This document shows positions 1 through 40,437 of a stretch of 40,437 nt of DNA, one piece after another (within the stretch, counting starts at the first letter, position 1; each line of letters starts with the position of its first letter). The notes under the pieces are model-generated. The model saw only the letters and a list, made by a program, of their open reading frames with translations, made no database searches and was not told the DNA's origin. The DNA is from Oscillospiraceae bacterium (lineage in GTDB: Bacteria > Bacillota > Clostridia > Oscillospirales > Oscillospiraceae), in NCBI GenBank assembly GCA_009776445.1, contig WRNV01000013.1, positions 1 through 40,437 of the forward strand. Direction: 5' to 3'. The position numbers and the translations under genes were made by a program.

Positions 1-1
1 C

Positions 2-3000
2 CACATACAAGGCGGCAACGACGACATGTCGCAGACTGGGCGCGTCCTCAACACATGGGTCGTCGAGGGTTCAAACAACGGCTCGGACTGGCTTGAGCTG
101 GATTCCCGCGCGGCGGTGGCTTGGACTTCGAACAACCAGGTGCAGTATTTCACGGTGAGGAGCAATCAGGGTTCCTACACCTACATACGTTTGCGCGTCC
201 TTCGCCGTGGGACGGGGACAGGCGTCACTACCGGCGGCATTATACAGTTCGGCGGTTTTGGCATGTATTCCGACGCTGTCGTAGACGGCGTTGACGCGAC
301 CACCAATTACGAAGGCCTCCAGACGACCGTTGGTGCCGGTCCTGCGCAGCTGTGGGGCAACACCAGCTCCAGGGCGAACCTAGGCTGGACTGGCTCAAGG
401 GCGCTGAGGATCGCTGGAAAGAAACTGACCGCAAGCGCCAGTTCTTACACTACGATCTACGACGGTCTTGAAATATCCATAAACCCTGACACCAAACTTT
501 CCTATATGGTATTGCCATACATCGACGCGGATGTGCAGTCAAACGAGTATGACGAGGAGTATACGAGCAATTATGCCGCCATCGATCTCAAATTCGACGA
601 TGGGACATATTTGCGCAACTACGGAGTGCTCGACCAGTACGGATTCAAGGTTTCGCCGCTTGAACAGGGCAAAGCCGGAATAATCGAGCAAAATAACTGG
701 CTCAAAGTTACCAGCGCGATAGGTGCTGTGCCTGCCCTTGCCGGCAAGACAATAACGTCGATTCTCGTCGGCTATGAGAAGCCGAACGGTACGCCGGGCA
801 AAGATGTGGCTGTATACTTCGACGACGTCAAAATCTACCGTGAGCAAGATCCTGTAATTTCCGACCTCGCCGATTATGTCAACATCCTGCGAGGCACGCA
901 AAACGGCGCGTATACTGAAGATCACAATAAATACGCCCACGGCCTCAACAACCCGATCGTAGCTACGCCATACCCGTTTAATTTCTGGTCTCCAGCGACT
1001 ACAATGTCCGCTCAGACCGTATATCAATATACTGGTTCCGAAGCGAACTTTAAGCATATCCACCTCAATCACGTAGCGAGCAACTGGATAGGCGAGTCTG
1101 GAAACTTCGACTTTTCCGCCGACTCGTCGACGGTATGGTCAAACGCCACGAACCTCAACACGGACCTTCGGGCCAGAGGGTCAAACTTCAAGCACGAAAA
1201 CGAGGTCGCCCACGCGCATTATTACGGCGTTACGTTCAACGAGGATGACGCCAAAGCACCCGGCGTCAAGATCGAAGTGACGCCGACCGAACACGGCGCC
1301 GTGCTCAGGTTCACTTTCCCAGAAGGCGCGGCTCGGCGCAATGTCATCCTAGACTCGGCGAAAGCCAGAAATACTTCGACATCGGGCATAACATACAATA
1401 ACGACGGCACGTTCGCAGCGTTCACTTCAAGGGCCAACAACGGCCAGAAACGCATGTATGTGTACGGACAGTTCAGCGTGACGCCGTCCGCTTTCCGTGC
1501 GACTACAGGGAGCAATATACCTTTGAGCATGTTCGAGTTCCCGGCAGCCGCAAGCGGCCCGACGGTCGTAGAGCTTAAGGTCGCATCGTCGTTCATCAGC
1601 GCGGCGCAGGCTATAAAGAACCTCAACCTTGAAATTTCGGCAGCGGACAATTTCGAGTCGGTCAAAGCTCGCGCCCTCGCCGAATGGAACAAAATGTTAT
1701 CAACAGTGAAGATAGATGATCCGAACGCCACTTACGACCAGCTCTCGTCGCTATATTCGAATATGTACCGCGCTTTTGTCTACCCGCTCCTCGACTCCGA
1801 GAACACCGGGACAAGCGATGCGCCCGTTTGGCAGTACGCCTCCCCATATTCAGGAAACGCGACGACGATAACGCTAAAAGACGGCCGACTTTTTTATAAC
1901 AACGGTTTTTGGGACACGTACCGCACGGCGTGGCCACTTTACGCGCTGCTTATACCCAATAAGGATTCCGATCTCGTCAACGGGCTTGTGCAGCACTATC
2001 TTGACAACGGCTGGGTTCCGCGCTGGATAGCCCCTGCCGGCACAAACAGCATGGTTGGCACAAACTCCGACTCTATTTTCGGCGACGCTATCAGCCAGGG
2101 TATAGAGTTCAACTACAAAGACGCTTACGCGTCGTCTCTGAAAAACGCTACAGTCTACTCCGCAAACAACAGCGCGAACTTCTATTCGGGCCGGGCTGGG
2201 ATGGCGACATGGCCTTTCCTCGGATACAGCCCGACATCCAGCCTAACTGACGAAAACCTATCCTGGTCGCTCGAATCCTGCCCAGCCGACTTCGGCATCG
2301 CACAAATGGCTAAGGCTTTGAGGGACAAGGAGACGCCAGGAACGGAAGCGTACAGAAAACTAAACGACGAGTATATCTATTTCATAAACCGGGCGCAGAA
2401 TTTCGTCAATTTGTTCAACCCTGCCCTCGGCGGATGGTTTAGAGGAAAAACCGTAGACGGCGCGTGGTTGTGGCCTGACAGCCAGTTCAACCCAGTCGCA
2501 TTCGGCTATGGCTACTGCGAAGATAATGCCTGGAACTACGCCTTCCACGCCCCGCAGGACGGGCGCGGTTTAGCTAACCTATACGGCGGCCAGGATAAGC
2601 TCGGCGACAAGCTCGACGCTTTGCTGAGCGCTTCGCCGCAGATCAACTTTGGAAACTGGTCGGGCTGGCACAAAGAGAAGGTCGAATCGCGCGGAAGCAA
2701 GCTTGGCCAGTTGCACATGAGCAACGAGCCGGCGTTCCACATCCCGTATATGTACCTATACTCCGACCGCCCGTGGAGGACGGCGGATGTCGTACGCGAC
2801 ATACTTGACCGCCACTTTGCCGGATCAGACATTGGCCAGGGCTACATCGGCGACGACGACAACGGCGCTATGAGCAGTTGGTACGTGATTTCGTCTCTCG
2901 GCCTATATCCGCTCACCGGCGGCAACGGGCAGTTCGTTTTCGGGACGCCGCTGTTTTCCAAGAGCGTAATAACGCGCGATAACGGGGATACTATAACGAT

Positions 3001-6000
3001 AACGGCTCCGGGTGTCAGTAGGACGAACAAATATATACAGAGCGTCAAGGTCAACGGCGTCGAATATAGTAAGACATACGTCAACCCATCCGATATCCTT
3101 GGCATACCCGGCGGCGCGGCGATCGAGTTTACAATGGGTCCGACGCCGTCCGCCACATATGGGATCGGCTTTGACGCGCAGCCTCCGTCGCTGGCACAGG
3201 ACGATGAAGCGCCGGTTCCGCTGCACGATTTGACGACGGCCATCTCCCCGTCGACGACGACTTTGCCGTCAGGATTCTCAGACGGCGCGTACACGAACGC
3301 GACCTCGCCCGCGAGCTTGTTCAACAACACATCGGCTGATTACGCGTCGTTCGCAGCCGGCTCAAAGTTTGTATACTATTACTTCGCCAAAGGCGCTGTA
3401 ATTGATATGTATACACTTACTAGCTCAACATCGGCGACCGCTCCGACCGAGTGGGTTTTATCCGGTTCCCTCGATGGTTCGATCTGGAAGGAACTCGACG
3501 TACGGAAGAACCAAGTCTTCGAGTGGGAAAGGTACACAAGGCCTTTCGCTATTGAAAGCCCCGGAAGATATAAATACTACAAGATCGAGTTTACGAACGA
3601 TACTGAGCAGATCAGGGTAGCGCAACTGGAGCTCCTTGGCGGGAAGTACGCCCTGATAAGCAAAGAAGTACTGGATGAAATGATACAGCAAGCGCGCGCG
3701 ATCGACGGTAAGTTGTACGCCGAAGAGACGTACTTGCCTCTTGCCGACGCGATTGCCTTCGCCGAAGACGTTTACGACGACATCGACGCGTCAGGCAGCG
3801 AGATCGCCGACGCGATCGAGCGTATCGAGTCGGCTCTCGAAGGGCTCATCAGGATCAAGTTTGCGGGCGAATATTTCGACGGCGTAGAGTGCGACATAGC
3901 CACTGCCGGGGTCAAGAAAGAAACCACCGCGAATGCTACAGGCGTGTTGACCGGCGATATCACAAACCTTGGCGGGCTGACTCCAGGCTCACACGTCGGG
4001 TTCAGGTATGTAAATTTCGGCGACGGGCGCTACTGGTGGACAAGAGCTAAGATCATTTACGCGGGGAAACAGGCGGACTTGGTCAACTCCCGTGTCATCG
4101 TCCATCTTGACGCGCTTGACGGTCCTGTCATCGCCGACTTTGGACTCGAAGCGACAGGCGCTGAATGGAATGTGTACGAAGCCGCCTCTGGCGCTCTGAG
4201 CATAAACGATATAACCGGATTCCACACAGTTTACTTTGAATTCCGTGGTTCCGGCACAAGCGTCGCGAATATCAACTCCTTCGTGTTCGAGTACACGATG
4301 CTGCCGGGACTCGGCGAGGTACGGAGCGCGTTTACCGACGATACTTTGACGACGTCGTTTAAATACCTCAACGAGTCCGATGAAACGAGGGATTTGACGC
4401 TGTACACGGCGATATATACTGATACGGGTAAAATGAAATATTACGCGAGCAGCGAACTTGTTGGAATCGGCGCTTCAAAGATCGTCGATTTTGAGATAAA
4501 GCAAAACATACCTGGCATCAAAGACGAATGCCTTGGAAACGGTTATTCTATAGGCGTTTTCTTGTGGGACAGCCATACGTTTATACCCGTTATAGAAGCA
4601 TATAAAGAAAACGCTCCCATAATAATCGCGCGTCAGGAATTAGCCGAAGCTAAAGCGGCGATAGAAGCGGGCGTTTACAAGATCCCGGCTGGCATTACCG
4701 CCCAAGCCGATAAGACTGCCTGGGTACAAAACCAGGTGGATTCGCTCATCCCAGAGGGGAACATGACAGTCGCGACAGTATCGTTTGACGGTGAATACAT
4801 TGTCGAGCTGATAAACGGTTCCGTCACAGACGTAGCCGTGATCTTCGCGACGCAGCCATCGTTCGTGACTTTCTCCGCGCCCGACGCTGACGTCTCATAC
4901 CTTGAGACGTTTGAAACCGACGCCTTCGGTACTGTAGCATTGCCCGCAAGCCCGGTAAGATCCGGCTACAGGTTCCTCGGCTGGTACTATGGGCGCGACG
5001 ACGGCGACTGGAGGTTCACGCCGGATACGGTGATTGTCGGCAGCGCCATAGCTCGCGCCAAGTGGGCTATCGACCCGTCCGCCGCCCATTCGACGATCGT
5101 CTTCGACACACCAACATACACTGTCGACATGACAATGATGGCATATTCCTCCAGCGGTGAAAACGGTGCTCAGGCAGTCCAGTTCCGCGACGATACCGTA
5201 GGGCGCATCGACAACGCGACGAATAGATACATGTATATACAATTGCCGACGACGCACGCTCTGAGAAACGTCACGGACATAGCGTTCGACATCACTTATT
5301 ACGACATAGGGACGACGCAGTTCATGTTCGAGACGGCCAATACGACGCTCACAGGAACCGAGCGCAACTACGGCAACAGGTTCTGGATACAGCGGAGCAA
5401 CTCAGGTGAACTAGTCACGCATACGATCTACGCCACAAACGTCGGGATGCAACGTGGGCAAAACGGCAGTTGCGATTTCCGGATACAAGGGCAGGCCCAA
5501 TATGTATACATCAAGAGCATCGTCGTACGCGCTGGCGTCCAGACGCCGTTTGAGGATATCGAGCCGCCAGCCTTCGCGCCGCAGACCACCGTAAACAACC
5601 TGATCGGTAAGTCCCTCGCGGGCTATCAGCTCTGGTTTACAGCGAGCGACACTAACAGCGGATGGGTGCATTGGAGCCGTGGGCAGCGCCCGATAACCAC
5701 CGCGCAAATCACGTTTGAAAACTACCCTGACGTAAGGGAGTATGCGGCTGCCGCGTTGAGCAATACTACCCTAACGCTCGCCAATGGCAGCCCCGGACAG
5801 TTATTCACGTCCAAACGCAAGGACGTCGTGGATCTGCATTTCGACTGGATCGCTCAATACGGGCTTGACGGAGTGGCTGTCCAAAGGTTCTCCGGCGAGG
5901 TCGTCACATCCCCGTCGCCCACGAGAAATCACATTAACTTGGTGCAAGACGCGGCTGAGCGTACAGGCAAGACGTTTTACGTCATGTACGACTTCTCAAA

Positions 6001-7336
6001 CTGCAACAACAACACCGTCGTCAACAACATCAAAAGGGACTGGGTGTACAGCATCGAGCAAAAGGGCATCGCAAGCTCGCCAAGCTATGCCCACGCGGAC
6101 GGCAAGCCTGTTGTCTGCCTGTGGGGTCTGTCTGGCGTCGCGAGTGCAAGCGACGGCAACGTGTATGTTTCGCAAGCCAACGCCCTTAACCTGATAAATT
6201 GGTTCCATGACCGGGGGTACTACGTTATCGGCGGCACCCCTGACAACGACTGGACAGAGAGGACCAACAACTCAAACGACCCCAACACCTACCGCCTTGT
6301 CTATCAGGCTCTCGACATGATATCGCCCTGGACGCCAGGCCGCTATGGCCGCGTCTTGAGCGACATAGTTCCGTGGCTCGACGCGCATGTCAATAGGGAG
6401 CTTGCGTACTGCGCGCAGTACGGCATCGAGTATCAGCCCGTAATGTACGCCGGTTTCAACTGGTCGAGCTTCCAGCCCTATCCGCCCAACGAAATCCCGA
6501 GGGAAGCAGGCGAGATGTTGTGGACGCAAGCCAAATACCTAAAGAACAAAGGCATTAAGACCGCGTATTACGCGATGTTCGACGAATATGACGAAGGCAC
6601 GGCGCTCATGAAAACCGCCGAGGACTCCTCGATGCTGCCGCTCGGAACCACGCCTTACTGGCAGACTCTCGCAGCCGATGGGCGGTGGCTGTCGTCAGAC
6701 TTTTATCTTCGTTTGGGAGGCGCGGTAATCAATCTGCTTGGAAGTAGCGAATCGTCGGTCGATATGAGCGCGCCAGTCCCGATACCGCACTCGCTCGGCC
6801 CGGTTTACTGGCGTAACGGTTTTGAGAGCCGCTACCAAGTAGCCAACACCCGTTTCGCCGGCGGTTATGTCCAGGTGGATGTTTGCCTGTACAAGCCCGC
6901 TGTTGTGAGGTCGGTCGGCGTGACAGGCGGAACAAATGAAATAGTCATGGAAAATGGCCATGCTGGGACAGCGTTCTCGTTTAGCTTCAAAGGGACGGGC
7001 GCGTCGGCGACATCAGAGCGCCACTACAAGATCGCTGAAACGGCGATCCTCGCCCCGAGTAATCTGCAACTGTCATATTGGATCAACGCGGCGAACGACC
7101 TGGGCCGGTCTGTATATGTCAACTTGCAGTTCTCAGACGGATCGTTGCTGAGCGAAGGTGCCGGTTTTGTCCAGAAAAAAGCTGCCTCAACTGGCAGTTG
7201 GGAGCAGATCACCGTTGATTTAGACGCTGAATATGCCGGAAAGACGATAACGGCTGTGGTCGTGTCGTACGAAAACGGCGCGGCGGGCGATTTCGCGGCC
7301 AGCATAGACGACATCGTGATACAAGTAAAACCGTAG
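2..7336 (+). CDS. Giant secreted GH92 alpha-mannosidase fused to a GH71/99-like endo-mannosidase domain (5' partial)
   Basis: The frame is open to the left window edge, so the first ATG (position 26, used for numbering) is not the true start and the N-terminus with any signal peptide is missing. Order seen: discoidin (F5/8-C) tail 1-80; jelly-roll module 88-272; GH92 domain about 280-1045 with YCEDNAWNY (E832, expected catalytic acid) and GDDDNGAMSSW (942-952, the usual GNEDCG-type acidic motif); second discoidin 1068-1209; FIVAR helix bundle 1211-1277; CBM-like sandwich to 1425; FLW-type Ig-like module 1430-1525; InlB/Flg_new repeat 1614-1684; jelly roll 1690-1840; GH71/99-like barrel 1860-2265 starting GYQLWF and carrying DEYDEGT with E2187 and E2190 in the ExxE spacing of GH99; C-terminal jelly roll to the end. 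GH92 enzymes are calcium-dependent exo-alpha-mannosidases; GH99 enzymes are endo-alpha-1,2-mannosidases/mannanases. The fused pair should trim and cut mannan or high-mannose glycans. No LPXTG or SLH anchor is visible. A strong terminator follows the stop. Confidence 0.9.
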   Translation, partial: HIQGGNDDMSQTGRVLNTWVVEGSNNGSDWLELDSRAAVAWTSNNQVQYFTVRSNQGSYTYIRLRVLRRGTGTGVTTGGIIQFGGFGMYSDAVVDGVDATTNYEGLQTTVGAGPAQLWGNTSSRANLGWTGSRALRIAGKKLTASASSYTTIYDGLEISINPDTKLSYMVLPYIDADVQSNEYDEEYTSNYAAIDLKFDDGTYLRNYGVLDQYGFKVSPLEQGKAGIIEQNNWLKVTSAIGAVPALAGKTITSILVGYEKPNGTPGKDVAVYFDDVKIYREQDPVISDLADYVNILRGTQNGAYTEDHNKYAHGLNNPIVATPYPFNFWSPATTMSAQTVYQYTGSEANFKHIHLNHVASNWIGESGNFDFSADSSTVWSNATNLNTDLRARGSNFKHENEVAHAHYYGVTFNEDDAKAPGVKIEVTPTEHGAVLRFTFPEGAARRNVILDSAKARNTSTSGITYNNDGTFAAFTSRANNGQKRMYVYGQFSVTPSAFRATTGSNIPLSMFEFPAAASGPTVVELKVASSFISAAQAIKNLNLEISAADNFESVKARALAEWNKMLSTVKIDDPNATYDQLSSLYSNMYRAFVYPLLDSENTGTSDAPVWQYASPYSGNATTITLKDGRLFYNNGFWDTYRTAWPLYALLIPNKDSDLVNGLVQHYLDNGWVPRWIAPAGTNSMVGTNSDSIFGDAISQGIEFNYKDAYASSLKNATVYSANNSANFYSGRAGMATWPFLGYSPTSSLTDENLSWSLESCPADFGIAQMAKALRDKETPGTEAYRKLNDEYIYFINRAQNFVNLFNPALGGWFRGKTVDGAWLWPDSQFNPVAFGYGYCEDNAWNYAFHAPQDGRGLANLYGGQDKLGDKLDALLSASPQINFGNWSGWHKEKVESRGSKLGQLHMSNEPAFHIPYMYLYSDRPWRTADVVRDILDRHFAGSDIGQGYIGDDDNGAMSSWYVISSLGLYPLTGGNGQFVFGTPLFSKSVITRDNGDTITITAPGVSRTNKYIQSVKVNGVEYSKTYVNPSDILGIPGGAAIEFTMGPTPSATYGIGFDAQPPSLAQDDEAPVPLHDLTTAISPSTTTLPSGFSDGAYTNATSPASLFNNTSADYASFAAGSKFVYYYFAKGAVIDMYTLTSSTSATAPTEWVLSGSLDGSIWKELDVRKNQVFEWERYTRPFAIESPGRYKYYKIEFTNDTEQIRVAQLELLGGKYALISKEVLDEMIQQARAIDGKLYAEETYLPLADAIAFAEDVYDDIDASGSEIADAIERIESALEGLIRIKFAGEYFDGVECDIATAGVKKETTANATGVLTGDITNLGGLTPGSHVGFRYVNFGDGRYWWTRAKIIYAGKQADLVNSRVIVHLDALDGPVIADFGLEATGAEWNVYEAASGALSINDITGFHTVYFEFRGSGTSVANINSFVFEYTMLPGLGEVRSAFTDDTLTTSFKYLNESDETRDLTLYTAIYTDTGKMKYYASSELVGIGASKIVDFEIKQNIPGIKDECLGNGYSIGVFLWDSHTFIPVIEAYKENAPIIIARQELAEAKAAIEAGVYKIPAGITAQADKTAWVQNQVDSLIPEGNMTVATVSFDGEYIVELINGSVTDVAVIFATQPSFVTFSAPDADVSYLETFETDAFGTVALPASPVRSGYRFLGWYYGRDDGDWRFTPDTVIVGSAIARAKWAIDPSAAHSTIVFDTPTYTVDMTMMAYSSSGENGAQAVQFRDDTVGRIDNATNRYMYIQLPTTHALRNVTDIAFDITYYDIGTTQFMFETANTTLTGTERNYGNRFWIQRSNSGELVTHTIYATNVGMQRGQNGSCDFRIQGQAQYVYIKSIVVRAGVQTPFEDIEPPAFAPQTTVNNLIGKSLAGYQLWFTASDTNSGWVHWSRGQRPITTAQITFENYPDVREYAAAALSNTTLTLANGSPGQLFTSKRKDVVDLHFDWIAQYGLDGVAVQRFSGEVVTSPSPTRNHINLVQDAAERTGKTFYVMYDFSNCNNNTVVNNIKRDWVYSIEQKGIASSPSYAHADGKPVVCLWGLSGVASASDGNVYVSQANALNLINWFHDRGYYVIGGTPDNDWTERTNNSNDPNTYRLVYQALDMISPWTPGRYGRVLSDIVPWLDAHVNRELAYCAQYGIEYQPVMYAGFNWSSFQPYPPNEIPREAGEMLWTQAKYLKNKGIKTAYYAMFDEYDEGTALMKTAEDSSMLPLGTTPYWQTLAADGRWLSSDFYLRLGGAVINLLGSSESSVDMSAPVPIPHSLGPVYWRNGFESRYQVANTRFAGGYVQVDVCLYKPAVVRSVGVTGGTNEIVMENGHAGTAFSFSFKGTGASATSERHYKIAETAILAPSNLQLSYWINAANDLGRSVYVNLQFSDGSLLSEGAGFVQKKAASTGSWEQITVDLDAEYAGKTITAVVVSYENGAAGDFAASIDDIVIQVKP

Positions 7337-7346
7337 CAACAAGTAT

Positions 7347-7365
7347 AAGGGGTAATGATCCCCTT
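7347..7365 (+). other. Small stem-loop just after the GH92 gene
   Basis: AAGGGG and CCCCTT pair across a 7-nt loop 11 nt after the stop codon. There is no T tract, so it is more likely an RNA 3'-end stabiliser than a terminator. Confidence 0.4.
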
Positions 7366-7393
7366 GCGCACTATCAATCGTTTTCAACTAGAG

Positions 7394-7446
7394 CATCCCC
7401 CTTCCAATCTCGCGCAAAGAGGAAGGGGGATGTTCCCCGTTTTTTC
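7394..7446 (+). terminator. Rho-independent terminator of the GH92/GH99-like gene
   Basis: CATCCCCCTTCC (7394-7405) pairs perfectly with GGAAGGGGGATG (7421-7432) over a 15-nt loop. A T-rich tail with six consecutive T follows at 7440-7445. It separates the first gene from the GH2 gene, so the latter should have its own promoter. Confidence 0.85.
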
Positions 7447-7649
7447 CGTTGCGCTCGTGATGTGGCATAATTTCGCTTGCTTAAGCTATTCTATTTTTGG
7501 ATAACTATTGTTATAATATTTACAACGTTAGCGCTACTGTGCGAAGAGTTCTTGTGCGGGGGGCAGCCTGTGCCAGGTTATAGGGATAGAGCTGAGCATA
7601 AGAATGAACGCTTTTTAAGTAGTGCTGAAAGAATAGGAGGGATAAGATA
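7447..7649 (+). promoter_or_regulatory. Upstream region of the GH2 gene with weak promoter candidate
   Basis: The gap 7337-7649 holds the two stem-loops listed separately, then an AT-rich stretch with a TATAAT at 7512-7517. No convincing -35 lies 16-18 nt upstream of it. A G-rich tract (six G near 7558-7563) sits in the presumed leader. AGGAGGG ends 7 nt before the ATG and is a strong ribosome binding site. Confidence 0.35.
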
Positions 7650-10600
7650 ATGCTAAAAAAAGCGATAGGCGCCTTGTTATGCCTTGTAATGCTAGTCTCG
7701 GCGCTGCAGCTTGCTCCACCAACGCAAATTGACACGGTTGCGTACGCGGCCACTCTCGACGAGTCAAATTCAAAAATTGACCTAACTAACTGGAAGATAG
7801 CATGTTCCGGATCAGTAGCTACCAGCAGTTTGCCGACCGCGACCAACCTCAACAACACCATCCAGCCGGGGTTTGACACCAGCGGCTGGTTGCCCGCTTC
7901 CGTCCCCGGATCCATCGAGGGCGCTCTGGTAGACGCGGGCGCGTACGGCGCCAACGTTGGGATGAAACTGGATCCAGACGGGAAATACGATATCTATTAC
8001 GACGACAACTTCGCTAAAGTACCGATCGGGGACTATGCAAACCCGTGGTGGTACAGCAATGACTTCACCCTTTCGACGGATCAGGCTTCCAGCAAGGTGA
8101 CTTTGACGTTCAAGGGCATCAGCTATACGGGCAGGGTCTTCGTCAACGGCAACGAGGTAACCAACAAGAATATCAGCATACGTTCCGACAACGAGCTTCG
8201 CAACAGGTCGGGAACCGCCCCTAACTGGACGTACACCGATGTGACCAACACTATCACAGCGAATAACAGCAGCGTCGGCGGCACAGGTTTCGGGGTAAAC
8301 GACTTCGATAACTATAAAACGCTCTTCAAAGGCGCGTTCCGTACGTATGAGCTTGACATTTCCGAGTTCATCGAAGCCGGGAGCAACAACATCAAAGTCC
8401 TCGTGACAAGGCCGGTTTATAAGTCAGATTCCTCTGACAACGCGACGTCCGGCGACTTCGCGCCGTTCTGGGTCGACTGGCACCCAACCCCAGCGGATAT
8501 GAACGGGGGCATGCTCGGCAGGGCGTTTATCACAATGTCGGCGGACGTGCGCCTTTCCAACCCCGCGGCTGTGGCAGTCGTCGCTACCGATCTGAGCAGC
8601 GCGGACATGAAATTCTATGTAGACGTTAATAACCTGACTGGCACGGCAGTCGAGGGCGTCCTGAAAGCCGTCGTTTACGGCCCGGACGGGCTGCTCGTTG
8701 CGAACCTGCCAGACACGCCGGTTACAGTAGCCGCAAATGCGTATTGCCAGGAAGTGGCGCTCGCGACGTGGACAGTGGAGGATCCCGAACTCTGGTGGCC
8801 TTACCTGTCGGGCGATCAGCCGCTTTATAACATCCAGTATTCATTTGTAATCGGGGCGCAAACTGAAGCGAGCGACGTCTTCACCCACCGTTTCGGCATA
8901 AGGCAGATCGTGCAAAGGGTCACAACAAGCTCCGTGAGCAGCTCGTCGAACCAGCCCCAAATGCAGATATACGTCAACCACCAGCCCATCATATGCAAGG
9001 GCGGCGGATACTGCCCGACCGACCTGCTGTTGCGCCAGTCAAAATTCAACGACCAGGCTTGCATCGACTTAGTCAAGAGCATGGGCATGAATATGATCAG
9101 GGACGAAGGTAAGTTCTTCAGCGAAAACCTTCTGAGCCTGATGGACGAAAACGGCATCCTGTATATGACTGGTTGGTGCTGCTGCGACCGCCACCAGAAT
9201 CCAAACTCGTTTACAAAAGCCGAGCGTTTCGTCACCTTCGAGTCGCTGTATTCCCAGCTCCGCACGATCCGCGCCCACGCATGCGCGGCTGTATGGCTCA
9301 ACGGCAGCGACTCTCCGCCTGACAGCGGCAGCAACGCCAACGGGCAGAACATAGCCCGCAAATACCTTGAAATCGAGGGTAGGCTCCGCTTTTACGATTT
9401 AGGTATCGTATCGTGCAGCGCGGAAGCCACAGCCTCTAACCTGTCCGGCGGCAGGAGCGGCTTGCATATGGACTCGTCATATGACGCGCAGTCGGCTTCA
9501 CTGGCCTACACCAGCAACAGCCAAGGTTCTTTCGGATTTATCTCAGAAGGCCACGGCGGCCCGGGCGTCCCTTATGTGGAATCGCTCAGAAGGTTCATCC
9601 CCGAAACTAATCTGTGGCCCTACAACTCGGGAGCCAACTATAACGTATGGAACTACCATTCGGCCAGGGCTTCTTTCGCCAACATCGACCAGCAGCAAGT
9701 GTTTGTCGATGGCGTTTACGGCGCGTCAGACACGATAGACGTCGCCAACGCCCGTGCGCAGTTGTTCCAGTACGAAATCCAGAGGGCGTCGTACGAGGCG
9801 CTGAATTTCTACCGCTTCAACCAGTCCACCGGGCTGATCAACTGGATGCTCAACGACGCGAGGCCGGGCATCATGTGGAATCAGTTCGACTACTACATGA
9901 ACCCGTTTGGCTCTACGTTCGGAGCCGGCAAAGCAAACGAGCCGCTCCATATCATGTATAACCCGGCGATGATCGCTGCCTATAATCCGGCGGGGCAGAC
10001 TGTCGCGCCAACCGCTCATTCCATCTCAGTCGTCAACAGCACGCGCGAGGCCTATAACGGAATGATAGCCACCGCGACTATCTATGATATCAACGGCAAT
10101 ATAATCAACACCCCGCTAGTCAAGACGGTCGATATCCGCCCGGACGGCATCGTGGCTCTGACCGGAAACGCGACGAACAGGACGACCGGTTATATCCCCA
10201 ACGGAGAATGGATCACCGGCGGATTTAGTAACTTCACCGTCGCCTACGCGCAAACAGCGACCGGTTCGACAGGCCTTACGGTTCTGTGGACAAACAGCGA
10301 TATTATCGGCTCGCTCATTAAACCGACAAGCGACGTGTATTTCCTCCGTCTCGAACTTGCTGACAGCGACGGGAAAGTAGTTAGCTACAACAACTACGCG
10401 GTTCCGCGCCGCGAGTCAGTCAACGGGACTTCTTCAAGCTGGGCGAGGGGATCTGAGGCTCAGACACAAGATTTGACGATGCTCAACTCGCTTCCCGCTA
10501 TCGATATGCAGAGCGGGCTGGTACTCGCGCAAACCGGCAGCGTGAAGGTCGGCGACAGAATCACCCAGACGTTCACTGTTACAAACAACACTGGTGTCAT

Positions 10601-11990
10601 AGCTTATGGCGTCGATCTGAAAGCGTATATGGACAGCACGCTCAAGACACTCGTCGCGCCGTCTATTTACAGCGACAACCTGATGATAGTCTTCCCGGGT
10701 CAGACGCGCGTCGTCACGATCACCCACTACGCGAGCGTCTTGGATAAGGATTCCGTCGTCACGATCAATTGCTATAACAATGTCATCAAGAACAAACCAG
10801 CAAGAGTCGGGAACGTATACGACACAGTTTACAACAGGAATACCGCTACCCCGACGACGACCAGCGCGACTACCAACCTGGCCAAGGGCATCACGGCGTC
10901 CGGTTTGACAAACGGCGCCAACGCGACGGCGATCGCAAGCGTAGCGCTATCAAACGCGGCGTCAACCGTGATCGATTCCAACATGGCGACGGTCGCGACG
11001 CTCGCCACCTCCTCCACGACCGGGTTTACGCTCGACTTAGGTTCTGCGCCAGTAAAATACGACAAGGTCATGATCCGCTGGAACGCGAATACGAGCACGG
11101 GCGGCAATCCAAACATGCTCGCGGGCGTCCCGACGACGATAAGAGTCGACACAAGCGCTAACAATTCCACGTGGAATACAAACGTGCTGACTTTCGATAA
11201 CACAGACTCCAGGTCCGCGATGACCGAGATCATCTTCCCGGTAACGCAAACGGCGCGCTATATACGCTTCGTACCGAACGGCACTGTCGGCAACGCGGCT
11301 GCGTACGGCGCTGTTTCGGGAGCGCCGGGCGGCGGGTTCAGGCATTCGGTGTCCGCGAGGAACGCGGCGTCAAACTGGAATATCAGCGGTATAGAAGTGT
11401 ACGGGTTCAAGAGTTCAGCTTTCATTGACGCTCTTAGCGGCGGCAAGATCACGGTGGCGTCCAGAGACTACACCATGGCTAATAACGCCCTTGAGCGCCA
11501 AATCCAGTCCAGCGCCAATGGAGAAATCAATTTCACGTTTACGCCAGATGGAACAGGCAGCTTTAAGGTGACGTTTGATTCCGCTTATCCGAAGTTCCCG
11601 ATCGCTGTATTCAGGGATGGCGTCGATATATCGGATTCGCTGAGCGCTGATAACGAGCTTTCGCTCTCTGGCATAACGGCAGCCACCAGCATCAGGGCTG
11701 TTTTCGACGGTTCGGAGATGCTTATTCTTGAGGCGGATATGGATAAGTTGATTCCGGGCGACGTCGTCAATATTGCGGCGCAAGTCCCGGCGTCCTATCC
11801 TTCAGCTGGCGTAGTCTACTTTGCGTCTTACGCGGGCGGCAGGATGATAGCTGTGCAGTCCTTCAGCGCTACGCAGGGCGTCTTGCTCGAAGCGCAGGCG
11901 ACAGTGCCGGCGGGCGCGACCGAAGTGAAGCTCTTCTTATGGGATGCCAATACGTTTATCCCGCTATGTAAGGATGTATCAATCAAGTGA
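7650..11990 (+). CDS. Secreted GH2 enzyme, exo-beta-D-glucosaminidase / beta-mannosidase type, with discoidin and FLW modules
   Basis: The start ATG has a good RBS (AGGAGGG) and opens a classical signal peptide (KK, hydrophobic core, ending near VAYAATL). The N-terminal GH2 sandwich and Ig domains run to about 420, including NPWWYSNDF and ELWWPYLSGDQPLY. The barrel follows, with WLNGSDSPP (D554) and FISEGHGGPG (E633). The GSD acid/base in place of the usual NE is the pattern of CsxA-type exo-beta-glucosaminidases, where an aspartate is the proton donor. E633 is the expected nucleophile. A discoidin module lies at about 1073-1252, then a beta-rich linker, then a C-terminal module 1357-1446 ending in LFLWDANTFIPLC. 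It should release glucosamine from chitosan, or alternatively act on the beta-linked core of N-glycans; the sequence alone does not decide. It lies after the terminated GH92 gene and converges with the GH76 gene. Confidence 0.85.
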   Translation: MLKKAIGALLCLVMLVSALQLAPPTQIDTVAYAATLDESNSKIDLTNWKIACSGSVATSSLPTATNLNNTIQPGFDTSGWLPASVPGSIEGALVDAGAYGANVGMKLDPDGKYDIYYDDNFAKVPIGDYANPWWYSNDFTLSTDQASSKVTLTFKGISYTGRVFVNGNEVTNKNISIRSDNELRNRSGTAPNWTYTDVTNTITANNSSVGGTGFGVNDFDNYKTLFKGAFRTYELDISEFIEAGSNNIKVLVTRPVYKSDSSDNATSGDFAPFWVDWHPTPADMNGGMLGRAFITMSADVRLSNPAAVAVVATDLSSADMKFYVDVNNLTGTAVEGVLKAVVYGPDGLLVANLPDTPVTVAANAYCQEVALATWTVEDPELWWPYLSGDQPLYNIQYSFVIGAQTEASDVFTHRFGIRQIVQRVTTSSVSSSSNQPQMQIYVNHQPIICKGGGYCPTDLLLRQSKFNDQACIDLVKSMGMNMIRDEGKFFSENLLSLMDENGILYMTGWCCCDRHQNPNSFTKAERFVTFESLYSQLRTIRAHACAAVWLNGSDSPPDSGSNANGQNIARKYLEIEGRLRFYDLGIVSCSAEATASNLSGGRSGLHMDSSYDAQSASLAYTSNSQGSFGFISEGHGGPGVPYVESLRRFIPETNLWPYNSGANYNVWNYHSARASFANIDQQQVFVDGVYGASDTIDVANARAQLFQYEIQRASYEALNFYRFNQSTGLINWMLNDARPGIMWNQFDYYMNPFGSTFGAGKANEPLHIMYNPAMIAAYNPAGQTVAPTAHSISVVNSTREAYNGMIATATIYDINGNIINTPLVKTVDIRPDGIVALTGNATNRTTGYIPNGEWITGGFSNFTVAYAQTATGSTGLTVLWTNSDIIGSLIKPTSDVYFLRLELADSDGKVVSYNNYAVPRRESVNGTSSSWARGSEAQTQDLTMLNSLPAIDMQSGLVLAQTGSVKVGDRITQTFTVTNNTGVIAYGVDLKAYMDSTLKTLVAPSIYSDNLMIVFPGQTRVVTITHYASVLDKDSVVTINCYNNVIKNKPARVGNVYDTVYNRNTATPTTTSATTNLAKGITASGLTNGANATAIASVALSNAASTVIDSNMATVATLATSSTTGFTLDLGSAPVKYDKVMIRWNANTSTGGNPNMLAGVPTTIRVDTSANNSTWNTNVLTFDNTDSRSAMTEIIFPVTQTARYIRFVPNGTVGNAAAYGAVSGAPGGGFRHSVSARNAASNWNISGIEVYGFKSSAFIDALSGGKITVASRDYTMANNALERQIQSSANGEINFTFTPDGTGSFKVTFDSAYPKFPIAVFRDGVDISDSLSADNELSLSGITAATSIRAVFDGSEMLILEADMDKLIPGDVVNIAAQVPASYPSAGVVYFASYAGGRMIAVQSFSATQGVLLEAQATVPAGATEVKLFLWDANTFIPLCKDVSIK

Positions 11991-12189
11991 TAAATCGGTT
12001 GTTGCTTTTATATAATCCACAGGCAGCAACATTCGCCACTTACCACTTACACCACCATGAAGGCGCCCGGATATTCCGAGCGCCTTCGCCAACGCTAGGG
12101 GCAACACCGACCCTGCGGGGCCACCTCCTTCTGCGGAAGGGGGCAGGGGGGTTGATCGTCCTAGCCCCTGCGGAGGACAACCCCCGTGT
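11991..12189. other. Convergent intergenic region with three stem-loops
   Basis: Between the convergent GH2 and GH76 genes three structures are visible. AAGGCGC (12060-12066) pairs with GCGCCTT after a short loop. CCTCCTTC pairs with GAAGGGGG around 12125-12142. A long one pairs GGGGGTT (about 12148) with AACCCCC (ending about 12187) and includes an inner GTCCT/AGGAC. The last one lies directly behind the GH76 stop. None has a clear T tract, so these are terminator or repeat remnants; a bidirectional terminator role is inferred. Confidence 0.45.
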
Positions 12190-15100
12190 TTATACTATCC
12201 TCAAAACTAGTTGCGCGGTTAGGCCTGTGATTTTGTCTTTGATTTGGACTGGTACTGTGCCTGCTTTGGTTCCTGCTATGACTTTTCCGCTTGCCGCGTC
12301 GATTACGGCGAAACCGGGTACTAGCAGCGACCACTCAAAGTCTGTCGCTATCGCGAAGTTGCCTTCAAACGCTGAGTCAAATATGGCTTGGAATGTGTAT
12401 GACTGCCCGCGCGCGAGCGTTACCATTGCGGGGACATTGTCGGGGAATCCGATACTTGTTATCTTCTTCCCTAGCGACGCATGAGCCGCTTGCAGATCCT
12501 CTAGCGCCTTGTCTACGACAAGCTGCGTCGAGAACTCGTATTCGCTGGCGGCTACGGCGGCGTTGTATGCCGCTACATAGTCGGCCCAAATCCCGCCGGG
12601 CGCGTAGAATTCCTCTTCCCTGTCGATCGGCGAAATCTCTATCTCGGCGTCAAGCAAGGTTTTGTCTACGCTGCTCGCAATCGTTATGTTGTCAAGGACG
12701 TACTGGTCGAGGGTTGCGCCTTCGCTGACAATCGCTATGTCGTGCTGCCCCGCTGGAATCTGAACTCCTTTGATTTCGACATCCTGCCACTGGATAGCGC
12801 CGGTTTCCCAGGATGCGCCTGTGAGTTTCCGGTCGTTGACGGGCATTACAATGTCGCTCGTTTTCACGCCGTCAACATACAGCGCGGCTGTACGGACCGG
12901 GGCGTAGGCTTCGAATTCGGCAACCTCGCAAGTGGCAACAGAGCTATAGGTGAACACCACGCGGAGGTATCTGACTACCGTCGGGTCGAACTCAACGTCG
13001 ACATAATTGCCGGCGTTGGTGTATGGCGAGCTGGTGCGGGTAAACGAGTAGCGCTGCGAGGCTTTGAGTTCGACTAAGTTTTCTTTGTCAGTCCCGCCCC
13101 ACAGCGAGAAATCAGCAGTCCGCGAAGCTTGGTTGTTGCGCACTCTGATGCGAACAAGATTGATCTCGGTGGGGTTACGCAAGTCTATCTGCAGCCATTG
13201 CGGGGTTGTTGCGCTAACGCCTGTTACCGGCCAGTAAGATCCGATCTCCCCGTCGGTTACGTCGATTTGGTGTCCGTATCCACTGGTAGCGCTATATGTG
13301 CGCGTCTTTCCGAAAGCTTCGTCTTTGAGGTAGACGGCGGCGCGGAGCGACAGGTTGTATTCAAAAGCGACAGGGCTGTCTACGGTAAACGACGCTTTTT
13401 CTTTATATCCCGATTTCAAATCCGTTTTGAATCCGGTCGCGTATCCTGTACCTGAGAATCCGGCGATGGCGGACGCTTTGCTCACGCTGTCGGTGAAGAC
13501 AGCGTCTTCCAGCTCGAAGATCGTCGGGGTTTTTCCACTGAGCAGCAATGGTTCCGGATGGTTGATCTCGCGAAGTCTGCTTATGCTTGTGTTGAGCTTG
13601 GCGACTTCGGAAGCGACGCTTCTGCTTGATGCGTACTCATTGTCGTAAATGCCTTCCGCCTTCGCTATTTCGGCTTGAAGCGCCGCGAACGACTGGGGCG
13701 AATACGCGTATTGCCCGATTGCTTTAGCCTCATTGATCTTTTCCAGTAGTTCGCTCTTGCTGACCCCGAAATCCGAGTCCATGTCAAGGTGGGTATAGAA
13801 CGCCAACTGCGGGCCGATAGCCGAGCAGGGGCTTGCCAAATCTGTTGTGGCTGTTGGGACGGTTGCAAGGTTGACGCCGCACAGGCCGTCGGACATCCTG
13901 CGGTTCTTCCACGCGAGTTCCGCGTTCCAGTCGAGATACTTTCTAAACTCTTCGACACCGCCGTAGTTTACGACAGAAGCCGTCTGGCGGATCAGTATCA
14001 TCTTGAATCCAGAGCCGTCGCCTGTGCCTTCGCTGCCGGTTATCGTCAGGTTGTCGTTTTGTGAGAACCTATCCCAAGCGTTTCTGAGCACCCCGAGGCA
14101 GATATCCATGTACTCCTGCTCGCCTGTGATGGCGTATAGCTCGTACGCGGCACCCGCGAAGTTGCCGTAGTTATATGTATATTGCCCGGTGCTACGGTTC
14201 CCGTTGTAGCTTACATTGTCGTAGATATAGTAGTCCGTATCCCTGAGCAGATGCGCCTTAGCCCAGGCAAAGCCTTTTTTGGCTTGCTCAAGGTAAGCCG
14301 CGCTCTTAGCGGGGTCGATCGTCGCGTAATCTTTGGCCAGGCGCGTGACGACTATGCAAGAGTTGAGGTTCGAGCAGACGTTCTTTGACGCGTTTAGCGG
14401 GTTGATGACGTTGTCGCCCGCAGTCCGCCTCCAGAAGAAACCGCCGTACGGCTCTCCTCCGTATCCTGGCGTCTCGTCCCAGCTCTTCATGATCTCTTCC
14501 CACATCCACTCCGCCATGTCAAGGTATTTCTGATCTCCGGTCAGGCGGTACGATCTTTCAAAAGCCTGAGCCCACCAGCACAGGTCGTCTGTGTAGGTGT
14601 TGAACATCCAGTCATGTACGTCCCATGTGGGATGCCACTTGGACTCGATGAAACTCTCGAAGAGGCCGTCGATCATCGCTATGTATTTCGGGTTTTTCGA
14701 ATATTCCAAAGCGTCGTTAAACGTGTCGAAGATAAGCGCGGACAGCCAAAAATCTGTTTCGCGCCGTTTCTCGTACGTCGAGCCGCCGCCTTTTTCAGGA
14801 TTGTCAGTCCAGCGCCATGTGCTGATCCCGGCTGGGTTCCCATCTTCGTCGTAGTGCTCCCTCAGATAGGCGTCGATAAAATCTTGCATCATTTCTTCGC
14901 CGGCTGCGACGCTGTATTGTAGCGTGACACCGAGATACTTGAGCAGGTTGATGTACTGCGTCGTACCCTTGGCGCTGTTATTGGCGAGCCTTACGCTGTT
15001 CTCCCCTGCTTCCAGTGCAATGTCGGGGACTGAGACCTTGGACGAGTGGCTCCAGCCCGGACCGACAACCGGGAACGAAATAAGGTTTTTACTTGCATAC

Positions 15101-16998
15101 CCATTGACGGTGAGTTCCCTCGATGAGGCTGAACCGCTGTTGTTGGAATAGAAGAAATCAAGCGTGTATACACCGGTTTTTGGAACCGTAACATTGAATT
15201 CGACGTATTGGCCGTCGGTGGCGCCATTCCAGCCGTCAGTGTAATCCGCTATGGAATTCACGCCATTTAGCGCGACAGTTTGCTTTGGCGCAGCGCAGGG
15301 GGCGAGGTAATCCACGGCTAGATAGTCGAGAAATAGCCAGGAGTCCATATCCTGGTCGCTTGTCGGGTGGGTGTTTTTGTTGTAGTAAATAACCTTTACC
15401 GTATTTATGCCCTCGTTGAAGTAAGCGTAATATGGGAGGTCTTCCCAACGGTTGGCCGCCGTCCTCGTGAAATTGAGGATTGATATCGGGCCGTTGTTAA
15501 TGCTCAACCGGCGCGTGTTGTTGCCTCTTGTGTACCATCTGAAATTCAGCTTATATATCCCGGCCTCCGCTACCTCTACGTCGAAGCGTACATAGCCGTC
15601 CTGGACGTGTGGGCCGTCGGCGTCCCAATATTGCGTATATCCGGTACCGGTATAACCCGACTGGCTGCTGTCATAATTGATGTACTCATTCGACGCCGCC
15701 TCCGATTGGTATATGCCGTCTTTGCCATCAGTCAGGTCGATGAGGTCATAGCCATAATCCAGCGTCGGGTCGATACCGGTCCAGTATAGGAGCGCGGGTC
15801 CAAGGATCGCGCAGGGGCTTGCGATGCCTGCATCCGGTTTCGGCTTCATGGCAAGGTTTGAGCCGCACAGGCCGTCGGTCAGCCTACGGTTCTTCCAAGC
15901 TTGTACAGCGTTTGCCTTCAGGTATTTCTCGTAATCCACGAGGCCGCCTTTATAGACTATGTTGGCAGTCTGGCGCAGCAGTATCATTTTAAACCCTGCT
16001 GAGTCGCCCTGGCCTTCGTCCTTGATCGTCAGGCCGTCGGCGAGCGTCATTGAGTTCCAGCCGTAATTTAAGATATCTTTGCAGGTTTGCAGATAAATCT
16101 CATCGCCAAAGAGCGTGTACATTTCATAGGCGGCGCCCGCGAACATACCGTAGTTGTATGTAAACTGAGCTGTGGATTCACTCCCGCTAGAGTTTACGGT
16201 GTCGATCACATATCCGTTGCCTTTGTACAAATGGGCATATGACCAGTCGTAGATCTGTTTTGCTTGCGACGCATAGGCGGCGGATTTTACGCTGTCGGTT
16301 GCGGCGAGCGTCTTTGCAAGGCGCGCCGCTATCAGCGCCGCATTGGCGTTTGTACAGACGTTTTTGCCACTGGTTTGCCAGTTGTTGACGTTATTGTGCC
16401 TCCAGGTTATGCCGCCGTAAGGCGCGCCGCCATAACGAGTCGTCGGCGAAGACGCGTTTTCCCAACAGGACCATATCTCGGAGAACATATCCATCGATGT
16501 TTCAAGGTACTTCGTGTCCCCTGTCAACCTGTATGTACGCTCAAACGCCTGAGCCCACCAGCACAGGTCGTCGTTGTATGTGTTGTTATCCCAGACGTGG
16601 ACGTCCCAAGTCGGGTGGTATCCTGAGTTCATAAAGCTCTCGTATAGCGCGTCGAGCGTCACTTTGTGCTTTAGGTCTTTCGAATACTCTAGAGCGTCGT
16701 TGAATGTGTCGAATATGAGGGCCGAGAGCCAAAAGTCAGTTTCACGGCTTTTTTCGCCAGACGCGTTTGGCGTGTTCGTGTGGTCGCTCCAGCGCCAAGT
16801 GCTTTTCCCGACGGTCTGCCCTTGCCTGTTTAGGTGGTCACGCAGATAGACCGCCAGGAAATCGTCCATCATCGTGTCGGCAAAAACGTATGTTTCGTCG
16901 GCGGGAGCTGCAACTGCTGTGGCGGACATTGGGAGTACGATCGCGAAAACCATAATAAGCGCCAGCAGTTGTTTTATTTTCCCTTTTGTTTGTGTCAT
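12190..16998 (-). CDS. Secreted double GH76 alpha-1,6-mannanase with CBMs, FIVAR and Ig-like modules
   Basis: I chose the ATG at 16998 (MTQTKGK) because AAGGAGA lies 5 nt upstream; an in-frame start 7 codons earlier has none. Signal peptide 1-31 ends AVAA. Two GH76 barrels are present. The first, 40-415, carries YNDDLCWWA with the catalytic pair D143/D144. The second, 700-1080, carries YTDDLCWWA with D804/D805. They are separated by two CBM6/35-like sandwiches (425-567 and 572-695). Next come FIVAR 1080-1145, a CBM6/35-like module 1158-1442 interrupted by a complete discoidin domain (1226-1366), a second helical FIVAR-like stretch 1448-1510 and a C-terminal Ig-like (BIG2-type) domain 1511-1602. 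GH76 enzymes cut the alpha-1,6-mannan backbone of yeast mannan internally. The C-terminal ~90 residues differ at only six positions from the protein encoded just upstream in the same direction. Confidence 0.92.
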   Translation of the reverse strand: MTQTKGKIKQLLALIMVFAIVLPMSATAVAAPADETYVFADTMMDDFLAVYLRDHLNRQGQTVGKSTWRWSDHTNTPNASGEKSRETDFWLSALIFDTFNDALEYSKDLKHKVTLDALYESFMNSGYHPTWDVHVWDNNTYNDDLCWWAQAFERTYRLTGDTKYLETSMDMFSEIWSCWENASSPTTRYGGAPYGGITWRHNNVNNWQTSGKNVCTNANAALIAARLAKTLAATDSVKSAAYASQAKQIYDWSYAHLYKGNGYVIDTVNSSGSESTAQFTYNYGMFAGAAYEMYTLFGDEIYLQTCKDILNYGWNSMTLADGLTIKDEGQGDSAGFKMILLRQTANIVYKGGLVDYEKYLKANAVQAWKNRRLTDGLCGSNLAMKPKPDAGIASPCAILGPALLYWTGIDPTLDYGYDLIDLTDGKDGIYQSEAASNEYINYDSSQSGYTGTGYTQYWDADGPHVQDGYVRFDVEVAEAGIYKLNFRWYTRGNNTRRLSINNGPISILNFTRTAANRWEDLPYYAYFNEGINTVKVIYYNKNTHPTSDQDMDSWLFLDYLAVDYLAPCAAPKQTVALNGVNSIADYTDGWNGATDGQYVEFNVTVPKTGVYTLDFFYSNNSGSASSRELTVNGYASKNLISFPVVGPGWSHSSKVSVPDIALEAGENSVRLANNSAKGTTQYINLLKYLGVTLQYSVAAGEEMMQDFIDAYLREHYDEDGNPAGISTWRWTDNPEKGGGSTYEKRRETDFWLSALIFDTFNDALEYSKNPKYIAMIDGLFESFIESKWHPTWDVHDWMFNTYTDDLCWWAQAFERSYRLTGDQKYLDMAEWMWEEIMKSWDETPGYGGEPYGGFFWRRTAGDNVINPLNASKNVCSNLNSCIVVTRLAKDYATIDPAKSAAYLEQAKKGFAWAKAHLLRDTDYYIYDNVSYNGNRSTGQYTYNYGNFAGAAYELYAITGEQEYMDICLGVLRNAWDRFSQNDNLTITGSEGTGDGSGFKMILIRQTASVVNYGGVEEFRKYLDWNAELAWKNRRMSDGLCGVNLATVPTATTDLASPCSAIGPQLAFYTHLDMDSDFGVSKSELLEKINEAKAIGQYAYSPQSFAALQAEIAKAEGIYDNEYASSRSVASEVAKLNTSISRLREINHPEPLLLSGKTPTIFELEDAVFTDSVSKASAIAGFSGTGYATGFKTDLKSGYKEKASFTVDSPVAFEYNLSLRAAVYLKDEAFGKTRTYSATSGYGHQIDVTDGEIGSYWPVTGVSATTPQWLQIDLRNPTEINLVRIRVRNNQASRTADFSLWGGTDKENLVELKASQRYSFTRTSSPYTNAGNYVDVEFDPTVVRYLRVVFTYSSVATCEVAEFEAYAPVRTAALYVDGVKTSDIVMPVNDRKLTGASWETGAIQWQDVEIKGVQIPAGQHDIAIVSEGATLDQYVLDNITIASSVDKTLLDAEIEISPIDREEEFYAPGGIWADYVAAYNAAVAASEYEFSTQLVVDKALEDLQAAHASLGKKITSIGFPDNVPAMVTLARGQSYTFQAIFDSAFEGNFAIATDFEWSLLVPGFAVIDAASGKVIAGTKAGTVPVQIKDKITGLTAQLVLRIV

Positions 16999-17030
16999 TG
17001 TGTCTCCTTCTTTCTGCATTTGTATATATG

Positions 17031-17059
17031 TATAGCCCCCCTTTTGCAGGGGGGCTATA
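17031..17059. other. Perfect inverted repeat between the small surface protein gene and the GH76 gene
   Basis: TATAGCCCCCC (17031-17041) and GGGGGGCTATA (17049-17059) form an 11-bp perfect stem with a 7-nt loop. It lies 16 nt after the stop of the upstream gene and about 30 nt before the GH76 start. There is no T tract on the minus strand, so partial termination, mRNA processing or 5' protection of the GH76 message are all possible. Confidence 0.6.
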
Positions 17060-17075
17060 ATTAGCGACTTTTATC

Positions 17076-17921
17076 TTATACTATCCTCAAGACTATCTGC
17101 GCGGTAAGTCCGGTGATCTTGTCTTTGACTTGAAGCGGTACTGTTCCTGCTTTTGTCCCTGCGATGACTTTTCCGCTTACTGCGTCGATAGCGGCGAAGC
17201 CAGGCACTAACAGCGACCATTCAAAATCTGTCGCGATCGCAAAGTTGCCTTCAAACGCGGAGTCAAAGATTGCCTGGAAGGTGTACGACTGCCCGCGGGC
17301 AAGCGTTACCATTGCCGGTACGTTGTCGGGGAATCCAACACTGGTGATCTTCTTCGCTAGCGTGTCGTGCGCATCTTGCAGATCCTCAAGCGCTGCGTCG
17401 ACTTCGAGCTGTGACGAGAACGGATATTCGCTCGCTGCTACAGCCGCGTCGTACGCTTCAACATAGTCGCCCCAAACTTGTGCGGATACGCTGAATTCTT
17501 GTGGCCTGTCGATTGGCGAAATCGCGATCTCTGCATCCAGCTCGTCTTTTTCTACGTCGATCGCCACTAGGGCATCGGCTGAACCAGCGGCTGAAGCTAC
17601 GAATACTTTAAGAACCAAACCTTTAAGTGCTACGTTATCAATCGCAAATTCGACATCGTTCTCTTCACCATTTTCGAGGTCGTATTGATCAAGATATACA
17701 AGATCTCCGCCGACTACTTTTGCCGCCCTCAACGATGCCCATACCACTTTGTCAGCGCCGGCTAAATTATATTCCACAGAGACGACGCCGTCATCGTGAG
17801 CAGCTGACACTTCGCTAATTTCGGCGGCAGCTAAAGATACTCCGCCAAACGCGGTAATCAGCGAAAATAACATCGCGAGGGTCAGTACAATGTTTATTAC
17901 TTTCTTTGTATTAGTTTTCAT
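17076..17921 (-). CDS. Small secreted surface protein sharing its C-terminus with the GH76 enzyme
   Basis: I do not recognise a named family for the whole protein. The frame is open further upstream, but the ATG at 17921 is preceded by AAAAGGAGT and starts a typical signal peptide (MKTNTKK, hydrophobic core, LAAAE near 30-34), giving 281 residues. Residues 40-125 form a beta-rich domain resembling the FLW-type modules of the GH proteins (WASLRAAK, then LKVFV). Residues 126-190 are FIVAR-like helices. Residues 191-281 are an Ig-like BIG2-type domain ending VLRIV, with 86 of 92 positions equal to the GH76 C-terminus. No catalytic domain and no LPXTG are present. It probably resides on the cell surface as a binding or scaffold protein made together with the mannanase. 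The leader upstream is long and structured. Confidence 0.8.
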   Translation of the reverse strand: MKTNTKKVINIVLTLAMLFSLITAFGGVSLAAAEISEVSAAHDDGVVSVEYNLAGADKVVWASLRAAKVVGGDLVYLDQYDLENGEENDVEFAIDNVALKGLVLKVFVASAAGSADALVAIDVEKDELDAEIAISPIDRPQEFSVSAQVWGDYVEAYDAAVAASEYPFSSQLEVDAALEDLQDAHDTLAKKITSVGFPDNVPAMVTLARGQSYTFQAIFDSAFEGNFAIATDFEWSLLVPGFAAIDAVSGKVIAGTKAGTVPLQVKDKITGLTAQIVLRIV

Positions 17922-18356
17922 TGATAGTACTCCTTTTCTCTTAATTGTGAAACTCGCAAATCGTCCGACGTCATGTCGGCTTTTTGAGTTGTGTGACAAC
18001 TGTTTCCACTCACCACCCTTAAAATGACTGATTGCGGAACTCAAAAACCGCGTGATGGTAAAGCTTTTGAGTTGCTTAACAATCGATTCCTTATCACCTT
18101 CCATCCATTCACCTTATCCGCAAGGGGGGGGGGACACCCTCGCATAGGTTTCTTAGTTAAATCGGAACGCAGTCACAGCGCCCCTTGGAGGATACTGAGC
18201 GGCTCCAGAGATCCCTCGTTCCTCTCCCTATTTGCCTAGACGCCAACGTTTAGTTGCGGCGCCTTTACATAAACACAGCCAACGGAATCACGCGGATTAA
18301 ATACTTTGTTCCACTAAATCCGCGCTCTACCGCTGACACTGTTTTATTCAATTTTA
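17922..18356 (-). promoter_or_regulatory. Long structured 5' leader region of the 281-aa surface protein gene
   Basis: No gene is supported in these 435 bases. On the minus strand I see nested helices: 18227-18231 with 18144-18148 (ATAGG/CCTAT), 18217-18222 with 18164-18169 (GGAACG/CGTTCC), and 18211-18217 with 18188-18193. A run of ten G on the + strand (C in the message) follows at 18124-18133. Two ~36-nt imperfect direct repeats lie at 18063-18098 and 17979-18014, and a CCGAC/GTCGG hairpin at 17965-17979. This may be a cis-regulatory RNA of a class I do not recognise. No clear promoter hexamers were found. Confidence 0.4.
18292..18323 (-). terminator. Possible terminator downstream of the sortase gene
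   Basis: GCGGATT (18292-18298) pairs with AATCCGC (18317-18323) over an 18-nt loop, about 33 nt after the sortase stop on the minus strand. There is no strong T tract, so the role is tentative. Confidence 0.35.
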
Positions 18357-19013
18357 TCAGGAATAACTTTCATATCCGGCTATACTCTCCAATTTAAAAC
18401 GCACAACCATACGTTTGTTAGCAACTCTAATGGGCGTACATGTTATAAGCGTACACGCTTCAAACTCTTGCTCAGATATAACATCCCAGCGCGAAGGTAG
18501 AACCACGATACTATCATAAAAAACATACGTATATACGTTTTGATTATAAATGAGATATACTCTGTCATCTTTGCCAACGCGGTCAAGATAATAAAATGTT
18601 TCGCGGTTTCTATGTCCAGCTATACTAACATTCGCTCCCTGCTGACCAGGCATTGCTGATGATTCAAAAAGCCCGGGCCCTTTTTTTAACGCGGCCTGCG
18701 ACGTCCCATCTTGAACAACCTTATCGAAATCCAGCGCTGGTATAATAAGCCTTATTTCACCTTCAATATAGTCGAGCCGCTCTCCCGAAACAGGCCTAAA
18801 TCCTTCAACATCCTCGCCAAATGGAATTTCTAAATACACAGGGAATTCTTCGTCTTCAAAACCATATCCTAAGGGATCACGACCTATCACTTCATCAACG
18901 AAGCTATCTAGTGGGTTATCCGGTCGATATGGGCGCGTTATCTCGAAAACAGCCGCTACTGCCGTCAATATAATAAGTACACCAAGAATTACGCGAACGC
19001 GGCGGATGATCAT
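18357..19013 (-). CDS. Sortase, class D-like transpeptidase
   Basis: The 218-residue protein has an N-terminal membrane anchor (8-24, after RRVR) and then a sortase fold: IPALDFDKVVQDGTS, AGHRN with H134, TLITCTP with C192, and R201/R205 in RMVVRF. These are the His, Cys and Arg of the sortase active site; the TLxTC form fits class D and related enzymes. It should cleave the MPQTG motif of the protein encoded directly upstream and link it to cell-wall peptide or to another subunit. Its ATG overlaps the upstream stop as ATGA, so the two are translationally coupled, and AAAGGAGAGG lies 11 nt before the start. It is the last gene of the SipW/sortase gene set. The base composition is more AT-rich than the neighbouring glycosidase genes. 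Confidence 0.92.
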   Translation of the reverse strand: MIIRRVRVILGVLIILTAVAAVFEITRPYRPDNPLDSFVDEVIGRDPLGYGFEDEEFPVYLEIPFGEDVEGFRPVSGERLDYIEGEIRLIIPALDFDKVVQDGTSQAALKKGPGLFESSAMPGQQGANVSIAGHRNRETFYYLDRVGKDDRVYLIYNQNVYTYVFYDSIVVLPSRWDVISEQEFEACTLITCTPIRVANKRMVVRFKLESIAGYESYS

Positions 19014-19891
19014 TCCGCTACGTTCCTCTCCTTTTTTGATCTTCTTTGATTATAAAACGTCACACCGAAAAATAATGTACAAAGTATCGCGAGTACTACC
19101 GCCAGTGGCAGCACAAATGTCCTGATCCCGCCTGTCTGCGGCATACCGGATTGTGTTGAAACAAGTACTACGTTAGGGTCTTCAATGACATTATCAGATG
19201 CTCCATTCGCGTCCAGGCCTGTACTTTCTTTGTCAGCAAGCGGAATTTCATCTTCATCGACAATCAGGGCACCGATATCTTGCAAACTGTTTCCATCTTT
19301 AGTATTCCCATTAGCTACAGACTGTGGGCTTATCGCAACTGCTTTAAACTCCCAATTCGCTTCGCAAACCTTTTCCATATACTTATTGCCTACAGTATTT
19401 GCGATGTTTACAGTAACAGTTATTAACCCTTCTTGCGAAGGCAAAAGCGTCCCTAACCGCGCTCCATCTTCGGAATATAAATCCGAACCTACGCTGCCTC
19501 CAAATTTTCCTCTATAAATTTCTCGTTCTGGAGCTGAATTCCCACTTCCCTTAAATTTAAACGTCACCAAAATATCAATCGAATCATATAATGTCGCAAT
19601 CTCGACATCGGCACTATTTTCAGGTTGAGCGATAAGGTAGAAATCGGCTGAAAATTTGCTATTATTACTCAGGGTTACTTCTGTGGTGGCTTCAAGCCCC
19701 GGGGCAAGGTCTTTCGTTTTATCGCCGAATAAATCCTGGGTGGTCAGATGCCAACTATCCGCACCTCCCTCGCCATTAAACGTAACTTTGGGATCCTCAA
19801 TAGCTTTCCCGGATGTCCCCATAAGAACAACGATCAATAATATGATCGGTATAAGCCGCGCTATTCTTATTTTAACGGATTGTTTTCTCAT
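19010..19891 (-). CDS. Sortase-anchored surface protein with MPQTG signal
   Basis: 293 residues. Signal peptide or anchor 1-30 (RKQSVKIRIARLIP, then a hydrophobic core). A beta-rich ectodomain spans about 33-185. Its LAPGLEATTEVTLSNNSKFSADFYL stretch, shown here only as its position 62-86, matches the layout seen in camelysin/TasA-like proteins, where a PG turn precedes a beta strand with NNS. A linker rich in D, N, S and E spans 186-248. The sorting signal MPQTG is at 250-254, followed by a membrane segment 257-280 and a basic tail NQRRSKKER. The sortase gene overlaps its stop codon, so it is almost certainly that sortase's substrate. The first position of the motif is Met instead of Leu. 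AGAGACAAA with TGGAGAG upstream serves as RBS. It may be the wall-anchored base or minor subunit of a surface fibre. Confidence 0.88.
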   Translation of the reverse strand: MRKQSVKIRIARLIPIILLIVVLMGTSGKAIEDPKVTFNGEGGADSWHLTTQDLFGDKTKDLAPGLEATTEVTLSNNSKFSADFYLIAQPENSADVEIATLYDSIDILVTFKFKGSGNSAPEREIYRGKFGGSVGSDLYSEDGARLGTLLPSQEGLITVTVNIANTVGNKYMEKVCEANWEFKAVAISPQSVANGNTKDGNSLQDIGALIVDEDEIPLADKESTGLDANGASDNVIEDPNVVLVSTQSGMPQTGGIRTFVLPLAVVLAILCTLFFGVTFYNQRRSKKERNVAE

Positions 19892-20046
19892 TTTGTCTCT
19901 CCAGTTTCATACTCAGACACTAGAACTACATTTCTTCTAACTAAAAGATTGCAGCATTCTCCGGGATTAGCGTCTATTTATGCTCTATTAACATCACAAA
20001 AACAACTATTTGTAAGAACAGACATACAGTCACGCTGACTGACGCC

Positions 20047-20733
20047 TTAGTCACCTTCGCTAGTATCTAAGACGTCATTGTAGCTCCACACCTCGTAGTT
20101 ACTCCAAACTTCGTACACTTCCGTTTCCGCTTCCTCGCCGCTCTCTTCGCCGGCTCCAGCGGTAATATTACCACCATCATTCACAATGCGCTCTTCTGAG
20201 CCTTTATCTTCCTCTATCTCTGTTTCTTCTTCTGGGTCGTCATCTTGAGCTTCGCTAATGACCTCGCCATCATCTAACTCGTTGACATCAGTCATTTCTA
20301 TGTTATCCGCAGGGTTGTGCGCACTCATTCCGCGTCCGCTGCGGTTTTCGCTAAAATTAGAATTATCTTCATCAGCCTCGATATCATCATTATGAATCTC
20401 TTCGCTGTCTTTGTCAATCTCATCTTCTAATTCTTTTTCGGTTTCATCGGAAAAAGAATCATCTGTTTCGTCTTCGGCTTCCTCGGTCTCTTCGGCTTCT
20501 TCCATTAGCAGCCCAGCCGATCCAACTTTTCCCGCATCTTGTAATATTTTTTCAAGCTCAGCAAGGTCAGTTGTCATTGGAACACTTTCGCCCGAACATA
20601 TTAGCCACGCTCCAGTCAGAACGCCAAACAAAAGCGACGCTCCCATAAGTACACAAATTAAACCGCCAAGTATATATCGTTCTGGGTATGCTTTACCCTT
20701 ATTTGTCTTCATCATTGTAGAAAGTAATCTCAT
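20047..20733 (-). CDS. Highly acidic single-pass membrane protein
   Basis: No known family recognised. The ATG at 20733 is preferred because GAGGAAG lies 8 nt upstream; a TTG three codons earlier and a double ATG at 20715/20712 are alternatives. The start lies inside the 3' end of the SipW-like gene (35-nt overlap), implying coupled translation. A single membrane segment is seen near residues 25-45 (GGLICVLMGASLLFGVLTGAW covers most of it). The remaining roughly 160 residues are extremely rich in Glu and Asp (for example EEAEETEEAEDETDD) and low in complexity, ending with a repeated YEVWS/YEVWSY motif. It could act as a charged surface spacer or a calcium-binding tail, or assist secretion of the fibre subunits. 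The gene is conserved in frame between two clearly functional genes, which argues that it is real. Confidence 0.75.
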   Translation of the reverse strand: MRLLSTMMKTNKGKAYPERYILGGLICVLMGASLLFGVLTGAWLICSGESVPMTTDLAELEKILQDAGKVGSAGLLMEEAEETEEAEDETDDSFSDETEKELEDEIDKDSEEIHNDDIEADEDNSNFSENRSGRGMSAHNPADNIEMTDVNELDDGEVISEAQDDDPEEETEIEEDKGSEERIVNDGGNITAGAGEESGEEAETEVYEVWSNYEVWSYNDVLDTSEGD

Positions 20734-21418
20734 TGGAATCAACTTCCTCTATAATTTCATCTAAGGCCTCATCTTGCCTTGCGCTGTCTTCTCCCTCTCC
20801 CATACGTCCCTTGTAAGTCTCCTCCGAGTCGGCGCCTACCTTGGTATCGTCCATCTCTATCAGGTTTGAGTCGCCGTCTTCTGAATCCCCTGCCGCTACT
20901 AAAACTTTGCTCTTTTTCGAACTTTTTATAATACCAACTACGCACAGTAATAGCCCTATAGCAATGACGCCAATACCTATATATTTTACGTTGCCAATCA
21001 TACTAACAAGAAAACCATTTCCTGGTATGACGAACGTCACCCGTCCTATCACCATATCGTATCCGAACGGGCGGTCGTTTGCATTGTTTGCATCGCCTCT
21101 CGTCATATATAGATAGCTGCCCTCATTTTCCGTTATCGCCGTCACGCGGTGCGTCAATACAATTGTCTTGTTTCCTATGAAAAAGGTAATCACGTCATCC
21201 ACTTTTATTTGATCAGGCTCGACAGCTCTTACATACACAATGCTTCCTACCGGTATATTAGGCTCCATGCTCCCGGAAGCGATAATAAAGAAGCCTGTAC
21301 CCCATGGCGAAAGTAGACTTTCATCTCTAAGAAGGGCGCCAAGAGCAATCATGACGCTAAGTAATAGTATGAGCACTAGCACAATCACTCCGGCTATTTT
21401 TAAGATTTTCTTTATCAT
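20699..21418 (-). CDS. sipW: SipW-like (ER-type) signal peptidase I
   Basis: The ATG at 21418 (MIKKILK) is preferred, with AGGATGG about 7 nt upstream; a GTG 18 codons earlier is also in frame. The N-terminal membrane helix is 8-30. The catalytic serine is S50 in SGSMEP. The second catalytic residue is H90 in LTHRV, replacing the lysine of ordinary bacterial signal peptidases, which is the hallmark of the SipW/archaeal/ER type. Conserved aspartates D109 and D115 lie in TRGDANNANDRP. A second membrane helix spans 145-165, and a 70-residue acidic tail follows that is unusual for the family. SipW-type enzymes process TasA- and camelysin-like fibre proteins, and such a protein is encoded just upstream. 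Here the acidic tail resembles in composition the next protein in the operon. Confidence 0.9.
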   Translation of the reverse strand: MIKKILKIAGVIVLVLILLLSVMIALGALLRDESLLSPWGTGFFIIASGSMEPNIPVGSIVYVRAVEPDQIKVDDVITFFIGNKTIVLTHRVTAITENEGSYLYMTRGDANNANDRPFGYDMVIGRVTFVIPGNGFLVSMIGNVKYIGIGVIAIGLLLCVVGIIKSSKKSKVLVAAGDSEDGDSNLIEMDDTKVGADSEETYKGRMGEGEDSARQDEALDEIIEEVDSNEITFYNDEDK

Positions 21419-21490
21419 ATGACAGCCCATCCTGTAGATTGCTTGAGCGTTTAGTGCCCGGCTTTTATCCACTTGCTCCGCTGGGTTTAG

Positions 21491-21545
21491 GGGCGCCCCA
21501 TCTGTCGACCGGGGCGCCCTCCCAGCCTGCGGGTTATAAGCCCGC
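21491..21545 (-). promoter_or_regulatory. Two strong stem-loops between the TasA-like and SipW-like genes
   Basis: GGGCGCCCC (21491-21499) pairs with GGGGCGCCC (21511-21519). GCGGG (21529-21533) pairs with CCCGC (21541-21545). On the minus strand neither is followed by a T tract. Placed directly behind the fibre subunit gene, they could stabilise its mRNA or limit readthrough into sipW and the genes behind it. Confidence 0.6.
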
Positions 21546-21575
21546 CGTTTTCTTTCTGTTTAGACCAGCCTACTA

Positions 21576-22586
21576 CTAGTTAAGGCCGTTCGCACCCATG
21601 ATCGCATACTTGAGCCATGTTTCTGGAAGCGTGTTCAAATATGCCTCAACGAGCTCTTCCTGTTGGTCGTATGAGCCAAATGGCTGAAGGCCGCCTGGCA
21701 CAACTTCGTCCGGATACACGCCGTCGCCGCCGAATGGATCAGTAGCGCCCGCGTCATACGTAATAAATGTAAAGCCATCTAGAGCCGTAAAGAATGGCTC
21801 ATAAACGCCACCGCCGACATCATAAACTGGGGTTGGGACGTCGAAACCAGCGCCTGGGAATGCTTCATAGTCTTGAATTACCACACCAGGAAGTATCGCT
21901 TCAACAGCCGCTAAAGGATCCGCCTGCACGGCGTTCCACTTCAGTTGCACATCCACGAAAGAACCTTGATAATCGGCCTTAGGATTGGCGACAGTGCTAT
22001 CACCATAAAGGCTCGGGTCAAGTATCAGGTTGTAAGCAAAATGCAAGTCGTCATTGCCAAACATCTGCACATAGTACTTGCCGTCGGCGCCTACGAGCCA
22101 GTTGTAGGAGTCAAAGTCGCCGCTGAGTGGATAGTAGATGCCCCAAGTTCCGAGCTCGTGAGTCTTTTTTAGTACAGTAGCCGCGCCAAAGGGATCGTTT
22201 ATAAAGGTGGTCTCGTCTTCGATAATCTCGACTCTGGCTTTAGTCGCATCTTCAACTGGTCCCCAAGTTACAACGCCCTGGGCATCCGCGTCGTATATAG
22301 TCGTCTTGATGTCGAGCTGGCAGAGTGCGTTGAGCGAGCCAACATTCTTAATCCACGCGACTCCCTCATAGTATACTTCGGTTCCGGGATAGTTGAAAAC
22401 CAGACCCGCGTCTTCAATTTCCAAGTCTCCGTCTACAATTAGCGTGCCGAGTTCAATCGTATTGACTGTGCCCCCTCCGGAGCTGGTAAACCATGCGAGC
22501 GATAGGCCCATCAACAGGATCGCCACCCCGAGCGTCATTGCTACGAGGCCGGTGATCGTTCTTTTGTTCTTCATCAGTTTTTTCAT
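21576..22586 (-). CDS. TasA/camelysin-like secreted protein with SipW-type signal peptide
   Basis: 336 residues. The start has AAAGGAGAAGG upstream. The leader MKKLMKNKRT, hydrophobic GLVAMTLGVAILLMGLSLA and then WFTSS matches the SipW-dependent signal peptide type, with cleavage expected near 31-38. The mature part begins with a beta strand rich in small residues (GTLIVDGDLEI), as in TasA and camelysin. It also contains NVGSLNALCQLDIKTTIYDA, LKWNAVQADP and a long acidic, proline-containing C-terminal half (225-336) that I cannot assign. There is no sortase motif. It is the first gene of the set with SipW, the acidic protein, the MPQTG protein and the sortase, and is likely the major fibre or surface-layer subunit. 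Product identity as a fibre former is inferred. Confidence 0.8.
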   Translation of the reverse strand: MKKLMKNKRTITGLVAMTLGVAILLMGLSLAWFTSSGGGTVNTIELGTLIVDGDLEIEDAGLVFNYPGTEVYYEGVAWIKNVGSLNALCQLDIKTTIYDADAQGVVTWGPVEDATKARVEIIEDETTFINDPFGAATVLKKTHELGTWGIYYPLSGDFDSYNWLVGADGKYYVQMFGNDDLHFAYNLILDPSLYGDSTVANPKADYQGSFVDVQLKWNAVQADPLAAVEAILPGVVIQDYEAFPGAGFDVPTPVYDVGGGVYEPFFTALDGFTFITYDAGATDPFGGDGVYPDEVVPGGLQPFGSYDQQEELVEAYLNTLPETWLKYAIMGANGLN

Positions 22587-22706
22587 TTTTTCCTTCTCCT
22601 TTATGTTTTTTTGTTTTTATTGTCTAAAATTGAACAGCAACACGGGGGAATCTTTTATCCGCCTCCCCGCGGGGCGTCCAACATTATGACCAACATGACC
22701 ATATTG

Positions 22707-22731
22707 GATCATTATGATCACCGCTATTATA
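22707..22731 (-). promoter_or_regulatory. Promoter -10 and adjacent palindrome upstream of the TasA-like gene
   Basis: On the minus strand TATAAT (22731-22726) is followed by the perfect palindrome GATCATAATGATC (22719-22707), which would cover the transcription start. The -35 is poor (GGGTAT at 17-nt spacing). A poor -35 with a start-site palindrome fits a regulated promoter with a repressor site or an alternative sigma factor. The leader to the ATG is about 130 nt and carries a CCCCGCGGGG palindrome. Confidence 0.4.
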
Positions 22732-22826
22732 CATCCTGTACCTTTTTTATACCCCCACCTACAAATCGATACCCTATCACCTTCTCTTCCATCATGCGGC
22801 CGCGGTTACTTGTTAAAAAGCCCTAC

Positions 22827-22844
22827 CGGAGCCGCGCGGCTCCG
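22827..22844 (-). terminator. Terminator-like hairpin after the 176-aa gene
   Basis: CGGAGCCGCGCGGCTCCG is a self-complementary 18-mer 10 nt after the stop. On the minus strand it is followed by GGTAGGGC and a run of five T, so it probably terminates the regulator/176-aa unit before the fibre operon promoter. Confidence 0.6.
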
Positions 22845-22853
22845 TTTGCTGCG

Positions 22854-23384
22854 CTACGCCCTCCGGCCTTTCCACCCGACCAAGTTCTCGTCATCCACTT
22901 CTTCCATCAGGGCTTCGTCCATAAGCCTAAGCATCTCAAGGACGCTGCGGAAATTTTGCTTCAGGTTCTTTTCGGCCCATATTATCTGGCCTTGCCAAGT
23001 GGCATTTTGCCTGAACCTCACCGCAATCTCAAAAGTGCATTTCGCGACTTCCAGTCCTTCAGTAGCCTTTATATCGATGATATCTTTCATAGCATAATTC
23101 TTCACCGTTTTGTTTTTTCTCACAGCCTGCCGACTGTCGCTAAAAGCCCTTGGCTTCAGGAACATCATCGGAAAGCCCTTTGAGTCGAATATTTCTTCCA
23201 TCTTTTCGATCATATATATTACGTCGAAAAAAACACACGGCGCCTCAAGATATTGGCTGTGCAGTTCTCCCCTGATCGTTCCGTCGTTAAAAGAGGAAAT
23301 CTCCGCCCGCATCATGACCGTCACAGTCGTAACGATTGATTTACTACCGGTTTCCAATGGTTTTGCCGCCTTTCGCCGGTTCAT
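22854..23384 (-). CDS. Conserved-looking hypothetical protein next to the BTAD regulator
   Basis: I cannot name the family. The 176-residue soluble protein has no signal peptide. It starts with a beta-rich half (TIRGELHSQYLEAPCVFFDVIYMIEKMEEIF, positions about 36-66) and ends with helices (WQGQIIWAEKNLKQNF, then RSVLEMLRLMDEAL, 131-160). The aromatic and charged pattern looks like a genuine protein. The ATG at 23384 has no RBS. A TTG at 23357 has AAAGGCGG about 9 nt upstream and may be the real start. A TATAAT lies only 9 nt before the ATG, which fits the later start. It follows the BTAD regulator on the same strand after 144 nt and may belong to the same regulatory unit. Confidence 0.65.
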   Translation of the reverse strand: MNRRKAAKPLETGSKSIVTTVTVMMRAEISSFNDGTIRGELHSQYLEAPCVFFDVIYMIEKMEEIFDSKGFPMMFLKPRAFSDSRQAVRKNKTVKNYAMKDIIDIKATEGLEVAKCTFEIAVRFRQNATWQGQIIWAEKNLKQNFRSVLEMLRLMDEALMEEVDDENLVGWKGRRA

Positions 23385-23528
23385 CTTGTATCTGATTATA
23401 AGTCCAAATTGTTACGGATGTGTTACATCTTCTAAATTTTTTTGATCGAAATGATCTGATTACAAACCAAAATAAAGTGGCAAACAATTCTTGGATTTCC
23501 GCTTTCCATGATTTCTTAACGCCAGTCG

Positions 23529-24740
23529 TCAGAATATGGGTTTGAGCGGTTTTATCGATACTCCGATGATTTTCGGCAGGTATTTTGTTTCCAGCGAATA
23601 CATGATCCTATCGATCAAGGATTTACAGTCTTCATACGTCAAATTGTTGAGCATTAGCATATATTGGTTGGGCGTGGCGCGCGTAAACATGTCGCCCTTG
23701 CGCAAGCTGCGCGGGATCGCGATGGCGAGCTGCTTCATGACGCCCCCGTTTTTCGCGCGCGGTTCGTGTTTTGCATCAAACCTCGCTATGAATGTAGTGC
23801 GCCCTGATCGCGACATCGAACGCGCTTCTATCTGGCAAATGGTCTTAAAAGCGGTGATATCGCAATAGTAGGCGCCGGCATAGTCCGCGTCTTTGAGGAA
23901 GTCGTCGATCACTGCTTCCAGCGAGGCGCCTTCCCTTATGACCGGCTTTTGTATTTGATTGTAAAGAGCGCAAAGGTTCTCCGAAAACTGTACGCACAGT
24001 ACGTCATAGAACATGGTTTCCATTCTCTTGTATTCGTCCACAGCCTCTGTGTTTTTACCCTGCGCTAGAAGCGACCGCAGCCTATACTCCAGCAATTGTT
24101 CGTCAAACGGGTCCGTGCGCAACGCTTTAGCGCAAAGTTCCTCCGCTTCGACGCTGCGCCCAGTGCGCGTCAACAATTCCAACGCGTCGTGGGCGCAGTT
24201 TATGTACATGGATCGATACCAGCGGGCAAGCGGTATTACCCACATGTCGCCGGCTGAGTTCGGCAAAAAGTCGCCTTTGTAGAGGTCGGCTGCCTGCAGA
24301 AGCAGCTCCAAGCGCTCATCGTCGCCTACGCCAGTTCCCGCTTTTTTGCATAGATACTCAAACTGCTCGGCGTCGACGACGCATTTTCTGGCGTTATTCC
24401 ACGCATACCCGCCGCTTTTTGCGAGAATCAGTTCCTCGGCGCGGGGCAACCCGGCTTTGACAAGCGCGGCACGAGCGCGGCTTACCATAGTGCGTAACGC
24501 GCTTCCAGGATTCGCGACGAGTTCGCCATCGCAAAAAACATTGATCAGTTCATCTTGGGAAACCGATTTGTACCGGTTCGCTATCAAATACTGGATCAGT
24601 TTCCAAACCTTTGAGGCTTTTCCAACCTGTTCGGTAATGCAACTCTCGCCAGAAAGGATAGCAAACCCTCCCAGCATTTCGACCTTCAAGTTGACATCAT
24701 TAGTATTAATGCTGATTACTCCCTTTCGCAAACATCGCAA
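23529..24740 (-). CDS. SARP/BTAD-type transcriptional regulator with degenerate GGDEF-like C-terminus
   Basis: 403 residues as counted from a TTG. Domains: OmpR-type winged helix about 18-112 (KVEMLGGFAILSGES, then KVWKLIQYLIANRYKSVSQDEL), bacterial transcriptional activation (BTAD/TPR) domain about 118-270 (WYRSMYINCAHDALELLTRTGR, then AEELCAKALRTDPFDEQLL), and a 285-400 region. The latter resembles a GGDEF domain (RKGDMFTRATPNQYMLMLNNL) without the GGDEF residues, so it is probably a sensory or dimerisation module and not a cyclase. SARP-like proteins bind direct repeats near promoters and activate transcription. Start codon is unclear: the best SD (GGGAGT) sits 7 nt before an ATT codon at 24710, and no ATG is available near it. 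It may control the adjacent fibre operon or the sugar genes; this is a guess from position. Confidence 0.85.
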   Translation of the reverse strand: MRCLRKGVISINTNDVNLKVEMLGGFAILSGESCITEQVGKASKVWKLIQYLIANRYKSVSQDELINVFCDGELVANPGSALRTMVSRARAALVKAGLPRAEELILAKSGGYAWNNARKCVVDAEQFEYLCKKAGTGVGDDERLELLLQAADLYKGDFLPNSAGDMWVIPLARWYRSMYINCAHDALELLTRTGRSVEAEELCAKALRTDPFDEQLLEYRLRSLLAQGKNTEAVDEYKRMETMFYDVLCVQFSENLCALYNQIQKPVIREGASLEAVIDDFLKDADYAGAYYCDITAFKTICQIEARSMSRSGRTTFIARFDAKHEPRAKNGGVMKQLAIAIPRSLRKGDMFTRATPNQYMLMLNNLTYEDCKSLIDRIMYSLETKYLPKIIGVSIKPLKPIF

Positions 24741-24928
24741 CGCAAACTTTTGGGGTAGAACCTTGGGATAGGCGTTAGGGGCGCAACCGCTGTTGCCTGT
24801 TTTTTATTTTTTGTATCTCTTTGTTTTCTTGTTCTCCGTCAGCACACCCTGTCTCCTGTTCCCTGTTGCGTATTTCATGTTAGCCGCTAGCTATTAATCT
24901 CTAATCGTTAATCGTTAATTGTTAATTG
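24741..24928. other. Gap between BTAD regulator and ABC ATPase gene
   Basis: The 188 bases hold a T-rich stretch on the + strand (24797-24825) and most of a 7-nt tandem repeat listed separately. I see no gene and no convincing promoter hexamers for the regulator. Confidence 0.5.
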
Positions 24929-24946
24929 TTAATTGTCAATCGTCAA
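24894..24946. repeat. Heptanucleotide tandem repeat overlapping the end of the ATPase gene
   Basis: About 7.5 copies of a TTAATTG/TTAATCG unit. The three central copies are identical. The array extends into the last codons and stop of the MsmX-like gene (stop at 24929-24931), so repeat-number changes could alter its final residues. Confidence 0.8.
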
Positions 24947-26044
24947 CCCGCTTTCTTTGTCAAACAGGTGGATTTTCCCGCAGTCGATCTCCAGTTTTAT
25001 GTCGTCGCCTGGCCCCAGCGACTTATACTTAGCGGATATCTTCGCTATCAAAATGCGCCCGCCTAGCGCGGCATACAGCAGGATCTCGGACCCCAGCATC
25101 TCGGCGATATCCACTTTGGCGTCGAGCGCGACGGCGCCAGGTTTGTCCTGGTACTCGTCTTCCAGATGGATATCCTCCGGGCGTATACCAAGGATCATAT
25201 CTTTATTCTCATATGGGGTTATTTTTTCATCCCGAAACCTTTCCGGCAGTATCGGGACGTCCGTTTGATCGACGCGCGCGACGTACCCTCCGCCGCTTTT
25301 CCTCACCACGCAGTCCATAAAGTTCATTGGCGGGGAACCTATGAATCCCGCTACAAAAATGTTGCGCGGGTAGTCGTAGAGCTGCTGCGGTTCGTCCACT
25401 TGCTGGATTAGGCCGTCATGCATCACGACGATCCTGTCTCCCATTGTCATGGCTTCCGCTTGATCGTGGGTTACGTAGACAAACGTCGTCCCTAGCCTTT
25501 TTTGGAGCTTAATCAGTTCAGCCCTCATCGTGGCTCGGAGCTTGGCATCGAGGTTCGACAGCGGCTCGTCAAGCAGGAAGACCGCCGGGTTGCGGACCAT
25601 GGCGCGGCCTAGCGCGACGCGCTGGCGCTCTCCTCCGGACAGTTGTTTGGGCTTTCTGCTCAGCAGTTCTTTTATATCCAGCATTTGAGCAGCTTCCGTA
25701 ACTTGTTTCGCGATTTTTTCCTTTGGCGTCTTTCGAAGTTTTAGGGCGAACGCCATGTTTTTATACACGGTCATATGTGGGTAGAGAGCGTAGTTTTGAA
25801 AAACCATCGCTATATCGCGGTTTTTCGGCGCGACGCTGTTTACCAGCCTGCCCCCTATGTACAGTTCGCCTTCGGTGATTTCCTCAAGCCCTGCGATCAT
25901 ACGCAGGGTCGTGGTTTTCCCGCAGCCGGATGGGCCAACGAGAATGATGAATTCTTTATCTTCGATCTCAAGATTAAAGTCGTCAACTGCTTTAATATTG
26001 CCGGGATAAATCTTGTTGATCCCTTTGAGCGTGATTCCTGCCAT
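24929..26044 (-). CDS. msmX: Sugar ABC importer ATPase, MsmX/UgpC/MalK type (orphan)
   Basis: The ATG at 26044 (MAGITLKGI) has TGGAGGA 6 nt upstream, so the longer open frame is not the start; this gives 371 residues. Walker [10 protein letters not shown] 37-45, Q-loop Q83 in [11 protein letters not shown], signature LSGGERQR 135-142, Walker B VFLLDEP 155-161, switch H193 in [12 protein letters not shown]-terminal regulatory (TOBE/MalK-like) region has [10 protein letters not shown]. No permease or binding-protein genes are in the window. Clostridial and Bacillus MsmX-type ATPases serve several oligosaccharide importers, so it would energise uptake of mannose-containing oligosaccharides released outside. 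A near-perfect sigmaA promoter with an embedded palindrome lies 110 nt upstream. Confidence 0.95.
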
Positions 26045-26151
26045 GGTTAGTCCTCCAGGGGTTGCGGCGCGCTCAGACGGCGTCACATTATGAATAATTA
26101 TGCAGCGCCGATCTGCCAAGGCCGCAGTCATTTTGGGCTGTAGCCGCTAAC

Positions 26152-26180
26152 ATTATAAACGTGCTCGGCACGGTTGTCAA
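26152..26180 (-). promoter_or_regulatory. Consensus sigmaA promoter with palindromic operator for the msmX-like gene
   Basis: On the minus strand TTGACA (26180-26175) and TATAAT (26157-26152) are exact consensus with a 17-nt spacer. The spacer contains CGTGC-TCG-GCACG (26160-26172 on the + strand), a perfect 5-bp inverted repeat placed where a repressor would block RNA polymerase. Confidence 0.8.
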
Positions 26181-26263
26181 TGCGATATGAATTTTGAAAT
26201 GAGGAATTTATAATTTTGTAATAGATTTTTTTTTAGGCGACGCTATATATCCGGAAACAGGAA

Positions 26264-26293
26264 AGCCTACTGGGCAATAATCCCCAGTAGGCT
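26264..26293 (-). terminator. Terminator downstream of the DxNxDG secreted protein
   Basis: AGCCTACTGGG (26264-26274) pairs with CCCAGTAGGCT (26283-26293) over an 8-nt loop: an 11-bp perfect stem about 40 nt after the stop. On the minus strand a moderately T-rich TTTCCTGTTT follows. Confidence 0.7.
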
Positions 26294-26331
26294 CTCTCAA
26301 TCAATGATTTTTATCCGTTATAGAAAGGCGC

Positions 26332-27219
26332 CTAAATAATTCTTAACGTAATAGTGTCAAGCAGCTTATTAGTGGAGTCATAAAGCATCAATGCTACTTG
26401 CCCGACATTTTTCACTTTATTGACAATTACAAGACCTGTGATGGGATCTACTGTCGCGTATGTTGGATTTGAAATCACCCATTTTATGTTCATGGTGATT
26501 GGCGCGCCGTCTAGCATCGCGTAAAATTGCGCAATGCTGCCTAAAGGCAGCGGCACATTGCTCGGCGAGGCTTTGCCATTGTAATAGATTTTATAGCCTT
26601 CCCCAACCGGATTGTCAACGACCGCAGGTGTGGCTCCCCTTCCAGGTTCGGAAACAATTGCCAGCGCGCCGTCAATGATTTCCAGTCTGCCTGTCGCGAT
26701 CAGTTTATTCGTATGTAACTCCGCTTGCGTGGCAATCAACTGGCCGTCGTCTAAAGACAGAGTGTACAAATCACGCGGCGGAAGGTTGCCAGGTAGTTCA
26801 TAATGCTTTCCAGCAGCATAATCGTAAATCTCTACATTTTTGTAGCCAACTCCTGAGCCGAAATAAACAGTCGCGCAGAATTCAGGCAGACCGTCGCCGT
26901 TTAGGTCAGCCAGGAAAACACTATTCATCACTCGGGTAAACCCTTGAGGTATGAGTTCTCTTTCGCCGCTAGCTTCAAGGGCAGTGATTTTTTCAGGCGT
27001 CCAACGGAACACAGTATTCGGGAATTCATCTAACACCAATTTCGAGTTCGTTCCCGGGTTTTGGCTCGGTAGCTTTATATTGAGGTTTTCTATCCATACA
27101 CGCGGCTGGAAAGTTTGGGCGTCTGAAGAAGTTTGATTATCTCCCGACGCAAAGACTGACAAAGATCCAATCATTAAAATCAAGAGTATGCTTACAAATG
27201 CTTTAACTTTTTTGTACAT
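26332..27219 (-). CDS. Secreted protein with DxNxDG (VCBS/FG-GAP-like) motif and C-terminal Ig-like domain
   Basis: 295 residues. Signal peptide MYKKVKAFVS with hydrophobic ILLILMIGSLSVFAS, cleavage expected near 24-26. There is no lipobox cysteine. The motif FLADLNGDGLPEF (D105, N107, D109) has the calcium-binding DxNxDG spacing, followed by VYFGSGVGYKNVEIYDY and a beta-rich region. A C-terminal Ig-like domain (about 215-295: WVISNPTYATVDPITGLV, ends ITLRII) resembles the BIG2-type ends of the GH76 protein and its small relative, which end VLRIV. Function is unknown; an extracellular sensor or binding protein is plausible. It has its own promoter and a terminator, so it is monocistronic. Confidence 0.8.
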   Translation of the reverse strand: MYKKVKAFVSILLILMIGSLSVFASGDNQTSSDAQTFQPRVWIENLNIKLPSQNPGTNSKLVLDEFPNTVFRWTPEKITALEASGERELIPQGFTRVMNSVFLADLNGDGLPEFCATVYFGSGVGYKNVEIYDYAAGKHYELPGNLPPRDLYTLSLDDGQLIATQAELHTNKLIATGRLEIIDGALAIVSEPGRGATPAVVDNPVGEGYKIYYNGKASPSNVPLPLGSIAQFYAMLDGAPITMNIKWVISNPTYATVDPITGLVIVNKVKNVGQVALMLYDSTNKLLDTITLRII

Positions 27220-27253
27220 ATTATCACCTCATTTATTGTTTATTACGATGTCA

Positions 27254-27282
27254 ATTGTATAATCAAGGAGCAGTATTGTCAA
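27254..27282 (-). promoter_or_regulatory. SigmaA promoter of the DxNxDG secreted protein gene
   Basis: On the minus strand TTGACA (27282-27277), a 17-nt spacer and TACAAT (27259-27254) lie 35 nt before the start codon. GAGGTGAT upstream of the ATG serves as the RBS. Confidence 0.65.
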
Positions 27283-27324
27283 GTATGAATGTTGATGATC
27301 TTACGATGATCTTATTGTAACATG

Positions 27325-27466
27325 GAAACTGTTCAGTGGGCATCCAAAAACACAGGTTGGTTACAGGCAACGCACTGGTACTGAGGTGAAAACTTGTACA
27401 ATTGTCAAAACTTGTGTGCGGAGCCTGTAACCATTGCGAGTTTTTGGACACCCACTGAACAGTTAC
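27325..27466. mobile_element. MITE-like element, copy 1
   Basis: The element starts CTGTTCAGTGGG (27329) and ends CCCACTGAACAG (27462), with terminal inverted repeats of about 22 bp (two mismatches). Inside is a second inverted pair GGTTACAGGC / GCCTGTAACC and a short ACTTGTACAATTGT region. The flanks carry the direct repeat GTAACATG (27317-27324 and 27467-27474), a candidate 8-bp target duplication if the ends are extended by four bases. It shares roughly 90% of bases with copy 2. There is no coding capacity. Confidence 0.8.
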
Positions 27467-27544
27467 GTAACATGTTACTCGACGCTACTATTCACTGGGT
27501 AGTCAGTAACAATTCATGTGTGGTAATGCGCAGGAAACCGGAGT

Positions 27545-27646
27545 ACTCCCCCTGTCGGCTACGCCGACATCCCCCTTTGAGAGGGAGACAACGTAAAATC
27601 CAAAGCCTCCCTCTCAGAGGGAGCGTTGCGAAGCGACGGAGGGAGT
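27545..27646. repeat. Palindromic intergenic repeat (CTCCCTC type)
   Basis: ACTCCCCCTGTCGGC... at the left and ...GCGACGGAGGGAGT at the right form imperfect ~40-bp inverted arms. Each arm has its own small hairpin (for example TGTCGGC-TAC-GCCGACA) and the arms meet at GAGAGGGAG / CTCCCTCTC. This type of imperfect palindrome resembles repeats I associate with Clostridia genomes; no transposase is present. Confidence 0.65.
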
Positions 27647-27785
27647 TCACCGCAGTTTGCTTTAGCGCTTTAAATAGCAATTGTGCCAAAATGGCATAAT
27701 TAAAAACTCCCTATCAACGGGGCGCGCCTTATTGAAAAATATAACGTATCTCGGAGAATCATCGACTGCGACAGAAATATGCAGG

Positions 27786-27810
27786 AGGGCGAACACATAG
27801 GTTCGTCCCT
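27786..27810 (+). terminator. Hairpin with T-rich 3' side upstream of the acyltransferase gene
   Basis: AGGGCGAAC pairs with GTTCGTCCCT (one bulge), followed on the + strand by an AT-rich stretch containing TTTTATTTTTT. The rest of 27220-27929 holds the two repeats, the promoter listed, and otherwise nothing I can assign. Confidence 0.35.
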
Positions 27811-27929
27811 ACAAAATTGGATTTTATTTTTTCTTGTAATATACCGCTTCCACTGATAGAATGTAGCTCGTGTTCGTTATTTCGACTATTTGATATCATA
27901 ATTCTATTGAAAGAAAAGGTATATTTTAT

Positions 27930-29183
27930 ATGATAGGTGAATTTAAAAGATTCGACATGGCACGGAAACCTAACAGGCAGTGGCGGGTGCTGTCGCCTGT
28001 GACGTGGCTGCTCAGCTACCCGAAAGCGATATCGCACCGCGCTAAGGTCAATAAGGACGGTATGCCGAAATGGCTCAAGCCACCTTATTTTCTGCTTTGC
28101 AACCACAACTCTTTTATGGACTTCATGATCCTAACAAAAGCGATTTTCCCTAAACGCGCCAATTACGTAGTGGCCATCGACGGATATATTGGCAGGGAAT
28201 GGCTGCTTCGGGCAGTCGGCGGCATATGCAACCGCAAATTCACCAAAAGCATCAACCTTGTTAGAAACATGCTCAGCGCGCGCGACAATGGAGATATCGT
28301 CGCGCTCTTCCCCGAGGCCAGGTACTCGCTTTGCGGGACTACAGCCGTGCTGCCGCACTCCCTAGGTAAGATGGTACGCAAGATGAACGTGCCGGTGGTG
28401 ACGCTTATCATGCACGGGCATCATATCAATTCCCCGTTTTGGAACACTGGCAACCGCAAGGTCAAACCGGTCGAATCCGAAATAAGCCTCCTACTGACCC
28501 AACAGGAGACTCAGGAACTTACCCCGGAAGAAATAAACGCCAGAATCGTCAAGGCGTTCCAATATGACGAATACGCGTGGCAGAAAGAGAGAAACATTCT
28601 GGTCAAAGACAAAACCCGCGCTGAGGGGCTGCACAAAGTGCTTTATCAGTGCCCCGCGTGTCACGTCGAATATAAGATGTCCTCCGAAAAAAGCGAGCTG
28701 CGTTGCGACAGTTGTGGAAAAATCTGGGAAATGGGCGAGGATGGGCAACTGAGCGCCAAGGCTGGGGAAACGGAGTTTTCCCACATCCCGCTTTGGTACG
28801 AATGGGAACGAGCTAACGTGCGCAAAGAAGTCGAAAGCTGCGCGTACTCCCAGGATATGGAAGTCCGCGTAGAGTCGTTGCCAAACTCGAAAGGGTTTGT
28901 GGTGTTCAAAGATATGGCTACTCTCACGCATAATATGGACGGGTTTAAGCTATCCGGAATATATGAAAACGAAGCGTTCAACCTGGTGTGGCAACCAACC
29001 TCGATGCACTCTTGCCATATAGAATACGACTATATGGGGCGGGGCGATTGCGTCGATTTAAACACAACCGACGATACGTTCTACCTTTTCCCTACAGGCA
29101 ACGCGTTCGCCATAACAAAAATCGCGCTAGCTACCGAAGAACTGTTTCGCCACTGTACACAGACCGTCAAGGCGGTTGAATAA
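27930..29183 (+). CDS. PlsC-like acyltransferase with C-terminal zinc ribbon
   Basis: 417 residues with no signal peptide. The acyltransferase motif I is NHNSFMDF (H59 and D64, the HX4D pair). Motif III is FPEAR (127-131) where FPEGTR is usual. A hydrophobic P-V-V-TLIMHGH segment follows. After the ~210-residue acyltransferase domain comes a zinc-ribbon pair CPAC (241-244) and CDSCG (259-263), then about 150 residues of unknown fold. Related proteins transfer acyl chains to lysophosphatidic acid or other glycerolipids at the membrane. The changed motif III and the zinc ribbon suggest a divergent substrate. AAAAGG lies 11 nt before the ATG. It is a single gene on the + strand between repeats and the GH38 terminator, with no visible link to the glycosidases. 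Confidence 0.85.
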   Translation: MIGEFKRFDMARKPNRQWRVLSPVTWLLSYPKAISHRAKVNKDGMPKWLKPPYFLLCNHNSFMDFMILTKAIFPKRANYVVAIDGYIGREWLLRAVGGICNRKFTKSINLVRNMLSARDNGDIVALFPEARYSLCGTTAVLPHSLGKMVRKMNVPVVTLIMHGHHINSPFWNTGNRKVKPVESEISLLLTQQETQELTPEEINARIVKAFQYDEYAWQKERNILVKDKTRAEGLHKVLYQCPACHVEYKMSSEKSELRCDSCGKIWEMGEDGQLSAKAGETEFSHIPLWYEWERANVRKEVESCAYSQDMEVRVESLPNSKGFVVFKDMATLTHNMDGFKLSGIYENEAFNLVWQPTSMHSCHIEYDYMGRGDCVDLNTTDDTFYLFPTGNAFAITKIALATEELFRHCTQTVKAVE

Positions 29184-29322
29184 TAACTATTTTGAACTAA
29201 AGCGGGCTTTGCCCACAACCCAAAGTGCTACGCCAGAATTCAGGAGTCAGGAGTCAGAATACGGGGGTTAGACGAGAGGATTTTCTTGTTTTTAATTTAC
29301 AGAAGATAACCATTAATGTACT

Positions 29323-29365
29323 AAAAAACACTGAAACACCCGCTAGAATAAGCGAGTGTTTCAGT
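29323..29365 (-). terminator. Terminator of the first GH38 gene
   Basis: ACTGAAACACcCGCT (29330-29344) pairs with AGCGaGTGTTTCAGT (29351-29365), a 15-bp stem with one mismatch. On the minus strand it is followed by G and six T (29328-29323). It is 55 nt after the stop. Confidence 0.9.
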
Positions 29366-29419
29366 TGCTATTAGTTGATTATTTATGGTTTTAAGTCTGT
29401 TTACGGTTCTATGCGCGCG

Positions 29420-32400
29420 TTAATCCAGCACTTGTAGTTTTTCCGTGAGCGGGATATATGTGCCGCCCTCCCACAGGAAGAGCGCGCACTTCACGCCTTC
29501 GGTATCAGCCGGTACGTTCACGGAGAGGTTATATACGCTTGAAGCTCCCGGAGCGATGGTTTTTGTATCGTTGCTCGTGGATATAAGACGCCCAACTTTG
29601 TCATACAGCGCTATTAGCAGCATCGCGTCAGTCGTCGGGTTAAGAGGGTTGTTGGCGACAGTCACAGTCGCGTCGAGCTTATTGCCCGCCGCCGCATCGA
29701 TGCTTGTCACCGGAGCGCCATTGCTTGTAAACGACGGTGTGATGCCCCAGTCAGGCGTTACATAAAATCCGTATAGCCTGGATACGACGGTTGCGTTGCC
29801 GATAAACTGCAAACAGATATCCTGATCGCCGGAAATGAAGTCGATGGGCGCGGTTACCTGTGTCCTAACTCCGTTAGTTCTCGCTACTGGTACTGTGCCA
29901 AGCAGTTTTCCGCCGGAATGGTTGAGCCGGACCTCTATTACGCCGTCGCTGGCAGTTCCGCTATTGGCGCTCTGATAGTCTATGGTGATCTGGGACGCGC
30001 CCTTGCCAAACGCGACGCCTCGGTATATCACCCAAGCGGTGGTCGCGAGCTGATCCATATAGCCGTTTTGCTTTCTGGGGGTCGCTCCGCTGAATGTGAC
30101 GTCCCTGACGCCATTCCAGGAGTTCGCGTCGACATAATCGAAGACGTCGAGGTTCTTTTCCAGTTTGTCATACATATATTTATTCAGGTTTGACAGGGCG
30201 AAGTTCAGCTCGTTTTGGCTCGCGTTCGGCGCGGCGATTATGGTTTCCGCCAGTTCGATCGCGTGATCCAAATTAGCTAGGCTCTTCCCTGAATATTTGG
30301 CCCTATCAAAGGTTTTGGCGTAGTCGATGTTCCATTGGAGAGCGTTTGAACCGCTCGGCGCTTGCGGGATAGAGATTGCTACGTCGTCAATGTAGGCAAG
30401 GAAATCGCCTCCAGCGACGCCGGCAGGTTTGTCAAAGCCGACGGATAGGCAGCGTAGGTTGCCTTCCGGCGCTACGTCATACAGGTCGACCGTCACTGTG
30501 ACCCACTCGCCTACAACGCCGCGCGGATACTGCGGATTATAGCGAACGCCGTCTTGGTCCACCGTCAGCGGCTTGTTGCGCAGCAGCGTACCGTTGGCGA
30601 ATTCTGTTCCGCCTCTCGCGAGCCCGCCGACAAAGCCGTGGTTATCGCTGTCATAAATTACGGCGTCAAAAGCGATATAACGGCTCAGCTCGTTTGTCGC
30701 GAAGAATTTGTAAGTCAGGACCATTCCAGGTTTTATTTGCATACGCTTTGTGGTGAGGTCGAAGTATATCCTTGCTGCTGTCGTGCCGGTAGTCGCCGTG
30801 CTGCCGGCAAACTTAAGCGACTGCGTCCCTGAGAAAGGTTTCTCGGTGGACGGTTCAAATATCCTGCCCGCTGTGTTGATGCTTGTCGCCGTATTTGACG
30901 TCCCGGCGTTGAGCGAGTAGAACATATCGGGATCCTCCGGCTCAAATCCGGTAAACCCTTTGAATATGTTGAAGACGTCATTGTCGTTGCGCTCTCTTTG
31001 GTCGTAAAGTTGCGATGCTGGCGTCAGCTTGGCTGGATTATCGACCAGGGTCGCCGCCAGAATGTAAACGTCTTCAAGGTTGGGGAGCGTCACGCCTGTC
31101 GCGGTTTCGGGTACGTCCAGCGCGTAGGAGAACATGTAGGTCGAAGCCGCTACGTTGTCTTTGCCGTCGGTGTGGCGGTGGGTAGCCATAAAGGCGGGCG
31201 TCTGTTTTTTCACATAACCCTTGTAACCTAGACCGTACATATCCCAGGCTGCTACATTCTCGGAATAGTCGCCAATCTCGACTGTCTGCGTATTTCCGCC
31301 GCCAAAGTTAAACGTCGCCGCGACGTCGCCGCGTGCAGAGACCGCGAGCAGATTGAGAACGCGCTGCGTTGTTGGCATATTTGCTGAAGTTGGCAGGGTT
31401 ATTGTTTGGCCTTTGAGCTCGACGGCGTTGTTTGAGCCATCGTCTTTGGGCCCCATAACATATTCCACTCCGCCGCTACTGATCTTATCGGGCACGAGTT
31501 CGGTTGGGTAAGCGTCGCCCATCATTGTCATGGCGCCGTCGCTTTTATTGTTGTTGGAAGAGAAAACATCCGCGTTGTAAGGAAGCGTCACTGCCAGGGA
31601 GGCGTTTTTCTGAGCCGGGGTCTGAGGGGGATTAAGCGTTAGCGCGAATGTCTTTATTCCATACTTGCCCAGCTCAAATTGAAGCGCTCCGCCCGAAACG
31701 GTAGCGGGGCCGATTGGTTCTTCCGACGCGTAGACTTCGCGCGCGCTGGCGATGCCGTTGCCCATGGAAAGCGTAGCGGCGGTGAGGGCCTTTCCTTTTG
31801 TTTCGTTCACGCGGACAATGATCTCGTCAGAGCGTTCGGCTTTCTTTATCGCGCGTATTATAATGTTGTCGGCACCTGGTATTGAAGCAAAGCTGTAGTC
31901 GTCTCCCAAGGTTCCGATGTGGGATACGGTCTGAAACGCGTTCATCGGCTGGTTAAACGCCTCGGCTTCCGCCTGTGTCAGATCGCCGTCTATTGAGTCG
32001 CCATGGGCATAAATAGCGTACGCGAAACGGTTTTCACCGACATCCTGGAACATCTGGTCAGAGGGTATCAGGACTTTGCTGTGGGTAAACTCTCCTGTGC
32101 CAGGCAGGTTCGCGCCGTATCCGGTGGTCGCCCCCCCAACGCTCGGCGGCGAGTGTATGAGGGATAGGCGCAAAACACTGTTGCTGAATTTATCAATGCC
32201 GTATTTGCTGTCGTTGATGATCGATACGCCGTAGCTGCCGTCCGTAGCCTTAAGGTTTGCCCACTTTTGATGCGGGACTTCGGCGCGGTTGCTCGTGGAG
32301 TTGCCGCGCTCTACGACGCCAAGGCCCAGGTCGAATGTAGCCCTGGGATTCGCCGACGTCAGGTCGAACACCGCTTTTAGCAGCGTTGAGCGTTCGTTCC

Positions 32401-34276
32401 AGTTGACTACATTGTCAACGCGGACGACGGCGCCGCCGGAGGCTAGGCTGACGATCTGGCTGTAGCTGGAGTTGCGGAAGGTCCTGTCGATCTTAAGCGC
32501 GACGCGCGCGGGCCCGTCTTCAACAACGGATATAGCTGGAGTCCCGGAAACATAGCCTTGAGGGGTTACGTTCCAATAATCCGCTAGGCGAATTTCCCAA
32601 GCTGACCACATCGAAGTGCCGCCTTCGTTGATTAGGCCCAGACGGATCGGGTTGTTTAGCAATTCTTTAGACAATTGCTTGTCAAAAATGCTTGATATAT
32701 TACCGTTATCGTCGATAGTTACTGTGTATTTATCGTTTGATAAGGCGCTTTCTGTTACGGTAAGCCCTGAAGCCAGCGAGCAAGGGGCTGCGGATGGACG
32801 GACGTTATATGTCCTGTATCCGACGGATTTTACATCGGCGATAAACGCAACCTCAAATTCATTGCCGTCTTGCGAAATGATTTGCGACGGAACTTCTGTC
32901 CCATCGGCGGCATACACGCGTACAGCGGGCGTCGGGGCGTTCATTGTAACTGTCGCCTGGACTACGTCTTTACGAGCGTATGATGTGGGATTGTTGACGA
33001 CGACTGGTACGCCTTGCGTCACAGATGTATTCATCATCGAGGCGACTCCGCCGACGCCGCCGGCATATTCGGCTGCGAACTGCTTGATGGCGACCATATA
33101 CTCGTTTCGGGAACGGTCATACACATAACTGGTGCTTGTGCCTGTCGTATCGTCATGGAACTGGTGGCTAATCACGCCCAGCCAGGCGGTAGTCAGGGCG
33201 ACAAGAGGATAGTCCGACTTCCCGAGCCACATAGAAGCGCTCGCGGCGCGCTCGGCGGCGTCGCCAAGCATTTCGGCGCGGCGGTTCCATCGTTTTCCTA
33301 TTGCCTGCGAGGTGTATGTCCCGGCGCCGTGGACCGAAATCAGGAGTTCTCCGTCATGGCTCGGCAGGGCGTCTATTTCGGCTTGCGTCATGTCTTTATA
33401 GGCTTGGTCTGTTGTTGCGTTAATGACATTTACATTAGTTGGCGTGTTTTGGCTTTGCTCCAGCAGGACCCGGCCAACAGAGTACGGGTCGGCGCTTCCG
33501 CCCGAGTCGCCTGTTCCAAACCAGACGTTTACGGCGTTATAGCCTTTGCTCTTGTTGTTGTTGAGCCTGTTATTCCAAGAGCTGTTTGTGCGTACGTTTT
33601 GCGCGGTCCCGGGCCAGTTCACGTTGATATTGGCGATAACAAAGTTGCCGTCCGGCCCATACCAGCGTCCGGTGCCGCCAGTGCTTGTGCCTGTGCCCCA
33701 CGGCATGTCCGACATGTTCGCGCCCTGCTGCGCAAGCTTCGCCGTGGCAAAGCCGATTATGTTGGAATGCGCGGCGATCGATGGCAGCGCATAGCCGAAA
33801 CCGAAGCAGTCAGGCAGGAATATGTCTTTTGATCTCTGCCCGTAATTGTCTTCTATGTAGTTATTGCCGTAGAGGAAGTTGCGAAACAGCGCCTCGGGCG
33901 ACGGGGTGTTTACATCGCCGTTCTCCCATCCGCTGCCTCCAAAGTTCCAATTGCCGCTTTTCATATAGTCCTTCAGGATTTCATTCTCTTCGGGGTAGTA
34001 TTCTTCAACAAGCTGATATCTGCGCGCTCCCTCCAGATTGAACTTGTAGTCCGGGTATTTCTCAAATAGCGCGAAATTTTCGTAAAGCGTCGCTGGATGA
34101 AGCGTTTCTATGGTATACTCCAGCGGCCAGTCCCACACGGTGTCCCAGTGAGACGTGGATGTTACGTATATTCGGTCGGCGGTAAGGTAGTATTCACCGG
34201 CTGCGAGCGCCGGTACTGATAAAACGGATAATGCGATGCTGATGGCTAATAACGACGTCAAAATTCTCTTTTTCAA
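29420..34276 (-). CDS. Secreted GH38 alpha-mannosidase with CBM, FIVAR-like and FLW modules
   Basis: 1618 residues. The start is TTG, preceded by AGGAGTG at 6 nt. Signal peptide 1-26 (ends PALAAG). GH38 features: SHWDTVWDWP with zinc ligands H43 and D45, LPDCFGFG with nucleophile D156, HQFHDDTTGTS with H374/D375 in the second zinc-ligand region, and HGAGTYTSQ at 316. The central and beta-sandwich domains run to about 880. A GH38-associated beta domain lies at about 886-1093, a jelly-roll CBM 1116-1306, FIVAR-like helices 1312-1372, a CBM6-like module 1385-1504 and a C-terminal module 1520-1618 with ALFLWEGGTYIPL. GH38 enzymes are zinc-dependent retaining exo-alpha-mannosidases that remove alpha-1,2, -1,3 or -1,6 mannose from N-glycans and mannan. 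It is transcribed divergently from a second GH38 gene and ends at a strong terminator. Confidence 0.92.
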   Translation of the reverse strand: MKKRILTSLLAISIALSVLSVPALAAGEYYLTADRIYVTSTSHWDTVWDWPLEYTIETLHPATLYENFALFEKYPDYKFNLEGARRYQLVEEYYPEENEILKDYMKSGNWNFGGSGWENGDVNTPSPEALFRNFLYGNNYIEDNYGQRSKDIFLPDCFGFGYALPSIAAHSNIIGFATAKLAQQGANMSDMPWGTGTSTGGTGRWYGPDGNFVIANINVNWPGTAQNVRTNSSWNNRLNNNKSKGYNAVNVWFGTGDSGGSADPYSVGRVLLEQSQNTPTNVNVINATTDQAYKDMTQAEIDALPSHDGELLISVHGAGTYTSQAIGKRWNRRAEMLGDAAERAASASMWLGKSDYPLVALTTAWLGVISHQFHDDTTGTSTSYVYDRSRNEYMVAIKQFAAEYAGGVGGVASMMNTSVTQGVPVVVNNPTSYARKDVVQATVTMNAPTPAVRVYAADGTEVPSQIISQDGNEFEVAFIADVKSVGYRTYNVRPSAAPCSLASGLTVTESALSNDKYTVTIDDNGNISSIFDKQLSKELLNNPIRLGLINEGGTSMWSAWEIRLADYWNVTPQGYVSGTPAISVVEDGPARVALKIDRTFRNSSYSQIVSLASGGAVVRVDNVVNWNERSTLLKAVFDLTSANPRATFDLGLGVVERGNSTSNRAEVPHQKWANLKATDGSYGVSIINDSKYGIDKFSNSVLRLSLIHSPPSVGGATTGYGANLPGTGEFTHSKVLIPSDQMFQDVGENRFAYAIYAHGDSIDGDLTQAEAEAFNQPMNAFQTVSHIGTLGDDYSFASIPGADNIIIRAIKKAERSDEIIVRVNETKGKALTAATLSMGNGIASAREVYASEEPIGPATVSGGALQFELGKYGIKTFALTLNPPQTPAQKNASLAVTLPYNADVFSSNNNKSDGAMTMMGDAYPTELVPDKISSGGVEYVMGPKDDGSNNAVELKGQTITLPTSANMPTTQRVLNLLAVSARGDVAATFNFGGGNTQTVEIGDYSENVAAWDMYGLGYKGYVKKQTPAFMATHRHTDGKDNVAASTYMFSYALDVPETATGVTLPNLEDVYILAATLVDNPAKLTPASQLYDQRERNDNDVFNIFKGFTGFEPEDPDMFYSLNAGTSNTATSINTAGRIFEPSTEKPFSGTQSLKFAGSTATTGTTAARIYFDLTTKRMQIKPGMVLTYKFFATNELSRYIAFDAVIYDSDNHGFVGGLARGGTEFANGTLLRNKPLTVDQDGVRYNPQYPRGVVGEWVTVTVDLYDVAPEGNLRCLSVGFDKPAGVAGGDFLAYIDDVAISIPQAPSGSNALQWNIDYAKTFDRAKYSGKSLANLDHAIELAETIIAAPNASQNELNFALSNLNKYMYDKLEKNLDVFDYVDANSWNGVRDVTFSGATPRKQNGYMDQLATTAWVIYRGVAFGKGASQITIDYQSANSGTASDGVIEVRLNHSGGKLLGTVPVARTNGVRTQVTAPIDFISGDQDICLQFIGNATVVSRLYGFYVTPDWGITPSFTSNGAPVTSIDAAAGNKLDATVTVANNPLNPTTDAMLLIALYDKVGRLISTSNDTKTIAPGASSVYNLSVNVPADTEGVKCALFLWEGGTYIPLTEKLQVLD

Positions 34277-34437
34277 TTAATTCACTCCTAAACTCAAATT
34301 ATTTGGACAGTAATTATTTGGACACTTTATCTCTTTTTTCATTTTCTTCCGCTGAAATGACGCACAAATTGCAATAGCGAATTGTACGCAAAGGAGCCAC
34401 AACGTCCCCCCCAGGATGTGACTGACCTTATGTAGTG

Positions 34438-34466
34438 ATTATAAAGCAGTATCGCCAGATTAGCAA
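34438..34466 (-). promoter_or_regulatory. Promoter of the first GH38 gene
   Basis: On the minus strand TTGCTA (34466-34461), a 17-nt spacer and TATAAT (34443-34438). Confidence 0.65.
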
Positions 34467-34509
34467 CAAAATTTATGACGATTATTAACAATATTCTGAC
34501 CCTCGGTAA

Positions 34510-34642
34510 CTGTTCAGTGTCATCCAAAAACACAGGTTAGTTACAGGCAACGCACTAGTACTGCGATGAAAACTTGTACAATTGTACAAACTTGTGTGCG
34601 GAGCCTGTAACCATTGCGAGTTTTTTGGATGACACTGAACAG
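34510..34642. mobile_element. MITE-like element, copy 2
   Basis: It has perfect 21-bp terminal inverted repeats starting CTGTTCAGTGTCATCC and the same internal layout as copy 1. The left end may extend to 34505 (GGTAA); CCCTC at 34500-34504 and 34643-34647 is a candidate 5-bp target duplication. It lies between the -35 boxes of the two divergent GH38 promoters. Confidence 0.85.
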
Positions 34643-34686
34643 CCCTCATAATACCAAAAAAAGCCCTAAATAGGCTAAATATCCCA

Positions 34687-34715
34687 TTGACTAAAACGAC
34701 CTGGTCCTGTATTAT
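34687..34715 (+). promoter_or_regulatory. Promoter of the second GH38 gene
   Basis: TTGACT (34687-34692), a 17-nt spacer and TATTAT (34710-34715), giving a leader of about 190 nt. Confidence 0.65.
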
Positions 34716-34912
34716 TTTGATAGCCGCAACCTGCTTATTTATTAACCGAAAACATAGCGTCTGACGCTATAAGGGCGCCTCGTGAGCGGAGTCTATCCTG
34801 GGGGGGAGTTTTCAGTTGAGAATCGGATAGCAGCGCGGCGAAATTCGCAATGATCAAGCGCAAAAAACATATTAGAAATTCACACCAATAGCAAAAAGGA
34901 GGAACTATTTTA

Positions 34913-37900
34913 ATGAATCATCATAGACTCGCAAAGAAAGCATTCGCCTTGATACTGATGGTCGTTATGATCCTGTCGGCAATGCCCGCCCTGGCTGTCA
35001 CGGTGACGCCGAACCTCTCATACAGGTTCTATATGGTAGGGAATTCGCATATCGACACAGCGTGGAGATGGCCGATCCAACACACCGCCGAGGAAATCAT
35101 CCCGGATACGTTTGGCAGACAGGTCAACGCGCTCAAGGGTAGCTCGACCTACAAATTCACCGCTTCGTGTTCGACGCACTACAAATGGACCAAAGAATAC
35201 TATCCAGCGTTGTACGAAGACATAAAAGACCTCTTTGAGAAAGGGCAGTGGGGAATCGCCGGCGGCCAATTCGTCGAACCGGACCTCAACGTGATGGAAG
35301 GCGAGACGTTCGCGCGCCACGGCCTTTACGCGCAGCACTTTTTCCTTGAAGAGCTTGGGCAGATAGCTTATGTCGGCCTGGTGCCTGACGTGTTTGGATT
35401 CTCGGGGCAGTTCCCGCAGTTCCTGAGGAAAACAGGCATGACGAGCTACGTGGCGACCAAGATGAACTGGAGCTCAGACCCGGCTGACGGCGCGATGGAC
35501 CCCGGCCCATGGAGCCAAAGCGGCAGCGGCCAAAACGCAAAAGGGCGCGAGTCCGACATCTTCTGGTGGGAAGCCCTCGACGGGTCAGACGTGCTCGCGT
35601 ATAACTGCTACAACGACTACACATCCTCGTACAGCACCAGTGACTTCAGGACCAGCAGCAACAACGTGTTCAACCGTATATCCAGATCTGGGAGCGTCTC
35701 GCTCTCAGGGCAGCCTGGGTACACTAACGGCACCTATTACTACGACTACGACAGCAACATCAAATACGCGCTCGGAATGTTCGGAGAGGGCGACCACGGC
35801 GGCGGGCCGAACTCAGGGACTGGCTCCGGCAACCACGGTTGGCCGGCAAATAACTCGGGCGGCACCAACGGCTCGGTAGTCCTCCCGGCCACCCTTGAAG
35901 ATTACTTCAGGGACGTGCGTAAACCCGGCGTGGGGACGAACAACAATGCCGACGGCGCGAACAGGGACGCGACGAAACTGCTAAACGACGGCACTTCACT
36001 GGGCCTAGTGTATAGGCACGCGGGCGAGAACTACCTCTCGTACCACAGGGGCACGTACACGTCATGGTCACGCGTGAAGAAATACAACCGTCAGCTCAAC
36101 AACCTGTCCCAGACAGCAGAGCAAGCTGCAACGATCGGATTCTGGACAAATTCGCTGGCGAACAACAGCCACGAAAAGATAGAGACCTCTTGGGAGAGGA
36201 TATGCATAAACACCATGCACGACATCCTCCCGGGTTCCTCTGGGCCGATCGAGTACTATCAGACGTTCATGAATGGGGAACTATGTAAGAACCTGCTCAC
36301 GAACGTGCAGAACAATGCGCTGGCGGCGTTAGCCTACAGGGCGGACACAACGGTCAGCGAAGGCGTGCCGATATTCGTTTATAACCCGTCGTCCTGGCAA
36401 AGGGATGGCGAGACTGAGACGACTATTCAGCTCGACAAGGGCTACCCCTACATAAAAGTCCTCGATGCGGCTAACAACGAGATGCCGGTCACCGTAATTG
36501 AAAACCGTCCTGACGGCGCGGCGAAGATCAGCTTCATCGCCAAAGCGGTGCCGTCGCTTGGCTACAAAGTGTTCAAAGCTGTTGGCAGCGACGTAGCGTC
36601 ATCGCTTTCCACCGACGTGCAGCTCGTATCAAACGACGCTTCATCTATCGTTATAGAAAACGACAGCTTGAAGTTCACCATCAGTAAGACGACTGGTAAT
36701 ATACCGAGCCTCATCAACAAAAAGGACAACAACCGCGAAGTTTTCTACCAGACGGCTGCCTTCGAGGGCAACGCGCTGCAATGGAAGACAGACACCGGCG
36801 GCAGCAGCTTCCCAGCGTGGGATATGACCAGCGGCGAGTTTGGCGGCGTGGCCCAGACCTTCAACACGGTCACCACCCTTGTTGGGACGCCGGAAATCGT
36901 CGTCAACACGCCAGAGAAGATAACTGTCAAGGTAACACACAGATGGACCGATTCAAGCAGCTACGGGCCGTCGACCGCTACGCGCTACATCACACTGCTT
37001 GCAGGTAGCGACAAGATAGACGTCCATTTTGAGCTCGATTGGCAGATGCAGCAGCGCAACCTCAAAGTAGCGTTCCCAGTCGCTGTGGACGCAAGGGCGG
37101 CCAGCTACGAGATCGCTTACGGCGCGCTTGACGGCGCGACGGAAGTTGCGAGGATGGACGCGGCTGCGGCTCTCATCGCTCCTGGAAACGCCAATAATCC
37201 GCTAATGTCGAACAGCCTCACGGGCGTCCCCTCGTACGCCGGGGCACTGGGCCGCGCGACGATCCGAGACACGCGCTGGAACGCTGCCCGATTCGAGCAG
37301 TCAGGACACAAATGGATGGACGTGTCGGCTGATTCGAAATCGCATGGTATGAGCATTCTCAACGACGCGAAATACGGCCACGATGTACTTCGGATGGTCA
37401 GGAGCGGCAGCAGCACAGCTGGTACCGGGACTGACGCCGGCATAGTGGGCAGCGAAACCTACGTGCGCGCGCGCTTGACTGTCGTCCGCTCGCCGCAGAG
37501 CGCCAACAACGACTACCAGCGGGCTACACAGGTCCCGAACCCGACGAGCCACCGCATAGACATCGGCGAGCAGGATTTCAACTACTCGATATACCCGCAC
37601 GCCGGTACATGGCAAGACGGCAGCACATCTGTAAAAGCACATGAGCTCAACTTCCCAATGCAGTCCTTCCAGACACTGCCAAGCGCTGGCGACAGCATCC
37701 TCGGCAAGGAGAAATCCTTCCTGAGCCTCAACAAATCAAACGTCATCGTAGGCGCCTTGAAAAACCAGTACGACGAGCCGGGTAACAAGAACAAACTCAT
37801 CGTGAGGGTATGGGAAACTAACGGCGTTGACACCACAGGCGTAGTCATGACGCTGCCCTCGAACGTCGTCGCTGTCAGGGAAGTCAACATGCTTGAGCAT

Positions 37901-40437
37901 GACTACAATGAGCTTTCCAACGACAACATAGACAACCCAGTATCGAAAACGCTCGTGGCGCAGAACATAGCCAGGAGCGGCAACACGGTCACTTTCAACA
38001 TTGGCCACTACGAGATACTGACGATGGAGATCGTAATAGACCCGTACGCAGGCGCCCAGCTTGGACTCACGCAGACGCAGATCAACCTGGCCGGATCCTT
38101 TGACACCAGAGGCACAAGCCCGGATTCCAACCGCAGGGCAGGCAACCTGGACGGGAATGGCAACTCGATACCCGAGCCTCTGTGGAACGAGGCCAGGCTC
38201 TCCGGCGTCGACTATCAGGGGATCAAGTTCCAGCTCGGCCCGGACGCTGCCAACAACTTCGTCACCGCTGCTGGCCAAACGATCCCGATGAGCGCCGGGG
38301 CAAGCGGATTTAGCAGAGTCTACCTGCTTGGCCTTGCCGGGAAAAACGCGGCGGCTGGCGGCAGGTTCACAATCAATTACTCGGACGGCGAAACAGTGGC
38401 GAAAACGATAATGTTTGCCGACTGGACATCGCCGCTGACTGGCTGGGTACCCATGGACAGGATGGACACAAATTCCTATGTCTATGACTCCATAGCCCAC
38501 GTCTTTACGCATTGGCACACCCCAGCCATCGATATGATGACTATGGACAACTACCTCTACGTTTACTACATCGACGTGGATCCGGCAAAGACAATATCGA
38601 GCATCCTGCTTCCGGACGCCGCCGGGGCGAAAATCGCCGCGATATCCCTGATTAACAGCGAGGCTCCCCAGTTTGGCAGCACGGATGAAGGTAAAAACCT
38701 CGCCGGCAAAGAAGAATTCTACTGGGATTTCTCAGATCTGTCGACCGGCTATAACATTGGCTCCAACATCGAAAAGCAACATATATCCGGCACGTCAGAA
38801 CCTGTCGGGCATAGAGCCTTTATAGGGGTTACAGCCTCGGTCGTCGATTCCTTCGGCGGAGAAGGCCCTGACAATTTGCTCAAAGACGACAGGGGTACCA
38901 AGTTCTGCGGAAATATCAACCAAAACTACAACACGTTCATCTTTGATGCCGGCGAACAGGTCAGCTACCCGTACTACATCATCGTGGGCGCGAATGACGA
39001 CGCCAGCTATTCATCCAGGCGCCTCAACACCTGGATCGTCACAGGAAGCAACAGTCCTACCGGCCCGTGGACGAATGTAGTAAGTCAGCCCGGATCATCC
39101 CCAGGTTGGACTACGAACTATGAAGTCAGGATGTTCCCGCTCACCAACATCCCTTCGGGAGGATACAGGTACTACAGGCTTCAAGTCACGCGTACAGGCA
39201 CGGGTACCGGGACTAACGTCGGTACTGGCAATATAAACATACAGTTTTCATATATGGGCTTTGTGACTGGCCAGGAACAAAACGGCAATCTGACGGCACG
39301 CGTCGAGGACAACAGCCCCGAGCAGGTATCGCGTATTCTGTCTCTCAACTCCCTCAATGGGACAAACGTCGTTACGCTCAGCGGTACTGTCGCGACCGAT
39401 ATAACCGCTCCGTCAACGGCAAAAAGTTATACCCAGATCAAAAGCGGCGTGAACACGCAGGTATTTGCCGACACCAAGCTGGGTTATATGATCAAGCCCG
39501 CTAACGCGGCCAGCGCGTCCGTCTCGGTTGACGTGAAGTTTGCCGACGAGGGCCGCCTCAAAAACATCCCGGGCGCCGTAGACCAGTACGGAGTGGCGGC
39601 TAATCCTATAGCTCAGGGTAAAGGAGGCCATCTCGAAGTCGGTAAATGGAACTATGTGGAAGTCGATCTAGGCAAGATAGCCGAAGGAAGGCTCGTAAAA
39701 GAGATCATATTCGGCTTTGAAACAGACAGCGCAAGCCCAGGCCAGGCGATCGAAGCCACGCTTGACACTGTATCGATTTTCAGAGATTCCGGCGATTTCG
39801 GCAAAGTGAACGTGTACGCGGCGCTGTACAACGCCCAGAAGAGGATGGTTTCGCAAAACGCGTTTGGGCCAATGGACTTGCATGCTTTCGGAACTGTATG
39901 TCTTGATACCCCGATTAGCGTCAATATGCAACCAGGCGGCGATGACTGCTATGTCAAGCTGTTCGTATGGACGGCGAACACTTTCATCCCCGTGTGCGAC
40001 GCGGCGACGATCCCGCTCATGCCGGGTAAATCGAACGCGGTAGCCAGCAACGCGGCGATCGTGTATTCCGCCGGCGCTGCCGACTCTACGAGCTTCACCG
40101 CCAATTATAGCTATGCAAACCCAGACAACGTTCCCGAGGGCGATAGCAAGTTTGTTTGGTACAAAAACGTCGGCGGCGTGTACTCTGTGATCGATGGCGT
40201 AAGCGGCAAAACCATTTCGCTTGCAAACTCGGCTGTGCGCGGGATGGACGCCATCAGGTGCGCAATAACCGTATTCGACGCTAACTGGGATCAGGGCAAC
40301 ACTGTCACGGCGAATCTCGCCACTTATACCGATGTGCTTCGCAGCGCGACGGTGAGGTATCAGACCACCGCCAACGGCACAGCCTCGAATCTGGTCAACG
40401 GCGACCTGTCGACCAAGTGGGACGCGCCGACTGAAAG
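34913..40437 (+). CDS. Second secreted GH38 alpha-mannosidase with discoidin, jelly-roll, FLW and Ig modules (3' partial)
   Basis: The frame is open from the ATG at 34913 to the window end (1841 codons), so the C-terminus is missing. AAGGAGG lies 9 nt before the ATG. Signal peptide MNHHRLAKK with a hydrophobic core, ending PALAV near 28. Active site: GNSHIDTAWRWP with zinc ligands H46 and D48, VPDVFGFSG with nucleophile D159, and MHDILPGSS with H436. The GH38 middle and C-terminal beta domains run to about 1040. A GH38-associated beta domain follows (1045-1240), then discoidin 1309-1450, a jelly roll 1455-1620, an FLW-type module near 1630-1700 (LFVWTANTFIPVC), an Ig-like domain 1706-1806 and the beginning of another discoidin. 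The discoidin plus jelly-roll pair is the same arrangement as at the N-side of the GH92 protein. It acts outside the cell on alpha-mannosides and is only distantly similar to the divergent GH38 neighbour, suggesting different linkage preference. Confidence 0.92.
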   Translation, partial: MNHHRLAKKAFALILMVVMILSAMPALAVTVTPNLSYRFYMVGNSHIDTAWRWPIQHTAEEIIPDTFGRQVNALKGSSTYKFTASCSTHYKWTKEYYPALYEDIKDLFEKGQWGIAGGQFVEPDLNVMEGETFARHGLYAQHFFLEELGQIAYVGLVPDVFGFSGQFPQFLRKTGMTSYVATKMNWSSDPADGAMDPGPWSQSGSGQNAKGRESDIFWWEALDGSDVLAYNCYNDYTSSYSTSDFRTSSNNVFNRISRSGSVSLSGQPGYTNGTYYYDYDSNIKYALGMFGEGDHGGGPNSGTGSGNHGWPANNSGGTNGSVVLPATLEDYFRDVRKPGVGTNNNADGANRDATKLLNDGTSLGLVYRHAGENYLSYHRGTYTSWSRVKKYNRQLNNLSQTAEQAATIGFWTNSLANNSHEKIETSWERICINTMHDILPGSSGPIEYYQTFMNGELCKNLLTNVQNNALAALAYRADTTVSEGVPIFVYNPSSWQRDGETETTIQLDKGYPYIKVLDAANNEMPVTVIENRPDGAAKISFIAKAVPSLGYKVFKAVGSDVASSLSTDVQLVSNDASSIVIENDSLKFTISKTTGNIPSLINKKDNNREVFYQTAAFEGNALQWKTDTGGSSFPAWDMTSGEFGGVAQTFNTVTTLVGTPEIVVNTPEKITVKVTHRWTDSSSYGPSTATRYITLLAGSDKIDVHFELDWQMQQRNLKVAFPVAVDARAASYEIAYGALDGATEVARMDAAAALIAPGNANNPLMSNSLTGVPSYAGALGRATIRDTRWNAARFEQSGHKWMDVSADSKSHGMSILNDAKYGHDVLRMVRSGSSTAGTGTDAGIVGSETYVRARLTVVRSPQSANNDYQRATQVPNPTSHRIDIGEQDFNYSIYPHAGTWQDGSTSVKAHELNFPMQSFQTLPSAGDSILGKEKSFLSLNKSNVIVGALKNQYDEPGNKNKLIVRVWETNGVDTTGVVMTLPSNVVAVREVNMLEHDYNELSNDNIDNPVSKTLVAQNIARSGNTVTFNIGHYEILTMEIVIDPYAGAQLGLTQTQINLAGSFDTRGTSPDSNRRAGNLDGNGNSIPEPLWNEARLSGVDYQGIKFQLGPDAANNFVTAAGQTIPMSAGASGFSRVYLLGLAGKNAAAGGRFTINYSDGETVAKTIMFADWTSPLTGWVPMDRMDTNSYVYDSIAHVFTHWHTPAIDMMTMDNYLYVYYIDVDPAKTISSILLPDAAGAKIAAISLINSEAPQFGSTDEGKNLAGKEEFYWDFSDLSTGYNIGSNIEKQHISGTSEPVGHRAFIGVTASVVDSFGGEGPDNLLKDDRGTKFCGNINQNYNTFIFDAGEQVSYPYYIIVGANDDASYSSRRLNTWIVTGSNSPTGPWTNVVSQPGSSPGWTTNYEVRMFPLTNIPSGGYRYYRLQVTRTGTGTGTNVGTGNINIQFSYMGFVTGQEQNGNLTARVEDNSPEQVSRILSLNSLNGTNVVTLSGTVATDITAPSTAKSYTQIKSGVNTQVFADTKLGYMIKPANAASASVSVDVKFADEGRLKNIPGAVDQYGVAANPIAQGKGGHLEVGKWNYVEVDLGKIAEGRLVKEIIFGFETDSASPGQAIEATLDTVSIFRDSGDFGKVNVYAALYNAQKRMVSQNAFGPMDLHAFGTVCLDTPISVNMQPGGDDCYVKLFVWTANTFIPVCDAATIPLMPGKSNAVASNAAIVYSAGAADSTSFTANYSYANPDNVPEGDSKFVWYKNVGGVYSVIDGVSGKTISLANSAVRGMDAIRCAITVFDANWDQGNTVTANLATYTDVLRSATVRYQTTANGTASNLVNGDLSTKWDAPTE

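Follow-up and report, generated by a model that had tools for sequence, protein, structure and literature searches.

The window analyzed here is a stretch of 40,437 nucleotides from an Oscillospiraceae bacterium (contig WRNV01000013.1 of assembly GCA_009776445.1). Between positions 18357 and 22586, we confirmed five minus-strand open reading frames, which encode, in gene order, a TasA-like subunit, a SipW signal peptidase, an acidic protein, a protein with an MPQTG sorting motif and a sortase. The order and the two overlaps agreed with a preliminary description of this DNA; in the sequence, with the likely ATG starts, the sipW and acidic genes overlap by 14 nt, and the anchor and sortase genes by 4 nt. 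All five genes were present within the extent given in that description, but two same-strand genes upstream (22854-23384 and 23529-24740) had been missed. Because homologues of these two genes, which encode orf176 and a BTAD regulator, adjoin related sortases in relatives, the unit probably extends up to position 24740. The features are as follows.

18230-18360, minus strand: strong stem-loops beyond the sortase gene (folding z = -5.25, equalled by none of 200 shuffles)
18357-19013, minus strand: sortase, 218 aa, between classes C, D and E (PF04203, 9e-26)
19010-19891, minus strand: anchor protein, 293 aa, with a Sec-type signal, a weakly TasA-like domain, a linker of about 60 aa, MPQTG, a transmembrane segment and a basic tail
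19130-19144, minus strand: codons of the MPQTG sorting motif, read from the sequence and followed by a hydrophobic stretch and the basic tail
20047-20712, minus strand: acidic single-pass protein, 221 aa, starting within the 3' end of sipW (open reading frame 20047-20742, likely ATG at 20712)
20699-21418, minus strand: SipW signal peptidase, 239 aa, with a long acidic C-terminal tail (TIGR02228; Ser, His and Asp conserved; open reading frame 20699-21472, likely ATG at 21418)
21475-21580, minus strand: strong RNA stem-loops with no T-run, directly after the TasA-like gene and before sipW
21576-22586, minus strand: TasA/BsaA-like secreted subunit, 336 aa, with a SipW-type signal (SLAWFTSSGGGTVNTIELGTL), identified with a leave-one-out profile
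22854-23384, minus strand: orf176, a 176-aa protein with an NATWQGxIxW motif, from the alignment of homologues
23529-24740, minus strand: BTAD/SARP-type regulator, 403 aa (PF03704, 1.5e-13)

The stem-loops that follow the sortase gene likely form the 3' end of the unit. Those directly after the TasA-like gene, with a fold of -48.5 kcal/mol (z = -3.79; none of 200 shuffles as good), possibly represent a step-down of expression. A terminator directly 3' of orf176 had been suggested by eye and was rejected, as its fold was no better than those of shuffles (z = -0.10). Promoter-like sites were no more frequent than expected by chance (11 against 12.0), and the number of terminator-like sites was close to the chance value (11 against 7.9).

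As judged from profile comparisons, the first gene encodes a divergent protein of the TasA/BsaA type. A profile built without the window proteins found it at E = 2.8e-13 (0.087 for the best of 1000 shuffled sequences), and the family profile with the window included matched the TasA chains 8aur and 5of1 at E = 0.0017. As a single phmmer query against the PDB, the protein gave matches only at E ≥ 0.2, and it matched no curated family at E ≤ 0.01, TIGR04090, NF046066 and PF12389 included. These three families matched 33, 7 and 28, respectively, of the 49 aligned TasA-like proteins, and TIGR04088 matched 33 of the 49 at E ≤ 0.01. The C-terminus of the window protein revealed no transmembrane segment and no sorting motif. 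Single-sequence searches with the TasA-like, acidic, MPQTG and 176-aa proteins returned no family above a curated cut-off, and no relative was found in viral contigs for the SipW, sortase or TasA-like queries. SipW scored 88.6 bits against TIGR02228 (cut-off 51.85), and its Ser, His and Asp columns, which we take to hold the ER-type catalytic residues, were invariant in 102 of 102 aligned sequences, the window included. Against NF046067, the Bacillus SipW equivalog, it scored 74.5 bits, under the cut-off of 190.

The MPQTG protein sequence contained all of the features of a sorted surface protein, namely a signal peptide, an xPxTG motif, a transmembrane segment and a basic tail; its score against TIGR01167 (LPXTG anchor) was 12.4 bits, under the cut-off of 15.9. 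A leave-one-out profile found the protein at 2.4e-20 (best of 1000 shuffles, 0.23), and it covered positions 9-229 of the anchor-family profile. By these profile results, it is a member of a recurrent family that combines a weakly TasA-like domain with a sorting signal. The similarity of the domain to TasA is weak and the aligned stretch is short: the anchor-family profile matched 8aur at E = 0.0037 over 54 profile positions and 5of1 at E = 0.0081, and hhalign of the anchor and TasA-like profiles gave 96%, but across 29 columns. A Pro-Gly pair was invariant in 15 of 15 aligned anchors and aligned with the LKPGD stretch of TasA, the "proline box" of which is reported to sit at the protomer interface (PMC10151520). 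None of the 15 anchors matched a SipW-signal model at E ≤ 0.1, in contrast to the 33 of 49 TasA-like proteins that matched one, TIGR04088.

The sortase scored 90.5 bits against PF04203 (cut-off 26.6), and His134, Cys192 and Arg201, presumably the catalytic residues, were invariant in 10 aligned sequences. It stayed under the class-specific cut-offs (class E, 76.4 of 160 bits; class C, 68.8 of 160; class D, 60.1 of 165) and formed a long branch (2.54) with weakly supported placement in the tree. The acidic protein, with a net charge of -55 calculated on the 231-aa open reading frame, had no family above cut-off in Pfam or NCBIfam and matched only itself at E ≤ 10 among the open reading frames of 101 loci, window included. 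orf176 matched no Pfam or NCBIfam family at E ≤ 1. The BTAD regulator showed a weak Trans_reg_C match besides BTAD and, at the C-terminus from about residue 334, weak GGDEF-like/diguanylate cyclase matches that were all far under cut-off. Homologues of orf176 and of the regulator were present in 11 and 14, respectively, of 21 distinct related sortase loci, a count that takes in seven of the 12 foreign sortase matches, with wide flanks fetched, and leaves out the five (the weakest of those at E ≤ 1e-12 apart from G370 and G197) that were seen only with 1.5-kb flanks.

From the gene content, homology, conserved catalytic residues and adjacency described above, together with the recurrence described below, we infer, with a probability of about 0.55, that the cluster builds a SipW-matured TasA/BsaA-type fibre covalently rooted in the cell wall by a sortase-anchored base subunit. 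SipW would process the TasA-like subunit at its SipW-type signal, freeing an N-terminal strand to insert into the next subunit as a donor strand, as in B. subtilis TasA. The MPQTG protein, a putative TasA-domain relative exported by an ordinary Sec-type signal, has no SipW-type N-terminus, so it could accept a donor strand without supplying one and would act as the base subunit of the fibre. The adjacent sortase would cut MPQTG and link this base to peptidoglycan. The BTAD regulator would control the unit, and the stem-loops 3' of the subunit gene may allow the subunit to be expressed more highly than the remaining genes.

Of 54 SipW regions, 18 contained an anchor that matched across the domain, and 17 of these 18 also had TasA-like genes; since this set was drawn from the upper part of the matches listed, its fractions are not order-wide rates. 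In a second set of SipW regions, such anchors were found in four of 20. A TG motif was seen in the anchors of 13 of the 54 regions (among the matches listed) and four of the 20, under a rule that missed the AQTGD of L131. A looser anchor definition, requiring a profile match and a C-terminal hydrophobic stretch, raised the counts to 22 of 54 (among the matches listed) and six of 20, some of these matching only at one end. All open reading frames were used in the neighbourhood counts, and L137-L139, which had been chosen for nearness to a sortase, were excluded. The MPQTG protein might instead be a surface adhesin or receptor displayed alone, with TasA-like fibres merely coating the cell. Contact between the anchor and the TasA-like protein is inferred and the domain similarity is weak, which leaves some room for this explanation; we consider it improbable, given that domain-wide anchors adjoin TasA-like genes in those 17 regions and that the anchors have the Pro-Gly pair in common with TasA.

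A sortase was found near SipW more rarely than an anchor, in five of the 54 regions among the matches listed, a modest excess (P = 0.004 at 2% chance and 0.06 at 4%, both rates being rough guesses); 49 of the 54 (among the matches listed) and 17 of the 20 regions had no sortase within 9 kb. SipW, a TasA-like gene, an anchor and a sortase occurred together in six compared loci (the window, L088, L115, L123, L133 and L146), and in all six the sortase gene followed the anchor gene on the same strand. The gap between the two genes was -50 to +65 nt in five of the loci, and L123 contained one further sorting-signal-like gene between them. The L133 anchor matched only profile positions 135-227, which makes this pairing less certain than the other five. 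In the tree, the six sortases were placed in three lineages; those of L133 and L146 were above the class B cut-off, and that of L123 had class B as its best match but was under the cut-off. A D followed the sorting motif in all three class B loci but in none of the remaining three (two-sided Fisher p = 0.10). As the sortases of these loci belong to three separate groups, the pairing of anchor and sortase seems to have arisen repeatedly. Thus the co-occurrence envisaged in the preliminary description held for SipW, the TasA-like protein, the sorting-signal protein and the sortase, but not for the acidic protein, which was unmatched in the 101 loci.

L088, on a Lachnospiraceae contig (Lachnoclostridium sp. 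UBA5725), carries the set independently of the window: a BTAD regulator, a VWA protein, SipW, two TasA-like proteins, the anchor and the sortase, without the acidic and 176-aa proteins. By eye, the neighbours of L088 resemble peptide-transporter genes. A role in adhesion to yeast had been suggested from the mannan-degrading genes beside the window cluster. The adjoining glycosidases (GH92, GH2, GH76 and GH38) are real, but none was seen by eye around L088, and this reading was dropped as unsupported.

The genes may also be neighbours without a joint function, in which case a BTAD-orf176-sortase cassette would have its own LPXTG cargo, a SipW-TasA-like operon would have landed inside it and the fibre would be a free matrix like BsaA. 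We regard this as unlikely, although several findings speak for it or against the wall-rooted fibre. The SipW set was absent from 20 of the 21 distinct loci with a related sortase, which mostly carried other cargo, and large LPxTG-like proteins stood in its place at L070, L075, L076 and L156. An LPQTG protein is encoded elsewhere in the same genome (contig C200), so the sortase may not be dedicated. GC3 was 0.34-0.44 in the sipW, acidic, anchor and sortase genes, 0.56 in the TasA-like gene and 0.64-0.71 in the glycosidases, and the unit may therefore be mosaic. In C. perfringens, srtB lies in the 5' flank of sipW-bsaABCRSD, and its deletion is reported to have had no effect, srtB being dispensable for BsaA polymers and pellicles (PMC7395162). 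Against this explanation, the anchor and sortase genes of the window overlap, the anchor gene precedes the sortase gene on one strand in each of the six loci compared, which span three sortase lineages, and domain-wide anchors accompany SipW and TasA-like genes even in regions that lack a nearby sortase.

The C. perfringens locus (PMC7395162) also indicates that the earlier view of TasA/SipW fibres and sortase-built structures as normally separate was too strong, and so do the SipW-like peptidases found within a class B sortase cluster elsewhere in the genome from which the window comes. This second cluster (contig C35, L036) resembles that of the window in combining sortases, a SipW-like peptidase and sorting-signal proteins, and differs in that its pilin-like proteins themselves bear sorting signals and its two sortases are of class B. 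Together with a similar pilus-like cluster in G013 of the genus (L047, with a sortase of class B by a custom profile), it raises the prospect that the window encodes an ordinary sortase-polymerised pilus, with SipW merely its signal peptidase. This is very improbable: the TasA-like subunit has no sorting signal and therefore could not be polymerised by the sortase, the cluster has a single sorting-signal protein, and its sortase is under the class C cut-off. In the pilus-like L047 and L138, sorting-signal proteins match the anchor profile only at one end and are directly followed by a sortase, so gene order on one strand is not by itself peculiar to TasA-like anchors. L138, where an anchor-like gene (partial match), a sortase and TasA-like genes stand together, is read as a pilus-like cluster.

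The wall-rooted fibre proposed here was compared with the closest known systems. The C. perfringens locus (PMC7395162) has in common with the window SipW, a TasA/BsaA-type secreted polymer protein, an adjoining sortase gene, a clostridial genome and a predicted terminator with read-through after the subunit gene. In contrast, BsaA polymers are mainly extracellular and BsaA has no predicted LPXTG-like motif, whereas the window sortase gene overlaps a sorting-signal gene. The B. subtilis tapA-sipW-tasA system resembles the proposed one in its SipW-processed subunits, donor-strand fibres and fibre-initiation companion (PMC9674648 and PMC10151520). According to these papers, TapA is itself processed by SipW and donates an N-terminal strand, whereas the MPQTG protein carries an ordinary Sec-type signal together with a sorting signal. 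In B. cereus, a wall-retained companion, CapP, organises filaments of TasA/CalY, but the authors call the system sortase-independent, and CapP is held by its disordered C-domain (PMC13082335).

TasA-type fibres and sortase anchoring are usually studied apart. No sortase-anchored TasA-type fibre appeared in the open-licence full-text literature among the titles and abstract openings of the matches listed. More broadly, we propose tentatively, at slightly under even odds, that TasA-family fibres of Clostridia are donor-strand fibres covalently rooted in the wall by a TasA-domain base with a sorting signal, and that sortases of three or more lineages came independently to lie beside the gene for this base, one of these lineages with its own BTAD cassette of swappable cargo. 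The way in which TasA-type fibres attach to the cell is still debated, TapA and CapP being the cases in point. If the reading is true, a sorting-signal base and its adjacent sortase would provide a clean genetic and chemical handle on fibre attachment, and fibres regarded as loose matrix would be wall-rooted appendages in a range of Clostridia.

Reading of the ORFs and sequence bore out the preliminary description, in which five minus-strand ORFs at 18357-22586 followed one another in the order listed here. Its two overlapping junctions were also found, namely 14 nt between the sipW and acidic genes (at the likely starts) and 4 nt between the MPQTG and sortase genes. Two further genes lie upstream.

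23529-24740, minus strand: BTAD regulator gene, upstream of the five-gene set
22854-23384, minus strand: orf176 (176-aa protein), upstream of the five-gene set
21576-22586, minus strand: TasA-like gene, first in transcription order
20699-21418, minus strand: SipW gene, second
20047-20712, minus strand: acidic single-pass protein gene, third
19010-19891, minus strand: MPQTG protein gene, fourth
18357-19013, minus strand: sortase gene, fifth

Folding revealed strong stem-loops 3' of the TasA-like gene (z=-3.79) and of the sortase gene (z=-5.25). The source genome comprises 3.5 Mb in 279 contigs (89% complete, 6.35% contamination). The unit was probably acquired, because a SipW match was present in 5 of 18 congeners at only 27-34% identity and because GC3 was 0.34-0.44 from sipW through the sortase gene versus 0.64-0.71 in the glycosidases. 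Near the unit, the GH76 protein (12190-17019) and a short secreted protein (17076-17921) share a near-identical C-terminal Big_2-like domain (ITSxGFPDNVPAMVTLARGQSYTFQAIFDS...).

The window SipW scored above the TIGR02228 cut-off (88.6 versus 51.85 bits), and the Ser, His and Asp columns were invariant in all 102 aligned sequences. It carries a long acidic C-terminal tail (20699-20950), which the strongly acidic protein adjoins. The window TasA-like protein matched no curated family; it was recovered at E=2.8e-13 by a leave-one-out profile of 48 SipW-linked proteins, against which the best of 1000 shuffled sequences reached E=0.087. TIGR04090 (BsaA family) and TIGR04088 (SipW-type signal) were each matched by 33 of the 49 TasA-like alignment members at E<=0.01, a biased rate given that the 49 were preselected by a signal-motif and tail filter; the TasA model was matched by 7 of the 49 at the same threshold. 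The family profile also matched the solved TasA chains 8aur and 5of1 (E=0.0017). Within its own genome, the window protein was the sole TasA-like protein found at E<=0.01.

The MPQTG protein was recovered over residues 14-289 (E=2.4e-20) by a profile of 14 relatives built without it, while the best shuffle gave E=0.23. These relatives, hereafter anchors, were located near SipW genes. Common to them are a Sec-type signal, a linker and a domain whose Pro-Gly pair is invariant (15/15); most end with a TG-type sorting signal and a basic tail. In three of them, PDTDD or PDTND replaces this signal (L100:2466-3122, L147:13384-14052 and L149:2378-3046), reflecting either a lost sorting signal or another sortase specificity. 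With the anchor profile, the TasA chains scored E=0.0037 and 0.0081, in an alignment that covers the LKPGD region of TasA. The proline box of B. subtilis TasA sits at the protomer interface (PMC10151520), and the fibres assemble through N-terminal donor strands (PMC9674648). Because the profile-profile match between the anchor and TasA-like families (96% probability) spans only 29 columns, we regard the anchor as a likely, not proven, TasA-domain relative.

We scanned all ORFs in 74 regions chosen by SipW alone, 54 from the upper part of an order-wide TIGR02228 match list and 20 by similarity to the window SipW. Within 9 kb, the 54 regions held TasA-like genes in 46, a loose-rule anchor in 22 and both in 20; a sortase was present in five (L115, L123, L132, L133 and L146), four of which had all three. 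The corresponding counts among the 20 were 10, 6 and 5, with a sortase in three and all three together in none. Requiring a domain-wide anchor match left 18 of the 54 and 4 of the 20 regions, and a TasA-like gene was present in 17 of the 18 and 4 of the 4. From these counts, SipW, the TasA-like protein and the anchor are a recurrent set, with a sortase close by in occasional cases. The proposed five-gene association thus stood in relatives for these components, and it found no support for the acidic protein, which matched only itself (E<=10) among the ORFs of 101 loci.

The window sortase passed the Pfam cut-off with His, Cys and Arg kept and missed every class-specific cut-off. We compared six loci having SipW, a TasA-like gene, an anchor and a sortase (the window, L088, L115, L123, L133 and L146). 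In all six, the sortase gene follows the anchor gene on a shared strand, with gaps of -4, 64, -50, -1 and 65 nt in the five loci other than L123, where one extra sorting-signal-like gene intervenes. The anchor was matched across the domain in five and at profile positions 135-227 only in L133. The six sortases occupy three separate parts of the tree: L123, L133 and L146 are class B (two above the curated cut-off), L115 exceeded the generic sortase cut-off with class C best but under its own cut-off, and the window and L088 fall in a BTAD-linked group. All three class B loci have D directly after TG, whereas the window, L088 and L115 have a different residue there (p=0.10). That unlike sortases have come to lie beside one type of gene more than once speaks for the anchor as the substrate of its neighbouring sortase. 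In the pilus-like loci L047 and L138, a sortase also lies just downstream of sorting-signal proteins that match the anchor profile only at one end, so the pairing should not be read too strongly. That the window sortase processes the MPQTG protein is, by our own estimate, likely and the safest part of our reading.

L088, from Lachnoclostridium sp. UBA5725 (Lachnospiraceae), is an independent copy of the set. Its genes encode, in sequence, a divergent BTAD regulator, a 1299-aa VWA-domain protein, SipW, a pair of TasA-like proteins, an anchor whose sorting motif is LAKTG, and a sortase that shares 35% identity with the window enzyme; the 19 kb covered contained no homologue of orf176 or the acidic protein. 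The window sortase group is uncommon, occurring in 13 of 394 order genomes (E<=1e-12) and 4 of 351 class genomes (E<=1e-35), own genome included, and in 2 of 250 genomes of the L088 family, L088 included. Among 21 distinct loci chosen by this sortase with wide flanks, 14 had a BTAD regulator, 11 an orf176 homologue and only L088 the SipW set. Some have a large LPxTG-like protein in its place (L070, L075, L076 and L156), and in L123 and L131 the BTAD regulator and orf176 adjoin a SipW set; the BTAD cassette therefore seems to take varied cargo.

The cassette of BTAD regulator, orf176 and sortase recurs in the window (regulator and orf176 at 22854-24740), L070, L072, L076, L082, L084 and L156; orf176, without a family name, has a conserved N-x-x-W-Q-G motif. 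ORF reading placed GspF-like, pseudopilin-like and PilT-like genes (type IV pilus/type II secretion-like) and a transglutaminase-like protein near it in L070, L076, L083 and L086, L083 and L070 being one contig.

The own genome encodes three sortases, that of the window and two of class B. The latter two belong to a cluster of pilus-like type (contig C35, L036:295-7389), which also has two pilin-like proteins and LepB-like and SipW-like signal peptidases. One pilin-like protein ends in PKTGD versus MPQTG in the window, and the two sortase systems may therefore be orthogonal. A further LPQTG surface protein (contig C200, L158:1-1617) may be another substrate for the window sortase.

The gene combination is not wholly new, since C. 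perfringens sipW-bsaABCRSD likewise brings together SipW, BsaA-type protein and sortase genes, with srtB flanking sipW on its 5' side; srtB deletion left BsaA polymers and pellicles unchanged (PMC7395162), which cautions against assuming function. B. cereus employs CapP, which has been called sortase-independent (PMC13082335). Titles and abstract openings in the open-licence literature, among the matches listed, gave no description of a sortase-anchored TasA-type fibre. Our best reading, with a probability of roughly 0.55, is a TasA-like fibre that SipW matures, whose base subunit bears a sorting signal and has a sortase encoded alongside; the MPQTG protein would form the base of this fibre, a weaker part of the reading than its role as sortase substrate.
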